64,000 bases of DNA from Mucilaginibacter phyllosphaerae. GTDB lineage: Bacteria > Bacteroidota > Bacteroidia > Sphingobacteriales > Sphingobacteriaceae. The position numbers were made by a program, and so were the translations under genes. The notes under the pieces are model-generated. The model was not told where the DNA came from, ran no database searches, and saw only the letters and a list, made by a program, of their open reading frames with translations. Shown here piece after piece: positions 1 to 64,000 of this stretch (its first letter is position 1; each line of letters opens with the position of its first letter). Where the stretch lies: the NCBI RefSeq assembly GCF_004378255.1, contig NZ_SNQG01000003.1, positions 186,001-250,000 on the forward strand, written 5' to 3'.

Positions 1-2371
1 GCGAAAAGCCTATATTGTTGGTATAATTAACCTGCCCGCCAAATATTATGGTGTATTTACGTTCGCTCCATGGTTTCGAGTACATAAAATTTGCCCCTGC
101 GGTGTAATAGCCATCGGTATTTAAATATTTAATCAGGTTGGTGTTTTGCAGGTTTTTCAGATCCGGATTTTGTGCCAGCGTAGCATCTGTAAACCTGGTT
201 GGATAAGTAACGATGTTCTGAACGATTTTATTTGACGTTTGCGAGTAGTTTAAACCGATCAGAAAAATGTTACCTGTTTGAAAGCTGAACATATTATAAC
301 GTGCCGACAGGTTGTTGGTAAATTCGGGCTTTAAATTGGGGTTACCCTGTACCGGGTATAAGGCATTAGAAAAATCAATAACGGGCTGTAGCTGGTTAAA
401 TGACGGCTGGTTGCTTTGCCCGTTATAATTAAAGCGCAAAGACTGGCTCCGGCTGAAGTTATAATTAAAGCTGGCTGCAGGTATTACATTAAATGTAGAT
501 ACGCTGGTAGATACGTTATTTAACAGGTTGGTTCCGTTAAGTGATGCGGGTTGTGCGCCAACGCCTAAGGTTAAATTGTATTTCTTTTCGATGATACGGT
601 AATTAAGGCCAAAGCGGTTGGTTGTAAAAGTGTATTTATAATTGTTGCTTAATAAATCGTATTTATAATAAAAATCGGGGTTGGATTCAAACAGTACATC
701 GGTTTCTTTATCGCTGGTGTTATAATTATGGTTAAAGGCATAATTAAATTCCAAGAAAGACACCTTGCCTATGGGTTCCTGGTAGGACAGGTTTAGGCCA
801 TAAGTATTAGTGCGGCCATCGGTATAAATTACCTGGTTTAGCGGCGCCGTTGGGGTGCCGGCAGTATATTTATATATCGGGTTATCATACTGGTTGTTTA
901 TGCCAATGTTAGCGTTAAACCCGATATTTAAATTACGTTTACTGTGTTTAAAACGATGATTGTAAAAGCCCGTAACCCCATAGCTTGGAGATGATGTAGT
1001 GCTTACCGAATTTGAAGTGTACGCCAGGTTGGTAACACTATTTCTGGCCGATGTTACATCATCCACGCTGCTTACATTACTGCCCGAATAGTTGAAGGTG
1101 GGGGTAGCCTTTAAATAGTTTAAGGTATCCGGCTTCCATTCCAGGTTAAAGCTGAAGCGGTGATTGGTAGGGTTATTGGTTTCGCGGCTTAACTGGTTGC
1201 TTGTATTGGTTGATGTTACTGTTTGGCCAGCCGCATTCTGAACAGAAACGGTATTGGTTTGTAACGAGGATGAGTTGGTAAATATCGTGTTGTCTGTAAA
1301 GCTGTAGGTACCGTAAACGGATAAAGTTTTACCCCACTGATCGGCATAGTTAACGCCTATAGACCGCGCGTTGGTTATCCCGTTGGCATTGGTTGTAGAG
1401 CCGCTGCCGCTGCCACGCAGGGCATTGCCCCGGCCACCGCCGCCACCGCCTCCAAAACCGCCGCCGCCTGTTGCTCCCCCGGTTGGCGAGCCATAAGTAA
1501 AGGTATTAACATTGGTGTTATTGATGTTGCCTAAAACAGAGATTTGCTGGTTGTTGTTGAATTTAAAGAACCTTAGCAGGCCAATGTAGCGGTTATCATT
1601 AGTAACGCCGGGGTTTTTAGGCAGCAGGTCGGAGCCATCGCCGGCTGTTGCCTGGCCATAATAGCCATAGTTTTTATCCTTGCGTATGGTAAAGTTTAAG
1701 ATCTTGTTCGGCTCGCCTGTTTTAATGCCGGTAAGGTTTGCCTGATCGCCATAATCGTCAATGATCTGTACGCTTTCTATAACGTCTGCAGGCAAATTTT
1801 TAGTGGCGCTTTGTACGTCGCCCCCAAAAAAGTCTTTACCATTTACGCGAACTTTGGTTATTTGCTTTCCCTGCGAGCTCACGGTGCCGTCTGTTGCTAC
1901 ATCAACTCCCGGTATTTTTTTAAGCACATCTTCAATTGGTGCATCCTGCCGAACCTTGTAGGCAGACACGCTGTATTGTACGGTATCTTCTTTAAAAACG
2001 ATGGGGTTAACACCAACAATGGTTACCTGGCCAAGCTGTTTTGTTGCCGATTTAAGCACAATAGGATCAAGCACAACCGCTTTGCCATCTGCCGGCAGGG
2101 TATAATGTTTTATCAGCCCTTCATAACCTATCGAACTTATTGTAAGGGTTATTTTTGTGCCCTTTACCGATGGAAATGAGAATTTACCATTAACATCTGC
2201 AATAGAAATTGTACTGTCTCCCAGATCTGTACGCAGTTTAATATTACTGCCGGGTAACGATAGCCGGGTAGAATCGATAACAGTACCGCTTATTTGCCGG
2301 GCGGTTTGTGCATTACCGCGTGTAATGCCTAAGCATATCATTGCCAATATTAAATAAAGGTATTTCATCAT
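1..2371 (-). CDS. Outer-membrane beta-barrel receptor (TonB-dependent type), 3' end cut by window
   Basis: About 790 residues are visible, reading leftwards from a double ATG at 2371/2368; the stop lies outside the window. The protein starts with a Sec signal peptide (MMKYLYLILAMICLG, cleavage near NAQ), then a carboxypeptidase-regulatory-like domain (roughly residues 25-110), a plug-like part (IEDVLKKIPGVDV, then QGKQITKVRVNGKDF) and a long Asn/Tyr/Ser-rich barrel. This is the layout of Bacteroidota 'outer membrane beta-barrel family' proteins, which resemble TonB receptors but are not SusC. No SusD partner is adjacent in the visible part. A glycine-rich stretch near residues 300-315 is probably an extracellular loop. 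The substrate cannot be told. Confidence 0.85.
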   Translation of the reverse strand, partial: MMKYLYLILAMICLGITRGNAQTARQISGTVIDSTRLSLPGSNIKLRTDLGDSTISIADVNGKFSFPSVKGTKITLTISSIGYEGLIKHYTLPADGKAVVLDPIVLKSATKQLGQVTIVGVNPIVFKEDTVQYSVSAYKVRQDAPIEDVLKKIPGVDVATDGTVSSQGKQITKVRVNGKDFFGGDVQSATKNLPADVIESVQIIDDYGDQANLTGIKTGEPNKILNFTIRKDKNYGYYGQATAGDGSDLLPKNPGVTNDNRYIGLLRFFKFNNNQQISVLGNINNTNVNTFTYGSPTGGATGGGGFGGGGGGGRGNALRGSGSGSTTNANGITNARSIGVNYADQWGKTLSVYGTYSFTDNTIFTNSSSLQTNTVSVQNAAGQTVTSTNTSNQLSRETNNPTNHRFSFNLEWKPDTLNYLKATPTFNYSGSNVSSVDDVTSARNSVTNLAYTSNSVSTTSSPSYGVTGFYNHRFKHSKRNLNIGFNANIGINNQYDNPIYKYTAGTPTAPLNQVIYTDGRTNTYGLNLSYQEPIGKVSFLEFNYAFNHNYNTSDKETDVLFESNPDFYYKYDLLSNNYKYTFTTNRFGLNYRIIEKKYNLTLGVGAQPASLNGTNLLNNVSTSVSTFNVIPAASFNYNFSRSQSLRFNYNGQSNQPSFNQLQPVIDFSNALYPVQGNPNLKPEFTNNLSARYNMFSFQTGNIFLIGLNYSQTSNKIVQNIVTYPTRFTDATLAQNPDLKNLQNTNLIKYLNTDGYYTAGANFMYSKPWSERKYTIIFGGQVNYTNNIGFS

Positions 2372-2515
2372 ATTTTTTTAAATGCAGGGGTGTCATATAT
2401 GCCCTTATAGACACATTTAGAATACAAATGTTCACTTAATTCGCTTTAAATATTTAATAATCATACTATTGTTACATTTTTAATATCGGCACCATAAAAT
2501 TGTTACATATAACAC

Positions 2516-2545
2516 AAAAAGGCCCCGCAATTGCGAGGCCTTTGA
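2516..2545 (-). terminator. Intrinsic terminator after the collagen-like gene
   Basis: On the minus strand GGCCTCGCAATTGCGGGGCC forms a stem with one U-G pair, followed by TTTTTG. It lies about 50 bases past the stop of the collagen-like lipoprotein gene at 2593. Confidence 0.7.
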
Positions 2546-2592
2546 AGTGATTTTTGAAATAAGCTGTACAATTAACGTGCAGCTATTTAAGG

Positions 2593-3603
2593 TTATCTTA
2601 AAGTATTTACTACCTGGTTGTAGTTTTTAAGATTTAAACCAGGATGTGTAACAGATAAGGTAGATATAGATGTGCCCGGCACAACCACTACCCTAAAATC
2701 TAACCCGTCTCCGCTAAAGTTTGCTTTAATATCAATATAGCCTACACCGTAGCTTGATATGCTTAACGTGCGGTCTGCTTCAGCATAAGGGAGAGCATAA
2801 TAACCAGTAGTTGAGCCTGTAACCCTAAAATAAACCAATATCAAACCTTTATCAACAATATCCTGTGTAATTGCAGGGATAGAAAGGCGGGTAAAACCGG
2901 TTAACGTTACCGATTTATTGGTAAGTAAAAAGTTTTGCACTTGGGCATTACCGTCTTTACCGGCTGCGCCGGTGGCACCCGTTGCGCCGGTAGCACCAGC
3001 CGGGCCTGCCGGGCCTTGTGGCCCTTGTGCGCCAGTAGCACCTGTTGCGCCGATAGCACCTACTGCACCAGTAGCTCCAACAGCACCGGTGGCGCCTGTT
3101 GCACCTACTGCGCCTGTAGCGCCGGTATCACCTTTTGCTCCTGCAGGGCCTTGTGGTCCGGCTACACCAGCAGCACCTGTTGCTCCCACTGCGCCTGTTG
3201 CACCGGTAGCGCCTGTTGCACCAATAGCTCCTGCAGGGCCTTGTGGGCCTGCAGCGCCAACAGCACCGGTAGCGCCTGTTGCACCAATAGCTCCTGCAGG
3301 GCCTTGTGGGCCTGCAGCACCCACAGCGCCAGTAGCGCCTGTGTCACCTTTTGGTCCTGCGGGTCCCTGTGGTCCGGTAGCACCTGTAGCACCCGTTGCT
3401 CCGGTAGCGCCTGTTGCACCAACCGGGCCGCCTGCAGGGCCAGCGGGTCCTTGTGGTCCGGTAGCACCTGTTGCGCCGGTAGCTCCGGTTTCACCTTGTT
3501 CGCCCTGTACTCCCTGCGGGCCTGGCGTTGTAGATTTTTTACATGCACCAAAGCTTAAAAAACTAAGCGCTATAGCAGCTAAAATAAGTCTGTGTTTTTT
3601 CAT
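2593..3603 (-). CDS. Collagen-like (Gly-X-Y repeat) lipoprotein
   Basis: 336 residues from the ATG at 3603. That start is preferred over an in-frame ATG at 3657 because it places a clean lipoprotein signal at the N-terminus ([21 protein letters not shown], acylated Cys21). Residues ~28-218 are uninterrupted Gly-X-Y triplets built from [13 protein letters not shown] and GAVGATG units, then a ~118-residue globular C-terminal region of unknown fold. Triplets of this kind form collagen-type triple helices in bacterial surface proteins; the C-terminal part may act as trimerisation or head domain (inference). The coding DNA is repetitive: a block of about 55-60 bases occurs nearly unchanged twice around 3200-3320, so copy number could vary. 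It is monocistronic, with a terminator behind it. Confidence 0.85.
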
Positions 3604-3711
3604 ATATGTTTTTGTGAGTGTTAGGTCTTGTACGGAGTTATTAACATTTGGTTTCAAAAAAAACAGGGTGTGGAATAAAATCTTTTTTTATTCAAAATAA
3701 TGTGTTATGTA

Positions 3712-3746
3712 TTGACCGGTAAATTTTACAAATGTTGATAAGTTTG
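3712..3746 (+). promoter_or_regulatory. Possible -7 promoter box for the small 3807 gene
   Basis: TAAGTTTG at 3739-3746 fits the Bacteroidota -7 consensus TAnnTTTG. The nearest TTG (3712-3714) is 24 bases upstream, slightly too far, so the -33 element is doubtful. Confidence 0.35.
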
Positions 3747-3806
3747 TTTGGTGAACAATAACTTTTAACCACAGGCTTTCGTTATACCTAAAAAAATGTT
3801 TAACCT

Positions 3807-4079
3807 ATGGATAAGTTTAAAGGGTCTTTGCACAACAAGGTGCATCATTGGATCGATGCGATAGGCTTTAGGCTTAATACATCACAAATAAGCGGTAAAA
3901 ACAAAGTTACCACCAACCATTATTTTTTTGAAACCTTTAATTTTTTTGAGAAATGGAATGGTAATGAGCCGGCGAAAGCAAAATTTTTATGCTTTGACAC
4001 CTATGGAGAAAAAGTAAGTGTAAAAACTTTGCTGGATCTGCAAACGGCTTTTTTTGAAAATATAAGTCAGCTTAAATAA
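3807..4079 (+). CDS. Small hypothetical protein, 90 aa
   Basis: I do not recognise this protein. It is soluble, with no signal peptide or membrane segment, and rich in Lys, Phe and His (HHWIDAIGF, HYFFETFNFFEKW). It is supported as a real gene by a -7 promoter box about 60 bases upstream, by the absence of a competing reading frame on the other strand, and by a strong terminator starting 7 bases after its stop. It stands alone between two minus-strand genes. No clear ribosome binding site is seen, which is usual here. Function unknown. Confidence 0.6.
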   Translation: MDKFKGSLHNKVHHWIDAIGFRLNTSQISGKNKVTTNHYFFETFNFFEKWNGNEPAKAKFLCFDTYGEKVSVKTLLDLQTAFFENISQLK

Positions 4080-4085
4080 CATTAC

Positions 4086-4120
4086 AGCAAAGCCCTCCTA
4101 AATACGAGGGCTTTGCTGTT
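4086..4120. terminator. Bidirectional intrinsic terminator
   Basis: A perfect 12-bp stem (AGCAAAGCCCTC with GAGGGCTTTGCT, loop of 8) stands between two convergent genes, the small plus-strand gene ending at 4079 and the minus-strand protease ending at 4136. It can serve both. Confidence 0.85.
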
Positions 4121-4135
4121 TAAAATGCGGGCAGC

Positions 4136-6754
4136 TTAAAAAGTTGTTGCCGGCCAGCAACCATTGTTTTGTTGCATTGTGCCATCTGTAAAGCGGCCGA
4201 CAGGGCTGCCGGAGTTGATATTAACTACAGGGCGGGTTGGGTATAATGCCTCTTTGATGCGCAGGCGTAAATCTGTATAGTGGGCGCTTGTTAAGGCATC
4301 ACCGCCTTTTGGCAGGCTGGTGGTTATTTTAGCAAGCTCGGCACGCACCATCGGCCTGATATCAGATAAAGCAATATTAATAGGCGTTAACCCCATATTT
4401 GCTAATTGTGCAGCGGTAGCACCAGGGAAACTAAAGCTGGCATCTTCATTCAGCAAGCTCTTTAACCTGTCAATATACCCGCGTTGCAGGTTGCGTTTAA
4501 ATTCATCAGGAACGCCGGACGCAAATATGCCCGAGCGCAGATCTGTAAATAATTCGGTAACGGTGTAGGCTTTGGCGCCATTTTTAGATTGATTATCAAA
4601 CATTCTGGCCAGGCGCGATGCATTTAAAACATTTGCTACAGCATTAACCTGCACGGCTTTTATCCGGCTAATCACCACACCATTATCAAACTTGCTTAAT
4701 TCATCGGCATTAATGAGCCATTTAGGGGTTGTAAATACCTGCTGATTTAAAAAGGTAACAGCATCGTGCTGTAAATTTTTGCCGATAAAGCTATACACCG
4801 CCCCTTTCTGATCATAGGTTTTAAAGTTTTCACTCATGCCACCTATATTCATGGTTACGTGGCCTATGTAGCGATTATACTGGCCTATTACTTCGTTATA
4901 TAAGGTTACCAGGTCATCATATTCCTCCCCTTTCTGAAAGGTCCATTTTTCAATATTTGGCAAGATCCTTTTCAGGTTGGCAATACCATAAGTGCTTGCT
5001 TTCATGGCATTATCGCCCAGGTCTTCATTTTGGAGGCGCGGATCAATGGATGTGCCCTGCCTGCCGTAGTAGTACAGCGGGTTGCCGGCGCGTTCTTTGG
5101 TCCAAACATCTAACATTTCTTTTTCCTGCTGTGCGGTTTTCTTACCGGGGAAATAGCTATAGCCCCATTTAACCGACCAAAGATCATACTCACCGATTTG
5201 CGGATAAAGGTGTGTAACGCCATCGCCCGGCTGGGCAATATAATTAAAGCGGGCATAGTCCATAATAGATGGCGCGGTGCCGTGTTTATCGGTAAATGAT
5301 TTGGAACGCAAAGAGTCTACCGGGTAGGCGTAGCTTGACCCAAAGTTATGCGGCAGGCCCAGGGTGTGGCCAATTTCATGAGATGATACAAAACGGATCA
5401 GCTCGCCCATTTGCGCATCGGTAAATTTAGCCATGCGCACATGGGGGTTAACTGCAGCCGTTTGTATAAAAAACCAGTTCCGTAAAAGCATCATTACGTT
5501 GTGGTACCAGCCAACATGGCTTTCCAATATCTCGCCTGTGCGCGGGTCTGATATGTGTGGGCCATAGGCATTCTGCACATCCGATGCAAAGTATCTTACC
5601 ACACTATAGCGCGCATCTTCTGTACTAAACTCCGGGTCTTGCTTTGCCGTTGGGGCTTCTTTACCAACAATGGCATTTTTAAAACCTGCGGCTTCAAATG
5701 CCTTATTCCAATCGTTGATGCCGGCAATAAGATATGGCACCCATTTTTTTGGGGTTGCGGGGTCTATATAATAAACAATTTGCTTCTTGGGTTCCACCAG
5801 TTCGCCGCGGGCGTATGCCGCTTCGTCTTTAGGCTCCAGTTTCCAGCGATGAATATAAGCGGTGGCTTCTGCCTTTTGCGCGCCTGTGCCATAATCTGTT
5901 TGTTGCTGGCCGAAATAACCAACGCGGTCGTCATTTAAACGTGCTTTCATCGGTGTTTTTGGCAGTAACAGCATCGATGTATTCAGTTCAAAGGTTAATG
6001 CGCCGTTGGTGTTGTCTGTAGGTGATTCTGATGCACGATAGGTTTTAAGCGTGCGTGTCTCGATATTTATCGGGAAACTTTTTACTGTATCTATGTATGA
6101 CCGGCCGTTATCCAGGCCGGTTATTTTGTACATTTTTTTGATATTATCGGGCAGGCCTATGGCGGCTAAATCGCCATTGTAAAGGTCGGTAACATCAACC
6201 AAAACTCCCGTTGTATCTTTGTTGTAGGCCTTAACATCAAATGAAGCCAATATGGCATCCAGGTTTGAGTTTTTAACCGACTGGTACATATCGCTGGTGC
6301 TATCGGCCTTTACCGAATAGCTTGGCACCCGGATGAATACCTGCTTATCATGACGCTCCCACTTCCAAACCTGGTTGTTAACCTCTTCGCCGCCGTATTG
6401 CTGGCCAAAAGATTTTAGCCCCGCCGGGGTTTTAACAAAACGGGTAACCACCAGCATTTCGCGGCTAATTAAGCTATCGGGTATTTCAAAGTAATATTTA
6501 CCGTCTATTTTGTAAGTATTAAAAAGGCCGGTGTCTGCTTTGGTTTTGCCAACAAGGTCACTAAATTTTTTGATGCCCTCTTTTTTACCGGCACCGATGG
6601 TTGCAACAGCAGTAGAGCCTCCTTGTGTAGTGGTTGTTTTAAGCGTAAGGGTACGGTCGGCCGTGGTTTTTTTGGTAGCGCAAGAACTTGCCATGGCTGC
6701 AATGGCAATAGCCGCTACGCCCAGGTAGGTGTTTACCCGCAGAGTTTTATTCAT
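4136..6754 (-). CDS. Zinc-dependent metalloprotease lipoprotein (DUF5117/DUF5118/DUF4953 family)
   Basis: 872 residues. The N-terminus carries a lipoprotein signal (MNKTLRVNTYLGVAAIAIAAMASSC), so it is likely anchored in the outer or inner membrane facing the periplasm or surface. The catalytic site is a full metzincin motif HEIGHTLGLPH (His459, Glu460, His463, His469), followed by a Met-turn SIMDYARFNY. The flanks match the DUF5118 and DUF5117 regions before and the DUF4953 region after the catalytic core seen in Bacteroidota proteases of about this size. Substrate unknown. The gene appears to be transcribed alone: its start is ~90 bases from the stop of the retropepsin-like gene upstream, and the terminator at 4086-4120 lies after its stop. 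Confidence 0.9.
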   Translation of the reverse strand: MNKTLRVNTYLGVAAIAIAAMASSCATKKTTADRTLTLKTTTTQGGSTAVATIGAGKKEGIKKFSDLVGKTKADTGLFNTYKIDGKYYFEIPDSLISREMLVVTRFVKTPAGLKSFGQQYGGEEVNNQVWKWERHDKQVFIRVPSYSVKADSTSDMYQSVKNSNLDAILASFDVKAYNKDTTGVLVDVTDLYNGDLAAIGLPDNIKKMYKITGLDNGRSYIDTVKSFPINIETRTLKTYRASESPTDNTNGALTFELNTSMLLLPKTPMKARLNDDRVGYFGQQQTDYGTGAQKAEATAYIHRWKLEPKDEAAYARGELVEPKKQIVYYIDPATPKKWVPYLIAGINDWNKAFEAAGFKNAIVGKEAPTAKQDPEFSTEDARYSVVRYFASDVQNAYGPHISDPRTGEILESHVGWYHNVMMLLRNWFFIQTAAVNPHVRMAKFTDAQMGELIRFVSSHEIGHTLGLPHNFGSSYAYPVDSLRSKSFTDKHGTAPSIMDYARFNYIAQPGDGVTHLYPQIGEYDLWSVKWGYSYFPGKKTAQQEKEMLDVWTKERAGNPLYYYGRQGTSIDPRLQNEDLGDNAMKASTYGIANLKRILPNIEKWTFQKGEEYDDLVTLYNEVIGQYNRYIGHVTMNIGGMSENFKTYDQKGAVYSFIGKNLQHDAVTFLNQQVFTTPKWLINADELSKFDNGVVISRIKAVQVNAVANVLNASRLARMFDNQSKNGAKAYTVTELFTDLRSGIFASGVPDEFKRNLQRGYIDRLKSLLNEDASFSFPGATAAQLANMGLTPINIALSDIRPMVRAELAKITTSLPKGGDALTSAHYTDLRLRIKEALYPTRPVVNINSGSPVGRFTDGTMQQNNGCWPATTF

Positions 6755-6842
6755 TTGTTTTAATTAAAATTAGTAAAGGCTAAAAATATCGAATATATTT
6801 TTGAGTTAGCAAACGAAACAATTTAGTTACGAATAAACAGGG

Positions 6843-8081
6843 TTAAATGCGTTGTTTTAAAGTCATGATCACCCTGTCGTACTTTTTATCATGATAGATT
6901 TCGAGCAGCAGGCTGCGTTCGGTGGTTTTAAAGTAGGCGTCAATTTCTTCGAGGCTCATTTTTGATACCGGTTTAAAGTTTATAGAGGTTATTTCATCAT
7001 CTTTTATCAGCCCGATAATGTCTGCCGGCGACCCCGGCTCAACGCGGCCGATTATTAAATGATTAAGGTTTTCGCCGGCTGTATAATATTCCATACCGCT
7101 CATATCATGCTCAAATGGGGCATTAAAGCGCTCGTTTGCTTTTAAGTACATTAGGTTGTTGGTGTAATCAAATATCACGTTAAACCGTTTTAAAATACCC
7201 AGGCCAATATTACCATCGCGCTTTACCGAATAGTTGCGTTTTATATAGTCAATATCCGGAAAAGAGGTGATAACTTTTTTTATTTTATACTTGCCCATTT
7301 CAATAGCGGCCATACGGCCTACATAGCCTGTAATGGGGCCATTAAGCGCAACGCCAAGGTTTGCCTTAACGGTTTTTTTGGGTAAGGCATTGTTTTGGGG
7401 CAAGTTTTCCAGCGAAAGGGGGTGCCCGGCGCCAAGGTCAATGATGAATTTGTTTGAAATACGATTACCATCCGGAAACGTAATCATAGCGTTCATGTAC
7501 GGCTTTTGTTCTTCTATGGTGATAGGGATCTTTTGGCTGCGCTTAAAAGGCTTAAGGTGTTTGGGGCTGCAAACGGTTATAGTGCTATCGGTGAAGTTGA
7601 TTTTAACAGCCAGATTGTTAAAAAACTCGTAACCTAAAAGGCCGTGCACCGGCATCCCTACGTAGCCCGACAGGTTAAAATAATCGGTTTTTAAAACAGC
7701 TGCTGATATATTACTGCTTAAAAGGCCCGGTATGTGTACGTTTAAATGCGGTGTTACAAAAGCCTCGAATGAATCGCTTTCGCCAAGCCCTGCCAGTTTA
7801 ATAGTTCGGGGGTTTACTACGTTGATAGAATCTATCAGCTTAGGCTCTGTTATTACCATAAGGCCTACCCCGGTATCTAAAATAAAGTTATAAGGCCCGC
7901 GGTTATTGATGTTGAGTTTAATCATCATCATATTACGCACAATCTTAAACGGGATATCTACATTGCGGCGGCCGCTGTCTACTTCAAAAAATTGCGCATT
8001 CGCCGATAAAAAAAGGCAATGAACTATGACTGTAAGCCATATGTGTTTAAACTTAGGATATTTATATCTACCGGCTAACAC
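6843..8081 (-). CDS. Retropepsin-like aspartic protease with C-terminal PDZ domain
   Basis: 412 residues. A hydrophobic segment ending in SANAQ (residues ~13-30) acts as signal peptide; the charged leader before it is a little long, so the true start could be slightly downstream. Two aspartyl-protease halves are visible: FILDTGVG (Asp69) and FIIDLGAG (around residue 217), the second with Leu in place of Thr, which is common in single-chain bacterial members. A PDZ domain covers roughly residues 340-405 (VEPGSPADIIGLIKDDEI). Periplasmic peptide cleavage is expected from the family; the substrate is unknown. It follows the BrkB-type gene on the same strand with an 86-base gap and may be co-transcribed with it. 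Confidence 0.85.
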   Translation of the reverse strand: MLAGRYKYPKFKHIWLTVIVHCLFLSANAQFFEVDSGRRNVDIPFKIVRNMMMIKLNINNRGPYNFILDTGVGLMVITEPKLIDSINVVNPRTIKLAGLGESDSFEAFVTPHLNVHIPGLLSSNISAAVLKTDYFNLSGYVGMPVHGLLGYEFFNNLAVKINFTDSTITVCSPKHLKPFKRSQKIPITIEEQKPYMNAMITFPDGNRISNKFIIDLGAGHPLSLENLPQNNALPKKTVKANLGVALNGPITGYVGRMAAIEMGKYKIKKVITSFPDIDYIKRNYSVKRDGNIGLGILKRFNVIFDYTNNLMYLKANERFNAPFEHDMSGMEYYTAGENLNHLIIGRVEPGSPADIIGLIKDDEITSINFKPVSKMSLEEIDAYFKTTERSLLLEIYHDKKYDRVIMTLKQRI

Positions 8082-8167
8082 CTGGTTGTAATTGGAGTTT
8101 AAATCTACGTTATTATTTTATAAAAATAACAGAAGAGTTTATCCTCCAATTCAAGATCTTGGGGCTG

Positions 8168-9172
8168 TTAGCAGCCCTCGGGCTTTTTGCCATCTTCATC
8201 GGGGTCGCACCGTAAATTACCCTGTAGCTCGGGGTTTTGCGGCGGCAGTTTGGTTACGGTGCGCTCAACCTCGGTTTGCTGCACATGCACGGCATATTCT
8301 GCAGGTTCTATGTGGCTGCCTATGGCTTCGGCATATACCTGTGTAAACTCTGCCCCGATATACAGAATGGCTGATGTATAGTAGATCCAAACCAATATTA
8401 CAATGAGCGAGCCTGCCGCACCATATGTAGAACCCTGTGCGGTATATTGAATGTATAAGCTGATGATATATTGCCCTATCATAAAAAGTACCGCGGTGAA
8501 CATAGCGCCCGAGCGTACATCTTTCCACCTGATCTTAACGTCTGGCAAGAACTTAAAAATGATCCCAAACAGGACTGAAATGACCGTAAAAGACACAAAA
8601 AGATTAATACCCTGAATAAGGTATTTGGTAACGCTTGGAACGAAACGGATGATCTGATCATTTAAAGCGTTAATAAATAAATTAACCGCTAACGATACCA
8701 GCAGTAAAAAACCTAAGCTTAAAATAAGCGAAAAGGATAGAAACCTGTTTTGAAGCATTTTTACCCAGCCCCGTTTAGGCTTGGCCTTTACCCGCCATAT
8801 GGTATTCAGCGAATCTTGCATTTCAATAAAAATACTGCTGGCACCCACCAGCAAAGTAACAATTGATATTACTACGGCTAAACCCGTTTTACCCGAAAAT
8901 TCCAGACTTTTTAGCATCTCCTGGATCTGTTCGGCAGCCTTTGAGCCTACATAATGTTCAATCTCGGGGTATAAACGGCCTGTTGCGGCATCATGCCCAA
9001 GTATCAATCCGGTTACCGAAATTATTAATATTAATAATGGGGCAAGCGAAAAAACAGTATAATATGCTAATGATGCACTGAATTTTAATCCGTTGTCATC
9101 AGAAAAACCGCTGAACGTGGCCACCAATACCTTCCAGAATTGCTTTAAATATTCTTTGCTAAAAAACTTCAT
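8168..9172 (-). CDS. YihY/BrkB family inner-membrane protein
   Basis: 334 residues from the ATG at 9172 (an ATG at 9184 would add MIFD). About six hydrophobic segments are visible: PLLILIISVTGLILG, VVISIVTLLVGASSIF, FSLILSLGFLLLVSLAV, LFVSFTVISVLFGIIF, AMFTAVLFMIGQYIIS and LIVILVWIYYTSAILYIG. The family signatures SLAYYTVFSLAPLL and GAAGSLIVILVWIYYTS are clear. The C-terminal ~45 residues are polar and end in a Cys-containing tail. The family was once called ribonuclease BN in error; its real role is unsettled, with transport proposed. Confidence 0.9.
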   Translation of the reverse strand: MKFFSKEYLKQFWKVLVATFSGFSDDNGLKFSASLAYYTVFSLAPLLILIISVTGLILGHDAATGRLYPEIEHYVGSKAAEQIQEMLKSLEFSGKTGLAVVISIVTLLVGASSIFIEMQDSLNTIWRVKAKPKRGWVKMLQNRFLSFSLILSLGFLLLVSLAVNLFINALNDQIIRFVPSVTKYLIQGINLFVSFTVISVLFGIIFKFLPDVKIRWKDVRSGAMFTAVLFMIGQYIISLYIQYTAQGSTYGAAGSLIVILVWIYYTSAILYIGAEFTQVYAEAIGSHIEPAEYAVHVQQTEVERTVTKLPPQNPELQGNLRCDPDEDGKKPEGC

Positions 9173-9225
9173 ATCAAAAATCAAATATATTTGTTAGTAC
9201 CTTGTAGTTAAAAGCAGTTAACACC

Positions 9226-9834
9226 ATGAGAATTATAAAGATGCCCCCTAACTTTTTTAAGTTATTGTTTATTTGTTTTTTAATAAGCAATTTTAGTGCC
9301 TTAGCTCAAAAAACCAACATATACATTGTTAGGCATGCCGAAAAAGTGGTGTCGCTGCCGAAAGCAGACGACCCGGTTTTGAGCGAGGCCGGCACTAAAC
9401 GCGCCCAGGCTTTAGCTAAAGAACTAAAAGGCCAACACATTAAAGCTATATATATAACTAAATATAAACGCACTGGCTTAACCGCCCGGCCCCTGGCATA
9501 TAAAGCCAAAATATTACCACGTGTTTATGTTGATACCGCGCTTAAAGTGTTTGCCAAAACCATTATTAAAAATTTTAGGGGTGATAATGTTTTGATTGTT
9601 GGACACTCTAACACCATTATGAAGCTATTAGAGGCTTTTGGCGCCGATACCCCTTTTGCCGAACTGGACGAAGAGGATTACGATATGCTGTTTAAAGTAA
9701 CCATCAAAGAGAATGGGGATGTGCAGCTGGCCATTGATTATTATGGCGATAAACACCACACCAATGAAATACCCGAAAAATACCAGCCCGAAATAAACCA
9801 CCCCGAGGCTGTACGGCCGTTCACGAATTATTAA
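9226..9834 (+). CDS. Exported histidine phosphatase family protein
   Basis: 202 residues with a signal peptide (LLFICFLISNFSALAQ). The phosphoglycerate-mutase/SixA-type catalytic motif is IVRHAEK (Arg36-His37), and the second active-site histidine lies in LIVGHSNT. Members hydrolyse phosphate esters or phosphohistidine; the substrate here is unknown, and export suggests a periplasmic phosphatase. A start at the second Met (9241) is equally possible. It is divergent from the BrkB gene and convergent with ald, with a palindromic repeat between. Confidence 0.85.
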   Translation: MRIIKMPPNFFKLLFICFLISNFSALAQKTNIYIVRHAEKVVSLPKADDPVLSEAGTKRAQALAKELKGQHIKAIYITKYKRTGLTARPLAYKAKILPRVYVDTALKVFAKTIIKNFRGDNVLIVGHSNTIMKLLEAFGADTPFAELDEEDYDMLFKVTIKENGDVQLAIDYYGDKHHTNEIPEKYQPEINHPEAVRPFTNY

Positions 9835-9919
9835 GCAGAAGCAAGAAGAAGGAAATCAAGAATCAGGAAAAGAGATCTCAGTTAGTTTTGTTTTCTTGAT
9901 TCTTATCATCCTGATTCAC
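9835..9919. repeat. Intergenic palindromic repeat, AAGAATCAGGA/TCTTGATTC type
   Basis: The gap between two convergent genes is filled by ATCAAGAATCAGGAAAAGA and, further on, TCTTGATTC and TCCTGATTC. GAATCAGGA and TCCTGATTC can pair over 9 bases. A similar alternation of TCTTGAcTC and TCCTGAcTTCCTGAATC occurs at 32047-32140. It may act as terminator for either gene. Confidence 0.45.
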
Positions 9920-11146
9920 CTAATGATTGGATACCACCAGCAGATCGAGGTCTTTACAAGGGATGTTAAAGCGCTCGCCCATGTGCTTGCTGGTGAGGTG
10001 GCCCTGGTATATATATACCGATTTGCGGATGCCTGCCTTTTGCCAGATCACATTTTTCAGCCCACCCATTTCACCAATATCCAACAATATAGGCGCAAAT
10101 ATATTGGTAAGAGCATAAGTGGCCGTGCGTGCCACGCGCGATGCAATGTTGGGCACACAGTAATGGATTACATCGTACTTGCGAAAAACCGGGTGCGTAT
10201 GGTTGGTAACTTCTGATGTTTCAAAACAGCCGCCCTGATCTATACTCACATCAATAATTACCGAGTTAGGCTTCATTTTGCTAACGGTAGCTTCGGATAC
10301 GATCTGCGGGCTCCGGCCATCTTCGGCCCTTATGGCGCCTATGGCCACATCGCAGGTAGTGATGGCCTTCTCTAAAACAATGGGCTGCACAACCGATGTA
10401 AATACACGGGTGCCAATGTTGTTTTGCAAACGGCGAAGCTTGTAGATGGATGGGTCGAAAACCTTTACCTGGGCGCCTAATGAGATAGCTGTACGCGCAG
10501 CATACTCGCCTACGGTGCCTGCGCCCAATATTACAATTTCTGTTGGCGGCACACCGGTTATGCCTCCCAGCATCAGGCCTTTGCCATCAAAAATATTGCT
10601 CAGGTATTCTGCGGCAATAAGCACGGATGTAGCGCCTACAATTTCGCTCATGGCGCGCACCACGGTAAGCGAACCGCCTTCATCCTCCAGATGCTCAAAA
10701 CACAAGGCCGTTATCTTTTTTTTCATCAGCGCATGCAGGCAATCGGCCTTTAAGGTTGAGAGCTGCAGGGCAGATATCAGCAGCTGCCCGGGTTTCATCA
10801 GCTCAATCTCTTCTTTGGTTGGCGGTGCAATTTTAATGATGATATCGGCTTCGTAAACTTTTTTGGTATCGTAAACAATTTCTGCGCCCTGTTCGCTATA
10901 GTTATTGTCGGTAAAATTAGCGGCCTGGCCGGCGTTGCTTTCCAGCATTACGCTGTGGCCGTTGTTTATTAGTAAAGCAACCGAAAGCGGGGTGAGCGGG
11001 ATGCGGTTCTCCTGGAAGGAAACCTCTTTTGGGATGCCAATATAAAGCTTGTCTTTTTTACTCTTAACCTCCAGCATCGACTCCTGGGGCTGCATCATTG
11101 CCTGCCTGGCAACGTCTGAAAACCCGCTGTATTTCCCTGTGCTCAT
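9920..11146 (-). CDS. ald: Alanine dehydrogenase
   Basis: 408 residues. The protein is a member of the alanine dehydrogenase / NAD(P) transhydrogenase alpha family, which interconverts L-alanine and pyruvate plus ammonia with NAD. Visible signatures are the N-terminal IGIPKEVSFQENRIPLTP, the Rossmann motif VILGAGTVGEYAARTAISLGA and the DVSIDQGGCFETS segment. The first ~30 residues form a polar extension typical of the Bacteroidota form. It lies 53 bases downstream of tsaE on the same strand and is probably the last gene of a porX-tsaE-ald unit. Confidence 0.88.
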   Translation of the reverse strand: MSTGKYSGFSDVARQAMMQPQESMLEVKSKKDKLYIGIPKEVSFQENRIPLTPLSVALLINNGHSVMLESNAGQAANFTDNNYSEQGAEIVYDTKKVYEADIIIKIAPPTKEEIELMKPGQLLISALQLSTLKADCLHALMKKKITALCFEHLEDEGGSLTVVRAMSEIVGATSVLIAAEYLSNIFDGKGLMLGGITGVPPTEIVILGAGTVGEYAARTAISLGAQVKVFDPSIYKLRRLQNNIGTRVFTSVVQPIVLEKAITTCDVAIGAIRAEDGRSPQIVSEATVSKMKPNSVIIDVSIDQGGCFETSEVTNHTHPVFRKYDVIHYCVPNIASRVARTATYALTNIFAPILLDIGEMGGLKNVIWQKAGIRKSVYIYQGHLTSKHMGERFNIPCKDLDLLVVSNH

Positions 11147-11199
11147 GATATATAATTGTTTTCCGGCTGATGAAGATAAGAAAAAAACAGACTTGCTTG

Positions 11200-11616
11200 T
11201 TAAATGTTTTCAATGGTTATTTGCCTGCTGTTGGCATCAACCACTTGTATGCGCACACCCGTATAGCTATCGGGTATCAGGTTGGATATCTTTTCCGGCC
11301 ACTCTATAAAACAGTAATTGCCAGAGTAAAAGTATTCTTCATAGCCCATATCCAACGCCTCGCTTTGGTCTTTTAAACGATAAAAATCAAAGTGATATAC
11401 AGGCCCGTTTTTACCCGCATATTCATTTACGATAGAAAATGTAGGGCTGGTAACAGCATCACTAACATCTAACGCCGCACACATAGCTTTAATAAGTGTG
11501 GTTTTACCCGCGCCCATATCACCATAAAACAGAAAAATGCGCGTATCACCAGCAAAGTTTAATATCGCGTTTGCCGTTTGTGGCAGGTCGGTAGTGGATG
11601 TGGTGTGTAAGTCCAA
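11200..11616 (-). CDS. tsaE: tRNA threonylcarbamoyladenosine biosynthesis ATPase TsaE
   Basis: 138 residues, normal for the family. Walker A is GDMGAGKT (residues 32-39); SPTFSIVNEY and HFDFYRL are further TsaE signatures, and the C-terminal half has IEWPEK. TsaE is the ATPase partner of TsaB and TsaD in making t6A37 on ANN-decoding tRNAs. tsaB and tsaD are not in this window. It sits between porX and ald on the same strand, separated from porX by a long perfect-stem repeat. Confidence 0.93.
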   Translation of the reverse strand: MDLHTTSTTDLPQTANAILNFAGDTRIFLFYGDMGAGKTTLIKAMCAALDVSDAVTSPTFSIVNEYAGKNGPVYHFDFYRLKDQSEALDMGYEEYFYSGNYCFIEWPEKISNLIPDSYTGVRIQVVDANSRQITIENI

Positions 11617-11635
11617 TTTTTTATACTTATAAAAT

Positions 11636-11720
11636 ACGTCATTGCGAGGTACGAAGCAATCTCTGAACTTTGCATGCCGATAAGCATGTGTGGAGATTGC
11701 TTCGTACCTCGCAATAACGT
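11636..11720. repeat. Long inverted repeat (CATTGCGAGGTACGAAGCAA family)
   Basis: Two 28-base arms (11636-11663 and 11693-11720) are reverse complements with one mismatch; the core of each arm is CATTGCGAGGTACGAAGCAA or its complement. The 29-base centre holds a further small hairpin, GCATGC CGATAA GCATG. It occupies the porX-tsaE gap. Similar 'CATTGCGAGG..CGAAGCAATC' elements are widespread intergenic repeats in Bacteroidota genomes (general knowledge). Confidence 0.9.
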
Positions 11721-11745
11721 GTGGGATTAATTGTTCAAATATATC

Positions 11746-13299
11746 CTATTTAGGCCCGTAAGTTACTATCGGGATGATCATCTCTTCTAACGAGATCCCG
11801 CCATGCTGGAAGGTTTCGTTATAAAAATTAACAAAGTGGTTATAGTTATTAGGGTACACAAAGTAACTATCGCTTTTTGCAAAAACAAAGCTACTGCTTA
11901 CGTGCAGTTTAGGCAGCATGGCATCGTGCGGGTTACGAATATGGAATACCTCTTTAGCGTTGTAGTTCAGGTTTTTGCCTTGCTTGTAACGCAGGTTGGT
12001 ATTGGTATTGCGGTCTCCGATGATCTTGCTCGGGTTTTTAACCCGTATGGTGCCGTGGTCTGTAGTGATCACAACCCTTACCTGTTTGGATGCCAGGAAT
12101 TTCAGCAGGTCAAACAAAGGCGAGTGCTCAAACCACGATAAAGTTAGGGAACGGTAAGCGGCGTCATCACTGGCCAGCTCGCGGATCATCTGCATATCGG
12201 TACGGGCATGACTAAGCATATCCACAAAGTTGTACACCACCACATTCAGTTCGTTATTCATCAGGTTATTAACCGATTCGTTTAAAGCACGGCCCTCATC
12301 AATATTCAATATCTTATGGTAGGAGTGCTTTACATCCCTGCGTAACGTCCGTTTTAACTGGTCGGCCACAAAATCGGCTTCAAAAAGGTTCTTGCCACCT
12401 TCATCCTCATCGTTCTGCCACATTTGCGGGTACCGTTTTTCCATTTCCAGCGGCATTAAGCCCGAGAAAATGGCATTACGTGCATATTGTGTTGCTGTTG
12501 GCAGGATGCTGTAATAGGTATCCTCTTCCTCCAGCCTGAAGTATTCTGATATGATAGGGTTAATGATCTTGAACTGATCGTAACGCAGGTTATCTATCAA
12601 TATAAAAAATACCGGCCCGTTGCCATCCAGCTTCGGGAAAACCTTCTTTTTAAATAACTGCGGCGAACTTGTTGGCCCGTTCTCCGGGTCTTTTATCCAG
12701 CCCAGGTAATTACGCTCTACAAATTTGCAAAACTGTACATTAGCTTCGGCCTTTTGCAGGGTAAGTATCTCGTGCATGCCGGCATCTTCCAGGGTTTCCA
12801 GCTCCAGCTCCCAATAGATCAGTTTTTTATATACATCTACCCATTCCTGGTAGCTCAGGTTATCGTTAAGTGTCATGCCCAGGTTCCGGAAATCCTGCTG
12901 ATAAGCCATCGTGGTTTTTGCACCAACCAGCTTCTTATTTTCGGTAAGCTTTTTAATGGTCAGCAGTATTTGCTTGGGGTGTACCGGTTTAATCAGGTAG
13001 TCGTCTATTTTGGAGCCAATGGCATCCTCCATTAAGTACTCTTCTTCGTTTTTGGTGATCAGTACTATTGGTACATCGTTATTCAGATTCTTTATTTGCT
13101 GCAGGGTTTCCAGGCCGGTAAGGCCGGGCATGTTCTCATCCAGAAAAACCAGGTCGAAATAGCCTTTTTTAAATTCATCAACAGCATCATTACCATTGGT
13201 AACGGTAGTTACCTTGTAGCCTTTTTCGCCCAGGAAAAGTATATGTGGTTTAAGCAGATCAATTTCGTCGTCGGCCCATAGTATAGTGGTATCCTGCAT
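11746..13299 (-). CDS. porX: PorX-type response regulator with PglZ domain
   Basis: 517 residues from the ATG at 13299. An in-frame ATG at 13374 was rejected because the receiver domain begins directly at MQDTTILWADDEI. Residues 1-~125 are a CheY-like receiver with the acidic pair ADDE, phospho-acceptor Asp54 (VFLDENMP) and conserved Lys in LIKPVHP. The C-terminal half is a PglZ alkaline-phosphatase-superfamily domain (LIDNLRYDQF, TTDHGTIRVKNP). In Porphyromonas gingivalis PorX, with sensor PorY, controls the type IX secretion system; no porY or secretion genes are in this window. It is first of a porX-tsaE-ald unit, divergent from the HD hydrolase. Confidence 0.92.
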   Translation of the reverse strand: MQDTTILWADDEIDLLKPHILFLGEKGYKVTTVTNGNDAVDEFKKGYFDLVFLDENMPGLTGLETLQQIKNLNNDVPIVLITKNEEEYLMEDAIGSKIDDYLIKPVHPKQILLTIKKLTENKKLVGAKTTMAYQQDFRNLGMTLNDNLSYQEWVDVYKKLIYWELELETLEDAGMHEILTLQKAEANVQFCKFVERNYLGWIKDPENGPTSSPQLFKKKVFPKLDGNGPVFFILIDNLRYDQFKIINPIISEYFRLEEEDTYYSILPTATQYARNAIFSGLMPLEMEKRYPQMWQNDEDEGGKNLFEADFVADQLKRTLRRDVKHSYHKILNIDEGRALNESVNNLMNNELNVVVYNFVDMLSHARTDMQMIRELASDDAAYRSLTLSWFEHSPLFDLLKFLASKQVRVVITTDHGTIRVKNPSKIIGDRNTNTNLRYKQGKNLNYNAKEVFHIRNPHDAMLPKLHVSSSFVFAKSDSYFVYPNNYNHFVNFYNETFQHGGISLEEMIIPIVTYGPK

Positions 13300-13439
13300 A
13301 ATATATTTTAATTTTACCACCCTATAACCTTTGGATAGTGTATTTTGTTGTAAAAATAGGCAAAGGATTAACATTAATTAACAAATAGAGGGTGCTTGTT
13401 TTGTCATAATTCAACACTTTTGCATTTTTACAAGCTGCT

Positions 13440-14666
13440 TTGAATAAAAAGAAAATCATCAACGACCCGGTGTACGGGTTTATCAGCATCCCTACAGAAC
13501 TGGTGTATGACCTGATAGACCATCCATACTTTCAGCGCCTGCGCTATATTAAGCAGCTGGGGATGACGCACTTGGTATATCCCGGCGCGCTGCATACTCG
13601 TTTCCACCATGCTTTGGGCGCCATGCATTTAATGAGCCTGGCCATAGAAACGCTTTGCAATAAGGGGCTGGAGATCTCTGCGGAAGAAAAAGAAGGCCTT
13701 ACCATTGCCATTTTACTGCACGATATTGGCCACGGCCCGTTTTCGCATGCGTTAGAGCATACCATTGTAGAAGAAATAAGCCACGAGGACATCTCTATTT
13801 TGCTGATGAATAAGCTGAATGAGGAGTTTGAGGGTAAATTATCTTTGGCCATCAGCATCTTTAAGGGCGAATATCATAAGCACTTTTTGCATCAGCTGGT
13901 AAGCAGTCAGCTGGATATGGACAGGATGGATTACCTTAACCGCGATAGTTATTTCACCGGCGTATCCGAAGGGGTTATCAGTTCTGACAGGATCATTAAA
14001 ATGCTGAATGTTAAGGATGATAGTATTACGCTGGAAGAGAAGGGGATCTATTCGATAGAGAAATTCCTGATAGCGCGCCGGCTGATGTATTGGCAGGTTT
14101 ACCTGCACAAAACGGTTATTGCTGCCGAGCAGCTGCTTTGTAAAATATTTACCCGCAGCCGCGAACTGGCTTTGCAGGGCACCCATTTCCCGCTAACGCC
14201 TGCCTTAAATTATTTTCTGGAAAATGTGATCAGCAAAGAGGCATTTATGAACAGCGATGCCCATTTAAAAACATTTGCCCTGCTGGATGATACCGATGTA
14301 ATGGCAGCAGTAAAGATATGGGCAAACAGCGATGATTTTGTACTGGCCAAACTTTGCAATAGCCTGATAAACCGCAGGTTATACCATGTGGATATTAATG
14401 CCGAAAAACCCGGCGATGCCTTTGTAAATGAATTAACAGGCAATGCGATGAAAAAATTTAACATCAGCGAGCACGAGGCATCCTATTTTGTATTTACGGA
14501 CAGCATCCGCAATAACGCATATAATAAAGGCGATGGCAACATCCATATTTTAATGAAGGATGGTACCATTAAAGATATTACCCTGGCCAGCGATAATTCA
14601 AACCTGGAGGCATTATCAAAAACCGTAAAAAAATATATACTTTGCTACAGTAAAGAGCTGTTATAG
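13440..14666 (+). CDS. HD-domain phosphohydrolase (dNTPase-like)
   Basis: 408 residues, starting with TTG; no ATG or GTG in frame precedes the conserved beginning (IINDPVYGFISIP). The HD motif is complete: His56 (HTRFHHALG), His94-Asp95 (LLHDIGHGPFSH) and a later Asp in SQLDMDRMDYLNRDS. The family includes dNTP triphosphohydrolases related to SAMHD1, so nucleotide hydrolysis is likely, but the substrate is not shown. The gene leads the lpxD-lpxC-lpxA stretch, though lpxD has its own promoter. Confidence 0.85.
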   Translation: MNKKKIINDPVYGFISIPTELVYDLIDHPYFQRLRYIKQLGMTHLVYPGALHTRFHHALGAMHLMSLAIETLCNKGLEISAEEKEGLTIAILLHDIGHGPFSHALEHTIVEEISHEDISILLMNKLNEEFEGKLSLAISIFKGEYHKHFLHQLVSSQLDMDRMDYLNRDSYFTGVSEGVISSDRIIKMLNVKDDSITLEEKGIYSIEKFLIARRLMYWQVYLHKTVIAAEQLLCKIFTRSRELALQGTHFPLTPALNYFLENVISKEAFMNSDAHLKTFALLDDTDVMAAVKIWANSDDFVLAKLCNSLINRRLYHVDINAEKPGDAFVNELTGNAMKKFNISEHEASYFVFTDSIRNNAYNKGDGNIHILMKDGTIKDITLASDNSNLEALSKTVKKYILCYSKELL

Positions 14667-14742
14667 GTTGGGGCGTAGAGAATGGTTAAGCGGTGAGTGG
14701 TTGTAAAACGGCTAACAACCTAAATTCACTCATTATTAATAA

Positions 14743-14773
14743 TTTGTTGCTATGGTTTTAACATTTAAATTTG
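14743..14773 (+). promoter_or_regulatory. Consensus Bacteroidota promoter of lpxD
   Basis: TTTG (14743-14746), exactly 19 bases, then TAAATTTG (14766-14773): a full match to TTTG-N19-TAnnTTTG. The -7 box ends 4 bases before the lpxD ATG at 14778, so transcription should begin at or next to the start codon. Confidence 0.8.
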
Positions 14774-14777
14774 TACG

Positions 14778-15824
14778 ATGCAATTTACCGCAAAGGATAT
14801 AGCCTTTATGCTAAACGGAACAGTTGAGGGCGATCCGCTTGTGGCGGTTAGCCGGCTGGCCAAAATAGAAGAAGGCAGCAACGGGGCGTTATCATTTTTA
14901 GCTAATCCTAAATATGAGCAATACCTGTACACAACCCAGGCATCTGTTGTAATTGTAAATAACGACCTGCAGCTAACAGCCCCGGTAAAGGCAACTCTTG
15001 TACGTGTAGAGAATGCTTATACGTCGTTCTCGCTCCTGCTGGAAAAATATAATACCATAAAACTTAATAAAACAGGCATAGAAGAGCCCAGTTTCATCCA
15101 CAAATCGGCTAAAATTGGTAAAGACCCTTATATTGGTGCTTTTACCTATATAAGCCAGGATGTTGTTATAGGCGATAACTGCAGGATCTATCCCGGTTGT
15201 TATATAGCCGATAATGTAAAGCTGGGTAATAATGTAACTTTGTTCCCCGGTGTTAAAGTGTATTTTGATTGTGTAATAGGCAATAACGTAGTGATACACT
15301 CGGGTGCAATTGTAGGCAGCGATGGTTTTGGCTTTGCGCCCAATGCCGATGGCAGCTATACCAAGGTAGCCCAGATAGGCAATGTGATTATTGAAGATAA
15401 TGTAGAAGTGGGCGCCAATACCACTTTAGACAGGGCCACGATGGGGTCAACCTATATCAGAAAAGGCGCTAAAATAGATAACCTGGTGCAAATTGCCCAT
15501 AATGTTGATATAGGGCAAAACACGGTGATTGCAGCACAGGCCGGTATTGCCGGCAGCACCAAACTGGGCGAAAGCGTAATGCTTGGCGGGCAGGTTGGCG
15601 TAGTTGGGCATATTAGCCTTGCAAAAGGCACAAAGGTACAGGCACAATCCGGGGTTGGCCGTACAATTAAGGAAGAGGGTAAGAGCTGGGCCGGGTCACC
15701 GGCTATTGCATACGCTGCAGATATGCGATCTAACGTGGTAGTAAGCCGCCTGCCCGAACTGGAAAGAAGAGTTAACGAACTGGAAAAGATAATTAAAGAA
15801 CTAAAGAACAGAGATGTTCATTAG
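14778..15824 (+). CDS. lpxD: UDP-3-O-(3-hydroxyacyl)glucosamine N-acyltransferase LpxD
   Basis: 348 residues. LpxD adds the second 3-hydroxyacyl chain in lipid A synthesis. The N-terminal uridine-binding part (MQFTAKDIAFMLNGTVEGDP, then LSFLANPKYEQYLY) is followed by left-handed beta-helix hexapeptide repeats from about residue 100 to 300 (IGKDPYIGAF, IGDNCRIYPG, VQIAHNVDIG with the catalytic-type His) and a C-terminal helix. The last residues and the stop codon (DVH-stop) lie inside a palindromic repeat shared with the lpxD-lpxC gap. The expected mRNA has almost no 5' leader. Confidence 0.96.
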   Translation: MQFTAKDIAFMLNGTVEGDPLVAVSRLAKIEEGSNGALSFLANPKYEQYLYTTQASVVIVNNDLQLTAPVKATLVRVENAYTSFSLLLEKYNTIKLNKTGIEEPSFIHKSAKIGKDPYIGAFTYISQDVVIGDNCRIYPGCYIADNVKLGNNVTLFPGVKVYFDCVIGNNVVIHSGAIVGSDGFGFAPNADGSYTKVAQIGNVIIEDNVEVGANTTLDRATMGSTYIRKGAKIDNLVQIAHNVDIGQNTVIAAQAGIAGSTKLGESVMLGGQVGVVGHISLAKGTKVQAQSGVGRTIKEEGKSWAGSPAIAYAADMRSNVVVSRLPELERRVNELEKIIKELKNRDVH

Positions 15825-15910
15825 TTCAATTGTTCATTAGTTTATCAGGCTATATGCCCTATAATAAACTATTATCAATGAACCATTGAACCGATGAACC
15901 AATGAACATC
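15813..15910. repeat. Inverted repeat spanning the lpxD stop and the lpxD-lpxC gap
   Basis: GATGTTCATTAGTTCA (15813-15828) pairs with TGAACCAATGAACATC (15895-15910) at 15 of 16 positions. Further GTTCATTAG/GAACCATTGAACC units lie inside. The left arm contains the lpxD stop codon TAG. Confidence 0.75.
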
Positions 15911-15915
15911 ACAAC

Positions 15916-17313
15916 ATGAATGTAAAACAAAGAACTATTAAAGCGCCGGTATCGGTTTCGGGTACCGGGTTACACACAGGGCAAAGCGTTACCATGACGT
16001 TTAACCCGGCTGCTGAAAAGCATGGCTACAAGTTTCGCAGGGTTGACCTGCCCGGCCAGCCCATTATCGATGCCGATGTGGATAATGTTACCGATACATC
16101 CAGAGGCACAACCCTTACCCAGAACGGGGCAAGTGTTAGTACGGTTGAGCATGTGCTTGCTGCTTTGGTAGGGTTAGAGATAGACAACGTTTTAATAGAC
16201 ATGAACGGCCCCGAAACGCCCATAATGGATGGCAGTTCGATACAGTTTATTGATGCGATTGAAAAGGCCGGTTTTGAAGAACAGGCTGCAGACAGGGAAT
16301 ATTATCATATCCCCTACAATATCCACTACTCTGAAGCCGACCGCAAGGTTGATATGGTAGCGATGCCTTTAGATGATGATTACCGCTTTACCTGTATGGT
16401 TGATTACAACTCGCAGGTTTTGGGCAGCCAGCATGCTACCATCTCCAGCCTGGCCGAGTTTAAAAAAGAAATTGCATCCAGCCGCACTTTTTGCTTTTTG
16501 CATGAGCTGGAAATGCTGGTCAAACACGACCTGATCAAAGGCGGCGACCTGAATAATGCCATCGTTGTGGTTGATAAAGATGTGGATGAAGAAGAGCTTA
16601 CCCACCTGGCCAAGCTGTTTAACCGTAAAGATATTAATGTTGCCCCGCAAGGGATTTTAAATAACATAGAATTACGCCACCAGAACGAGCCGGCACGCCA
16701 CAAACTGCTGGATATGATTGGCGATTTAGCCCTGGTAGGTGTTCCGCTTAAAGGCCATATTATGGCTGCCAGGCCGGGCCACGCGGCAAACGTAGCCTTC
16801 GCAAAAAAAATAAAGGCACTGATCAAAAAAGAGCGCAGCCGCAAACACATCAAGGTTTACGATCCAAACATGACGCCGGTGTACGATACGGTACAGATCA
16901 TGAACATATTGCCGCACAGGCCGCCGTTGCTGTTGGTTGATAAGATATTAGAGCTTACCAAAACCCACGTGGTTGGTTTAAAGGCCGTAACCATGAACGA
17001 GCCCTTCTTTGTAGGCCATTTCCCCGGTGCACCGGTTATGCCGGGCGTATTGCAGATAGAAGCTATGGCCCAAACAGGGGGAATATTGGTATTAAATACC
17101 GTACCCGACCCCGAGAACTGGTTAACACTTTTTCTTAAGATTGAAAATGCAAGGTTTAAGGATAAGGTTTTGCCGGGCGATACGTTAATATTCCGTTGTG
17201 ACCTGATTGCGCCTATCCGCCGTGGTATAGCGCAAATGAAAGGCATTGGCATGGTGGGCGAAAAAGTTGTGGTAGAGGCTGAGCTGATGGCACAGATAGT
17301 TAAATATAAATAA
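15916..17313 (+). CDS. lpxC: Bifunctional LpxC deacetylase / FabZ dehydratase
   Basis: 465 residues. Residues 1-~310 are LpxC, the zinc deacetylase that commits UDP-3-O-acyl-GlcNAc to lipid A: zinc ligand His79 (STVEHVLAAL), the ELRHQNEPARHKLLDMIGD motif with the other ligands, and MDGSSIQF. Residues ~320-465 are FabZ, the (3R)-hydroxyacyl-ACP dehydratase of fatty acid synthesis: ILPHRPPLLLVDKI, GHFPGAPVMPGV and the catalytic Glu in QIEAMAQTGG. The fusion is known from Bacteroidota and joins two enzymes that compete for hydroxyacyl-ACP. lpxA begins 2 bases after its stop. Confidence 0.96.
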   Translation: MNVKQRTIKAPVSVSGTGLHTGQSVTMTFNPAAEKHGYKFRRVDLPGQPIIDADVDNVTDTSRGTTLTQNGASVSTVEHVLAALVGLEIDNVLIDMNGPETPIMDGSSIQFIDAIEKAGFEEQAADREYYHIPYNIHYSEADRKVDMVAMPLDDDYRFTCMVDYNSQVLGSQHATISSLAEFKKEIASSRTFCFLHELEMLVKHDLIKGGDLNNAIVVVDKDVDEEELTHLAKLFNRKDINVAPQGILNNIELRHQNEPARHKLLDMIGDLALVGVPLKGHIMAARPGHAANVAFAKKIKALIKKERSRKHIKVYDPNMTPVYDTVQIMNILPHRPPLLLVDKILELTKTHVVGLKAVTMNEPFFVGHFPGAPVMPGVLQIEAMAQTGGILVLNTVPDPENWLTLFLKIENARFKDKVLPGDTLIFRCDLIAPIRRGIAQMKGIGMVGEKVVVEAELMAQIVKYK

Positions 17314-17315
17314 GT

Positions 17316-18101
17316 ATGATACAGCCGTTAGCATATATACACCCACAAGCCAAAATTGCCGATAATGTGGTTATAGAACCCTTTGTTACCATCCACAAGG
17401 ATGTAGAGATTGGCGAAGGGACCTGGGTGGGCTCAAACTCCGTAATTATGGATGGTGCCCGCATTGGTAAAAACTGCCGTATCTTCCCGGGGGCTGTCGT
17501 ATCTGCCCCGCCGCAAGACTTGAAATATAAGGGCGAGCCAAGTACCGTTACCGTTGGCGATAATACCGTTATCCGCGAATGCGTAACCCTTAACCGCGGT
17601 ACCGCGTTAGATAAAAACACTACAACCATTGGCAGCAACTGCTTACTGATGGCTTATGTGCACGTGGCACATGATTGTGTTATTGGCGACAATGTGATCA
17701 TCGCGAACGGCGTACAGCTTGCCGGTCACATCAATGTTTATGATTATGCCTTTATCGGCGGCACTTCTGCCGTGCACCAGTTTGTAGAAATTGGCGCACA
17801 CAGCATGATATCCGGTGGATCATTGGTGCGCAAGGATGTGCCGCCATTTACAAAGGCCGGCCGCGAACCTTTGTCCTATATCGGCATCAATTCCGTTGGC
17901 CTGCGCCGCAGGGGCTTCAGCGCCGAAACGATCAACGAGATCCAGGAGATTTACCGCATCATCTTCCTGAAAAAATATAATATGACCAAAGCTTTAGATA
18001 TTATTGAAGCGGAGTTTGTACCCACCGTTGAACGCGACGAGATCATCAACTTTGTACAGAACTCGCAACGCGGCATCATGAAGGGTTTCGGAATAGGCTA
18101 A
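17316..18101 (+). CDS. lpxA: UDP-N-acetylglucosamine O-acyltransferase LpxA
   Basis: 261 residues, the usual length. LpxA catalyses the first acylation in lipid A synthesis. Hexapeptide repeats form the left-handed beta-helix in the first ~190 residues; the catalytic His is in YVHVAHDCVIG and the conserved GGTSAVHQFV and INSVGLRRRGF segments follow. The start is 2 bases after the lpxC-fabZ stop, so translation is probably coupled. Confidence 0.96.
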   Translation: MIQPLAYIHPQAKIADNVVIEPFVTIHKDVEIGEGTWVGSNSVIMDGARIGKNCRIFPGAVVSAPPQDLKYKGEPSTVTVGDNTVIRECVTLNRGTALDKNTTTIGSNCLLMAYVHVAHDCVIGDNVIIANGVQLAGHINVYDYAFIGGTSAVHQFVEIGAHSMISGGSLVRKDVPPFTKAGREPLSYIGINSVGLRRRGFSAETINEIQEIYRIIFLKKYNMTKALDIIEAEFVPTVERDEIINFVQNSQRGIMKGFGIG

Positions 18102-18106
18102 TAGTT

Positions 18107-18181
18107 TGAATCAGAATTTACAGAATGAAAGGATTATCAAAATCGTTCTGTAAATTCTTAAATCCTGAAAATTCTGATTCA
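18107..18181. repeat. AT-rich palindromic repeat, TGAATCAGAATTTACAGAAT family
   Basis: TGAATCAGAATTT (18107-18119) pairs perfectly with AAATTCTGATTCA (18169-18181), filling the lpxA-ABC gap. The 20-base unit TGAATCAGAATTTACAGAAT recurs with one change, in reverse, at 27317-27336 between thrC and thrB. Confidence 0.8.
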
Positions 18182-18185
18182 GACC

Positions 18186-18821
18186 ATGAACATCACCCTC
18201 CAAAACATAGGCCGCCGCTTTAACCGTGAATGGATCTTCAGGGGGGTAGATTATACCTTCGAAAATGCGGGTAAATACGCTGTATTGGGGTCTAACGGCT
18301 CAGGCAAATCTACCTTGCTGCAGGTATTGAACGGCAGCTTGGGGCCATCTGAAGGCATCATTAAATATTTTGATGGTGGCAAAGAAATTGAAGCAGGTGC
18401 TATATTTAATTCATTAAGCCTTGCAGCCCCCTATCTGGAAGTTATAGAAGATTTCTCACTGAATGAGATGATTGATTTTCACTTTAAATTTAAACCGTTT
18501 AAAGCCGGGATGGATAACAATGCCGTAGCGGATCTGCTGAACCTGGAGGGTAGCCGTAATAAGCTCATCAAATACTTTTCATCCGGCATGAAGCAAAGAT
18601 TAAAACTGGCGCTCGCCTTTTGTGCCGATACACCGATACTGATGCTGGACGAACCTACATCCAACCTGGATACACAAGGGATAGACTGGTATTTAAACCT
18701 TATAGAAAAGTTTAGCGATGGCCGCCTAACTATTGTATGCTCTAACCAGGAGCATGAGTATAGCTTTTGTAACAAAAGGTTAAGCGTAGCGGATTACAAG
18801 CCCCGGCCCGTTGGTGCCTGA
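18186..18821 (+). CDS. Stand-alone ABC transporter ATP-binding protein
   Basis: 211 residues. A single nucleotide-binding domain with Walker A GSNGSGKST (residues 35-43), a divergent signature FSSGMKQRLKLALAF in place of LSGGQ, and Walker B with D-loop ILMLDEPTSNLD. No permease gene is beside it, so the partner and cargo are unknown. Bacteroidota often carry this gene between lpxA and efp (recollection, not checked). It begins 4 bases after the palindromic repeat downstream of lpxA. Confidence 0.88.
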   Translation: MNITLQNIGRRFNREWIFRGVDYTFENAGKYAVLGSNGSGKSTLLQVLNGSLGPSEGIIKYFDGGKEIEAGAIFNSLSLAAPYLEVIEDFSLNEMIDFHFKFKPFKAGMDNNAVADLLNLEGSRNKLIKYFSSGMKQRLKLALAFCADTPILMLDEPTSNLDTQGIDWYLNLIEKFSDGRLTIVCSNQEHEYSFCNKRLSVADYKPRPVGA

Positions 18822-18879
18822 TATAAGTTTTAAGGGGTATTATCTCAAAACACCTCTCTGAAATTTAAAATCAATTACA

Positions 18880-18887
18880 TAATTTTG
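18880..18887 (+). promoter_or_regulatory. -7 box of the efp promoter
   Basis: TAATTTTG fits TAnnTTTG and lies 20 bases before the efp ATG. At the -33 position TCTG (18857-18860, spacing 19) is a partial match. Confidence 0.55.
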
Positions 18888-18907
18888 TACGCTCAATTAT
18901 AAATTTT

Positions 18908-19471
18908 ATGGCAAAAGCATCTGATGTAAAAAATGGGAACGTGCTTCGCTTTAACGGCGAACTGGTACAGGTAGAGGAGTTTTTACACCGCACACCGGGC
19001 AACCTGCGTGCATTTTACCAGGCCCGTATGCGTAACGTAAGATCGGGTAAATTGGTAGAGTACCGTTTCCGCACGGATGAAGAAGTGGATATTGCACGTG
19101 TTGAAACCAACAATTACCAATATTTGTATGAAGATGGCGAATCATTGGTTATTATGGATAATGAGACCTTCGATCAGCATAATGTATCAAAAAAATTGTT
19201 TGGCCCCTCGGTTAAATTTTTAAAAGAGGGTATGAATGTTATTGTAGCTTTTGAAAGCGAAGAGCCTATTATGGCATCTATCCCCAACTCTGCCGAGTTG
19301 GAGGTTACCTATACCGAGCCTGCTGTAAAAGGTGATACATCTACCGGCGCCATGAAAAGTGCAACTGTAGAAACAGGCGCCGAAATTAAAGTCCCTTTAT
19401 TCATCAATATTGGGGATAAAGTTAAAATAGATACGGCTACCGGTAGTTACGTAGAGCGTGTGAAGGGTTAA
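18908..19471 (+). CDS. efp: Elongation factor P
   Basis: 187 residues, full length, with KOW-like N-terminal domain and two OB domains. EF-P enters the ribosomal E site and relieves stalling at polyproline. In E. coli the domain I tip is Pro-Gly-Lys34-Gly and the lysine is modified by EpmA. Here the loop reads HRTPGNLRAF, so the tip residue is Asn32, which no known EF-P modification pathway uses; Arg34 is two residues later. The C-terminal part is normal (KVPLFINIGDKVKIDTATGSYVERVKG). Own -7 box 20 bases upstream; terminator behind. Confidence 0.96.
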   Translation: MAKASDVKNGNVLRFNGELVQVEEFLHRTPGNLRAFYQARMRNVRSGKLVEYRFRTDEEVDIARVETNNYQYLYEDGESLVIMDNETFDQHNVSKKLFGPSVKFLKEGMNVIVAFESEEPIMASIPNSAELEVTYTEPAVKGDTSTGAMKSATVETGAEIKVPLFINIGDKVKIDTATGSYVERVKG

Positions 19472-19492
19472 TACTATTAAATATCATCCAGA

Positions 19493-19520
19493 AAAGCCTC
19501 CAGTTTGGGGGCTTTGTTGT
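19493..19520 (+). terminator. Intrinsic terminator after efp
   Basis: AAAGCCTCC and GGGGGCTTT form a 9-bp stem with one G-U pair and loop AGTTT, followed by GTTGTTTG. It starts 21 bases after the efp stop. Confidence 0.65.
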
Positions 19521-19547
19521 TTGAATAGATTTGTACTCTATTTGATT

Positions 19548-19793
19548 ATGCAACAAATAGAAAATTATAAAGCGCGCGGCTATATTTGGGTCTGTTGCAA
19601 AGGGAGAAAGCTCGGATAGTAGCGACATTGACCTGCTAATTAAAGGAGGGCAAGATTTTACTATGTTTAAAATGCTTTCTTTAGAACAAGAAATATCTAA
19701 ATTAATTAATAAAAAGTTGATCTTGTAGAATACAACGCTCTAAAGCCATCTATCCGAAAAGAAGTGCTTCAATCTGCTATATCTATACTATGA
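19548..19793 (+). pseudogene. Remnant of MNT-type nucleotidyltransferase antitoxin
   Basis: Three reading frames must be joined to read the protein. An ATG at 19548 opens MQQIENYKARGYIW; a shift gives LFGSVAKGESSDSSDIDLLIKGG, the GSxARG..SDxDL nucleotidyltransferase signature; a second shift after KLINKK restores KVDLVEYNALKPSIRKEVLQSAISIL and the stop at 19793. That is the normal size and end of a minimal nucleotidyltransferase antitoxin. At least two frameshifts make it non-functional. Its stop overlaps the ATG of the HEPN remnant (ATGA), the usual coupling in this toxin-antitoxin pair. Confidence 0.8.
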
Positions 19794-20050
19794 GCAGGAC
19801 TGACTCTGTTTATATTCAGGATATTCTTGAATCAATAGTTATTATTGAGAACTACATTGGAAATAAGTCCGAATTTGATTTTACACATCATATGATGGCA
19901 TAAGATGCCGTAGTACGAAGATTTGAAATTATAGGCGAAGCGGCTTCCAAAATTATCAGAAAACTTAAAAAGTCAAAATCCTGCTATACTCTGGCGCTTG
20001 ATTTACCAGTACTTAAAGAACAGCTATTGGCAATTAAAAAGCCCGCTTAA
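19790..20050 (+). pseudogene. Remnant of HEPN (DUF86) toxin
   Basis: From the ATG at 19790 the frame reads MSRTDSVYIQDILESIVII and stops at 19901-19903, where TAA stands in place of a likely CAA. The same frame continues as DAVVRRFEIIGEAASKI, the DUF86 signature, then jumps to DLPVLKEQLLAIKK, the typical C-terminus. The segment between, which should hold the catalytic RX4-6H ribonuclease motif, is absent, so there is a nonsense mutation plus an in-frame deletion. The toxin is dead. The tail overlaps the 3' end of the opposite-strand xth gene. Confidence 0.8.
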
Positions 20051-20814
20051 AATTCCAGCTCCAGCAATACCGGGCAATGGTCTGAATGTTTTGCTTCCGG
20101 CAGTATGGCGCAACGTTTAATATTGGGCTCAAGCTCTTTACTGGCCAGGGCATAATCAATACGCCAGCCCAGGTTTTTGGCTCGGGCATTGGCGCGGTAA
20201 CTCCACCAGGTGTAGTTGTGTGGTTCTTTGTTGGTATGCCGAAAGGTATCTACAAAGCCCGATTCTATAAAGTTCTCCATCCATTCGCGTTCTTCGGGCA
20301 AAAAGCCTGATGAATTGGCGTTTGATTTTGGGTTATGGATATCAATAGCCTTGTGGCAAATATTATAGTCGCCGCAAATAACCAGGTTGGGTATGCTGGC
20401 CTTTAGCAAGGTTAGGTATTTACCAAACTCATCCAAAAACCGAAATTTAAAGATCTGCCGCTCGTCGCCGCTTGAACCGGATGGGAAGTAGACACTCATG
20501 ACAGATACCTCATCAAAATCTACCCGGATACAACGGCCCTCGCGGTCAAAATCGGGGATACCGCATCCGTACTCTACATGTTTAGGTAAACGTTTGCTGA
20601 AAATAGCCGTGCCGCTATAGCCCTTTTTTTCTGCCGGGAACCAAAAATGCTGGTAGCCCATGGCATCAACCAGGCCAAGGTCCGTCAGCACATCAGGCGT
20701 TGCCTTAATTTCCTGCAGGCAAACCACATCGGCATCTGTAGCCTGTAACCAGGCCAGCCAGTTTTTATTAATGGCAGAGCGGATGCCGTTAACGTTATAG
20801 GTAATTATCTTCAT
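20047..20814 (-). CDS. xth: Exodeoxyribonuclease III
   Basis: 255 residues. Mg-dependent AP endonuclease and 3' exonuclease of base excision repair. Motifs are YNVNGIRSAINK, LQEIKA with the metal-binding Glu, CGDYNICH and the C-terminal KHSDHCPVLLEL. Full length. The first base upstream of its ATG is where a GC-rich composite repeat begins, so its native promoter has probably been displaced or it is read from the cyclophilin gene upstream. Confidence 0.95.
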   Translation of the reverse strand: MKIITYNVNGIRSAINKNWLAWLQATDADVVCLQEIKATPDVLTDLGLVDAMGYQHFWFPAEKKGYSGTAIFSKRLPKHVEYGCGIPDFDREGRCIRVDFDEVSVMSVYFPSGSSGDERQIFKFRFLDEFGKYLTLLKASIPNLVICGDYNICHKAIDIHNPKSNANSSGFLPEEREWMENFIESGFVDTFRHTNKEPHNYTWWSYRANARAKNLGWRIDYALASKELEPNIKRCAILPEAKHSDHCPVLLELEF

Positions 20815-20905
20815 ACCCCCTAACCCCCTGAAGGGAAAATTTTTCTTTAATAGTAAATAAATATAAGCCCTTCAAAAGCTCACCCTTCAGCGGGCTGTGG
20901 GGCTA
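20815..20905. repeat. GC-rich composite repeat, copy 1 (PPIase/xth)
   Basis: Two arms: CCCCCTAACCCCCTGAAGGG near 20816-20835, and 20865-20905 starting AAGCCCTTCAAAAGC and continuing with CCCTTCAGCGGGC and GTGGGGC. The 15-mer AAGCCCTTCAAAAGC is identical, in reverse, in copy 2 (28295-28309). The second arm encodes the last residues of the cyclophilin (SPTAR-stop). Orientation is opposite to copies 2 and 3. Confidence 0.85.
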
Positions 20906-21597
20906 AGTAGTTCATCAAGTCGTTTACATTCTTTTTTACTTAATAACTCTATGGTCATCGGTATATCTGTTTCAGGCCGGTCCCGTTCATCCTTTTTAAC
21001 GGCAGCAATCCGGTCAACCATATCAATGCCGGTAACAACCTCGCCGTAAACCGTATAGTTTTGATCCAGGTGCGGCACTCCGCCAACAGTGGTGTATATA
21101 TCGCGCTGCCATGCGGGGATCTTGCGGCCCTTAAGGCGGGTGTTCTCTAAGGTATCTAATTTGCCTGCGGTAAAACGCTTGCCCTCCACAATATAAAACT
21201 GGCAGGCGCTTGATGCTTTCTTGGGGTTATCGTCCCTTGCTGCCGCTAAAACACCACGCTTATGAAAAAGGCTGTCTTTAAACTCGGCCGGTATGGTATA
21301 TTTCAAATCGCCGTTGCCCAGTTCGGCGCCGGCTTTGTTTTTAGCCGTATCGCGCGAATCCGGGTCGCCCCCCTGGATCATAAAGTTTTGGATCACCCTA
21401 TGAAAAAGCGTGCCGTTATAAAAGCCCTCTTTGGTTAATTTTATAAAGTTGTCGCGATGCAGGGGCGTTTGGTTATATAAACGGATAATTATATTCCCAT
21501 AGCTGGTTTTGATGCGCACATACTGGTTTTTAGGCGGTTTGGCAAAAACAGTGCTAATCGTAAGTAGTAATAAACAAAGGGTAAAAAGTTTCTTCAT
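20887..21597 (-). CDS. Periplasmic cyclophilin-type peptidylprolyl isomerase
   Basis: 236 residues with signal peptide (KKLFTLCLLLLTISTVFA). Cyclophilin signatures are FHRVIQNFMIQGGDP, AGAELGNGDLKYTIPAEF, SSACQFYIVEG and YTVYGEVVTGIDMVDRIA. It speeds cis-trans isomerisation of Xaa-Pro bonds, probably during outer-membrane protein folding. An insert of about 25 residues (GKLDTLENTRLKGRKIPAWQ) is typical of Bacteroidota members. Its last residues (SPTAR) are encoded inside a GC-rich repeat, so the native C-terminus may have been replaced. Confidence 0.92.
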   Translation of the reverse strand: MKKLFTLCLLLLTISTVFAKPPKNQYVRIKTSYGNIIIRLYNQTPLHRDNFIKLTKEGFYNGTLFHRVIQNFMIQGGDPDSRDTAKNKAGAELGNGDLKYTIPAEFKDSLFHKRGVLAAARDDNPKKASSACQFYIVEGKRFTAGKLDTLENTRLKGRKIPAWQRDIYTTVGGVPHLDQNYTVYGEVVTGIDMVDRIAAVKKDERDRPETDIPMTIELLSKKECKRLDELLSPTAR

Positions 21598-21616
21598 ATT
21601 ATTTTAGTTTTACCAA

Positions 21617-21970
21617 TTAAAATTCCCATTCCATTTCAGCCTCAAAGTAATCAATTATTAACGATTTGATGAGCATCTCCTGCTCCAGTATGGTATAATT
21701 TGGCACAACCTTAACCAGTTTCCAATGCGGCCAGCCATCCTGGTCCAGCCCTTCCAATTCGTAAAAACCCATTTTGCTGAATAACTTGCAGTTGGCAATA
21801 TGCATCAATTCCTCTTTTTGCCTTTTGCTGAATTTGCGCGGGCCCTGGCCAAGCTCCTGCACGCCAATTAAAAACAGTACTACCTTAATATCGGGTTTTT
21901 CGTTATCAAACTCGGTAGCGATACGTTCTTGCAAAGCGGCCCATTTTAAATTGATCTCAGCAGGTTTCAT
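21617..21970 (-). CDS. Conserved hypothetical protein, 117 aa
   Basis: I do not recognise a named family. The protein is soluble and acidic, with FLIGVQELGQGPRKFSKRQK and an aromatic, acidic C-terminus (IIDYFEAEMEWEF); it reads like a well-conserved Bacteroidota protein and has good coding character. It is 19 bases upstream of the cyclophilin on the same strand, so the two are probably co-transcribed. Confidence 0.75.
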   Translation of the reverse strand: MKPAEINLKWAALQERIATEFDNEKPDIKVVLFLIGVQELGQGPRKFSKRQKEELMHIANCKLFSKMGFYELEGLDQDGWPHWKLVKVVPNYTILEQEMLIKSLIIDYFEAEMEWEF

Positions 21971-22070
21971 AACCGCAAATATACTGATGTAGGGCGGTTA
22001 TCAGTATTTATACTTCCGGGCAATTAACAACATTGTTACGTTTTTAAAATAAGTTTAGCACTTTATTAAT

Positions 22071-22078
22071 TACTTTTG
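22071..22078 (+). promoter_or_regulatory. -7 box upstream of the Cys/His-rich protein and TonB receptor
   Basis: TACTTTTG fits TAnnTTTG and lies 28 bases before the TTG start at 22107. No clear TTTG is seen at -33. Confidence 0.5.
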
Positions 22079-22106
22079 CGTTGTATTGCCAAAAGCATAG
22101 CTTGTT

Positions 22107-22436
22107 TTGAAGAAAAGTACTTACCAAATTATTTGCGCCTGGGCGCTAATGTTCTGTTTTATAACAGGGCAGTATATGGTATTTGCGCATCAGCACAACA
22201 TCATTAAAACAATACATGCAAAAAACTGCAACGATTGCCATAATACCGCAAAGCAAACCTTAAAAGAAAAATGTCAGCTTTGCGATAGTATGCACCATAC
22301 CCACATGGAGGTGCTTACAAGCAGTTATCACCATGTATTCTTTGCTTCAAACCATAGCTTTGTTAGCCTTAATTACGCTTTCAAGAGCATCGGTCTCGTC
22401 CTGTCCCAAGGCCGGGCCCCCCCTGTAAATTCATAA
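22107..22436 (+). CDS. Small exported Cys/His-rich protein next to a TonB receptor
   Basis: 109 residues, TTG start (KKSTYQ follows). A hydrophobic signal segment (IICAWALMFCFITGQYMVFA) leads to a short mature protein with CNDC, CQLC and HHTHM clusters and a C-terminal GRAPPV. This fits small Bacteroidota periplasmic proteins (the HYC_CC_PP / DUF2946-like kind) encoded just upstream of metal-related TonB receptors; the assignment is from memory and not checked by search. Metal binding is inferred from the Cys and His pattern. The receptor gene starts 64 bases downstream on the same strand. Confidence 0.7.
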   Translation: MKKSTYQIICAWALMFCFITGQYMVFAHQHNIIKTIHAKNCNDCHNTAKQTLKEKCQLCDSMHHTHMEVLTSSYHHVFFASNHSFVSLNYAFKSIGLVLSQGRAPPVNS

Positions 22437-22500
22437 TAATTCCTGCCCCAGTCAAAAGCCGCTTTGTGTGGCGTTTTCTTGTATTTATTAAAATTTTATT

Positions 22501-24801
22501 ATGAAACTTAAGCTTATTTATTGCTTTATATTTTTATTGATTCGGTTTACTGCATTTGCAGATGTTATTGATATTAAAGGGAAGGTTGTTGATGCCAAAA
22601 CAAACCAGGGCCTTGCCGGTGCCACCGTAAGCATCCCGGATCTGCGCATAGCCGTTGCTACCAACATCGATGGCGAGTTCACCATCAAATCTATCCCTAC
22701 CAAAGGTAAATTTGTAGTACAGGTACAATATCTTAGCTATAAAACATTAACCCAAACGGTAGATTTTTCATCCAGGGCATCATTAGTGTTTGCTTTGCAG
22801 CCCAGCGTTATCGAAACACATGAAGTGGTGATAACCGGCACACCTATTACATCGGGCAGCCGCAGCAACAGTACATCGGCAACTGTGGTTTCTAAAGAGC
22901 AGCTGCTGGGCTCGTCAACCAATTTGATTGATGCTTTGGCCCGCCAGGTGCCGGGCGTAAGCCAGATAACCACCAGCCAGGCTATTTCTAAACCGGTGAT
23001 ACGCGGGTTAAGTTATAACCGTGTAGTAACCTTAAATGACGGCGTTAAGCAGCAAGGCCAGCAATGGGGCGATGAACATGGTATTGAGATGGACCAGTAT
23101 GCAGCAGGCCGTGTAGAGGTTTTGCGTGGTGCAGCATCTTTACAATATGGATCTGATGCGTTGGGTGGTGTTATTAATGTGATAGACCCGCCCACCCCTT
23201 CTGAAGGTAATATTGCCGGTGAGTTTTTAACCAATTACTCTACCAACAACGGTTTAAGCAATACATCGGTAATGTTAAGCGGCAACCAGGATGGTTTTGT
23301 ATGGCGCGGCCGTGGTACCTATCAAAATGCTTACTCGTTTAACACGCCGGCCGGCCGTTATATCAACAGTGGCTTTAACCAAACCAATGCAAGCGGCATG
23401 TTCGGTTTAAATAAAAGCTGGGGCTACTCGCATTTAAACTTCTCGTATTTTAAAGATAATATTGGCTTTTACGATGCCGACCCGGGCGACCCCTTATACA
23501 ATAACAGCACCAGCCGTACCATTGATTACCCCCGCCAGGATATCCGCCATTATAAAGTGGCTTTGAACAATAATTTTCTGTTTGGTTCCAGCTCGTTAAA
23601 GTTAGACCTGGGTTATCAGAAAAACCAGCGCCGGGAATTGGAAGAGAACCCGGTGCCCAACCTGTTCTTTGATATGAACACCTATTCGTTAGATGCCAAG
23701 TATTACCTGCCCGAAAGCAATGGCTGGCACCCGGTAATTGGTTTAAGCAGCAGCCTGAGCCATAGTATTAACCTGGGCGAAGAACTATTGATACCTGCTT
23801 ATGACGAATATAGCACAGGGGCGTTTGTTTATGCTAAGAAAGTATGGGGCCAAAATACATTTAGTGCCGGTGCCCGCTTTGATTACATCAAAAACAAGGG
23901 CAAAGCCCAGAACGATGCGGAAGGCAACCCGATATTTACCGGGTTTGACAATAAGTTTTCTAACGTAAGCGGTGCCTTAGGCTATACCCATATTTTTAAT
24001 GATGTATTAAGCTTTAAGGCAAACGCAGGTAGTGCTTTCCGTGCGCCAAACCCGGCCGAGTTAGGCTCTAACGGTGTGCACGAAGGCACCAGCCGTTATG
24101 AAATTGGAGATGCCAACCTGTCACCAGAAAGAAGTTACCAGGCGGATGCTACCCTGGAATACGGATCGGGCTTTGTAACCGGCAGCTTCGGTATTTATGA
24201 GAATTATATCCATAATTATATTTATGCATCCAATACCAATAAAGAACAAACGGTAGTAGTTGATGAAGAAACCGGTTTGCCTCGCTCATATGATACCTAC
24301 AGGTACGGGCAGGTAAACGCTAATCTTTATGGCTTTGAAGGTAATTTAACCCTGCACCCGGTTTCATTTATTCACTTCGAAAATACCTTTAGTTATACCG
24401 AAGCCAGAAATACTTCGTTCGACAGGCCGTTGCCGCTGATCCCTGCAGGTGTATTGCATAACACCCTGCGTTTTGAACCGAAGTTTAAAGGCATTAAAGA
24501 TTTTTACTTTTATGCCGGGATAGATAACTTTTTTAAGCAAAACCGCATAGACCCTACTTTTGAAACGCCCACAGATGGTTATACGTTGCTTAATGCCGGT
24601 GTAGGCGCTACATTTAATGTAGGCAAACAGCCGCTTAAATTATATGTATCGGGCACTAACCTTACCAACAAGGCATATTATGATGCCCTTAGCCGCTTAA
24701 GGCCGGGCCGTTTTAGCCAGGAAGACCCAACCTATGGTGTTTACAACATGGGCCGCAATATAACCTTTGGTGTTTACATCCCCTTCGGAACCAATAAATA
24801 G
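22501..24801 (+). CDS. TonB-dependent receptor with carboxypeptidase-like domain
   Basis: 766 residues: signal peptide (to ~20), CarboxypepD_reg-like domain (~22-105: GKVVDAKTNQGLAGATVSI), plug (~110-225: ALARQVPGVSQI, GGVINVIDPP), then a 22-strand-type barrel. The plug sequence GDEHGIEMDQYAAGRVEVLRG is typical of the ZnuD-like group of receptors. With the Cys/His-rich exported protein just upstream, uptake of a metal or metal complex is a reasonable inference, but no substrate is shown. A terminator follows. Confidence 0.9.
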   Translation: MKLKLIYCFIFLLIRFTAFADVIDIKGKVVDAKTNQGLAGATVSIPDLRIAVATNIDGEFTIKSIPTKGKFVVQVQYLSYKTLTQTVDFSSRASLVFALQPSVIETHEVVITGTPITSGSRSNSTSATVVSKEQLLGSSTNLIDALARQVPGVSQITTSQAISKPVIRGLSYNRVVTLNDGVKQQGQQWGDEHGIEMDQYAAGRVEVLRGAASLQYGSDALGGVINVIDPPTPSEGNIAGEFLTNYSTNNGLSNTSVMLSGNQDGFVWRGRGTYQNAYSFNTPAGRYINSGFNQTNASGMFGLNKSWGYSHLNFSYFKDNIGFYDADPGDPLYNNSTSRTIDYPRQDIRHYKVALNNNFLFGSSSLKLDLGYQKNQRRELEENPVPNLFFDMNTYSLDAKYYLPESNGWHPVIGLSSSLSHSINLGEELLIPAYDEYSTGAFVYAKKVWGQNTFSAGARFDYIKNKGKAQNDAEGNPIFTGFDNKFSNVSGALGYTHIFNDVLSFKANAGSAFRAPNPAELGSNGVHEGTSRYEIGDANLSPERSYQADATLEYGSGFVTGSFGIYENYIHNYIYASNTNKEQTVVVDEETGLPRSYDTYRYGQVNANLYGFEGNLTLHPVSFIHFENTFSYTEARNTSFDRPLPLIPAGVLHNTLRFEPKFKGIKDFYFYAGIDNFFKQNRIDPTFETPTDGYTLLNAGVGATFNVGKQPLKLYVSGTNLTNKAYYDALSRLRPGRFSQEDPTYGVYNMGRNITFGVYIPFGTNK

Positions 24802-24827
24802 TACAGTTAGTTAGTTTAGTTAGAAAG

Positions 24828-24862
24828 AGAGCCCCGAGTAGTTAACGGGGCTTTCGTTTTTT
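24828..24862 (+). terminator. Terminator after the TonB receptor
   Basis: AGCCCCG, a 9-base loop, CGGGGCT, then TTCGTTTTTT. It is located between the receptor and the convergent HAD gene and can serve both. Confidence 0.75.
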
Positions 24863-24883
24863 ATCAGGATGATAACAAGTTGA

Positions 24884-25489
24884 TTAAATGATCCCTCTTG
24901 ATAACAGGGCATCCTTTAACTGATGCGGCGAGATGAAATGAACAGAAGCTATCCCCTGTTTTTCTGCCGCTAATATGTTGCGCAGGTTGTCATCAATAAA
25001 TAAGGCTTCTGCGGCTTTAACCTGGTATCGGTTTAATAAAAGCCGGTAAAATTCTGGTGCCGGTTTACGCATTTTTTCTGTTCCGGATACTACGATGCCA
25101 TCAAACCAGCTCAGGAAATCGTAACGAGCAAAAGCAACCGGGAACGTTTCTGCCGACCAGTTGGTGAGTGCATATATTTTGTACCTGCCGCTATCTTTAA
25201 GCTGTTTAAAGATCTCAACAGTCCCATCAATGGCGTTGCCCAGCATTTCATCCCAGCGGCCGTAAAAGGCACGGATGTTAGCTTCGTGCTGTGGATATTG
25301 TGCAACCAGCAGTTCGGTGCCCTCTTGCAGCGATCGCCCGGCATCCTGTTCTTCGTTCCAGTCGGGTGTGGTAATGTTTGCCAGAAAATTTATCCTCTCC
25401 TGTTCATCAGCAAATAGCTTTTGGTAAAGGTAGTTCGGGTTCCAGTCGATAAGTACTGCCCCGAGGTCGAATATTATGGTGTTGATCAC
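24884..25489 (-). CDS. HAD-superfamily hydrolase (HAD-IA, YihX-like)
   Basis: 201 residues. Motif I is FDLGAVLIDWNP (nucleophile Asp8), with Gly where most HAD phosphatases have the second Asp; YihX-type sugar phosphatases share this. Motif II is YALTNWSAE, motif III Lys in EKMRKPAPEFY, motif IV LFIDDN. A small-molecule phosphatase is likely; substrate unknown. Its ATG overlaps the stop of the lipoprotein gene by 4 bases, which places it at the end of the thr transcription unit. Confidence 0.85.
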   Translation of the reverse strand: MINTIIFDLGAVLIDWNPNYLYQKLFADEQERINFLANITTPDWNEEQDAGRSLQEGTELLVAQYPQHEANIRAFYGRWDEMLGNAIDGTVEIFKQLKDSGRYKIYALTNWSAETFPVAFARYDFLSWFDGIVVSGTEKMRKPAPEFYRLLLNRYQVKAAEALFIDDNLRNILAAEKQGIASVHFISPHQLKDALLSRGII

Positions 25490-25905
25490 TTTTTCCTTTC
25501 TGCGTTTTGTTTCTCAAACTTTAGTTTAAGCTTTTCTTTATTATCCTTTTCGATGATCTTATAGCTGCTTACTACCGAGTCCGGGTTAAGGTACAGTACC
25601 AGGCTTTTAGCATAAATGGTATCAATGCCATCCATTTTGCGTACGATCTCATACTCCATGCTCTTTTCTTTTGAGCCATTACGCTGCGGATATTTTAACA
25701 ACCCTAAAGCCTGTTTGTAAGTAAGCCCTTTAAGTTGATGGGTTGCCACCAGGTCGTCGACCATGCTGTTGCGTTTAGGGAAATCGATGCCGTCGCCATC
25801 ATCCCAGCCACGGGTGGTAAATTTTTCCTTTTTTATATCACAGCCGTACAGGGTAACAACAATAAAAATGAAGGTAAAAAGTTTAACAGCCGTGCTTTTA
25901 TACAT
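25486..25905 (-). CDS. Putative lipoprotein of unknown function
   Basis: 139 residues from the ATG at 25905, chosen because it gives a lipoprotein signal (LFTFIFIVVTLYGC) and avoids overlap with thrC; an upstream in-frame ATG at 25953 would overlap thrC. The mature part is highly charged, with a Lys/Glu-rich C-terminal helix (KEKLKLKFEKQNAERKK). No family recognised. It begins 10 bases after thrC and overlaps the HAD gene by 4, so it looks co-transcribed with the thr genes. Confidence 0.75.
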   Translation of the reverse strand: MYKSTAVKLFTFIFIVVTLYGCDIKKEKFTTRGWDDGDGIDFPKRNSMVDDLVATHQLKGLTYKQALGLLKYPQRNGSKEKSMEYEIVRKMDGIDTIYAKSLVLYLNPDSVVSSYKIIEKDNKEKLKLKFEKQNAERKK

Positions 25906-25915
25906 GATGATAGTG

Positions 25916-27226
25916 CTATGCATTATTAAGCAAATATCCTTTAAATTCTTCAAAGCCGGTGCCTAAACTTGTGGCGTGATGTTCTTTTTTCTCTAAAGCT
26001 TTCACTTGAGCCGGGATATCAATTTTATCGGCTATTTCCGGTGTAAAAACATCCGGGAACTTACAGGGATGCGCGGTTGATAAAAATACGCCCGCTACAT
26101 CCTCCGTATGATTTGCCTGCTGATACTCCTTTAACGCTTTCCAGGCTATAGCGGTATGCGGGCAGGCCACATAGCTATATGCTTTATCTATGGCATCTAT
26201 GGCCTGCAGGGTTTCTTCGTCATTATAGGTATAGCCAACGATCAGCTTTGTAAGGGCCCCGGGTTGTTCGTCAAACAGGTTGGCTATGCGCACCCAGTTG
26301 CTTGGGTTGCCTACGTCCATTGCGTTAGATAAGGTTGCTACAGATGGCTTCGGCTCGTACACGCCTGTTTTCAGGAAGGCGGGCACAGTATCATTAGCGT
26401 TAGTTGCTGCGATGAATTGCTCAACTGGCAAACCCATCTTCCAGGCCAGTAAACCGGCGCCTATGTTACCAAAGTTACCGCTTGGTACAGCGAATATTAC
26501 TTTGTTGATACCTTGCCTAAGCAGCTGTGCGTAAGCATTAAAGTAATAGAACGTTTGCGGAATAAGCCTGGCTATATTGATAGAGTTTGCCGAAGTGAGG
26601 CGGAATTTCTGGTTAAGTTCGTTATCTGTAAAAGCTTGTTTAACCAGCGCCTGGCAATCATCAAACGTGCCGTCAATTTCTAATGCGCGGATGTTTTGGC
26701 CGTTAGTGGTTAACTGCTGTTCCTGTATCTGGCTTACCTTGCCTTTTGGATAAAGAATGGTTACCCGCGTATTGGGTACGCCTAAAAAGCCAAGAGCCAC
26801 GGCACCGCCGGTATCGCCGGATGTGGCAACCAGCACATCCAGTTGTTTTTCGCCTTCTTTTAAAAAATAGCTCATTACACGGCTCATAAAGCGTGCGCCA
26901 AAATCTTTAAACGCCAGGGATGGGCCATGAAAAAGCTCCAGCACGTAAATGTTCTCTTCGAGTTTAACCGCGGGTGCATAAAAGTTTATTGCATCATGAA
27001 TGATCGTTTTCAGGTCATCTGCCGGGATATCGTCGCCCAGCAGGTTTTGCGCTACATGGTAGGCAATCTCCGGCAGGGTATATTGGTCCAGATTGTTCAG
27101 AAATTTATCATCAAGCCGAGGGATCTCAACCGGCATATACAAACCCTTGTCTTGCGGCATGCTGTTAAAAACCGCCTCTTTAAAACCTACTCTTAAATCT
27201 TTATTGTTTGTGCTGTAAAATTTCAT
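25916..27226 (-). CDS. thrC: Threonine synthase
   Basis: 436 residues. PLP enzyme that converts O-phosphohomoserine to threonine. The N-terminus is typical (MKFYSTNNKDLRVGFKEAVFNSMPQDKGLYMP); the PLP lysine lies in SLAFKDFGARFM, and ATSGDTGGAVALGF plus VPSGNFGNIGAGLLAWKMGLP bind the cofactor phosphate. Third gene of the thr operon; a 113-base palindromic element separates it from thrB. Confidence 0.96.
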   Translation of the reverse strand: MKFYSTNNKDLRVGFKEAVFNSMPQDKGLYMPVEIPRLDDKFLNNLDQYTLPEIAYHVAQNLLGDDIPADDLKTIIHDAINFYAPAVKLEENIYVLELFHGPSLAFKDFGARFMSRVMSYFLKEGEKQLDVLVATSGDTGGAVALGFLGVPNTRVTILYPKGKVSQIQEQQLTTNGQNIRALEIDGTFDDCQALVKQAFTDNELNQKFRLTSANSINIARLIPQTFYYFNAYAQLLRQGINKVIFAVPSGNFGNIGAGLLAWKMGLPVEQFIAATNANDTVPAFLKTGVYEPKPSVATLSNAMDVGNPSNWVRIANLFDEQPGALTKLIVGYTYNDEETLQAIDAIDKAYSYVACPHTAIAWKALKEYQQANHTEDVAGVFLSTAHPCKFPDVFTPEIADKIDIPAQVKALEKKEHHATSLGTGFEEFKGYLLNNA

Positions 27227-27227
27227 T

Positions 27228-27340
27228 TGTCCGAATCAGAATTAACTGAATTTTAAAATTAACTGAATTTGATGTCTTGAACCTGATTAGAATTAGGATA
27301 TTCTGCAAATCCTGTAATTCTGTAAATTTTGATTCAGACA
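27228..27340. repeat. AT-rich palindromic repeat between thrB and thrC
   Basis: TGTCCGAATCAGAATT (27228-27243) and AATTTTGATTCAGACA (27325-27340) are reverse complements with two mismatches. The right side, read in reverse, TGAATCAAAATTTACAGAAT, matches the repeat at 18107 in 19 of 20 bases. AATTAACTGAATT is repeated directly in the left half. Confidence 0.8.
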
Positions 27341-27345
27341 CTTTT

Positions 27346-28338
27346 TTATCCCAAAACCCTTGGCCCTGCATCATTGATGGTTGATACATAACCGTTAGAG
27401 CCTATTTTAATATTGGTTAAATGTTGTTGTAGTTTTTGGGTGATGCGCTTGGCGGTTTCCTCATCGCGGGTAAAGGCAAATACCGAAGGCCCCGAGCCGG
27501 AGATACCGAAACTCACCGCACCCAGATCCATCGCCATTTGGCGCATCATGTAAAAATCGGGAATGAGCATGCTGCGTACGGGCTCTACCAATACATCCTT
27601 CATGCTGCGGCCAATCAGGTCAATATCCTGCATGAACAGGCCGCTTACCAGCCCTGCTATATTCCCCCATTGGGTCACCGCATCCTTCATCTGGATGTTT
27701 TTACGGATGATCTGGCGGGCTTCTCTTGTTGGTACATCCACATCCGGGAACACAATGGCACACCATAAACCTGCCGGATGCGGTAAACGCACCACATCCA
27801 AGGGCTCATAACTGCGAATCAAAACAAAGCCACCCAATAAAGCAGGGGCAACGTTATCTGCATGGCCATGGCCGCATGCCATTTCTTCGCCCTTCATGGC
27901 AAAGGGTAGCAGGGCAGATGGGTCGCTTTCATCACCCAGTAAAGTTTTTATGGCAAACAACCCTGCCACCGTACTGGCCGAGCTGGAACCCAAACCGCTG
28001 CCTATCGGCATTTTTTTATGCAGCTCTATATCCACGCCCACATCAAGGCGATCAATACTTCTCAGGTAGTGTTCTACGCTTACACTTACGGTGTTTTTTG
28101 CCGGGTTAAGCGGCAGCCTGCCATCATCACCTGTAATTTTACTAATGGTGATGCCGGGCTTATTAGCCATGCGCATAATTACCTCATCGCCGGGTTCGTT
28201 CACAGCGAAGCCCAGCACATCAAACCCGCAAACCACATTAGCAACAGTTGCCGGTGCAAAAACGTGGATTCCCCCCCCGCCCCCTGAAGGGGGGGCTTTT
28301 GAAGGGCTTGGTTTCTTTATTTCTTTTATATTTTCCAT
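27346..28338 (-). CDS. thrB: Homoserine kinase with repeat-derived N-terminus
   Basis: 330 residues. GHMP-family kinase that phosphorylates homoserine. The ATP-binding loop PIGSGLGSSSASTVAGLFA and GISGSGPSVFAFTRD are clear. The conserved protein begins at IHVFAPATVANVVCGFD, about residue 24. The first ~23 residues (MENIKEIKKPSPSKAPPSGG and following glycines) are an extension, and residues 9-23 are encoded by an arm of the GC-rich repeat at 28271-28311. The normal start has probably been lost to, or extended by, repeat insertion. Confidence 0.95.
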   Translation of the reverse strand: MENIKEIKKPSPSKAPPSGGGGGIHVFAPATVANVVCGFDVLGFAVNEPGDEVIMRMANKPGITISKITGDDGRLPLNPAKNTVSVSVEHYLRSIDRLDVGVDIELHKKMPIGSGLGSSSASTVAGLFAIKTLLGDESDPSALLPFAMKGEEMACGHGHADNVAPALLGGFVLIRSYEPLDVVRLPHPAGLWCAIVFPDVDVPTREARQIIRKNIQMKDAVTQWGNIAGLVSGLFMQDIDLIGRSMKDVLVEPVRSMLIPDFYMMRQMAMDLGAVSFGISGSGPSVFAFTRDEETAKRITQKLQQHLTNIKIGSNGYVSTINDAGPRVLG

Positions 28339-28379
28339 TATATTAAATTCTGTTCCCCCTTCAGGGGGTTAGGGGGTTT
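28271..28379. repeat. GC-rich composite repeat, copy 2 (thrA/thrB)
   Basis: Arm 28271-28311 contains CGCCCCCTGAAGGGGGG then GCTTTTGAAGGGCTT; arm 28353-28379 is TTCCCCCTTCAGGGGG then TTAGGGGG. The thrA stop codon overlaps one arm, the thrB ATG (28338) lies between the arms, and the other arm is read as thrB codons 9-23. Confidence 0.88.
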
Positions 28380-30828
28380 AATTAGCACCTACATTTATCA
28401 GATCGGCAAACACACCGGCGGCAGTTACTTCGGCACCTGCACCGGGGCCTTTAACCACCAGCGGGCGCTCTTTATACCTGTCGGTAGTAAAGGATATAAT
28501 ATTATCACTACCACTCAGCATATAAAATGGGTGGCTTTCATCAACCATTTGCAGGGTGATAGATGCTTTGCCGTTTTCCAGCTTGCCAATGTAACGCAGC
28601 ACTTTCTTATCGTTTTCGGCCTGTTGTTTCAGGTTGGTAAAAAATGCGTCTTCGGCTTTCAGGGTGGCGTAAAAATCTTCTACCGTTTGGGCTTCTAAGC
28701 AGGCTTTAGGCAATACGCTTTCTATCTGTACATCGGCTTCTTCCATTTCGTGGCCGGCATCACGGGCCAGGATCAATATCTTACGCATAAAATCCTTACC
28801 GCTCAGATCATCGCGCGGATCGGGCTCGGTGTACCCTTTTTCCTGCGCTTCTTTTACCACATCATGGAAATTGGCATCACCCTTAAAGTGGTTAAAGATA
28901 AAGGATATTGTGCCAGAAAGGATAGCCTCTATCCGCTGGATGCGGTCGCCGCTGCTCATCAGGTCTTTTAAGGTACGGATAATGGGCAGGCCTGCGCCTA
29001 CGTTGGTTTCGTAAAAAAAATCAACCCCGTGGCGACGGGCGGTATCTCTGAATGTTTTGTATTGGGCGAAGGAAGCCGAGTTACCTATTTTATTACAGGT
29101 TACTACAGATATATTAGATTTAAAAACATCTTCGTAAAAAGCTATTGGTTTAGGGCTTGCCGTATTATCAATAAACACACAGTTGGGCAGGTTCATCTCT
29201 TTCATTTTGGCGATAAATCCGGCCAGGTCGGCTTCATGGTCAGAGGCCTGCAAATCGTTTTGCCAGGTATCTAACGATAAGCCATCGCTGTTGAACACCA
29301 TTTTACGGGTGTTGCTGATGCCTGCAATTTTAACCTGGATGCCGTTATTTTTCTGTAGAAAGTCTTTATGGGCATTTAGCTGGTTAAAAAGTGTTTTACC
29401 AATATTGCCTGTTCCCAAACAAAATGCATGCAGCGTTTTGGTTAGTTCGATAAAGAAAGCATCGTGCACGGCGTTTAAGGCCTTAGCAAGATCATGCGCC
29501 GAAATAATCACCGAGATATTATACTCCGACGAACCTTGCGCAATTGCTCTTACATTGACACCGTTACGGCCCAGCGCGTGGAATAATTTACCGCTCATGC
29601 CGGGGGTTTGTTTCATGTTTTCGCCTACGATGGCTAATATAGCCTGATTGCGCTCTATAACCAGCGGCTCCAGTTTGTTGGCCAATAGTTCCAGTTCAAA
29701 TTCCTGTTCTATCAGTTGCTGGGCCTTGTCTACATCGTGCGGCTGCACGGCAAAGGTGATGCTATGCTCTGATGACGATTGGGTGATGAGGATGATATTG
29801 ATCTGCTCGCGCGCCAGCAGCGAGAACAGCCTGCCGCTAAAACCCGATTTACCTACCATGCCGCTTCCTTGTAAATTAAGGATGCTGATGTTGTTGATAG
29901 ATGAGATACCCTTGATAGGCAAAGTAGAAACTTTACAATCATGGCGGATAACCGTACCGGCAAATGCCGGCTCAAAGGTGTTTTTGATCACTATCGGGAT
30001 CTTTTTAAGAAACGCCGGGATCATGGTTGGCGGGTAAATTACCTTTGCGCCGAAGTAAGATAATTCCATTGCTTCGGTATAAGTCAGCTCTTCCAGCGGG
30101 AAGGCTTTTTGCACCATGCGCGGGTCTGCCGTCATCATGCCATTCACATCCGTCCAGATCTGTATCTCTGCAGCATTAAGTGCAGCGCCTAATATAGCAG
30201 CCGTGTAATCGCTGCCGCCGCGGCCTAAGGTGGTTATCTGCCCGGCATCATTACCCGCAATAAAACCGGTAACGATCAGCAGTTTATCGTTGTTTTGTTG
30301 GTAAAATGATTTCAGCAGCACATCTGTCAGTTCGCTGTTTACTTTTGCGTTGCCAAAGGCGTTATCAGTTTTGATCAAATCTGATGCATCAACAAAAAGC
30401 ACATCTTTAAAATGCTGGGCGGCTATTTTGCTCACCATTAAGGCCGAACAACGCTCACCAAAACTCAGGATCTGGTCGCGGGTTTTGGGGGTAAGTTCAC
30501 GCAGGGTAAGTACCCCCTGCAGCAATTCTTCCAGTTGGTTAAAATGAATTTTTAGGCGGGTAAAGGCAGGGTTTTGGTTTTGCACATCAAGCAGTGCTTT
30601 TACAACATCAAAATGGCGTTTTTCCAGTTCGGCTAATGCTGCGGTAAACTCACTCCCTTCGGCTGCACCCTCTGCCATGGCAATAAGCAAATTAGTTACC
30701 CCGCCCATGGCAGATAGTACCACCACGGGGCGGCTGCCCGGTTTATCCTCGTCTTTTAGAATATCCAACAGGGTTTTGATGCTGCCTACCGAACCAACCG
30801 ACGTACCTCCGAATTTTAATACTTTCAT
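28378..30828 (-). CDS. thrA: Bifunctional aspartate kinase / homoserine dehydrogenase I
   Basis: 816 residues. Aspartokinase (residues 1-~295: MKVLKFGGTSVGSVGSIK), two ACT-type regulatory domains (~310-460: INNISILNLQGSGMVG, QAILAIVGENMKQTPG), then homoserine dehydrogenase (~465-816: FCLGTGNIGKTLFNQL NAD site, FFYETNVGAGLPII, DPRDDLSGKDFMRK). It controls entry of aspartate into threonine synthesis, and threonine feedback through the ACT domains is known for this type. First structural gene of the operon, behind an attenuator (thrL). Confidence 0.96.
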   Translation of the reverse strand: MKVLKFGGTSVGSVGSIKTLLDILKDEDKPGSRPVVVLSAMGGVTNLLIAMAEGAAEGSEFTAALAELEKRHFDVVKALLDVQNQNPAFTRLKIHFNQLEELLQGVLTLRELTPKTRDQILSFGERCSALMVSKIAAQHFKDVLFVDASDLIKTDNAFGNAKVNSELTDVLLKSFYQQNNDKLLIVTGFIAGNDAGQITTLGRGGSDYTAAILGAALNAAEIQIWTDVNGMMTADPRMVQKAFPLEELTYTEAMELSYFGAKVIYPPTMIPAFLKKIPIVIKNTFEPAFAGTVIRHDCKVSTLPIKGISSINNISILNLQGSGMVGKSGFSGRLFSLLAREQINIILITQSSSEHSITFAVQPHDVDKAQQLIEQEFELELLANKLEPLVIERNQAILAIVGENMKQTPGMSGKLFHALGRNGVNVRAIAQGSSEYNISVIISAHDLAKALNAVHDAFFIELTKTLHAFCLGTGNIGKTLFNQLNAHKDFLQKNNGIQVKIAGISNTRKMVFNSDGLSLDTWQNDLQASDHEADLAGFIAKMKEMNLPNCVFIDNTASPKPIAFYEDVFKSNISVVTCNKIGNSASFAQYKTFRDTARRHGVDFFYETNVGAGLPIIRTLKDLMSSGDRIQRIEAILSGTISFIFNHFKGDANFHDVVKEAQEKGYTEPDPRDDLSGKDFMRKILILARDAGHEMEEADVQIESVLPKACLEAQTVEDFYATLKAEDAFFTNLKQQAENDKKVLRYIGKLENGKASITLQMVDESHPFYMLSGSDNIISFTTDRYKERPLVVKGPGAGAEVTAAGVFADLINVGAN

Positions 30829-30897
30829 TTTTTGTATCTGTTAATAACTTCTTAAACCCACCTAAATGCTCTCGCTTAGAGAGGATAAGGTGAGGCC

Positions 30898-30930
30898 AAA
30901 AAAAAGCCTTCCTCTTTTGGAGGAAGGCTT
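30898..30930 (-). terminator. Attenuator terminator ahead of thrA
   Basis: On the minus strand AAGCCTTCCTC, loop CAAAA, GAGGAAGGCTT, then at least six T: an 11-bp perfect stem located after the leader peptide and ~70 bases before the thrA ATG. Confidence 0.9.
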
Positions 30931-30976
30931 CTGTTTGGTTTGTTTATGTTTTTACACCATACGATTACTTTCCTCC
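30919..30976 (-). promoter_or_regulatory. Predicted antiterminator of the thr attenuator
   Basis: GGAGGAA at 30970-30976 (minus strand, in the last leader codons) is the exact complement of TTCCTCC in the left arm of the terminator (30919-30925). If it pairs there, the terminator cannot form. A ribosome that reaches the leader stop would cover GGAGGAA and permit termination; a ribosome stalled at the earlier Thr/Ile codons would leave it free. Confidence 0.75.
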
Positions 30977-31030
30977 GAAATATTTGCCGGTGGTAATAAT
31001 AGTAATAATTGTGGTGTTGTTAATTGTCAT
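30965..31030 (-). CDS. thrL: thr operon leader peptide (Thr/Ile-rich)
   Basis: A 21-residue reading frame, too short for ordinary gene finders. It begins MTINNTTIITIITTG and ends KYFGGK; 11 of 21 residues are Thr (6) or Ile (5), the amino acids whose synthesis depends on the operon. E. coli thrL has the same logic but unrelated detail. A promoter lies 41 bases upstream, an intrinsic terminator 35 bases downstream, and the last codons contain a competing antiterminator strand. Starved for charged tRNA-Thr or tRNA-Ile, the ribosome should stall and allow readthrough into thrA. Confidence 0.85.
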   Translation of the reverse strand: MTINNTTIITIITTGKYFGGK

Positions 31031-31070
31031 ATATAATGCCGGTAAAGTAAGTAGAATTAATTTTAAATAC

Positions 31071-31099
31071 CAAATGTAAAATGGTTTTATTTTTTCAAA
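31071..31099 (-). promoter_or_regulatory. Promoter of the thr operon
   Basis: On the minus strand TTTG (31099-31096), 17 bases, then TACATTTG (31078-31071), matching TTTG/TAnnTTTG. Transcription would start near 31064, about 34 bases before the leader peptide. The rsgA gene lies divergently on the other side. Confidence 0.7.
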
Positions 31100-31128
31100 G
31101 CCTTTAATCTTTCCTAAATTGCGCACTT

Positions 31129-32046
31129 ATGCAGGGACTCATTACAAAATCAACCGGGAGCTGGTACCAGGTAAGGTGTGGAGAAGACACGATAGACTGC
31201 CGGATAAAAGGTAAATTCCGGATCAAGGGTATCACCACCACCAACCCATTGGCCGTTGGCGATGTGGTTGATTTTGAGATGGAACCGGAGCAGGGAACGG
31301 GAGTGATCACTAATTTACACCAGCGTAAAAACTATATTATCCGTAAGGCTATTAATCTTTCCAGGCAGGCGCAGATCATTGCCGCCAATCTGGATAGGGC
31401 CTTGCTGGTGGTTACCCTGGCATCGCCACGTACCTCTCTGGGGTTTATAGACCGTTTTTTAGTTACTGCCGAGGCTTATGATATCCCTGCCTGTTTAATA
31501 TTTAATAAGCTGGATCTGTTTAGCGATGAGGGCCTTGAAATACTGGCCGAATATCAGGCGATATATGAAAGCATAGGCTATCCCTGCTATTCGGTATCTG
31601 CGTTAGCAGGAACTAACATTGATGAGGTGCAGCAATTGCTTAAAGACAAGGTAACCCTGTTTTCGGGCCACTCGGGCGTAGGTAAATCCAGCCTGATCAA
31701 CCGGTTATTGCCCGACCTTGACCTGCGCACACACATGGTATCTGAATGGAGCGACAAAGGCATGCATACCACCACTTTTGCCGAAATGTTTGAACTGCCC
31801 CAAGGCGGATACATTATTGATACCCCCGGCATCCGCGAACTGGGTGTGATAGATATTGAGAAAGAAATACTCAGTCACTTTTTCCCCGAAATGCGCGAAC
31901 GTATGAATCGATGCCGGTTTAATAACTGTCGCCATATTAATGAACCCGGCTGCGCCGTATTGCAAGCCCTTGAACAGGGTGAGATCTCGCCATCCCGGTA
32001 TGATAGTTATTTGAGTATTTATAATGGGAACGATACCAGGGCTTAA
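31129..32046 (+). CDS. rsgA: Ribosome small-subunit biogenesis GTPase RsgA
   Basis: 305 residues. Circularly permuted GTPase that helps mature 30S subunits: N-terminal OB fold, then G4 IFNKLDLF, G1 FSGHSGVGKSSLINR, G3 DTPGIRELG, and a C-terminal zinc site CRFNNCRHINEPGCAV. Full length. It is divergent from the thr leader and 94 bases upstream of dtd, with a palindromic repeat between. Confidence 0.95.
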   Translation: MQGLITKSTGSWYQVRCGEDTIDCRIKGKFRIKGITTTNPLAVGDVVDFEMEPEQGTGVITNLHQRKNYIIRKAINLSRQAQIIAANLDRALLVVTLASPRTSLGFIDRFLVTAEAYDIPACLIFNKLDLFSDEGLEILAEYQAIYESIGYPCYSVSALAGTNIDEVQQLLKDKVTLFSGHSGVGKSSLINRLLPDLDLRTHMVSEWSDKGMHTTTFAEMFELPQGGYIIDTPGIRELGVIDIEKEILSHFFPEMRERMNRCRFNNCRHINEPGCAVLQALEQGEISPSRYDSYLSIYNGNDTRA

Positions 32047-32140
32047 AGGAGACAGGATATTAAGAATCAATAAACAGGAAAGAAATAACTACAATAAGAA
32101 GTCTTGACTCTTGCGTCCTGACTTCCTGAATCTATTAAAT
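32047..32140. repeat. Intergenic repeat, TCTTGACTC/TCCTGACTTCCTGAATC type
   Basis: Fills the whole rsgA-dtd gap. The right side reads CTTGACTCTTGCGTCCTGAC then TTCCTGAATC; the left side holds GACAGGATATTAAGAATCAA. Arrangement and words resemble the element at 9835-9919. Pairing is imperfect. Confidence 0.45.
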
Positions 32141-32593
32141 ATGCGGGCAGTAATACAACGTGTTTCAGAAGCATCATGCAAAGTTGATGGCGAAATAACC
32201 GGGCAAATAGGCCCGGGCTTTATGATTTTGTTAGGTATTGAAGATGCCGATACCGACGAGGACCTGCAATGGCTTGCCCAAAAAATAACCGGCCTGCGTG
32301 TTTTTGGTGACGAGAACGGATTGATGAATAAAGGGCTTGCCGACATTAACGGCGAGATCCTGCTTATCTCTCAGTTCACGCTTTTTGCGCAAACTAAAAA
32401 AGGTAATCGCCCATCCTTCATTCGCGCTGCAAGGCCTGATAAGGCTATACCTATGTACGAACAAATGATCAAAATGCTGGCAACCATTACCGGCAAAAAA
32501 ATAGCCACCGGCATTTTTGGTGCAGATATGAAAGTGAGTTTAGTGAACGATGGCCCGGTTACCATTACGATAGATACTAAAGTTAAGGAGTAA
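32141..32593 (+). CDS. dtd: D-aminoacyl-tRNA deacylase
   Basis: 150 residues from the ATG at 32141; an in-frame upstream ATG at 32111 lies in the repeat and was rejected because the conserved protein begins MRAVIQRVSEASCKV. The two family motifs are visible: SQFTLFA and the C-terminal NDGPVTITIDT (a Gly-x-Pro-type cross-subunit motif). The homodimer removes D-amino acids and glycine from mischarged tRNA. Confidence 0.95.
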   Translation: MRAVIQRVSEASCKVDGEITGQIGPGFMILLGIEDADTDEDLQWLAQKITGLRVFGDENGLMNKGLADINGEILLISQFTLFAQTKKGNRPSFIRAARPDKAIPMYEQMIKMLATITGKKIATGIFGADMKVSLVNDGPVTITIDTKVKE

Positions 32594-32640
32594 GAACTGT
32601 ACTTAAACCCTTTTTAGAAACCGGTGGTGTGAGGCAAAAA

Positions 32641-32677
32641 AAATGCCCGGTCAATTGCTGACCGGGCATTTTTTTAT
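32641..32677. terminator. Strong bidirectional terminator (dtd / HtrA)
   Basis: AAATGCCCGGTCA and TGACCGGGCATTT form a perfect 13-bp stem, loop ATTGC, with A-run before and T-run after, between two convergent genes. Confidence 0.92.
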
Positions 32678-32694
32678 TCTATTCTTCTTTATGA

Positions 32695-34227
32695 TTATTG
32701 AACTTCAAAAACATTGCTGAAACTGCCGCCATCAGGATAATAACCGGTGATGATCAGCCGGCCGTTTCTTAGGCTGGTAATTACTTTATCCATATCGGCA
32801 ACGCTGTTAATAGGCTGCTTATTGATAGACGTAATTACTGAACCTACCGGGATTTCGGTGTCGTCAAAAATCCCGCCCGGGCGAACCTGAGTTACCAATA
32901 CACCAGAGTTTACATGGAACTTAGCTTTTTGAGCCTGGTTCAATGGTTGGAAGCTTGCACCCATTTTATTAAACAATTCTGCCGCTGATTTTGAAACTGC
33001 TGCAGTACGTGGGGCCGGTGCGTCTGCTTTAAGGGTTACCGCAAAGTTCTTTTCGCTGCCGTTACGTAAAACAGTCAGGTTAATCTTATCGCCGGGCTGT
33101 AAACGTGCTACGCGCTCCTGCAGGTCGGATGATTCGTAAACCGGATTACCTTCAACTTTGGTGATGATATCGCCGGTTTTAATACCTGCTTGTTCTGCAC
33201 CGCCGCCTGTTACCAGGCTGTTAACATATAAGCCGTTGGTTTTATCGCTGTTTACGCCTTTGGCTGCATCAGGGTCGCTCAGGTCGGCAAAGCTAACGCC
33301 AATATAACCGCGTTTAACCGCCCCAAACTTTTTAATGTCATTTAATACCTTTTTTGCCAGGTTAATAGGGATGGCAAAACCATAGCCTTCGTAAGAGCCG
33401 GTATGCGATGCAATAGCCGCGTTAATACCAATCAGTTCACCGGCAGTATTCACTAATGCACCGCCGCTGTTACCCGGGTTAATAGCCGCATCGGTTTGAA
33501 TGAAAGATTCAATGCCTTTTTTCAAAGTAGGGTTTTCCTGCTGCCTCACCGGGAATGGATTATCATCATCCTCGTCTCCGCGGCCAATAATACCTATGTT
33601 ACGGCCTTTTGCACTTACAATACCTGCCGTAACGGTAGAATTAAGTTTAAAAGGGTTACCTACAGCTAATACCCATTCGCCTACGCGCACGGCATCAGAG
33701 TTGCCCAATTTTACAATTGGCAGGTTGGTAGCATCAATTTTAATCAGGGCAAGGTCGGTATTTGGGTCGGTACCAATAACTTTGGCCTCAAACTGGCGGT
33801 GGTCGTTGGTAACAATTTGTATTTTTTCTGCCTTAGCAACCACGTGGTTATTGGTTACAATGTAACCGTCGGGCGAGATGATCACACCAGATCCTGAGGC
33901 CATCTGCGGCCCTTGCGGGCGCATACGCTGGCCAAACATTTGCCCGAACATCTGTTCCAGCTGATCCTGCTGACCGCTGCTTTTATCAGAATAAGTGGTG
34001 CGGATGTAAACTACTGCCGGCGTTACCTCTGCAGCCGCCTGTGTAAAATCTACCGAGCCGGCAGATGATACCACGTTACCTGTACCTTTGTTGCTTGCAA
34101 AATAAACCTTTTGTTTATCTTCAATGCTCATATTGTCGGCATACTTGTTTTCGGCAAGTTTATATACGCCTAACGCCATGGCCCCACCTACAAAGGCGGT
34201 TAATAATGTTAAACCAAATTTTTTCAT
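32695..34227 (-). CDS. Periplasmic serine protease DegP/HtrA (Do-like)
   Basis: 510 residues from the ATG at 34227 (an ATG at 34239 would add four residues). N-terminal membrane or signal segment (FGLTLLTAFVGGAMALGVY), trypsin-like domain with triad His128 (TNNHVV), Asp158 (NTDLALIK) and Ser254 (NPGNSGGAL), then two PDZ domains (~300-385 and ~420-505). The His-Asp spacing equals that of E. coli DegP, while the Asp-Ser distance is about 20 residues longer because of an acidic insert (GRGDEDDDNPFPV). Envelope protein quality control. A promoter lies upstream at 34266. Confidence 0.93.
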   Translation of the reverse strand: MKKFGLTLLTAFVGGAMALGVYKLAENKYADNMSIEDKQKVYFASNKGTGNVVSSAGSVDFTQAAAEVTPAVVYIRTTYSDKSSGQQDQLEQMFGQMFGQRMRPQGPQMASGSGVIISPDGYIVTNNHVVAKAEKIQIVTNDHRQFEAKVIGTDPNTDLALIKIDATNLPIVKLGNSDAVRVGEWVLAVGNPFKLNSTVTAGIVSAKGRNIGIIGRGDEDDDNPFPVRQQENPTLKKGIESFIQTDAAINPGNSGGALVNTAGELIGINAAIASHTGSYEGYGFAIPINLAKKVLNDIKKFGAVKRGYIGVSFADLSDPDAAKGVNSDKTNGLYVNSLVTGGGAEQAGIKTGDIITKVEGNPVYESSDLQERVARLQPGDKINLTVLRNGSEKNFAVTLKADAPAPRTAAVSKSAAELFNKMGASFQPLNQAQKAKFHVNSGVLVTQVRPGGIFDDTEIPVGSVITSINKQPINSVADMDKVITSLRNGRLIITGYYPDGGSFSNVFEVQ

Positions 34228-34265
34228 ATTCTTAATCAATTCGTTTGTTATTTACTCTTGGGTTT

Positions 34266-34297
34266 CAAATTTAATACCATATAGACGATATAATCAA
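34266..34297 (-). promoter_or_regulatory. Promoter of the degP/htrA gene
   Basis: On the minus strand TTG (34297-34295), 21 bases, then TAAATTTG (34273-34266), about 38 bases before the ATG. Confidence 0.6.
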
Positions 34298-34325
34298 TAA
34301 TAAGTTATGTCTATTTTTGTTAAAA

Positions 34326-34360
34326 TTTGTTAAATTAAGATGAACATCAGCCTATATTTG
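34326..34360 (+). promoter_or_regulatory. Promoter of dapF
   Basis: TTTG (34326-34329), 23 bases, then TATATTTG (34353-34360). Transcription would start near 34364, leaving a ~47-base leader before the GTG start. Confidence 0.6.
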
Positions 34361-34410
34361 TTACGTGCTGTTACGTTCAGCTTATTTAACGAACCAGATA
34401 AGAAACCATT

Positions 34411-35196
34411 GTGCAAATAAAATTTTATAAATACCAGGGTGCCGGTAACGATTTTGTTTTAATAGATAATCGTGAAAATGAAGTTAAAGGCATTGATAAA
34501 GAGATTGTTGCAGGGTTTTGCGACAGACGTTTCGGTATTGGAGGCGACGGCCTGATGCTACTGGAAAACGAGCCAGGCTTCGACTTTAAAATGGTTTATT
34601 ACAATGCCGACGGCAACGAAGGCAGCATGTGCGGTAATGGTGGCCGCTGCATCGTAGCTTTTGCCAGGCATCTGGGTGTTATTGCAGACACGACAAAATT
34701 TCTGGCAACAGACGGAGTGCATCATGCCAAAATTTCAGAAGCGGGCAATTGGGTTAGCCTGCAAATGATAGATGTAGCTGATATTAATAAAGACGGCGAG
34801 GCCTATATTTTGAACACAGGCTCACCGCATTACGTGAAATTAACCGCTAACCTTGAGGTTAAGGATGTATATAACGAGGGTTACGCTATCCGCAATAATC
34901 CGACATACAAACAGGATGGTATCAACATAAATTTTGTTGAGAAAATGGATAAAGGTTACTTTGTGCGCACTTTTGAACGCGGCGTAGAGAATGAAACCTA
35001 TGCCTGCGGCACGGGTGTTACAGCTGTTGCGCTGGCTATGGCTAAACACAACCACCAAACGGGCACGTTAACTACACCTATAAAAGTTTTAGGCGGAGAC
35101 CTAAGTATCCGTTTCGATTATGATGGAGAAACGTTTAGTAATATATTTTTAGAAGGCCCTGCAGAACTGGTATTTGAAGGCGTAATCAATCTTTGA
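34411..35196 (+). CDS. dapF: Diaminopimelate epimerase
   Basis: 261 residues, GTG start (read as MQIKFYKYQGAGNDFVLIDNRE, the conserved beginning). It interconverts LL- and meso-diaminopimelate for lysine and peptidoglycan. The two catalytic cysteines lie in NEGSMCGNGGRC and YACGTGVTAVA. Full length. The stop codon directly abuts the stop codon of the convergent GH78-like gene. Confidence 0.95.
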   Translation: MQIKFYKYQGAGNDFVLIDNRENEVKGIDKEIVAGFCDRRFGIGGDGLMLLENEPGFDFKMVYYNADGNEGSMCGNGGRCIVAFARHLGVIADTTKFLATDGVHHAKISEAGNWVSLQMIDVADINKDGEAYILNTGSPHYVKLTANLEVKDVYNEGYAIRNNPTYKQDGININFVEKMDKGYFVRTFERGVENETYACGTGVTAVALAMAKHNHQTGTLTTPIKVLGGDLSIRFDYDGETFSNIFLEGPAELVFEGVINL

Positions 35197-37596
35197 TCAG
35201 ATCCGCAGTACATTTTTACCACCCTTTAAATAATAGCTTTTACCCATCCACACAAACACACCATCTGTTTTAACAGGCAGGCTGATAATGATATCCCATT
35301 TAGTGCCGGTTTTGGTATAGCTAACAGCAATGGTTCCGTTAGGATGCGGCATTTCGCCTGATGCCTTTTCCATTTTGCCTAAATGTGGCGCTATTTTTAT
35401 TTTACTAAAGCCGGGCGCATCACTGTCGACACCTAAAACAGTACGAAAAAATTCAATATTAGGGCTGGCACCCCAGGCGTGGCAGTCTGACCGGTTGTGC
35501 TCCAGATCAGAGATCTCTGCCCAGGTGGTCAATCCGTTTTTGATGTTATTGCGCCATACATCCAGCCAGGCCGTATAATTATTACCCAAGCCGCCTTTTA
35601 CCATAGCCTGGTGTACATAATACTTAAAGTAAATGGTGGCCTGTACCAGGCAGGTGTCGCTTTCCAGCTTTTTTGCCAGTGTATTTGCTGCAGGCCCGCT
35701 TACTGTACCGCTTAAAATAGCCAATGCGTTAGCATGCTGCGAATAGGTGTCTTTATGTTTTGTATCGGCATATAACCCTTTACCTGCTACCCAATACTTA
35801 TGCTGAATGGTTTGCTTTAACTGTGCTGCACGGGCGCTGTATTGCTGCGCGTAAGCTGGCATGCCCAGCCTGGCTTCCATTTCGGCGGCTTGTCTGTAGG
35901 TCCAAAGCAGCTGCATGTCTAATATGGCAGAGTTGCCGTTGCCGTCTTTTGGCGGCTGGCCAAAATCCCAACCTTTTTTATCTTTCGAGTTTTTGTTTAT
36001 CCAGTCCACAAAGTTCCAATAAGGCACATTTTTAAGCGAGCCATCTGCCTGCTGGTATTTGGCAAAGAATGATAGTACCTGCCTTACACCTTCCAGCTTA
36101 TCCTTTACAAATGCGGCATCGGTTCGGTACATCCAATAATCATGCAGCATGGCAATGTACCATAAAGAGAAGGTAGAAATGATCTGCGGACTATAAGATG
36201 GGTGCCTGCTCAACGTAAGCCCTTCGGCCACACGCGAATGGTCTATCAGGTTAATGGCGTTGCGGGCAAGGCGGTCATCACCGGCATTGTAATAAGATAC
36301 CATGGCCTGTATGCGGCCATCGCCAACATATTGCAGTTGTTCGTAATAAGGGCAATCAAAGTAAGTTTCAACGGCGCAAAGGCGGGCGGTGCGCCAGCCA
36401 ATATCCAATATCTGCTCATCTTCGGGGCTTCCGGTTTGCAGTTTGGCGTTCATTTTAAATGGATAGCCGGTAAATGTGCCGTAAATATCATTAATGGTTA
36501 ACGGCTCGTTTTTGGTGGTGATGTTTACCAGGATATACCGGAAGGTTCTGAAAGTAAGCGTAGTAAAAGTTTGGTTGGCAGATCCATCTGCCGTGATGCT
36601 ATCCTTACGCCCCACAAATTTGTATCCTTCCACGTTGTTACGGTTTGGTTTAACGATCTGGTAGGTGTTGCCCACATTGACCATCGGCGATTCGCAGTAG
36701 GTTAACGAAATACCTGCCTTATCACCTCCGCTTATGTTTAGAGTAAAATAGGCGTTTGTTAGAAAAGATTGATCCAGCAGCATAGAGGCCTTTGTATTTG
36801 CCGGAATAATGACTGCATCTTTCGCTGCCGGGAATCCCTGCGGTGCATCAAAACCTGCCGTTTTACGTACCGATGCAAGGCGCTGTAACTTTAACTCCAT
36901 TTGCGGAATGGATGAGGGTACCAGCATCCAGCCAAAGGCATTGGCAATACCTTTGGGGTTGCCGTTATCTATCTTTTGCGCCTGCTGCCATTCGCTGTCG
37001 TTAAAGCTAACGGCGGCCCAGTTTTTTATCATTTTATGCATGTCCAGCATCTCTCCGGGGCCTGCCACGTAATAAGTGGAATAACCTACGCCGGTTAAGG
37101 GTTGATAAGCCGGGTCACGCGTGCCTTTCCAGGTATTGTTGGTGTTCAGCACTTCTTCATCCGGGGTATCGCCCTGTAAGATAAAACCTGTCCGTTCAGA
37201 TATTTGTGCTTCGGGCCTTACATCGCCTTCATTCCAAACCAGCGCAGCAATCGTATTTTTGCCTGCCGTTAAATATTGGGCGATATCAATCGTTTCATAA
37301 TTCCAGTAATAAGTATCGCCACGGGCCGGCCCCATGCTCACCAACCTTTCATTCACATACAGCTTATAGCGGTTGTCTGCCGAAACATGGATCACAAATT
37401 TGGCAGGCTTAGTGGGCAGGTCAACATTCTTCCTAAAATAATAAACTCCGTAAGCTTTATTCAATTCATTAGGTACCGAGATCCATTGCGCCTTCCACTG
37501 TTTACTTAACAGATTTGGATTAATATTTTGCGCTGAACCCTCTTTAGGATCAATAAAGCATAGTAAAAGAAGTATAAGCTTAACAAAAGTTTTCAT
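35197..37596 (-). CDS. Secreted alpha-L-rhamnosidase-like (GH78-related) glycoside hydrolase
   Basis: 799 residues with signal peptide (LILLLLCFIDPKEGSAQ). N-terminal jelly-roll domains (ADNRYKLYVNERLVSMGPARGD, a carbohydrate-binding-like region), then an (alpha/alpha)6 catalytic barrel with VETYFDCPYYEQLQYVGDGR, SDCHAWGASPNIEFFRT and a short C-terminal beta domain. These are GH78 family features. L-rhamnose removal from plant or microbial polysaccharide is the likely role, but the catalytic acid was not assigned with certainty. Lies 96 bases past the GH3 gene on the same strand. Confidence 0.85.
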   Translation of the reverse strand: MKTFVKLILLLLCFIDPKEGSAQNINPNLLSKQWKAQWISVPNELNKAYGVYYFRKNVDLPTKPAKFVIHVSADNRYKLYVNERLVSMGPARGDTYYWNYETIDIAQYLTAGKNTIAALVWNEGDVRPEAQISERTGFILQGDTPDEEVLNTNNTWKGTRDPAYQPLTGVGYSTYYVAGPGEMLDMHKMIKNWAAVSFNDSEWQQAQKIDNGNPKGIANAFGWMLVPSSIPQMELKLQRLASVRKTAGFDAPQGFPAAKDAVIIPANTKASMLLDQSFLTNAYFTLNISGGDKAGISLTYCESPMVNVGNTYQIVKPNRNNVEGYKFVGRKDSITADGSANQTFTTLTFRTFRYILVNITTKNEPLTINDIYGTFTGYPFKMNAKLQTGSPEDEQILDIGWRTARLCAVETYFDCPYYEQLQYVGDGRIQAMVSYYNAGDDRLARNAINLIDHSRVAEGLTLSRHPSYSPQIISTFSLWYIAMLHDYWMYRTDAAFVKDKLEGVRQVLSFFAKYQQADGSLKNVPYWNFVDWINKNSKDKKGWDFGQPPKDGNGNSAILDMQLLWTYRQAAEMEARLGMPAYAQQYSARAAQLKQTIQHKYWVAGKGLYADTKHKDTYSQHANALAILSGTVSGPAANTLAKKLESDTCLVQATIYFKYYVHQAMVKGGLGNNYTAWLDVWRNNIKNGLTTWAEISDLEHNRSDCHAWGASPNIEFFRTVLGVDSDAPGFSKIKIAPHLGKMEKASGEMPHPNGTIAVSYTKTGTKWDIIISLPVKTDGVFVWMGKSYYLKGGKNVLRI

Positions 37597-37692
37597 AACA
37601 GGCGGGTTACCGGAGGTGCCTTAAAGTTAGGGTTAGCTTTGACAAATTCAAAATTTGCCCAAGCGATAAGCTTCCAACTTGGTTTATAGCCA

Positions 37693-40023
37693 CTAAGGCC
37701 TTGAAGCAGGCTTACCATACTTAGCGGTGCGGGCATCTTTGATAACACCTTTCCAATTCAAGCCGTAAGCAAAATCATATACATGGCCTTCCGAATCGGT
37801 ATAACATTTCATGTCATGCGGCACATCTTCATACTGTCCTTCAACAACCTTCATGTCTAAAGGCATCTGTAAAGGTAACAGTGCCGATGGTTGTGCCTTG
37901 CCCGTCAAAATATCCAGACTGGCCTGCCCCTGTACACCAAAATCGGCTATGATGGCATTGGCATTTTTTTCAAATTCGGCAAATACCATTGGGTTGCTTA
38001 GGTTTACCGATACAATAACGGGCTTGCCCTTCATTTTAGCGTAAGTATCATTTACCATTGCCAGGTCGGATACATTGGTTGATGTTTCGGCTTTGCCTTT
38101 GTAGCTGCGGTTTGTAAATTTTTCCAGCGGGTCGCCGCCGGCTATACTGGTTTCGCGGGCTGTTCCTGCCATATATTTACCATATTGCAACGATACCGGC
38201 AAATAGCCGTTGCCGCCGCTTTTAGCATCGGCCTCATCATAGCCGCCGTGGCCTATTGGACTGGCAATAAATACCAAGGCATAATCAGCCTCTTCGGGAT
38301 TATCGGTCACTTTAAAATATTTTTTAACCGTTTCCATATTTACCGGATATTCCAGCTTTTCGGGATAAGGCATGCCCAGGAAATTTTTGCCCGCCGGCGT
38401 GAACTTTTTGGGTACATAAACGGTTTTGCCTGTTTGCAGCGGCAAAATGTTAGCCTTGTTCTTCAGCATTACAATAGATTTTAATTGTGCCTCGTAGCCA
38501 GCTTTCATAAAATCGGCATTACCTACTGTTTGTTTAGTATTTTCTATATTCAGATATGGGTTTTCAAACAACCCCGTACGGAAAATGCCCCGTAGCAAAC
38601 GTACGGCAGATTGCTCGAACCTGGCTCGCATAAAAGCCTCGCCATGTTCTTTGATGCCCATTTGGTAGGCTTCTAATACGGGTGCGGCATCGTTGTTGCC
38701 GCCAAACTGGTCTACCCCGGCCATTAGTATTTTGTAGTGGCGCTGTGCAACGGTTGCTTTCTCCATCCCCCATGATTTACCGGATAGGAAGCTATTGATC
38801 ACTGTTTCATCACCGGTTACCAGCCAGTCGGTACAAACCACGCCATCGTAGTGGTATTTATTGCGCAACAGATCGGTAATAATGTATTTATTGTAATTGT
38901 TGGCCACATTCTCGTGGTTTTTGGTGTCCTGGTTAAAGCTGATGGTATAATAAGGCATTACAGCTGCGGCCATGCCGGTTTTACCATTAAGTTTAAATGC
39001 GCCTTGTGTAAAAGGTATCAATGCTTCGTTAAAATTATTGCCAGGATAAACCGCATATTTGCCGAAGCCATAGTGCGCATCGCGGCCACCTTCGCCCGCG
39101 CCGCCTCCCGGCCAGTGTTTTACCATTGCGTTAACACTGTTGTAACCCCAGCCGCCGCTGATCTCCTGGGTGCCGGCAGATGTTTGAAATCCATCTATAT
39201 AAGCCCTTGCCATATCTGCCGCCAGCTTCGGATCTTCGCCAAAAGTGCCGCTTACGCGGTTCCAGCGCGGGTCGGTAGCCAGGTCAACCTGGGGCGACAA
39301 GGCCGTAGCTATGCCCAGCGCCCTATATTCCTGCGCAGCAATATGCCCGAACTTTTGGGTTTCGGCAGGATCAAATGTTGCAGCCATGCCTAATGAGCCC
39401 GGCCACATAGAGATGGTGCCACCGGCCCCTGCATTAAATTCAGCAGTGGCCAATGTGCCGTGCCGCGGGTCTGAACTGTTATTAGCCGGGATCCCTAAAC
39501 CGGTACCTTCTGCAAAGGCCTGTACGTTATTGTTCCATTTGGCAGCAACCTCAGGGCTCTGCACAGATGTGATGAGCACGTGGCGTACATTATCGGTTCC
39601 TAAAAACTGTTTTTGCTGGTCAGACAGGTCATATGGATTAGCGCCGCTTTCTGCAAAGGGTTTTCCACCATAGGTGCCCGCAAAGGGCCCAACCGGAATG
39701 GTTGGGATCATTTGATGCCGGCTGTATAACATTAACCCGGCAATTTGTGCCACGCTTAATTTAGCGGCAAGATCTTTAGCGCGGATATCAACAGGCAGCC
39801 TCCAGTCTTCGTATTTATCCAGTTTGCCGTTCTTATTCAGGTCTTTAAAAGCAAGGCCGTCAACCGTAAGGATCTTTACACCGGATGTGGCAGCATAACC
39901 CAGCCTTTGGCCGCTCTGGTTAGTTATCAAGGTAATATCACCATTTTTGGTTTCGGTCCATTTGGTTTGGGCGGATGCAAATGCAGGCAGCAATGCCAAC
40001 AGCAAAAGATAATTTTTTTTCAT
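37693..40023 (-). CDS. Secreted glycoside hydrolase family 3 protein (beta-glucosidase-like)
   Basis: 776 residues with signal peptide (MKKNYLLLLALLPAFASAQ). The GH3 barrel holds VKHWPGGGAGEGGRDAHYGFG and the nucleophile region VVCTDWLVTGDE, with Asp399 as nucleophile. The second alpha/beta domain follows (~530-700: ADYALVFIASPIGHGGYDE). Family members remove terminal beta-linked glucose, xylose or similar sugars. Upstream, the heme oxygenase gene is divergent. Confidence 0.9.
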   Translation of the reverse strand: MKKNYLLLLALLPAFASAQTKWTETKNGDITLITNQSGQRLGYAATSGVKILTVDGLAFKDLNKNGKLDKYEDWRLPVDIRAKDLAAKLSVAQIAGLMLYSRHQMIPTIPVGPFAGTYGGKPFAESGANPYDLSDQQKQFLGTDNVRHVLITSVQSPEVAAKWNNNVQAFAEGTGLGIPANNSSDPRHGTLATAEFNAGAGGTISMWPGSLGMAATFDPAETQKFGHIAAQEYRALGIATALSPQVDLATDPRWNRVSGTFGEDPKLAADMARAYIDGFQTSAGTQEISGGWGYNSVNAMVKHWPGGGAGEGGRDAHYGFGKYAVYPGNNFNEALIPFTQGAFKLNGKTGMAAAVMPYYTISFNQDTKNHENVANNYNKYIITDLLRNKYHYDGVVCTDWLVTGDETVINSFLSGKSWGMEKATVAQRHYKILMAGVDQFGGNNDAAPVLEAYQMGIKEHGEAFMRARFEQSAVRLLRGIFRTGLFENPYLNIENTKQTVGNADFMKAGYEAQLKSIVMLKNKANILPLQTGKTVYVPKKFTPAGKNFLGMPYPEKLEYPVNMETVKKYFKVTDNPEEADYALVFIASPIGHGGYDEADAKSGGNGYLPVSLQYGKYMAGTARETSIAGGDPLEKFTNRSYKGKAETSTNVSDLAMVNDTYAKMKGKPVIVSVNLSNPMVFAEFEKNANAIIADFGVQGQASLDILTGKAQPSALLPLQMPLDMKVVEGQYEDVPHDMKCYTDSEGHVYDFAYGLNWKGVIKDARTAKYGKPASRP

Positions 40024-40072
40024 AAACAGTTTCAGCTTAAAGCGGTTTACATAAAGCCAGGCAGCGTTATGC

Positions 40073-40080
40073 TATATTTG
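40073..40080 (+). promoter_or_regulatory. Possible -7 box for the heme oxygenase gene
   Basis: TATATTTG is a full match to TAnnTTTG, but it lies about 157 bases before the ATG and no TTTG is found at -33. The intervening region is AT-rich with no other signal seen. Confidence 0.3.
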
Positions 40081-40237
40081 GTTGTTGATGACACTTTAAC
40101 CTTATTGTGTCATACTTACACAATTGTAAATAATAATATTTTAATTAACAAGCTTTTAAGCATTTACATTTTTTTGCACAAAAAAAACCTGCGCGCTTAT
40201 TTGCTGCGTATATTAAACATCCCTATTTAATTCAAGC

Positions 40238-40825
40238 ATGTTATCAGATAAACTAAAAGAAGAAACCCAAAATAACCATCAGCTATTAGAGAAGGTATTA
40301 GTAGGGCAACTGAAAGCGATACGTACCCCACATGAATATGTTAATTTGCTTAAAACATTTTACAGTTATTTTGGCGGACTGGAAAAACGGATAAATGAGG
40401 TGATTGATACCAGGCTGTTGCCAGATAATGTTGAACGACGCAAAACACAGGCTATTGCTAACGATATAGCCAATCTTGGGGGCGAGGTATCTTTAATGGC
40501 ATCTGCCGATGACCTTCCAGCCATCAATACCCATTTAGAGGCATTAGGGGCTTTATACGTGATAGAGGGATCTACCCTTGGCGGCAAGATCATCAGCAAG
40601 ATGATGCAGCAGCAATTGGGTGCAGATAAAGGGATGACATTTTTTGCAGGTTATGGTGATAAAACCGGGCAAATGTGGGATACCTTTAAGGATGCGCTTA
40701 ACGGGCAACCGCAAAACACCGAACAGGAGGCCGTAGTAATTGCCGCCGCTAACCAAACCTTTTTAAAGTTTGGCGAATGGTTTGATAAAACAAATCAACG
40801 GGTGCCAATAGATCTGGCATCCTAA
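40238..40825 (+). CDS. bphO: Biliverdin-producing heme oxygenase
   Basis: 195 residues, all-helical. It begins LSDKLKEETQNNHQLLEKVLVGQL, in which the proximal heme His is expected at NNHQLLE, and has the distal-helix region LYVIEGSTLGGKIISKMMQQQLG with the conserved Gly pair. It cleaves heme to biliverdin, CO and iron. The convergent neighbour, ending 8 bases away, is a bacteriophytochrome, which needs biliverdin as chromophore; this supports the assignment and the symbol. Confidence 0.9.
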   Translation: MLSDKLKEETQNNHQLLEKVLVGQLKAIRTPHEYVNLLKTFYSYFGGLEKRINEVIDTRLLPDNVERRKTQAIANDIANLGGEVSLMASADDLPAINTHLEALGALYVIEGSTLGGKIISKMMQQQLGADKGMTFFAGYGDKTGQMWDTFKDALNGQPQNTEQEAVVIAAANQTFLKFGEWFDKTNQRVPIDLAS

Positions 40826-40833
40826 AGCCGACG

Positions 40834-43041
40834 TTATTTAATAAATGCGATATTAAATGTAGAGCCTGCGCCAAGTTCGCTGTCTACCCAGATTTTGCCG
40901 CGGTGTTTTTCTATAATTCGTTTTACAATGGCCAGCCCAACGCCAGATCCCTCTATATCGCCAACATTATCTGTACGGTGGAATAACTCGAATATGCGCG
41001 GCAGGTGTTTAATATCAATGCCCATGCCATTATCCGTTATGGTATAAACCACCTCGTTCTCGTTTTCCATACCCTCTATAACCACTTTTGGCGGCTCAGA
41101 TTTCATGGAGTATTTTACAGCATTACTGATAATATTGGCAAACACCTGCGATATCATTACCGGGTCGCCTTGTATTTTGGGGGTATTGCCGATGGTTATG
41201 CAGCTTTCATCAACGCCATAAACCAACAGCAGATCGTTCACAATATCACGTATGATGTTGCCTGGCTGAATTTCTGTAAGCACGAAGTCTGACCGGTTGA
41301 TGCGCGAATAGTCTAACACCTCGTTGATCATGTTGTTCATCTTATCGGCACCGTTATTAATACGCTCCAGTACCTTTAGCGTTTGTGGCTTCAGATCCTT
41401 ATCGCGTAGCAAGATCTGGGTAAAACTTTTAATGGTACTGATAGGATTCTTCAGATCGTGCGATATGGTAAAGCTAAACGTATCCAGCTCTTCATAAGCC
41501 TGTTTTAACTTCTCATTGAGCAGGCGTATGGCCCCTGCCTTTTGGTTAATGGCGTAAGTGATCTCGCTGCGCAAGCGTACTACAGATTTAACCTCCTCGT
41601 TGGTCCAGCTTTTAGACGTACCGGTAACTGTTTGCGACCATTCTTCGAAGGAGTTGCGCGGCGAAATATGCGCCATGCCGCCATCGTTGGTAACAATAGC
41701 AGGTTTTTCGGGGTTGCCGGCCCAGGTAATGGTTTGCAACTGCTCGGGCTTAAACCATATTACATATTCGCCAAGTTCGCGCGACAGTACGGTAGCCATG
41801 ATGCCTGATGCTACATCCCTAAATAGAGTAGCTTCCGGATAGGCCGAGGGCAGGTTGCTGGTGTAATAAAAAGTATCGGCAATATTATTTTTTAGCCAGG
41901 CGGTAAGGCTTGTTATTTGCGAATCGGTTGGGGTTACACCCAATTTGATCATATTGTTCTCAAACAATAGCACGGCACCGGCAGCATCAACTGCATTCAT
42001 CAGTGTAACAGCATGCCCGGTTAGGGCATACTCAATATTATTATCTTTCAGCATCAGGCGGCTCAACTGGTCAACAGCGCTTTTATAACGTTCCTGCTGT
42101 TGCTGATTCTCCTCGTCTTGCCTGAACTCTAATGCCGATGACAGGATCTGCCCGATCAATTTGGCCGACTCGCGCGACCGGTAATCAATAAAGCGCGGTG
42201 AATAACTATGGCAGGCAATAAGCCCCCAAAGTTCTTTTTTATACAATAATGAAATGCTGAAGCTCGACTCGACCCCCATGTTTTTGAGGTATTGAATATG
42301 TACCGGCGATACCGCCCTAAGGTGCGATAGGGTCATATCCAATGGTTGGGTATTGTTTGCTGCTGCTAATATGCCCGAAGGTTCGGTATGTACATTTGCA
42401 ATTAAACGGGTTAAATTCTGCTTATAAAGTTCGCGGGCTTGCTTGGGGATGTCTGTTGCGGGATAATGCAGCCCAAGCCACGATGTCAGTTCGGCATTTT
42501 TTGCTTCGGCAATTACCTCGCCATGTCCGTCTTCTGCAAAACGGTAAACCATAACACGGTCATATCCAATTACATTTTTTACCTGCACGGCGCTGTTATT
42601 AAGCAGGCTTTGCAGGTTTTTATCGGCCAGCATTTCAGAGATGGAGCGGCCGATCATCCGGTGCACATCTGTAACGCTGTCTGATTTTGCCGGTTCAAAC
42701 TCCAGCAGGTAAAAGTCTCCGGAATGAGATATAATTAAGTGAAATGCTTTTCCCTGTATATCGGTATTAAACGGGTTGGTTTGCTCAAAGCCGTTTGTGC
42801 GGCCAAATGTAATCAGCTTGTTTATAAAGTCCGGCGGTTCGTTTTTACCAATAATAGATTCAATAGAGCTAATATGTTTATCTATCAAATTCTCGGGAAT
42901 CTCGGGTATAAAGTTTTTAATGTTTTCGCTGTGGTAATGAATCGCTCCATCCTGGCCTATAACTATTAAAAACCCATGAGATTGTATTTTACCGGGGATA
43001 TGGATAGGTTCTTTATCGCAATTAGTAAGATCTATGTTCAC
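40834..43041 (-). CDS. bphP: Bacteriophytochrome histidine kinase
   Basis: 735 residues: PAS (~15-105), GAF (~140-300, with YPATDIPKQAREL), PHY (~320-500), HisKA with phospho-acceptor His528 (FTISHDLKNP), and HATPase (~620-735: ISNAVKYS N-box, DNGMGIDIKHLPRIFELF, GSGVGLAIVKRI). The biliverdin-binding Cys is expected near the N-terminus and is present as Cys8 (LTNCDKEPIHIPGKIQ). It senses red/far-red light and phosphorylates a response regulator. No receiver domain or regulator gene is adjacent, so the output is unknown. Confidence 0.93.
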   Translation of the reverse strand: MNIDLTNCDKEPIHIPGKIQSHGFLIVIGQDGAIHYHSENIKNFIPEIPENLIDKHISSIESIIGKNEPPDFINKLITFGRTNGFEQTNPFNTDIQGKAFHLIISHSGDFYLLEFEPAKSDSVTDVHRMIGRSISEMLADKNLQSLLNNSAVQVKNVIGYDRVMVYRFAEDGHGEVIAEAKNAELTSWLGLHYPATDIPKQARELYKQNLTRLIANVHTEPSGILAAANNTQPLDMTLSHLRAVSPVHIQYLKNMGVESSFSISLLYKKELWGLIACHSYSPRFIDYRSRESAKLIGQILSSALEFRQDEENQQQQERYKSAVDQLSRLMLKDNNIEYALTGHAVTLMNAVDAAGAVLLFENNMIKLGVTPTDSQITSLTAWLKNNIADTFYYTSNLPSAYPEATLFRDVASGIMATVLSRELGEYVIWFKPEQLQTITWAGNPEKPAIVTNDGGMAHISPRNSFEEWSQTVTGTSKSWTNEEVKSVVRLRSEITYAINQKAGAIRLLNEKLKQAYEELDTFSFTISHDLKNPISTIKSFTQILLRDKDLKPQTLKVLERINNGADKMNNMINEVLDYSRINRSDFVLTEIQPGNIIRDIVNDLLLVYGVDESCITIGNTPKIQGDPVMISQVFANIISNAVKYSMKSEPPKVVIEGMENENEVVYTITDNGMGIDIKHLPRIFELFHRTDNVGDIEGSGVGLAIVKRIIEKHRGKIWVDSELGAGSTFNIAFIK

Positions 43042-43242
43042 AGGAGGTGTTTTGTATGGGGTAATAAATTAAACAAATATGAAAAAATAATAGGTAAATG
43101 CTTCGTTTAATTGGTTTGTTATCAATATTTAATATTTTAATGGCTGTTACAGGCTGAATTGAAATAATAAATATAAAAAACCATGTCGGGATTTGCCCTG
43201 TAAATAGTCGCATAACACCCTAAGGTTGTAAGGTAACGGTTA

Positions 43243-43250
43243 TATATTTG
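43243..43250 (+). promoter_or_regulatory. -7 box upstream of the VOC gene
   Basis: TATATTTG fits TAnnTTTG and lies 33 bases before the ATG; the -33 element is unclear. Confidence 0.45.
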
Positions 43251-43283
43251 ATGTAATTATAAACCAATTTAAAACTAAATACG

Positions 43284-43697
43284 ATGACGAAGGAACTTTG
43301 GATGAACCTGCCCGTAAAGGATATCAAACGGTCGAAAGCGTTCTTTACCGGGATAGGCTTTACCATTAAAGAAGGCCCCGGCAGCACAGATACCTCTGTT
43401 GCTTTATCAGTAAGCGAAAAAAACACCATTATCATGCTTTTTCAGGAAGATGTATTTAAAAGCGTTGCACAAAATGGCCTGGTTGACACTTCAAAGGCTA
43501 CAGAAGTAATGTTTAGTTTTGGTGCCGAAAGCCGCGAAGAGGTGGAAGAAGTTGCCAGAAAGGTAATTGCAGCCGGCGGTAATGTTTTTGCCCCTCCGGC
43601 AGAAATTCAGGGGTGGATGTATGGCTGCGCCTTTACCGACCCCGATGGACATCGCTGGAATGCCTTATATATGGACATGAGCAAAATGAACAGGTAA
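43284..43697 (+). CDS. VOC (glyoxalase/dioxygenase) superfamily protein
   Basis: 137 residues, two beta-alpha-beta-beta-beta modules (ELWMNLPVKDIKRSKAFFTGIGF; GNVFAPPAEIQGWMYGCAFTDPDGHRWNALYMD). Members bind metals and catalyse varied reactions or confer resistance by sequestration; no specific function can be given. The DUF1801 gene starts 5 bases after its stop, so the two form a small operon. Confidence 0.85.
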   Translation: MTKELWMNLPVKDIKRSKAFFTGIGFTIKEGPGSTDTSVALSVSEKNTIIMLFQEDVFKSVAQNGLVDTSKATEVMFSFGAESREEVEEVARKVIAAGGNVFAPPAEIQGWMYGCAFTDPDGHRWNALYMDMSKMNR

Positions 43698-43702
43698 TAG
43701 CC

Positions 43703-44155
43703 ATGAATAAACCAAAAGACGTTGATGATTACATTAGGAATTATCCGGCTGATGTACAAGTCAAATTGCAGCAATTGCGCAATACTATCAAAAAAACGGC
43801 ACCGCAAGCCAAAGAGGTTATCAGTTACAGTATGCCTGCTTACAAAGCAAACGGTGTGTTGGTTTATTTTGCCGCCTGGGAAAAGCATATTGGCTTTTAC
43901 CCCGGTGCAGGGGCTATAAGCCACTTTAAAGATAGGTTATCTGTTTACAAGGGCGCTAAGGGATCGGTACAATTCCCTTTGGGTGAACCGTTGCCATTAG
44001 AGTTGATAAATAAAATAGTAGATTACAGATTGCATGAGGATGAAGCGAAAGCGATAGCCAGACGAATAAAAAAAGCTAATGAACTACCTCGGCAAATCCT
44101 TAAATGCAATAACCGGCGGTATTGTTCGCGGTTTAATTGCCAGCTTTTGGTTTAA
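43703..44155 (+). CDS. DUF1801 family protein with extended C-terminus
   Basis: 150 residues from the ATG at 43703, just behind the VOC gene. DUF1801 signature: IRNYPADVQVKLQQLRNTIKKTAPQAKEVISYSMPAYK, then FYPGAGAISHF and FPLGEPLPLELINKIVDYR. Some members are called iron chaperones (Fra/YdhG-like), but the role is not established. The expected end is around ANELPRQI; the remaining 18 residues (LKCNNRRYCSRFNCQLLV) are read antisense through the end of the neighbouring DUF3472 gene. The original stop may have been lost. Confidence 0.82.
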   Translation: MNKPKDVDDYIRNYPADVQVKLQQLRNTIKKTAPQAKEVISYSMPAYKANGVLVYFAAWEKHIGFYPGAGAISHFKDRLSVYKGAKGSVQFPLGEPLPLELINKIVDYRLHEDEAKAIARRIKKANELPRQILKCNNRRYCSRFNCQLLV

Positions 44156-45358
44156 CTGCGTAAGTCCGTTAAAAAAGCCGCCGTTTTTAAGATAAAATAT
44201 TTTGCCGTTTGTGCCGCCGGCATAGTCATTTCGGTAATTTTTTCGTGCAGCTTCATCACCTGTAAAGGTTGCACTACATATTGGCTGCCATTGGCCACTG
44301 CTATCAGCAACCCATTGGTTTGTGTAATAAGCAAGCCGGGTTTTATCACCGTTTTCAGGTTCGAAATTTTCCAGGAAAGAATGCAGCCCTTTCAAATAAG
44401 TTGTTGTTTTTGGCCTGCTAAAACTTGCTATCAACAGCCATTTGCCGGCTTTAATATCTTTAAACCAGGCGGTGTAGGTAGTGGTGTTTTTTATTTTATT
44501 GGGGTTTGCTTCTAATAAAAAAGCGTAGGTGTTACCTGCCTGCCATGGGTAGTGCAAATAGCTTTGCCCGCCAGATCCTTCATCGCCAAAAACGCCGCCA
44601 TGCACTTTATCGCCTTTTTTTAATAATTTAATACGCAGGCTATCCGGGATGCTGTTAGGGTCATCAGTATTAAATGGGCTCCATACCGAGAACAATACCC
44701 TGCGCTCGGCAGCAGAATTTACCTGCATACCAAAGTAGCCCTCTTTAAAACCATCGGCCATAAAATAAGACCCGATCACATCCATTTTTTGGGGAACGGT
44801 GATCTCGTTGTAAAACCATTTTACCTCATTTTTTACAGCGTTGGGCACCTGGTAAGTTAAATGCACCGATGGCCCCCGCCTGCCAAAATGAAAGGAAGAG
44901 CCGGCAACTACGTAGGTTAGCGTATCCTGGGGTTTTAGGTCGTCTACAATCAAATCGGTAACCTGTGCATAAACGCTGTCTGTTTTGCTGATACCTTTTA
45001 GCGCCACTTTTACATAACCGGGCCGCCTTATATTTAAAGTACCCAGGCTTACAGTATCAAAAACAGCGTTGTTTAGTTTTTTAACAAAAACGATATTTGC
45101 CACTGTTGCAGCTATGGTGCTTTTACCGGCAGGCACACGCAATCTTAAAGCAAGCTTTAAGGGGTGCGCGCTATTTGTTTTAAAATAAATGTTGATGACA
45201 TCCTGCCTGTTTTTCCAGTTAAACGCACCGCCATCTGTTATAACGGCATTGCCTTTTGCCCAGGCATTGCCCCCAAGTGGGATAGCCATTTTGGCCGACT
45301 GGCCAAATGCCAAATTGTTGAGTAATACAATTGCGGCAACAATAAATACGATTTTCAT
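44084..45358 (-). CDS. Secreted DUF3472 (with DUF5077-like N-terminus) protein
   Basis: 424 residues with signal peptide (VFIVAAIVLLNNLAFGQ). An N-terminal lectin-like domain (~30-150) precedes the DUF3472 region (~180-420: FSVWSPFNTDDPNSIPD, GGQSYLHYPWQAGNTYAFLLEA, GLHSFLENFEPENGDKTRLAYY). The family is secreted and often found with polysaccharide-degrading enzymes, here GH42 upstream. Its function is unknown. The 3' end overlaps the convergent DUF1801 gene by 72 bases. Confidence 0.82.
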   Translation of the reverse strand: MKIVFIVAAIVLLNNLAFGQSAKMAIPLGGNAWAKGNAVITDGGAFNWKNRQDVINIYFKTNSAHPLKLALRLRVPAGKSTIAATVANIVFVKKLNNAVFDTVSLGTLNIRRPGYVKVALKGISKTDSVYAQVTDLIVDDLKPQDTLTYVVAGSSFHFGRRGPSVHLTYQVPNAVKNEVKWFYNEITVPQKMDVIGSYFMADGFKEGYFGMQVNSAAERRVLFSVWSPFNTDDPNSIPDSLRIKLLKKGDKVHGGVFGDEGSGGQSYLHYPWQAGNTYAFLLEANPNKIKNTTTYTAWFKDIKAGKWLLIASFSRPKTTTYLKGLHSFLENFEPENGDKTRLAYYTNQWVADSSGQWQPICSATFTGDEAARKNYRNDYAGGTNGKIFYLKNGGFFNGLTQLNQKLAIKPRTIPPVIAFKDLPR

Positions 45359-45404
45359 GAATTAGCTAATAAGCGGATAGGTAAAGATAAAAAGATAAAC
45401 CCGT

Positions 45405-47363
45405 TTACATCCATTTTATCACGAGTGTCTCTTCTGCTTCTATACTAATATGGCCACCGCCAATTTTACCGCCGTTATTTGCAAATAGGATGATAGGCTG
45501 TAAGGCAGCGTCTTTTTGAATCAACTTAAATTCGCGCCGCACATCAGCTTTATTTACAAGGATAGTTACTGTTTCCTTGCCGTTTACCATGGTTTTCATT
45601 AGTACGCCATGTTGGGGCGCTTCAAAAACAAAGGGCATGTTACGGGTGCTGTAATCAAGCGCTTTGGCCATAAACATATTTAAATGCCCGTAATCGCCCA
45701 GGATACGGCTGCCTAAACCCACCAGGGATGGCAGCCAGTACACCGATCCTTTGCCTAATTCATTATGGGTTGCCATAATATCGTTATCGCGGGCAGCAAT
45801 GCTATTTGCTGTGGTGCTTTTTAACAATGCCTTCCATTGATAGGCGGGTAAAGCTATGCTATCGACCACCATTTCTTCCATATCATCTATGGCTTTATAT
45901 TCCAAAACATCTGCCCCAAGCAAATTACGCAGGGGGAAGCCAAGGCGTATCGTAGCAACAGCGTTCTCGTCGTAATAACCGGTTAAGCCATCGGCAATCA
46001 GTTTGCCGCCCTGTTTTACAAAACATTCTAATAAAGCCCGGTATTTTGACGGAATAGAGATTTGATGCGGAAGAATAATAGCGATGCCGTTATAACTGCT
46101 TTTGTTAAAATCAAACTCGCTTATTTCTTTAAAGTTAGCTTGCACGCCAGCCTCGCCCAAAGCCTCAAAATAGGCAATGGCTGATTTCATCACCCCACCT
46201 TCATCGCGTCCCTCATAGCTTTTGCCGCCCATTTGCAGCGTTTTTTCAATCCACAGGGATTCGCGGGTATAAAGTATGTTAATGCCCGATTCTACTTCCC
46301 TTGCGCCTTTAAAAAAGCTACTGTGTTCATTTAGGGCGTTAATAACATTGGTGGCAGCCAGTAACCTGTCAGATGGTTGGTTGTGATAGTTAAGCATAGC
46401 CCATTCCCCGGCTTCAATACCGGATGAGCGCGGGTTTAAGCACCAAAAAATAGCTCCCTTACTTTCGCTGCCTATCGCTATCCATAGCCACTGCGCAATC
46501 TCTTCTTTTGTTGGGCAGAGCGCTAAAAAGCCGCTGTAGGTATTGTTGCCGCCCTGCAACTCCGTCATAAACCAAGGGATCTCTCCTGCCCCCGAACGTA
46601 GGATCTCGCAGTTAGCCGCAACCGCCAAAGCATACTGCTGCCTGTTAAAGTATGCAAAATGCCAGCTGGCATGTGCCGAGCCGCCCAGGCTGGTTAAAAA
46701 ATTGCGCCACGCAGGGAAATCATATTCGGCCACGTTTTTAAATATAGCGTGGTTATTTATGTGGATAATGCTGCCGGGGTCATGTTTATGGATCTCATCC
46801 GTTAGCCATTGTAAGAACCAGGTATTGTAATACAGATGAAAACGTTCGTCGGCAAAGTTAAAGCGATCGTAGCCGCCGCTGTTGTATTCGGGATTAGACT
46901 GGGCCGACTGCCATTCTTTAAATTTATCTGTCGCAAATTGTTCTTGTGGAAAATGCCCCACGCCCGGCTCGTTCACCGGCACCCAGCCATAGCAGGATCT
47001 GAACTGTTTAAAGTGGCCTACCACATTTTCTACATATCGCGCAATTGTACCAAGGTGTTTTTCATCCTTCGGGAATTTTAACCCGCCCAGGTCGGTAAAG
47101 GCCGTAGCCGGAAACAGGTTGCCATAAATTTTGATACCGTATTTATCGGCAGCCTTGTAAGCTTCATCAAATAATGTAAAATCCCAGGTTCCATCATCAT
47201 TGTGCATATAGGTTTCAAACAGGCGGACGCGGGTAACCGTCATCCCGGCTTCCTGTAAACGTTTAAACCACAGGTCAATCTCCTGGGGTGATTGCCCGGG
47301 CTCTATAAAAACCTCGGCACCCAGCATTATCGGCGTAGCTTGTTCTTTTGATGAATAGGGCAT
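45405..47363 (-). CDS. GH42-type beta-galactosidase
   Basis: 652 residues, no signal peptide, so cytoplasmic or periplasmic by another route. TIM barrel with acid/base Glu132 (GWVPVNEPGVG) and nucleophile Glu268 (PWFMTELQGGNN), then the trimerisation alpha/beta domain (~395-585: YNGIAIILPHQISIPSKYRALLE) and a small C-terminal beta domain. The family hydrolyses terminal beta-galactosides. It lies 46 bases upstream of DUF3472 on the same strand, probably an operon. Confidence 0.88.
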   Translation of the reverse strand: MPYSSKEQATPIMLGAEVFIEPGQSPQEIDLWFKRLQEAGMTVTRVRLFETYMHNDDGTWDFTLFDEAYKAADKYGIKIYGNLFPATAFTDLGGLKFPKDEKHLGTIARYVENVVGHFKQFRSCYGWVPVNEPGVGHFPQEQFATDKFKEWQSAQSNPEYNSGGYDRFNFADERFHLYYNTWFLQWLTDEIHKHDPGSIIHINNHAIFKNVAEYDFPAWRNFLTSLGGSAHASWHFAYFNRQQYALAVAANCEILRSGAGEIPWFMTELQGGNNTYSGFLALCPTKEEIAQWLWIAIGSESKGAIFWCLNPRSSGIEAGEWAMLNYHNQPSDRLLAATNVINALNEHSSFFKGAREVESGINILYTRESLWIEKTLQMGGKSYEGRDEGGVMKSAIAYFEALGEAGVQANFKEISEFDFNKSSYNGIAIILPHQISIPSKYRALLECFVKQGGKLIADGLTGYYDENAVATIRLGFPLRNLLGADVLEYKAIDDMEEMVVDSIALPAYQWKALLKSTTANSIAARDNDIMATHNELGKGSVYWLPSLVGLGSRILGDYGHLNMFMAKALDYSTRNMPFVFEAPQHGVLMKTMVNGKETVTILVNKADVRREFKLIQKDAALQPIILFANNGGKIGGGHISIEAEETLVIKWM

Positions 47364-47432
47364 AATAATTTACAGCGTTTATTTAGCTGCAAATTATTAA
47401 CTTTTTAATACGCGAATGGTTTTAGGCGCTGT

Positions 47433-47867
47433 TTAAGTGGACTGTATATAGCTGTGCAACTGCTCTATGGTTTCTTTTTGTGAGTGAATGGTTTCGTAAA
47501 CCAGATCGTTAATAGAGATAATTCCGCATAGCTTTTGTTCCTTATCAAACACGGGCAGGTAGCGAATGTTGCGCTCGCTCATGATGAGCATGCAATCATC
47601 TACAGACGATTCCGGAGTGATATGCGGAAACCCGTTGCTCATGATCTCGCCAACCGTAGTATCATCAGAATGTTTTCCCATCAGGATGATCTTACGGGCA
47701 TAATCCCTTTCGGTTACCAGGCCAAGGTATTCATCGTTTTGGGTAACCACTACCGAACCGATATTTTTTTCGGCCATTAGTTTTAATACGTTTAAAACAG
47801 TGGTTTGCGCGGGTACGGCAATAACATTGCTCCCCTTGCGGGCAAGGATGTGTTTTACGCTTTTCAT
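47433..47867 (-). CDS. Two-CBS-domain protein
   Basis: 144 residues made only of two CBS motifs (~5-60 and ~75-135: VTQNDEYLGLVTERDYARK; LPVFDKEQKLCGIISINDLVYE). Stand-alone CBS pairs bind adenine nucleotides and regulate partner proteins; the partner is unknown. Confidence 0.88.
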   Translation of the reverse strand: MKSVKHILARKGSNVIAVPAQTTVLNVLKLMAEKNIGSVVVTQNDEYLGLVTERDYARKIILMGKHSDDTTVGEIMSNGFPHITPESSVDDCMLIMSERNIRYLPVFDKEQKLCGIISINDLVYETIHSQKETIEQLHSYIQST

Positions 47868-47952
47868 ATATCAATTCAGGTTATTGGGAGACCTCAATTT
47901 ACAAATAACTAATAGAAAAACAATAAGTTAGCAAAAAAAAATCTGCCCGCAG

Positions 47953-48618
47953 TTAGGTTATGGCGATTACCTTATCTTTTAATACGCCAAAAACACGATC
48001 GGCCTTTCTGCTCAAAATAGCCACTTTACCGGTAAACCTGCCAAAAGATGGTAGTATGGCCTGGTTTTTACCAAAAGCAAAACAAGGCAGTGTAACACTT
48101 TGCCGGCCCCTGCCAACCAGGCTCACGCCAGGGTGAATATGCCCGCATAAAACATAGCCGCCTTCCTCTTTTTGTTCCGGATTGGCAAGTGGGTGATGAA
48201 GCATCAGGAACGGCCCCATAATTAACTTTTTATGCAGGGTGATGCCCAGATCTATATAGTTTTTATCGCTGATAATGTCATGATTGCCTTTTATCAGGAT
48301 GATCTGTAATTTAGGGAACTGACTGCGCCAAAGTACAAACCAATCCCAATCGTTATTCATATCGCTGTGGAATAGGTCGCCCAGAAATATAAGTTTTTGG
48401 GGTTGATGCTCGTGGATCAGGTCTGATAACATGGCAAGGTCATCCTGTTCCATATTGCGGGGTATGGCGATGCCCGCCTTACGGAAATGCCCAACCTTGC
48501 CAAAATGTACGTCAGCTGCTATCAAGGCATTTTCTTGTTGCCAGTAAATAGCCTTTTGCGGCAATAATAAAAGATCCTGATCTAAAAATTGGAAAGGTGT
48601 GCCCACACTCATCGTCAT
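47953..48618 (-). CDS. pdeM: Ligase-associated DNA damage response endonuclease PdeM
   Basis: 221 residues. Calcineurin-like phosphoesterase with all metal motifs: ADVHFGK, FLGDLFHSD, IKGNHD, MLHHPLAN and CGHIHPG. The sequence around LLLLPQKAIYWQQENALIAADVHFGK matches PdeM, part of a repair set with an Lhr-type helicase, an ATP-dependent ligase and an exonuclease-like protein in other bacteria. None of these is near here. Start could be codon 3 (MSVGTPF). Confidence 0.85.
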   Translation of the reverse strand: MTMSVGTPFQFLDQDLLLLPQKAIYWQQENALIAADVHFGKVGHFRKAGIAIPRNMEQDDLAMLSDLIHEHQPQKLIFLGDLFHSDMNNDWDWFVLWRSQFPKLQIILIKGNHDIISDKNYIDLGITLHKKLIMGPFLMLHHPLANPEQKEEGGYVLCGHIHPGVSLVGRGRQSVTLPCFAFGKNQAILPSFGRFTGKVAILSRKADRVFGVLKDKVIAIT

Positions 48619-48626
48619 AACGGTTG

Positions 48627-48634
48627 CAAAGATA
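48627..48634 (-). promoter_or_regulatory. -7 box of the pdeM promoter
   Basis: TATCTTTG on the minus strand fits TAnnTTTG and ends 8 bases before the ATG, so the mRNA should have almost no leader. Confidence 0.5.
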
Positions 48635-48842
48635 ATGATTTGGTAAGCTTAGTGAGTGGAGAGTGGTTGATTTGTGAGTGGTTTTCGGGCGTTGAGTTCC
48701 TCATCCGTGGCACTAAGTTCTCAACCCTCTATTCGCGCAGGCAAAGAGCGGGTGGACGAGCGAAGCGATGTTGGGGTGAGTAAAATAGCCGCTATGCGCA
48801 TAACCATGCCACCTCACCTTCCAAATTTTTCTATCTTGCCTT

Positions 48843-49169
48843 ATGGAAATTAAACAAGCCCAGCAACTGGTTGATGAGTGGATAAAAACAACCGGGGTGC
48901 GTTATTTTAATGAATTAACGAATACCGCTATGTTGATGGAAGAAGTAGGCGAAGTTGCCCGCATTATGGCGAGGCAATACGGCGAGCAGTCGTTCAAGGC
49001 ATCGGATAAAGAAGTTAACCTGGCCGATGAAATGGCCGATGTGCTTTTTGTGCTGATCTGCCTGGCTAACCAAACCGGGATTGACCTGACCGAAGCGCTG
49101 GAAAAAAACATGAAAAAGAAAAACATCCGCGATGCCGACAGGCATAAGAGTAATGAAAAACTAAAATAA
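48843..49169 (+). CDS. MazG-like nucleotide pyrophosphohydrolase
   Basis: 108 residues. Helical MazG fold with metal motif MEEVGEVARIM followed by NLADEMADVLFVLICLAN (ExxE...ExxD). Hydrolyses NTPs or dNTPs to the monophosphate; the substrate is not determined. Single-domain length is normal. It is convergent with comB, 8 bases apart. Confidence 0.88.
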   Translation: MEIKQAQQLVDEWIKTTGVRYFNELTNTAMLMEEVGEVARIMARQYGEQSFKASDKEVNLADEMADVLFVLICLANQTGIDLTEALEKNMKKKNIRDADRHKSNEKLK

Positions 49170-49177
49170 CACAGCTA

Positions 49178-49933
49178 TTAAACGAGCTTAACCAGCTTTT
49201 CGCCATCCAGTACCGGGATAGCCGTAGTAAGATCTACCTGCAGGCAAAACGCTATATCTTTTTCGATGCCCAGCTTTTTGAGGCGTTCGCCATGGGATGT
49301 TTTGCTAAGGTATTGGGCTATATCCTGTTTGCCTATCCGGAACAGATCGTTTGCGGCAATAGCAGGGTCATCCAGTATAAAGCCGGTATCTTTCAATTGT
49401 TCTATCACGGCGCCGGCAAAAAGGGTGTCTTCCAGGTTAAAGTTGTTTTTCCAGCCCGCACAAACCAGCAGGATGTTTTCCTGCTGTGTTTTTAACCAGT
49501 TACAAAGTGCAGTTAAATTCAAAAAAGAACCTATCACTATTTTTTTGGCACTGCGCGATAAATGCAGCGCATGTGTACCGTTGGTAGTAGTAAGCACCAC
49601 CGTTTTACCAGATACCTTTTCGGCCGTATAGGAGAATGGCGAATTGCCAAAATCAAAACCATCTACTACCTTACCATCCCGCTCGGCTGCTATCAAATAG
49701 TTTAGCCCCTTTTCACGATAGGCGGCGCATTCCTCTACTTCAGATACCGGGATAATGGCCTCGGCGCCATTTTCTATCCCATAGCAAATAGACGAAGTGG
49801 CCCGGAAGATATCTATGACCACTACGATATAATCCTGCACATTATATAACGGTATAAGGGCAGGGGTAAGGCAAACGTCTAACGAAGCCCCCCGGCCCCC
49901 TGAAGGGGAAGTAGGATTATTCTGATCGGTCAT
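49178..49933 (-). CDS. comB: 2-phosphosulfolactate phosphatase with repeat-derived N-terminus
   Basis: 251 residues. ComB family signatures are VVIDIFRATSSICYGIENGA, DGFDFGNSPFSY, TTTNGTHAL and VCAGWKNNFNLEDTLFAGAVIE. It dephosphorylates 2-phospho-3-sulfolactate in sulfolactate (coenzyme M-type) metabolism; in Bacteroidota it may feed sulfonolipid-related chemistry (inference). Residues ~7-17 (PTSPSGGRGAS) are encoded by an arm of the GC-rich repeat. The conserved protein starts near residue 18. Confidence 0.88.
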   Translation of the reverse strand: MTDQNNPTSPSGGRGASLDVCLTPALIPLYNVQDYIVVVIDIFRATSSICYGIENGAEAIIPVSEVEECAAYREKGLNYLIAAERDGKVVDGFDFGNSPFSYTAEKVSGKTVVLTTTNGTHALHLSRSAKKIVIGSFLNLTALCNWLKTQQENILLVCAGWKNNFNLEDTLFAGAVIEQLKDTGFILDDPAIAANDLFRIGKQDIAQYLSKTSHGERLKKLGIEKDIAFCLQVDLTTAIPVLDGEKLVKLV

Positions 49934-49980
49934 GATGTGCTAATCAATTTCTGTTTCCCCTGCAGGGGGTTAGGGGCTCT
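49884..49980. repeat. GC-rich composite repeat, copy 3 (gcvT/comB)
   Basis: Arm 49884-49911 (GAAGCCCCCCGGCCCCCTGA, then AGGGGAAG) is inside comB; arm 49954-49980 (TTTCCCCTGCAGGGGGTTAG, then GGGC) ends at the gcvT stop codon. The comB ATG (49933) lies between the arms, exactly as thrB does in copy 2. The AAGCCCTTCAAAAGC sub-unit is missing here. Confidence 0.85.
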
Positions 49981-51058
49981 ATTTATAAAACGGAGGTTTA
50001 GCAACCTTTGCTTTTACTTTATTATCGCGGATAAGGATGTAAATCTCCGTACCTTCTTTAGCAAATTCATTTTTAACATAACCCAGGCCAATTGCTTTTT
50101 GCAGCGATGGCGATTGAGTGCCTGATGTTACTTTACCAATAACATTACCATCGGCGTCAACAATCTGGTAATCGTGGCGGGGGATGCCGCGGTCTATCAT
50201 TTCAAAACCGATTAACTTACGTGTTACACCCGCTGCTTTTTGTTCTTGTAAAGCTGCTGAGTTGGTAAAATCTTTATTGAATTTGGTTACCCAGCCCAAG
50301 CCTGCCTCTAACGGCGAAGTAGTATCATCAATATCGTTACCGTAAAGGCAAAAGCCCATTTCTAAGCGTAAAGTATCGCGCGCAGCCAAACCAATTGGTT
50401 TGATGCCAAATGGCTCACCGGCTTTAAATACTTCATTCCAGATAAATTCGGCATGCTCATTATCAAAGTAAATCTCAAACCCGCCGGCGCCGGTGTACCC
50501 GGTAGCAGAAACGATAACGTTTTCAATCCCGGCAAATGTGCCCTTTTTAAAGGTATAGTATTCCATCGAAGCCAGGTCTATATCTGTAAGGCTTTGCAGC
50601 GCATCAGCAGCTTTAGGGCCTTGTACGGCTAACAGCGAGGTGCGGTCTGATATATCTTTCATATCCACCCCATCGGTATTGTATTTGGCTATCCAGTTCC
50701 AGTCTTTCTCTATGTTTGAAGCGTTAACAACCAGCATGTAGGTTTTTTCATCTATCCGGTAAACCAGCAGATCATCTACAATACCGCCGTCCTCGTTTGG
50801 CAGGCACGAGTACTGCACTTTACCATCATAAAGTTTAGAGGCATCGTTACTGGTAACACGTTGGATCAGGTTAAGCGCCTTTTCGCCTTTCAGTATAAAT
50901 TCGCCCATGTGGCTCACATCAAACACACCCACGCCCTTGCGCACGGTATCATGTTCGGCATTAATGCCAACGTATTGTACCGGCATGTTATAGCCCGCAA
51001 ACGGCACCATCTTAGCGCCCAGATCTGTATGTACTTGTGTTAAAGCTGTATTCTTCAT
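49979..51058 (-). CDS. gcvT: Glycine cleavage system T protein (aminomethyltransferase)
   Basis: 359 residues. Transfers the methylene group from H-protein aminomethyl-lipoate to tetrahydrofolate. Signatures: [40 protein letters not shown] with folate contacts, [20 protein letters not shown], and [19 protein letters not shown]. Full length. gcvP and gcvH are elsewhere. A -7 box lies 20 bases upstream. Confidence 0.95.
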
Positions 51059-51078
51059 GGTTAAATTTAGTATTGTGG

Positions 51079-51086
51079 CAAAAATA
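51079..51086 (-). promoter_or_regulatory. -7 box of the gcvT promoter
   Basis: TATTTTTG on the minus strand fits TAnnTTTG, 20 bases before the gcvT ATG; no clear -33 element. Confidence 0.45.
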
Positions 51087-51114
51087 GCAAAATAGCTGTA
51101 GTGCGTAGGTGTGT

Positions 51115-52308
51115 TTATATAATTGATTGGTAAAAGCCGGCCAGCTGCAGGGTAATGTTATTTATATCGTGTTGCTGCTGTACCAGGTGGCGGGCAGCAT
51201 GGCCAACCTGCCTGCAATAATGCTCATCGGTAATGCATTTTTTTATGGCGTTATAAAATTCGTCTATATCATTAGCAATAATGATATTTTTACCGGTTTC
51301 GATATTTATGCCTTCTGCACCTAAAGTTGTAGATATGATGCATTTCTCCATCGCCATACCTTCTACGATCTTTACCCGCATGCCCCCGCCGGATAGCAGC
51401 GGCACGATCATGATGGATTTACTGTTCACAAACTCCAGCGCATCGTCAACCTCGCCATGTATAAATACTTTGCCAAGTACTTCATAATCGTCAAACTGCT
51501 CGGGGATGTTGTGGCCTGCCACATAAAACCGGGCTTTCAGGTCGCCGTCTGTAAGTTCTTTATGAAAGTTATCGATGAACCACTCTATCCCCTCCCTGTT
51601 GGGCAGCCAATCTAACGATCCGAGAAAAAACAGGCTCGGAAAATCATCTTTACTATGGTCGGGTTTATAAAGGCTCAGGTCAATACCTATCGGCAGCACA
51701 ATAAGCGGTATCCTTGTACCAAAGGATAGCATGGAGGTTTTATCCTGCTCGGTAAATACTACCATGGCATCAAACTTATTAAGCAGCGCCAGTTCGTAAT
51801 TTTTGATGCGCCGGGCCAATAGCTGCAGGTACCAGCGTTTAAAGGGGTCGCTTTTTTGCTGGGCCAGCTTTTGCCAAACCTGATGCTCGATATTATGCGC
51901 CCTGAAAATTACCTTAGCTTTTGAATTTTTGCGAATAACACCCAGATATGGCGCTACAAAGATGCCCTCTAACTGGATGATATCGTACCTGTTATCTATA
52001 AGAGTTTTAAAAAGCAGTTTCTCGAACCCGGCATGGTAATACTTATCAATGTTGTAAGAGTTATTGGTAAATAGGTTGCTTACCGCCTCTATGATGGTAA
52101 CACGGGTATCGATATCGTACTCGCTGTAGGTGATCTTATCCAGCAGTGCATCGCGCTCCGCCGGTGATCTGTTCTTTTTTACGTTGAGGGATAATAACGT
52201 TACCTGGTGGCCAAGCTCAACCAGCCCTTTAATGGTATTGCCTACCACAATGGGGTAGCCGCCATTTTGGGGGAACGGTGCGCGGTGTGTTAATATCAGT
52301 ATCCTCAA
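51115..52308 (-). CDS. Glycosyltransferase family 4 protein
   Basis: 397 residues, GT-B fold. N-terminal acceptor domain with [22 protein letters not shown]-terminal donor domain with [20 protein letters not shown] and [21 protein letters not shown], where the E-x7-E-type motif ends. Cell-surface glycan assembly is likely; sugar and acceptor are unknown. It follows rnhB on the same strand with a 60-base gap. Confidence 0.88.
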
Positions 52309-52340
52309 GGCCGGGCGTAATTGGTTCGTTCAAAGGTATT

Positions 52341-52356
52341 AAACCTTGCAGGGTTT
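52341..52356 (-). terminator. Small hairpin between rnhB and the glycosyltransferase
   Basis: AAACC TTGCAG GGTTT can form a 5-bp stem but has no strong T-run; the AAACCTTGCAGGGTTT word is a common intergenic element in Bacteroidota (recollection). Weak. Confidence 0.3.
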
Positions 52357-52368
52357 GGCAATTAACTT

Positions 52369-52965
52369 TTATAATTCAACCAGTTCGGGGTCGGTTATCC
52401 GGAAAGTTTTACGATGGTATGGCGTATGCCCGCGTTCCATCACCATTTTACGGTGGCTGATGGTTGGATAGCCCTTGTTGCTTTGCCACTCGTATTCCGG
52501 GTGCTCTAAGGCAATTTGTTTCATATAATCATCGCGATAGGTTTTGGCCAGGATGGATGCTGCCGCTATACTAAAGTATTTTGAATCGCCTTTAACAATA
52601 CAGGCATGCGGAATATCGCGGTATTTATTGAACCGGTTGCCATCAATAATTAAGTATTGCGGTATGCAAAGCAGCTTATCTATAGCACGGTGCATAGCCA
52701 AGAAGGATGCATTCAGGATATTGATCTCATCTATCTCCAAATTATCACACCAGGCAACAGCATGGGCAATGGCTTTTTCCTCTATTTCGGCACGCAGCGC
52801 ATAACGCACCTCTTCATGTATCAGTTTGGAATCATTTAGCAGGCTGTGGTTAAAATCGCGGGGAAGGATAACCGCCGCAGCAAATACAGGCCCGGCCAGG
52901 CAACCGCGACCGGCTTCGTCGCATCCTGCTTCAATATATTCGTGCTGATACCTGGCTAATAACAT
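52369..52965 (-). CDS. rnhB: Ribonuclease HII
   Basis: 198 residues. Removes RNA from RNA-DNA hybrids and single ribonucleotides. Catalytic residues are in AGCDEAGRGCLAGPV (Asp-Glu), LIIDGNRFNK and AAASILAKTYRDDYM; the C-terminus YPTISHRKMVMERGHTPYHRKTF is typical. Full length. Confidence 0.96.
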   Translation of the reverse strand: MLLARYQHEYIEAGCDEAGRGCLAGPVFAAAVILPRDFNHSLLNDSKLIHEEVRYALRAEIEEKAIAHAVAWCDNLEIDEINILNASFLAMHRAIDKLLCIPQYLIIDGNRFNKYRDIPHACIVKGDSKYFSIAAASILAKTYRDDYMKQIALEHPEYEWQSNKGYPTISHRKMVMERGHTPYHRKTFRITDPELVEL

Positions 52966-53098
52966 ATACGTTTATGGGGTGCTTGTAATGATACAAATAT
53001 CTTAAAATAAGCTGCGGGCCTAAAATATTTTTATGAAAATAACTATAAACCAAACAAACAGATAAAACCAACAACTGCTAAGAATGTTAAAACAGGGG

Positions 53099-53563
53099 AT
53101 GAAGAAATTAGTATTGATATTATTTATTTTTTGCGGGTTAAACGGGTTTGCCCAAAAAAAAGTAGCACTGCCGCACGGAATGGTTTTTGGCAATAAGCCC
53201 AAGGGCATTGCGCCCGTGCCGGCTACCAGGATAGAAACGCTGATGGGCAAAAAGATAAGGCAAACCACCGCGTTAAGCGGTACTATAATACGTGTAACCC
53301 AAGAAAAAGGCGGCTGGTTTGAAATGGATGCCGGCGGCGGGAAGATCATAGCAGCACATTTTAAAAACTACAATATTAAACTCCCGGTGCAGTTAAAAGG
53401 CCGTGGGGTAATTATACAAGGGGTAGCCCAACGGGTGTTAACAGCGGATGACCTGCAGCACTTTGCAGGCGACACGGTTACCGGATCTAAACAACACAAA
53501 GAAAAAGTTAACCCTAAAGCGCGGCTTACGTTTGAGGTATGGGGGTTAGTGGTGGACAGATAG
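53099..53563 (+). CDS. Exported DUF4920 protein
   Basis: 154 residues from the ATG at 53099, preceded by AGGGG; an in-frame ATG at 53084 is less likely because the signal peptide begins at MKKLVLILFIFCGLNGFAQ. DUF4920 is an OB-like periplasmic domain (SGTIIRVTQEKGGWFEMDAGGGK, KGRGVIIQGVAQRVLTADDLQHFAGD). Function unknown. Confidence 0.85.
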   Translation: MKKLVLILFIFCGLNGFAQKKVALPHGMVFGNKPKGIAPVPATRIETLMGKKIRQTTALSGTIIRVTQEKGGWFEMDAGGGKIIAAHFKNYNIKLPVQLKGRGVIIQGVAQRVLTADDLQHFAGDTVTGSKQHKEKVNPKARLTFEVWGLVVDR

Positions 53564-53656
53564 TTTGTTATTACACTAATAACAGTATATAAAAAAAAAT
53601 AGCGAGGAGCTTTCAACCCATCGCTATTAAATCTTTTCAATTACTTTTTAAATCAT

Positions 53657-54352
53657 CTATGCAAACCTTGCTTCTTTTCTTAAGGAGGATGGCTCCACCG
53701 ATAAGTAATCGGCAAAAAGGGCTTTTACTTTTCCTGCAATTTCTGCACGGTTAACGGATGATGCATCGCGGCGGCATTTTAAATAATGCTCGCGGGCAAT
53801 TTTTTCGGCCAGGTCGCCAAGTGTTTTTACTTTAAGTTCGCGGCCAAATTTGCCAGCCAGGATCAATCCTGCAACAGAGATCACCATGCCGATGTAGCCT
53901 ATAACGCCATAAACAAAGCTAAGGCTTATAAAAACAAGCAACGATATGGCAAACGCCCACACAATACCTGGTTTAGGGCGCAACAGGTTCATGTGCAAGC
54001 CCATTTCGTTCTCTACATCAGCAACAACCTCAATCCGGTTATCTCGCGGAAAAAGTTCGCAAAGTTTGGTTTGCGGCTTTAGGTCGCAGCGCTCTATAGG
54101 TTTTTTGGCGTTAATGGCACTGCGCAGCTTATAAAAGGCCTGCTGCGTTGTACAGCTGTCGCTTTGTACCTGTTTAACCTTATCCACAACCAGATCGCAC
54201 AGGGCGCCAAAGGTTTTAATGTGGGTTAGGTCTTCATCTATAAACCTGATATTAAACGATCTTTCGATCTTTAACAAAACATCACCTACATCCTCCGGGT
54301 CGATATTACTTAAATTAACAACCGGCGCATTATTCTTTAAACTAACTTTCAA
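53657..54352 (-). CDS. Membrane protein with acyl-carrier-protein-like ends
   Basis: 231 residues. Residues ~14-70 resemble an acyl carrier protein (VGDVLLKIERSFNIRFIDEDLTHIKTFGALCDLVVDKV), but there is no Ser in a DSL-type site. Residues ~130-172 hold two hydrophobic segments (VWAFAISLLVFISLSFVYGV, IGYIGMVISVAGLILAG). The last ~30 residues (IAGKVKALFADYLSVEPSSL) look like the first helix of another carrier-type domain. No named family recognised; function unknown. Stands alone, upstream of nothing obvious, 84 bases downstream of carB on the same strand. Confidence 0.7.
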   Translation of the reverse strand: MKVSLKNNAPVVNLSNIDPEDVGDVLLKIERSFNIRFIDEDLTHIKTFGALCDLVVDKVKQVQSDSCTTQQAFYKLRSAINAKKPIERCDLKPQTKLCELFPRDNRIEVVADVENEMGLHMNLLRPKPGIVWAFAISLLVFISLSFVYGVIGYIGMVISVAGLILAGKFGRELKVKTLGDLAEKIAREHYLKCRRDASSVNRAEIAGKVKALFADYLSVEPSSLRKEARFA

Positions 54353-54436
54353 TACAGTACTCCTAAATTAAACCATATTAACCGCCTAAAAATATAGGCG
54401 GCTAACCTTAAATTCAAACCTGATGCCAGTATGAAT

Positions 54437-57253
54437 TTATTTGCTCAAATACATTGACTTTTCTTTATACAGGTGCCTGAAATATGGGTCTTGCAGATCA
54501 GGAATAAACCTGATAGCCTCGCCTGTTGATTTCATTTCGGGGCCAAGCTCCTTATTCACTTCCGGGAACTTATCAAACGAAAATACGGGCTCTTTTATTG
54601 CGTATCCCTTAAGCTTACGCTCAATGGTAAAATCTTTTAATTTGTTAACACCCAGCATTACTTTGGCGGCTATATTGATGTAAGGTACATCATAGGCCTT
54701 AGCTATAAACGGTACCGTACGTGATGCCCGCGGGTTGGCTTCTATTACATAAACCTTATCTTCTTTTACTGCAAACTGGATATTCAGCAAGCCGCGTACG
54801 TTTAAGGCACGTGCTATTTTGGCGGTATATTCTTCCATCTGGCTAATCACGTTATCGCTCAGGTCAAATGGTGGCAGCACGGCAAATGAGTCGCCCGAGT
54901 GGATGCCGGCCGGCTCAATATGTTCCATCATACCAATGATATGCACATCCTCGCCATCGTGGATAGAGTCTGACTCGGTTTCTGCAGCACGATCCAGGAA
55001 GTGGTCAATTAATACCCTATTACCGGGTAAATTTTTCAACAGGTTTACCACTGCTTTCTCCAGGTCTTCATCGTTGATCACAATGCTCATTCCCTGGCCG
55101 CCTAATACATAGCTTGGGCGAACCAATACCGGGTAACCAACTTCATGTGCAACTTCCAGTGCTTCTTCAGCACTTTCTGCAACCCCATATTTAGGGTAAG
55201 GAATATTTAGGTCTTTTAACAGGTCGCTGAAACGGCCGCGGTCTTCGGCCACATCCATATCATTGAATGATGTGCCGATGATCTTAATGCCGTGCTGATG
55301 GAGCTTTTCGGCCATTTTAAGGGCGGTTTGGCCCCCTAATTGGACGATAACGCCCTCCGGTTTCTCCAGATCGATGATCTCGCGTACGTGCTCCCAGAAA
55401 ACGGGCTCAAAATAAAGCTTATCGGCCATGTTAAAATCGGTAGATACGGTTTCGGGGTTACAGTTAACCATAATGGCTTCGTAACCGCTTTCTTTAGCGG
55501 CTAATAAACCATGCACACAGCTGTAATCAAACTCAATACCCTGGCCTATACGGTTGGGGCCCGATCCTAATACGATGATCTTCTTTTTATCAGATACGAT
55601 AGATTCGTTCTCGCCCTCGTAAGTGGAATAATAGTAGGGTGTTTTTGCAGCGAATTCGGCTGCGCAGGTATCCACCATCTTATAAACACGTTTAATGCCC
55701 AATGCTTTACGGCGCTGGTAAACATCCTCTTCGGTCACATTGCCTAAAATATAGGAGATTTGCGTATCCGAAAAACCACGTTGTTTAAGGGTGAAGAAAA
55801 AATCTTCCGGAATGTTATTTAAGGAGTAGCGGCGCAGTTCTGTTTCCAGATTCACTACATCCTGGATCTGGTTCAGGAACCAGCGGTCTATTTTAGTTAC
55901 CTTGCGGATAGACTCGATAGGCACGCCGAGGCTCATGGCATCATAAATGTGGAATAGCCTGTCCCAGCTTGGATGCTCCAGGCTGTGCATAATCTCTTCC
56001 AGGTTGCGGCTTTGGCGGCCATCTGCACCAAGGCCGGCACGTCCAATTTCTAAACTCTGGCAAGCCTTCTGCAGGGCTTCAATAAAGCTGCGGCCTATAC
56101 CCATTACCTCGCCTACCGATTTCATGGTGAGGCCCAGCTGGCGGTTAGCGCCTTTAAATTTATCAAAATTCCAGCGCGGGATCTTTACGATCACGTAATC
56201 CAGCGTAGGTTCAAAGTAAGCCGATGTTGTTTTGGTGATCTGGTTCTCTATCTCATCCAGGTTGTAACCAATGGCCAGCTTGGCAGCTATTTTGGCAATT
56301 GGGTAGCCGGTTGCTTTTGATGCCAGTGCTGATGAACGCGATACACGCGGGTTGATCTCGATGGCAATAATTTCTTCGTTAGCCGGGTTAACCGAGAACT
56401 GTACGTTACAACCGCCTGCAAAGTTACCAATGGCGCGCATCATTTTGATGGCCTGGTTACGCATTTCCTGGTAGCAGCGGTCGCTCAGGGTCATGGCAGG
56501 GGCTACGGTTATCGAATCGCCGGTATGGATGCCCATCGGGTCGAAGTTTTCGATAGAACAGATAATGATCACGTTATCATTATTATCTCTTAGCAGCTCC
56601 AGCTCATATTCTTTCCAGCCTAAAACAGCCTGCTCAACCAAAACTTCGTGGGTTGGCGATGCTTGCAGGCCGCGGCTTAAAGCGGCGTCAAATTCTTCTT
56701 TTTTATGTACAAAGCCGGCGCCTTTACCGCCTAATGTATAGCTTGGGCGTATCACCAGCGGGAAACCGATAGTTTGCGCAGCTTCTTTACCCTCTAAAAA
56801 CGAGTTGGCAATTTTTGAAGTGGCTACCCCAACGCCAATATCAACCATTAACTGGCGAAAGGCTTCGCGGTTCTCTGTTTTTTCTATCGCGGCAATATCA
56901 ACACCTACAATTTTAACACCGTATTTTTTCCAGATGCCGCGTTCGTCAGCCTCAATACAAAGGTTTAATGCTGTTTGGCCACCCATTGTAGGCAGCACGG
57001 CATCAATATGTTGTTCCTGAAGGATCTGTTCAATACTGTCGCAGGTAAGCGGCAGCAGGTACACGTGGTCGCCAATAACTTTATCCGTCATGATGGTGGC
57101 GGGGTTACTGTTGATGATGGAAACGGTTATCCCTTCATCTTTTAAAGACAAGGCAGCCTGCGAACCGGCGTAATCAAACTCGCACGCCTGGCCTATAATA
57201 ATAGGGCCTGAACCAATAATTAATACGGATTTAATGGAAGTATCTTTGGGCAT
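54437..57253 (-). CDS. carB: Carbamoyl-phosphate synthase large subunit lacking the allosteric domain
   Basis: 938 residues. Makes carbamoyl phosphate from bicarbonate, ATP and the ammonia supplied by CarA, for arginine and pyrimidines. Both ATP-grasp halves are present: first half beginning SVLIIGSGPIIIGQACEFDYAG, second half KIIVLGSGPNRIGQGIEFDYS, each with its ATP-grasp signature (VRPSYTLGGKGAG; VRPSYVLGGQGMS). The protein ends at residue 938, where the E. coli enzyme (1073) enters the C-terminal MGS-like domain that binds UMP, IMP and ornithine. carA is not in the window. Confidence 0.95.
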   Translation of the reverse strand: MPKDTSIKSVLIIGSGPIIIGQACEFDYAGSQAALSLKDEGITVSIINSNPATIMTDKVIGDHVYLLPLTCDSIEQILQEQHIDAVLPTMGGQTALNLCIEADERGIWKKYGVKIVGVDIAAIEKTENREAFRQLMVDIGVGVATSKIANSFLEGKEAAQTIGFPLVIRPSYTLGGKGAGFVHKKEEFDAALSRGLQASPTHEVLVEQAVLGWKEYELELLRDNNDNVIIICSIENFDPMGIHTGDSITVAPAMTLSDRCYQEMRNQAIKMMRAIGNFAGGCNVQFSVNPANEEIIAIEINPRVSRSSALASKATGYPIAKIAAKLAIGYNLDEIENQITKTTSAYFEPTLDYVIVKIPRWNFDKFKGANRQLGLTMKSVGEVMGIGRSFIEALQKACQSLEIGRAGLGADGRQSRNLEEIMHSLEHPSWDRLFHIYDAMSLGVPIESIRKVTKIDRWFLNQIQDVVNLETELRRYSLNNIPEDFFFTLKQRGFSDTQISYILGNVTEEDVYQRRKALGIKRVYKMVDTCAAEFAAKTPYYYSTYEGENESIVSDKKKIIVLGSGPNRIGQGIEFDYSCVHGLLAAKESGYEAIMVNCNPETVSTDFNMADKLYFEPVFWEHVREIIDLEKPEGVIVQLGGQTALKMAEKLHQHGIKIIGTSFNDMDVAEDRGRFSDLLKDLNIPYPKYGVAESAEEALEVAHEVGYPVLVRPSYVLGGQGMSIVINDEDLEKAVVNLLKNLPGNRVLIDHFLDRAAETESDSIHDGEDVHIIGMMEHIEPAGIHSGDSFAVLPPFDLSDNVISQMEEYTAKIARALNVRGLLNIQFAVKEDKVYVIEANPRASRTVPFIAKAYDVPYINIAAKVMLGVNKLKDFTIERKLKGYAIKEPVFSFDKFPEVNKELGPEMKSTGEAIRFIPDLQDPYFRHLYKEKSMYLSK

Positions 57254-57343
57254 AGGGCTTTTTTAAGTCAAAAAGTTAAAATTCAAAAGTTAAAAATGGA
57301 TGGTCCATTTAACATAAATCCTATGCGCTGAAAGGCGAAAAAT

Positions 57344-57361
57344 CCCGACCTCAGCGTCGGG
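57344..57361 (-). terminator. Hairpin with T-run between the TonB-domain gene and carB
   Basis: On the minus strand CCCGAC GCTGAG GTCGGG, then ATTTTTCG. It lies ~125 bases after the TonB-domain gene and just at the predicted carB transcription start, so it is either a terminator for the former or part of the carB leader. Confidence 0.5.
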
Positions 57362-57364
57362 GTG

Positions 57365-57372
57365 CAAAGATA
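57365..57372 (-). promoter_or_regulatory. -7 box of the carB promoter
   Basis: TATCTTTG on the minus strand fits TAnnTTTG, about 112 bases before the carB ATG. No TTTG at the -33 distance. Confidence 0.4.
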
Positions 57373-57486
57373 GTAATTTGCAGGTATTTGAGTAGTTTAA
57401 TTTGCAATTTAATATAGCTATTGGCTTTCTATTAACCCAGCTAACTTATCTGATAAGTTTTTGCCCTTAATAACAAATTAAATTTG

Positions 57487-58440
57487 CTAATTATTAGCCA
57501 TGGAAAACGTAATCGGCATACTGTACCTTATGGTTGCAGGGAACCCAAATTCATAGCCATTGATCCATGGGGAAGAAGCAGTTAGGGTTTTAACAGCCTC
57601 TTCGTCTGTAGTTGAACTCAAAGAGCTTAATATTTCCAAATTTGTTATTTTACCATCCTTTTCAATAATAAACGTTAATACTACCCTTCCCTGAACCTTA
57701 TTTTGCAGGTCAATGATCGGGTAACGCATATGCGTTCCTAAAAATCTCCCGAAAGCAACATCCCCTCCAGGAAATTCAGGAACTATAAATCTTTTTTTAT
57801 AGCTTGATTTTTGCCCCATTGATGAAGCTTCCCCGGATAGCAATTCACCATCTGTGTAAGTTTCTACGAAAGTGATATCCCTCTCTTTATAAGCCCCTTT
57901 CCATTCACCGTTTCGTTTCCCATTTTTAATAGGGCCACTTTCTGTGACATGGGTAAAATTCTGGTCGTACTGGCTGTAAACACCATTGCCATCTGTAGCG
58001 GTAACAACGCCTGTTGTATCATAAACATTTTGAATGGTGAAATTTAAAGAATCTGACGGGCCTTTTTTGAGCGTATATTCTTTATGAACGTACAGCTTGC
58101 CGGATGGAAAATACTCGTAATAAGAGCCAAATCTGTTACCATCTTTATAATTAGCCATTATTTTCCTTTTGGCGTTATTATAATACTCAATTACATTCCC
58201 ATCAAATTTTAGTGATGTTAAAGAAATGGATTTCCCAATAAGTTTTGGTTGCCCGTTTTTATAGTATTGTTGTACAATAAAAAGTTTTGATGCGCTATCC
58301 GGTCGGATAGTTTGCATGTAGTAAATACTATCACTGCTTTTGGCTGGCCACCCATTTTTGTCATAATAGGTTCTGTCTTCAATTTGCGCCAAACATTGCA
58401 GAGAAAAAAACGAAAAGAGTAATAAGCAGTAAAGTTTCAT
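57487..58440 (-). CDS. Exported TonB-C-terminal-domain protein with YwqK/MORN-like repeats
   Basis: 317 residues. A signal peptide (LLLFSFFSLQCLAQ) is followed by repeats of the type YYKNGQPKLIG, YYNNAKRKIMANYKDG, YYEYFPSGKLY (YwqK/MORN-like, residues ~25-210), then a TonB C-terminal domain (~225-317: PEFPGGDVAFGRFLGTHMRYP, VQGRVVLTFIIEKDGKITNLEIL). There is no N-terminal anchor of the classic TonB type, so it is probably not an ExbBD-driven energiser. Starts 25 bases after panD, likely same operon. Confidence 0.82.
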   Translation of the reverse strand: MKLYCLLLFSFFSLQCLAQIEDRTYYDKNGWPAKSSDSIYYMQTIRPDSASKLFIVQQYYKNGQPKLIGKSISLTSLKFDGNVIEYYNNAKRKIMANYKDGNRFGSYYEYFPSGKLYVHKEYTLKKGPSDSLNFTIQNVYDTTGVVTATDGNGVYSQYDQNFTHVTESGPIKNGKRNGEWKGAYKERDITFVETYTDGELLSGEASSMGQKSSYKKRFIVPEFPGGDVAFGRFLGTHMRYPIIDLQNKVQGRVVLTFIIEKDGKITNLEILSSLSSTTDEEAVKTLTASSPWINGYEFGFPATIRYSMPITFSMANN

Positions 58441-58465
58441 TAATAAGGATTTAAGGGCCCCTAAA

Positions 58466-58816
58466 TTACTTTATTAGTTTGTTATTCGCATCCGGAAAGA
58501 TCAAAATAGGCTCATAAGCACGGGCTTCTTCGGCTTCCATGTAGGCGTAAGACATGATGATCACAATATCGCCAACCTGGGCAAGCCTGGCGGTTGCGCC
58601 GTTAAGGCAAATAGTGCCGGTACCGCGTTCGCCTTTAATAACGTAAGTTTCGAAACGGGCGCCGTTATTGTTGTTCACAATTTGCACTTTCTCATTAGGG
58701 ATGATATTAGCCGCTTCAATAAGGTCTTCATCAATAGTTATACTGCCAACATAGTTCAATTCGGCCTGTGTAACCTTAACGCGATGAAGCTTTGATTTTA
58801 ATACCTCAATAATCAT
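58466..58816 (-). CDS. panD: Aspartate 1-decarboxylase
   Basis: 116 residues, the usual length. Pyruvoyl enzyme making beta-alanine for pantothenate; self-cleaves at Gly24-Ser25 (NYVGSITID). Conserved [27 protein letters not shown] and [12 protein letters not shown] are all present. Follows panC on the same strand, with its own -7 box 4 bases before the ATG. Confidence 0.96.
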
Positions 58817-58820
58817 ATTG

Positions 58821-58828
58821 CAAAGGTA
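58821..58828 (-). promoter_or_regulatory. -7 box of the panD promoter
   Basis: TACCTTTG on the minus strand matches TAnnTTTG and ends 4 bases before the panD ATG, which would give a leaderless mRNA. No clear TTTG at -33. Confidence 0.5.
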
Positions 58829-58913
58829 GGAATTATTTTAGTCCATATACGATAGCCAATATTTCAGTGGTTTGTAAAATATATCAGGCATCAAAACGCG
58901 CCTGTTTTACTAT

Positions 58914-59744
58914 TTACCGTACTATCACATTATCTATCAACCTTGTTTTACCTACACGGGCGGCAGTAAGTGCCACAATGTTTTGGGTATCGGCTTTGGC
59001 CTGCAATAGTGTTTTGCCATCTACAATTCTAAAATACTCTGGTTCTACCTCATCTTCTGCGGCCAGTTTTTCTATAGCGTGCTGTTGTAATGTTGCTATA
59101 TCATTGCTGTTAAAATTATCTTTTACCCAAGTTAATGTTTTTGATAACACTAACGAATGTTCTCTATCTACAGGGGTTAAATGGATATTGCGCGAACTCA
59201 TGGCCAGGCCGTCGGCCTCGCGTTCAATAGGGCACATTACCATGTTAACCGGTATTTTCAGTAACTCTACCATGCGGCTTACTACCATAAACTGCTGATA
59301 ATCCTTTTGCCCCATATAAAGGTTAGCCGGTTTTACAATATCAAGCAGTTTAAATACAACCTGCATAACCCCCTGATAATGGCCGGGCCTGAATTCGCCT
59401 TCGAGTAAATGCTCTAACCGGCCGATATCTAAATGCCATTGCTCATTATCGTCATACATTTCGCTCACATCCGGGGTAAATAAAATGTCGCATCCGGCTT
59501 GTTCCAATTTGGCTTTGTCGGCTTCAATCGGGCGGGGATACTTTTCCAGATCCTTCGGGTCGTTAAACTGGGTGGGGTTTACAAAAATACTGCAAACAGT
59601 AATTTGGTTGGCCTGTTTTGATTGCGCAATTAAAGACAGGTGCCCGTTGTGCAGCGCGCCCATGGTAGGCACAAACCCAATGGTTACATTGCCTTGTGAA
59701 ATTAAATAACTGCGTACCTGCCGGCGTGTAGTAAATGTTTTCAA
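58914..59744 (-). CDS. panC: Pantothenate synthetase
   Basis: 276 residues. Joins pantoate and beta-alanine using ATP. Motifs are VPTMGALHNGHLSLI with the HxGH site, SIFVNPTQFN, LYMGQKDYQQF and the KMSKS-like RIVDG region. Full length. panD, which supplies beta-alanine, follows 97 bases downstream on the same strand. Confidence 0.96.
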   Translation of the reverse strand: MKTFTTRRQVRSYLISQGNVTIGFVPTMGALHNGHLSLIAQSKQANQITVCSIFVNPTQFNDPKDLEKYPRPIEADKAKLEQAGCDILFTPDVSEMYDDNEQWHLDIGRLEHLLEGEFRPGHYQGVMQVVFKLLDIVKPANLYMGQKDYQQFMVVSRMVELLKIPVNMVMCPIEREADGLAMSSRNIHLTPVDREHSLVLSKTLTWVKDNFNSNDIATLQQHAIEKLAAEDEVEPEYFRIVDGKTLLQAKADTQNIVALTAARVGKTRLIDNVIVR

Positions 59745-59817
59745 ACTAAATAGATTGCAAAAATTTGGTAAAGGTGTATAAATAACTAAAAACTACCAAA
59801 CGCTATTGCACAAGTGG

Positions 59818-59848
59818 TTGCCAGTTCATATAATAATGCTTATATTTG
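59818..59848 (+). promoter_or_regulatory. Promoter of the short glycogen-synthase-like gene
   Basis: TTG (59818-59820), 20 bases, then TATATTTG (59841-59848). Start of transcription near 59855 excludes the non-ATG in-frame start at 59846, so translation begins at 59894. Confidence 0.65.
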
Positions 59849-59893
59849 CAAACTCAAATTTTTGACTTCTTTACATTTATTAATAGATTAGTG

Positions 59894-60718
59894 ATGGGTA
59901 AATCAAAACTACTGTTCATAACTCATGAAATGTCTCCTTTTCTCGAATTAACAAAAATTGCTGAGATCACACGCCAGCTTCCGCAAGCTATGCAGGAGAA
60001 AGGTTTCGAGATCCGCATTTTGATGCCGCGTTTCGGGAACATTAATGAGCGCAGGAACCGTTTACATGAAGTTATCCGTTTATCAGGGATGAATATTATT
60101 ATTAATGATAATGATAATCCGCTGATCATCAAGGTAGCTTCTATCCCTGCAGCACGTATGCAGGTGTACTTTTTAGATAACGAAGAATATTTTCAACGTA
60201 AACATGTGTTTAATGATAAGGACGGTAAATTTTATGCCGACAATGATGAGCGCATGATATTTTTCTGTAAAGGTGCTTTAGAAACCGTTAAGAAACTGGG
60301 CTGGGCGCCTGATGTTATTCATTGCCACGGTTGGATGAGTGCTTTGGTACCGGCGTATTTAAAAACAACCTACAAGGACGATCCTACTTTCAAAAACTCA
60401 AAAGTAGTTTACTCTATTTATGAGAATGATTTTACGGAAAAGATGGATGCCGATTTTTCTCGTAAAGCGGTAATGGGTGACATGACCGAAGCTAATACCG
60501 AAGCGTACAAAGACGGAACCAATACAGCTATGTATGCAGGTGCTATTCAGTATAGCGACGCCATCGTTTTGGGCAGCGCCAATATTGATGCTGATGTGTT
60601 AAATAATGTTAAAAACAGCAATAAATCAGTTATGGAATACGTTTCTACCTCTGATTACGAAAATTATTACAATTTTTACGAAGAAATCACCAGCGAGCAA
60701 CTGGTGGATGTTGCATAA
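59894..60718 (+). CDS. Short glycogen/starch synthase-like protein (N-terminal GT5 domain only)
   Basis: 274 residues from the ATG at 59894. It begins MGKSKLLFITHEMSPFLELTKIAEITRQLP and aligns with the first half of glycogen synthase (DVIHCHGWMSALVPAYLK, VVYSIYEN). The ADP-glucose site KxGGLADV is replaced by LTKIAEI, and the C-terminal GT-B domain is missing altogether. Full glycogen synthases have about 480 residues. It is therefore probably not an active synthase. Bacteroidota commonly keep this short form beside panC and DUF4270 (recollection). Confidence 0.85.
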   Translation: MGKSKLLFITHEMSPFLELTKIAEITRQLPQAMQEKGFEIRILMPRFGNINERRNRLHEVIRLSGMNIIINDNDNPLIIKVASIPAARMQVYFLDNEEYFQRKHVFNDKDGKFYADNDERMIFFCKGALETVKKLGWAPDVIHCHGWMSALVPAYLKTTYKDDPTFKNSKVVYSIYENDFTEKMDADFSRKAVMGDMTEANTEAYKDGTNTAMYAGAIQYSDAIVLGSANIDADVLNNVKNSNKSVMEYVSTSDYENYYNFYEEITSEQLVDVA

Positions 60719-60733
60719 GCTTTTAAATTATAT

Positions 60734-62110
60734 ATGAAATTTAACAAATTAGGCTTATTAACCCTGTTAATAAGTCTTTTTATTTTGGATAGCTGTAAAA
60801 CCCAGGACAGTATCGGGTTGGATGTTGACCCGGCAACACGGATCAATGGTACGCTGATACAGGACACCAGTGTGGTTACCACCACTGTTAGGGAAGACTC
60901 TATTATAACTAACAATTTTAATACAAGAGCGCCACTGGCTTATTTTAAAGACCCGGATCTTGGCACTACCGAAGCTAATATTGCTGCTGTACTGCGTTTA
61001 CCAGGCGGAACAGCTTACACCTTGCCAACCGGCACCGTTACAATTGATTCGGTAAGGCTGGTTTTGCCATATGCTGCCGGTGTTAGTTTTTACGGCGATT
61101 CGCTTTTGTCGAGCTATAAAATTGATGTTCATCAACTTAACGAACGAATTGTAACAACCAAAGCTTACGCCAATACCTATCACTTTGCCTCAAAGCCCGA
61201 ATTGTTGGGCACAAAAACATTCTTTGCACGGTCGCATGATAGCGTAACCATTGCCAATATCAGAACCGGTAAAGTTGATACTATACAGAAGGTTCCGCCG
61301 CAACTACGCATACCCATCAGTAACTCATTTATCAACACTAACCTGTTTAGTGCAAGTTCATCCACGTTAAGTTCAAGCACAATATTTGAAAATACCGTAA
61401 ATGGGCTTTATTTTACTTTAGATAAAAACCAGACGCCCGGTACTGGTGGTAATTTATTCTTCAACCTCGATTCGGCATCAGTAAAGGTTTATTACAAACG
61501 CGTAGATGGTACTACCATAGATACCGCAATTGCATCATTGCCTTTTGGCGTAAATGTTAATGAATTTAAACACACTTATTCGGATAAAGTTAAGGCTTCG
61601 TTAGATGGTACATCCACCGATGGGCTTGTTTATTTACAGGGGCTTGCAGGGTTAAGGGCTAAACTGTCCTTCCCGGATATAAAAAACCTGTTTACTTCAT
61701 TAGATAATAAAGTAGTGCTTAACCGTGCAGAATTGGTTGTAAAGATTAAGCCCGGCACAGCTACGCCATTTGCACCCGCTAAAAGATTAACCCTTTACAA
61801 GTATAACATAGCAGGGCAGCGGGTAACTATACAGGATGCTTCAAGTTCTGATGCACGCGCTAATTCAGTATTTGGGGGCAACTATAATCCAACCACGGGT
61901 GAGTATCATTTTATTATAACGGCATTTCTTCAGGATCTTATAACCGGTAAAACGGTAGACTATGGAACTTATCTGGCACCGGTAGATCCTACCGGTACTG
62001 CCATCGTTGTTACACCCGAGGCAAATTATGCAGACCGGTCAATGATCGGGGGTAAAAATTCAGCATACAGGGTAAAGATCAATATCATTTATACCAAACT
62101 TACCCAATAA
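60734..62110 (+). CDS. DUF4270 lipoprotein
   Basis: 458 residues. Lipoprotein signal (LGLLTLLISLFILDSC) with DSIGLDV just behind, the characteristic start of DUF4270 proteins. The rest is beta-rich (TVTIDSVRLVLPYAAGVSFYGD; LNRAELVVKIKPGTATPF). Surface or outer-membrane lipoprotein of unknown function. It begins 15 bases after the GT5-like gene, probably co-transcribed. Confidence 0.88.
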   Translation: MKFNKLGLLTLLISLFILDSCKTQDSIGLDVDPATRINGTLIQDTSVVTTTVREDSIITNNFNTRAPLAYFKDPDLGTTEANIAAVLRLPGGTAYTLPTGTVTIDSVRLVLPYAAGVSFYGDSLLSSYKIDVHQLNERIVTTKAYANTYHFASKPELLGTKTFFARSHDSVTIANIRTGKVDTIQKVPPQLRIPISNSFINTNLFSASSSTLSSSTIFENTVNGLYFTLDKNQTPGTGGNLFFNLDSASVKVYYKRVDGTTIDTAIASLPFGVNVNEFKHTYSDKVKASLDGTSTDGLVYLQGLAGLRAKLSFPDIKNLFTSLDNKVVLNRAELVVKIKPGTATPFAPAKRLTLYKYNIAGQRVTIQDASSSDARANSVFGGNYNPTTGEYHFIITAFLQDLITGKTVDYGTYLAPVDPTGTAIVVTPEANYADRSMIGGKNSAYRVKINIIYTKLTQ

Positions 62111-62156
62111 AACTTATTAAATTTTTTTAAAAACTTTTTAAATCAGGTTAAAAAAA

Positions 62157-62180
62157 GCCCCACATGGGGTATTTTTTTTT
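62157..62180 (+). terminator. Terminator after the DUF4270 gene
   Basis: GCCCCA CA TGGGGT stem (last pair G-U) followed by ATTTTTTTTT. Confidence 0.7.
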
Positions 62181-62218
62181 ATATGCTGTTTTTAGCGTAG
62201 ATAATATTATTTATCTGT

Positions 62219-62226
62219 TACTTTTG
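62219..62226 (+). promoter_or_regulatory. -7 box of the glmS promoter
   Basis: TACTTTTG fits TAnnTTTG and lies 43 bases before the glmS ATG; the -33 element is unclear. The leader is too short for a glmS ribozyme. Confidence 0.5.
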
Positions 62227-62269
62227 TCGCACAATCAATTCTAATTATTACCATAAAAATACTTTATTT

Positions 62270-64000
62270 ATGTGCGGCATAGTAGGTTATATAGGTTTCA
62301 GAGATGCCTATCCGATAGTGATCAAAGGGCTTCACAGGCTGGAGTACCGGGGTTATGACAGTGCCGGTATTGCCCTGTACAATGAAGGGCTGAAACTTTT
62401 TAAAAAAGCAGGAAAAGTTATTGATCTTGAAAATTTCGTAAAGGCTGAGGACCTTAGTGGTTCTGCAGGTATGGGCCATACCCGGTGGGCCACGCACGGC
62501 GCCCCCAGCGACAGAAATTCTCATCCGCATACTTCTGGTGATGGGAAGCTAACCATTATACATAACGGGATCATCGAGAACTATGCTACGCTAAAAGAAG
62601 CCCTGTCATCAAAAGGGCACGAATTTAAAAGCGATACAGATACAGAAGTGCTGATACATCTTATTGAAGAAATTAAAGATGTTACCGGCCTGGGCCTGCG
62701 CGAGGCAGTAAGGCTTGCCCTGAACCGCGTGGTTGGTGCTTATGCCATCGTTATTATGAGCACAGATGAGCCCGACGAACTCATAGCCGCCCGCAAAGGC
62801 AGCCCGATGGTTATAGGTGTAGGCAAAGGCGAATACTTTATTGCATCTGATGCTACGCCGATTGTGGAATATACCAAAAACGTTATTTATTTAAATGATA
62901 ACGAGATTGCCTATGTGAGGCGGGATGACCTGCTGATTAAGCATATCGACAATACGATACAAACACCGTATATCCAGGAACTTGAGCTTAAGCTGGAAAT
63001 GCTTGAAAAAGGCGGCTACGACCACTTTATGCTTAAGGAGATATACGAGCAGCCCCGCTCCATCCGCGATTGCCTGCGCGGCCGTATAGACCCGGCGCAG
63101 GGCCTGGTTACACTGGGCGGGATAAAAGAGTATATAGAGAAAGTGAAAAACGTTGACCGTATTATTATTGTTGCCTGCGGTACATCATGGCACGCCGGTT
63201 TGGTTGGCGAATATTTAATAGAAGAGTATGCCCGTGTACCTGTAGAGGTAGAGTATGCATCAGAGTTTAGGTATCGCAACCCAATTATATCATCAAAAGA
63301 TCTGGTTATTGCCATTTCGCAATCCGGAGAAACTGCCGATACCATGGCTGCTATTGAATTAGCTAAAGAAAAGGGCGCTACGATATTTGGTATTTGTAAT
63401 GTGGTGGGGGCATCCATCCCGCGGATTACCCATGCAGGTGTTTATACCCATGCAGGACCGGAGATCGGTGTAGCATCAACAAAAGCCTTTACAGCGCAGG
63501 TTACCATTTTAACGCTTATTGCATTTTACATAGCACAGCAACGGGGCACTATTACGCAAAGCAAGTTTATAGAATACCTTACCGAGCTGGACGAGATCCC
63601 TGCGTTGGTAGAGCAGACCTTAAAATGCAATGATGCAGTTAAAGTAATTGCCGAACGTTTTAAAGATTCTGCCAACTGTCTCTTCCTTGGCCGCGGCAGC
63701 TCGTTCCCGGTTGCATTAGAGGGTGCGCTTAAGCTTAAAGAGATCTCTTACATCCATGCAGAAGGTTACCCGGCGGCAGAAATGAAACACGGCCCAATTG
63801 CCTTAATTGATGCAGATATGCCGGTTGTGTTCATCGCTACCAAAAATTCATCGTATGAAAAGGTGATCAGCAATATACAGGAAGTTAAAGCCCGGGGCGG
63901 CCATGTTATAGCTATCGTATCCGAAGGGGATACGGATGTTAAAGAAATGGCCGATTATATTATTGAAATACCGTTAACCGGCGAAACCTTTGTGCCTTTA
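62270..64000 (+). CDS. glmS: Glucosamine-6-phosphate synthase (GFAT), 3' end cut by window
   Basis: 577 residues visible of about 612. It makes glucosamine-6-phosphate from fructose-6-phosphate and glutamine for peptidoglycan and lipid A. The glutaminase domain begins with catalytic Cys1 after Met removal (MCGIVGYIGFRDAYPIVIKG), with GHTRWATHG and HNGIIENY. The two SIS sugar-isomerase domains start near residue 290 (VACGTSWHAGLVGEY, ISQSGETADTMAAI, GVASTKAFTAQ, EGALKLKEISYIHAEGYPAAE). Own promoter, after a terminator. Confidence 0.96.
   Translation, partial: MCGIVGYIGFRDAYPIVIKGLHRLEYRGYDSAGIALYNEGLKLFKKAGKVIDLENFVKAEDLSGSAGMGHTRWATHGAPSDRNSHPHTSGDGKLTIIHNGIIENYATLKEALSSKGHEFKSDTDTEVLIHLIEEIKDVTGLGLREAVRLALNRVVGAYAIVIMSTDEPDELIAARKGSPMVIGVGKGEYFIASDATPIVEYTKNVIYLNDNEIAYVRRDDLLIKHIDNTIQTPYIQELELKLEMLEKGGYDHFMLKEIYEQPRSIRDCLRGRIDPAQGLVTLGGIKEYIEKVKNVDRIIIVACGTSWHAGLVGEYLIEEYARVPVEVEYASEFRYRNPIISSKDLVIAISQSGETADTMAAIELAKEKGATIFGICNVVGASIPRITHAGVYTHAGPEIGVASTKAFTAQVTILTLIAFYIAQQRGTITQSKFIEYLTELDEIPALVEQTLKCNDAVKVIAERFKDSANCLFLGRGSSFPVALEGALKLKEISYIHAEGYPAAEMKHGPIALIDADMPVVFIATKNSSYEKVISNIQEVKARGGHVIAIVSEGDTDVKEMADYIIEIPLTGETFVPL

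What the first reader, a model, noticed from the sequence alone, without database searches (positions are those of the whole stretch)
30828..31099. Complete threonine/isoleucine attenuator ahead of thrA, with a short leader peptide
Upstream of thrA the minus strand has, in order, a TTTG/TACATTTG promoter, a 21-codon frame starting MTINNTTIITIITTG (11 of 21 residues Thr or Ile), a GGAGGAA segment in its last codons, an 11-bp terminator with T-run, and thrA. GGAGGAA is the exact complement of TTCCTCC in the terminator's left arm, so the two structures exclude each other. This is the E. coli thr logic built from unrelated sequence in a Bacteroidota genome.
Basis: partly seen in the sequence, partly recalled or inferred. 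Interest (0 to 1): 0.85.

Follow-up and report, generated by a model that had tools for sequence, protein, structure and literature searches.

The report
Threonine operon leader-peptide attenuator, Bacteroidota
A short Thr/Ile-rich peptide frame and a pair of competing RNA hairpins sit ahead of the threonine genes and almost certainly switch them off when threonine and isoleucine are plentiful; the trick is textbook, but it has been little documented in this phylum.

Summary
A 21-codon Thr/Ile leader (30965-31030, minus strand), a GGAGGAA antiterminator segment and an 11-bp terminator with T-run lie ahead of thrA-thrB-thrC. Leader and terminator were found in all 86 sequences compared (window, 79 named near relatives, 6 unnamed). 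Thr/Ile identity is kept at codon level. Terminator and antiterminator covary. E. coli thrL has the same geometry: 21 codons, antiterminator at nucleotide 54. The element is below Rfam's Thr_leader cut-off (40.5 vs 55 bits). The same genome has His and Trp leader frames before hisG and trpE. New member of a known kind; nothing was tested experimentally.

The parts
   Evidence: T, T, G in 80, 78 and 77 of 86 aligned sequences
31042..31049 (-). -7-like box TACTTTAC; predicted transcription start about 31037, 7 nt before the leader ATG
   Evidence: TTG-N20-T[AT]NNTTT[AG] in 68 of 86, 48 of them exactly TTACTTTA, window included; shuffles with spacing 17-23 give 4.4%; TTG + TAnnTT[AG]Y register in 59 of 86. 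The start site is inference.
30965..31030 (-). leader peptide frame MTINNTTIITIITTGKYFGGK and stop
30989..31027 (-). codons 2-14, holding all 11 Thr/Ile control codons
   Evidence: 87% of differing codon pairs at codons 7-14 stay Thr/Ile against 40% for random single changes
30988..30993 (-). segment 1, CCACCG, made of the last two Thr codons and Gly
   Evidence: RNAalifold; last two Thr codons are ACC in 140 of 172 against 121 of 399 earlier
30970..30977 (-). segment 2, CGGAGGAA: pairs with segment 1 (1:2) or with segment 3 (antiterminator)
30936..30961 (-). linker with conserved TATGGTGTAA (TGGT 30959-30956) and ACCA (30939-30936), a possible inner stem of the antiterminator
   Evidence: RNAalifold; TGGT...ACCA in 56 of 86; register-free swap test not significant, P 0.295
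30904..30930 (-). intrinsic terminator stem-loop (segments 3 and 4), segment 3 TTCCTCC at 30925-30919
   Evidence: 97.2% of cells paired, 8 of 11 pairs with changes on both sides in 29 sequences
30898..30905 (-). terminator T-run (8 T)
28378..30828 (-). thrA, bifunctional aspartate kinase/homoserine dehydrogenase I
   Evidence: NF006959, 1047.5 bits, cut-off 726
27346..28338 (-). thrB, homoserine kinase
   Evidence: NF002288, 373.3 bits, cut-off 194
25916..27226 (-). thrC, threonine synthase
   Evidence: TIGR00260, 302 bits, cut-off 167.1

Best explanation
A ribosome-mediated transcription attenuator of thrABC that senses charged tRNA-Thr and tRNA-Ile. RNA polymerase starts near 31037 and a ribosome begins the leader frame. 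With Thr and Ile plentiful the ribosome reaches the stop codon and covers segment 2, so segments 3 and 4 fold into the terminator and thrA is not transcribed. With either amino acid scarce the ribosome halts on codons 2-14; at the last ones it covers segment 1, segment 2 is free just ahead of it, segments 2 and 3 form the antiterminator and transcription continues. With no ribosome, the 1:2 hairpin hides segment 2 and termination is the default. Shown by sequence: the frame, its codon conservation, the terminator, the 2:3 complementarity. Inferred: the start site, translation of the leader, stalling, and termination in the cell.
For: Leader and terminator in 86 of 86 sequences (the script takes the best frame and best stem, lowest terminator score 20.8). 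Thr/Ile kept at 87% of differing codon pairs against 40% expected (50 leaders of 21 codons). Terminator covariation. Antiterminator: duplex energy native -15.2 against -13.56 kcal/mol for swapped partners, P 0.0004 over 29 representatives; with its inner stem 84.0% of cells paired against 79.8% shuffled, 0 of 500. When the terminator stem changes to GCGTCCCGA (L088, L090) or GCGCTTCTCTC (L067, L073) the leader segment changes to match. RNAalifold gives the antiterminator when the right arm is left out, and terminator plus 1:2 hairpin when it is present. The 1:2 hairpin is more stable than peptide-preserving recodings in 31 of 33. The last Thr codon lies 8-15 nt before the antiterminator in 72 of 86. 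E. coli thrL, run through the same script, has the same plan.
Against: No RNA or reporter data. The 1:2 pairs do not covary significantly in fixed columns (34 of 500 shuffles reach the cells paired, 352 of 500 the pairs with both sides changed); only 8 of 33 hairpins are individually at P 0.05 or below against recodings, and the window's own is not (z -0.72, P 0.24). In 6 of 29 representatives (L046, L066, L069, L070, L077, L079) a third or more of shuffled leader segments pair as well with the terminator arm. The antiterminator helix itself has only 4 cells changed on both sides, most variation being A-U to G-U, and 27 of 500 shuffles reach the number of doubly changed pairs of antiterminator plus inner stem. 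E. coli thrL folded without the right arm gave its 1:2 structure, not the antiterminator, so that fold test does not separate the states in a proven case. No Rfam hit at gathering in the window or in 17 relatives.
Confidence: 0.93

Rival explanations
1. Two-state attenuator, without a functional 1:2 hairpin: the ribosome alone decides whether GGAGGAA is free.
For: Fixed-column 1:2 pairs show no significant covariation; the window's own 1:2 stem is not significantly better than recodings (P 0.24), and L012 and L017 fold worse than theirs on average.
Against: 31 of 33 representatives are more stable than the mean of peptide-preserving recodings, and ACC is chosen for the last two Thr codons in 140 of 172 against 121 of 399; RNAalifold finds the stem with 33 representatives and with all 86.
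Confidence: 0.2
2. The leader is translated but control is not by termination: the terminator is constitutive, or thrA has its own promoter and the leader is a relic.
For: 74 nt separate terminator and thrA in the window, and no expression data exist here.
Against: 56 of 86 have 31 nt or less between terminator and thrA; terminator and leader segment co-vary.
Confidence: 0.04
3. The Thr/Ile run, the hairpin and their complementarity are chance in an AT-rich intergenic stretch.
For: Most Thr and Ile codons used here are A/T-rich.
Against: Only one such frame in 64 kb; a like frame with terminator in 86 of 86.
Confidence: 0.005

Closest known systems
Escherichia coli thr operon attenuator (thrL)
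   Same: 21-codon Thr/Ile leader; antiterminator begins 54 nt after the start of the ATG and 12 nt before the end of the stop codon; it pairs with the terminator's left arm; hairpin from the last Thr codons; thrA follows.
   Different: Stem sequences differ (GGTGCGGGCT/AGCCCGCACC against GGAGGAA/TTCCTCC); linker 25 nt against 44 nt; Bacteroidota-type promoter; no Shine-Dalgarno use expected (start of the abstract of PMC9976891, seen in the listing).
Rfam RF00506 Thr_leader
   Same: Best of 4227 families for this stretch, matched end to end, E 1.2e-6 for 166 bases.
   Different: 40.5 bits, below the curated cut-off of 55.
Leader-peptide attenuators reported in Flavobacterium psychrophilum (PMC9723704; section 19 read in full, other passages seen)
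   Same: 'Strong clues' for leader peptide attenuation upstream of amino-acid biosynthesis operons in the same phylum.
   Different: The main text has no occurrence of threonine or thrA; its supplement could not be read here.
Bacteroid-trp motif RF01692 (PMC2864571, one table passage seen)
   Same: Listed as a likely cis-regulatory RNA in Bacteroidetes.
   Different: Not matched by the window, nor by the stretch around trpE of this genome at E 0.5.

Membership tests
Ribosome-mediated amino-acid transcription attenuator | short frame rich in codons of the operon's end product | tested here: met
   86 of 86; 7-13 Thr+Ile per leader, codon selection
Ribosome-mediated amino-acid transcription attenuator | intrinsic terminator between leader and first gene | tested here: met
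   (by sequence and covariation, not by transcript)
Ribosome-mediated amino-acid transcription attenuator | antiterminator mutually exclusive with the terminator, overlapping the leader's end | tested here: met
   six of 29 representatives not above shuffles
Ribosome-mediated amino-acid transcription attenuator | 1:2 hairpin whose 5' side holds control codons | tested here: inconclusive
   for; fixed-column covariation not significant:
Ribosome-mediated amino-acid transcription attenuator | leader translated, read-through depends on Thr/Ile supply | not testable with these tools
   needs experiment
Rfam RF00506 Thr_leader | score at or above the gathering cut-off of 55 bits | tested here: not met
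   40.5 bits; 0 of 17 relatives had any hit at gathering

The most novel reading that the evidence does not exclude
The conserved block GGAGGAA-N~10-ATGGTGTAA across and after the leader stop is a second ribosome input: a Shine-Dalgarno-like segment followed by a two-codon frame (ATG GTG TAA or ATG TTG TAA/TAG, 63 of 86). Bacteroidia ribosomes normally ignore Shine-Dalgarno sequences, and those lacking bS21 'gain function' (title and start of abstract of PMC9976891, listing; that the gain is Shine-Dalgarno recognition is recalled). The thr attenuator could then also read ribosome composition. The simpler reading of the block is an inner stem of the antiterminator.
Probability: 0.05. Interest if true: 0.8.

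Novelty: new member of a known kind. Interest (0 to 1): 0.42.

Why it matters
[quoted passage not shown] A complete thr attenuator in 86 of 86 sequences from Mucilaginibacter and relatives out to Hymenobacter and Pontibacter, with E. coli geometry, makes convergence against inheritance testable. It is also an attenuator in a phylum whose ribosomes do not use Shine-Dalgarno pairing, where a GGAGGA segment inside a translated leader should be tolerable (inference). Leader frames before thrA, hisG and trpE in one genome suggest that attenuation is routine there.

Tried and rejected
Eighteen of 86 lack the alternative TTG-N20 box too; one of these (L007) has only 275 nt of upstream sequence, and for some the script took a longer leader frame, which shifts the place searched. 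The TGGT:ACCA inner stem was proposed; RNAalifold supports it but the register-free swap test does not (P 0.295), so it stays tentative. A second copy of the switch in the genome was sought by pattern; the one match is the locus itself. A leader before ilvD was looked for and none was evident. Homology of the leader with E. coli thrL was tried by peptide alignment: score 19, P 0.023 against shuffles, too weak and too low in complexity to decide. The other thr leader type (Noticed in passing) was not explained.

Literature: searches listed no paper whose title or abstract start describes a thr attenuator in Bacteroidota (one search listed 20 of 24). I looked inside five papers only (PMC9723704, PMC7366714, PMC2965389, PMC2864571, PMC3766115). 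The 2004 survey by Vitreschak and colleagues, which I recall as mentioning Bacteroidetes/Chlorobi attenuators, was not seen. I make no claim of first report.

Rows dropped or chosen: of 277 relatives found the tool kept the best 80; L055 was dropped for lack of upstream sequence (79 kept). Representatives: 29 by a 75% identity filter on the leader end, 35, 33 (different lists) and 29 picked by me for diversity. The Hymenobacter and Solirubrum rows (L066, L070, L071, L076, L079) are among the 86 and of the 86-sequence folds, but not in its 33-sequence folds nor in alignment A1; all of these but L076 are. For L051 I set the antiterminator place by hand. In one search locus L166 was cut at the wrong place and is not informative.

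Full report
What is there. The window belongs to a 4.42 Mb genome whose ThrA is up to 94% identical to those of named Mucilaginibacter species. On the minus strand thrA (28378-30828), thrB and thrC form a run, named by NCBIfam above cut-off; rsgA diverges at 31129. Among frames of 8-60 codons in the window the leader is the only one with 8 or more Thr/Ile in ten residues.

Is it conserved? One search found 277 relatives of ThrA and kept the best 80; 79 have upstream sequence. With the window and six unnamed members of its family this makes 86. In all 86 the best-scoring frame is Thr/Ile-rich (7-13 Thr+Ile, median length 21) and is followed, a median of 32 nt after its stop, by a terminator-like stem with T-run (lowest score 20.8). 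Record titles include Mucilaginibacter, Arcticibacter, Daejeonella, Olivibacter, Parapedobacter, Hufsiella, Pontibacter, Hymenobacter and Solirubrum. These are the nearest ThrA sequences, so this is conservation among relatives, not a phylum census. In 50 leaders of 21 codons, 87% of differing codon pairs at codons 7-14 remain Thr/Ile against 40% for random single-base changes, while the synonymous share is near neutral (31% against 29%). This speaks for selection on which tRNA is read.

Structure. The terminator covaries strongly (97.2% of cells paired, 8 of 11 pairs changed on both sides, 29 sequences). The antiterminator tracks it: swapped partners pair less well (native -15.2, permuted mean -13.56 kcal/mol, P 0.0004, 29 representatives). 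Counted together with the inner TGGT:ACCA stem, cells paired, doubly changed cells and the covariation score exceed all 500 shuffles, but doubly changed pairs (27 of 500) and pair types (13 of 500) do not; the antiterminator helix alone is 90.8% paired with 4 doubly changed cells. Shuffles do not remove relatedness. The clearest cases are L088/L090 and L067/L073, where a different terminator stem is matched by a different leader segment in the same place. Six of 29 representatives do not beat their own shuffles: two Hymenobacter (L066, L070), Solirubrum (L079), two Parapedobacter (L069, L077) and one Mucilaginibacter (L046). Folding without the right arm gives the antiterminator; folding all gives the terminator plus a hairpin between CCACCG, the last Thr codons, and CGGAGG. 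That hairpin beats the mean of peptide-preserving recodings in 31 of 33 (mean z -1.32; 8 individually at P 0.05 or below; window z -0.72), and the last two Thr codons are ACC in 140 of 172 against 121 of 399 for earlier ones. Against it, fixed-column covariation is not significant; the register appears to shift between genera, which column counts cannot follow. I rate the 1:2 hairpin probable.

Geometry. The last Thr codon ends 8-15 nt before the antiterminator in 72 of 86. A ribosome halted there would cover about that much ahead (footprint recalled, not from a call), leaving segment 2 just free. E. coli K-12 thrL, fetched and run through the same procedure, has 21 codons and its antiterminator 54 nt from the ATG and 12 nt before the stop's end, as in the window. 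Folded without its right arm the E. coli leader gave the 1:2 structure rather than the antiterminator, so the fold test alone is not decisive.

Promoter. In the register TAnnTT[AG]Y (59 of 86) the box resembles both the sigma-A box TAnnTTTG and the SM5 box TAnnTTGY, both at -12 to -5, reported for F. psychrophilum (PMC9723704, passages seen). With that spacing transcription would start near 31037, 7 nt before the leader ATG; the median over the 59 is 9 nt. Such short 5' UTRs are rare in two species studied: about 3.7% under 10 nt in B. thetaiotaomicron and 5.5% leaderless in F. psychrophilum (passages).

Comparison. In mechanism this is the E. coli thr attenuator. By Rfam's criterion it is not a member of Thr_leader (40.5 against 55 bits; no hit at gathering in the window, or 17 relatives). 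Whether it descends from a common leader or arose anew is open. F. psychrophilum work already reported signs of leader-peptide attenuation before amino-acid operons, so the kind is known in the phylum; I found no description of this one in the searches listed under Tried and rejected.

Context. In the same genome hisG follows a His-rich frame (MELYKQHHLHLHHHRPVMNR) and trpE a Trp-bearing frame (MKKTTLNTNWWHYVKIWQPDSF, read by eye and translated) with a terminator-like stem; ilvD shows none. In other Bacteroidota families thrA has a different Thr/Ile leader type, described under Noticed in passing.

Verdict. Real and functional by strong comparative evidence, well read by the first stage apart from the promoter and the missing 1:2 segment; a new member of a known kind rather than a new kind.

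Noticed in passing
L105, L106, L108-L111, L125 (f4), L115-L118 (f2), L119, L120 (f3), L104, L107, L126-L128 (f8), L149, L152 (f23), L131 (f11, doubtful); upstream of thrA: A second thr leader type in other Bacteroidota families: a longer Thr/Ile-rich frame whose stop codon lies in the loop of a G/C hairpin (ACCCC-TTA-GGGGT, AACCCC-ATAA-GGGGTT, ACGGG-GTAA-CCCGT), with no intrinsic terminator found after it by the scan. 26 of 63 upstream regions outside the window's family have the Thr/Ile frame and 21 also the stop hairpin, against 1.7% and 0.08% of shuffles. In 29 more loci of family f4 (one, L166, mis-cut) 21 have the frame and 5 the strict stop hairpin; many others show ACCC-TTT-GGGGT just before the stop. 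Mechanism unexplained.
   Followed up: partly
L157 (hisG) and L158 (trpE), same genome as the window: His-rich leader frame before hisG with a CATCACCG:CGGTGATG hairpin near its end, and a Trp leader frame followed by AACCCGGCGAA...TTCGCCGGGTTTTTTT before trpE; no Rfam match to either stretch at E 0.5.
   Followed up: partly
30829-30897 (-): About 70 nt with a small palindrome (CTCTCTAAGCGAGAG) between terminator and thrA; the median spacing is 21 nt, but L003-L007, L009, L010, L033 and L056 carry 109-139 nt, in L005, L009 and L010 with a CTCTCC...GAGAG palindrome, suggesting a mobile repeat element. No second copy in the window by blastn.
   Followed up: partly
28280-28370: Two CCCCCTGAAGGGGG-like palindromes, one between thrA and thrB and one inside the first codons of thrB, where it encodes the run APPSGGGGG.
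   Followed up: no
L092 (family f2): A member of another family has the window's type of attenuator (terminator GGCCTTCCTCC, by eye) with Met as well as Thr and Ile in the leader (MIARAFRITGRIGMTTIMSIMGDVQSWR), and a ThrA 62% identical to the window's, possibly transferred.
   Followed up: no
family f4 genomes, second matches: Many have a second aspartate kinase/homoserine dehydrogenase match (about 34-37% identity), mostly in an open frame of about 1130 codons, a likely fusion with a further enzyme.
   Followed up: no
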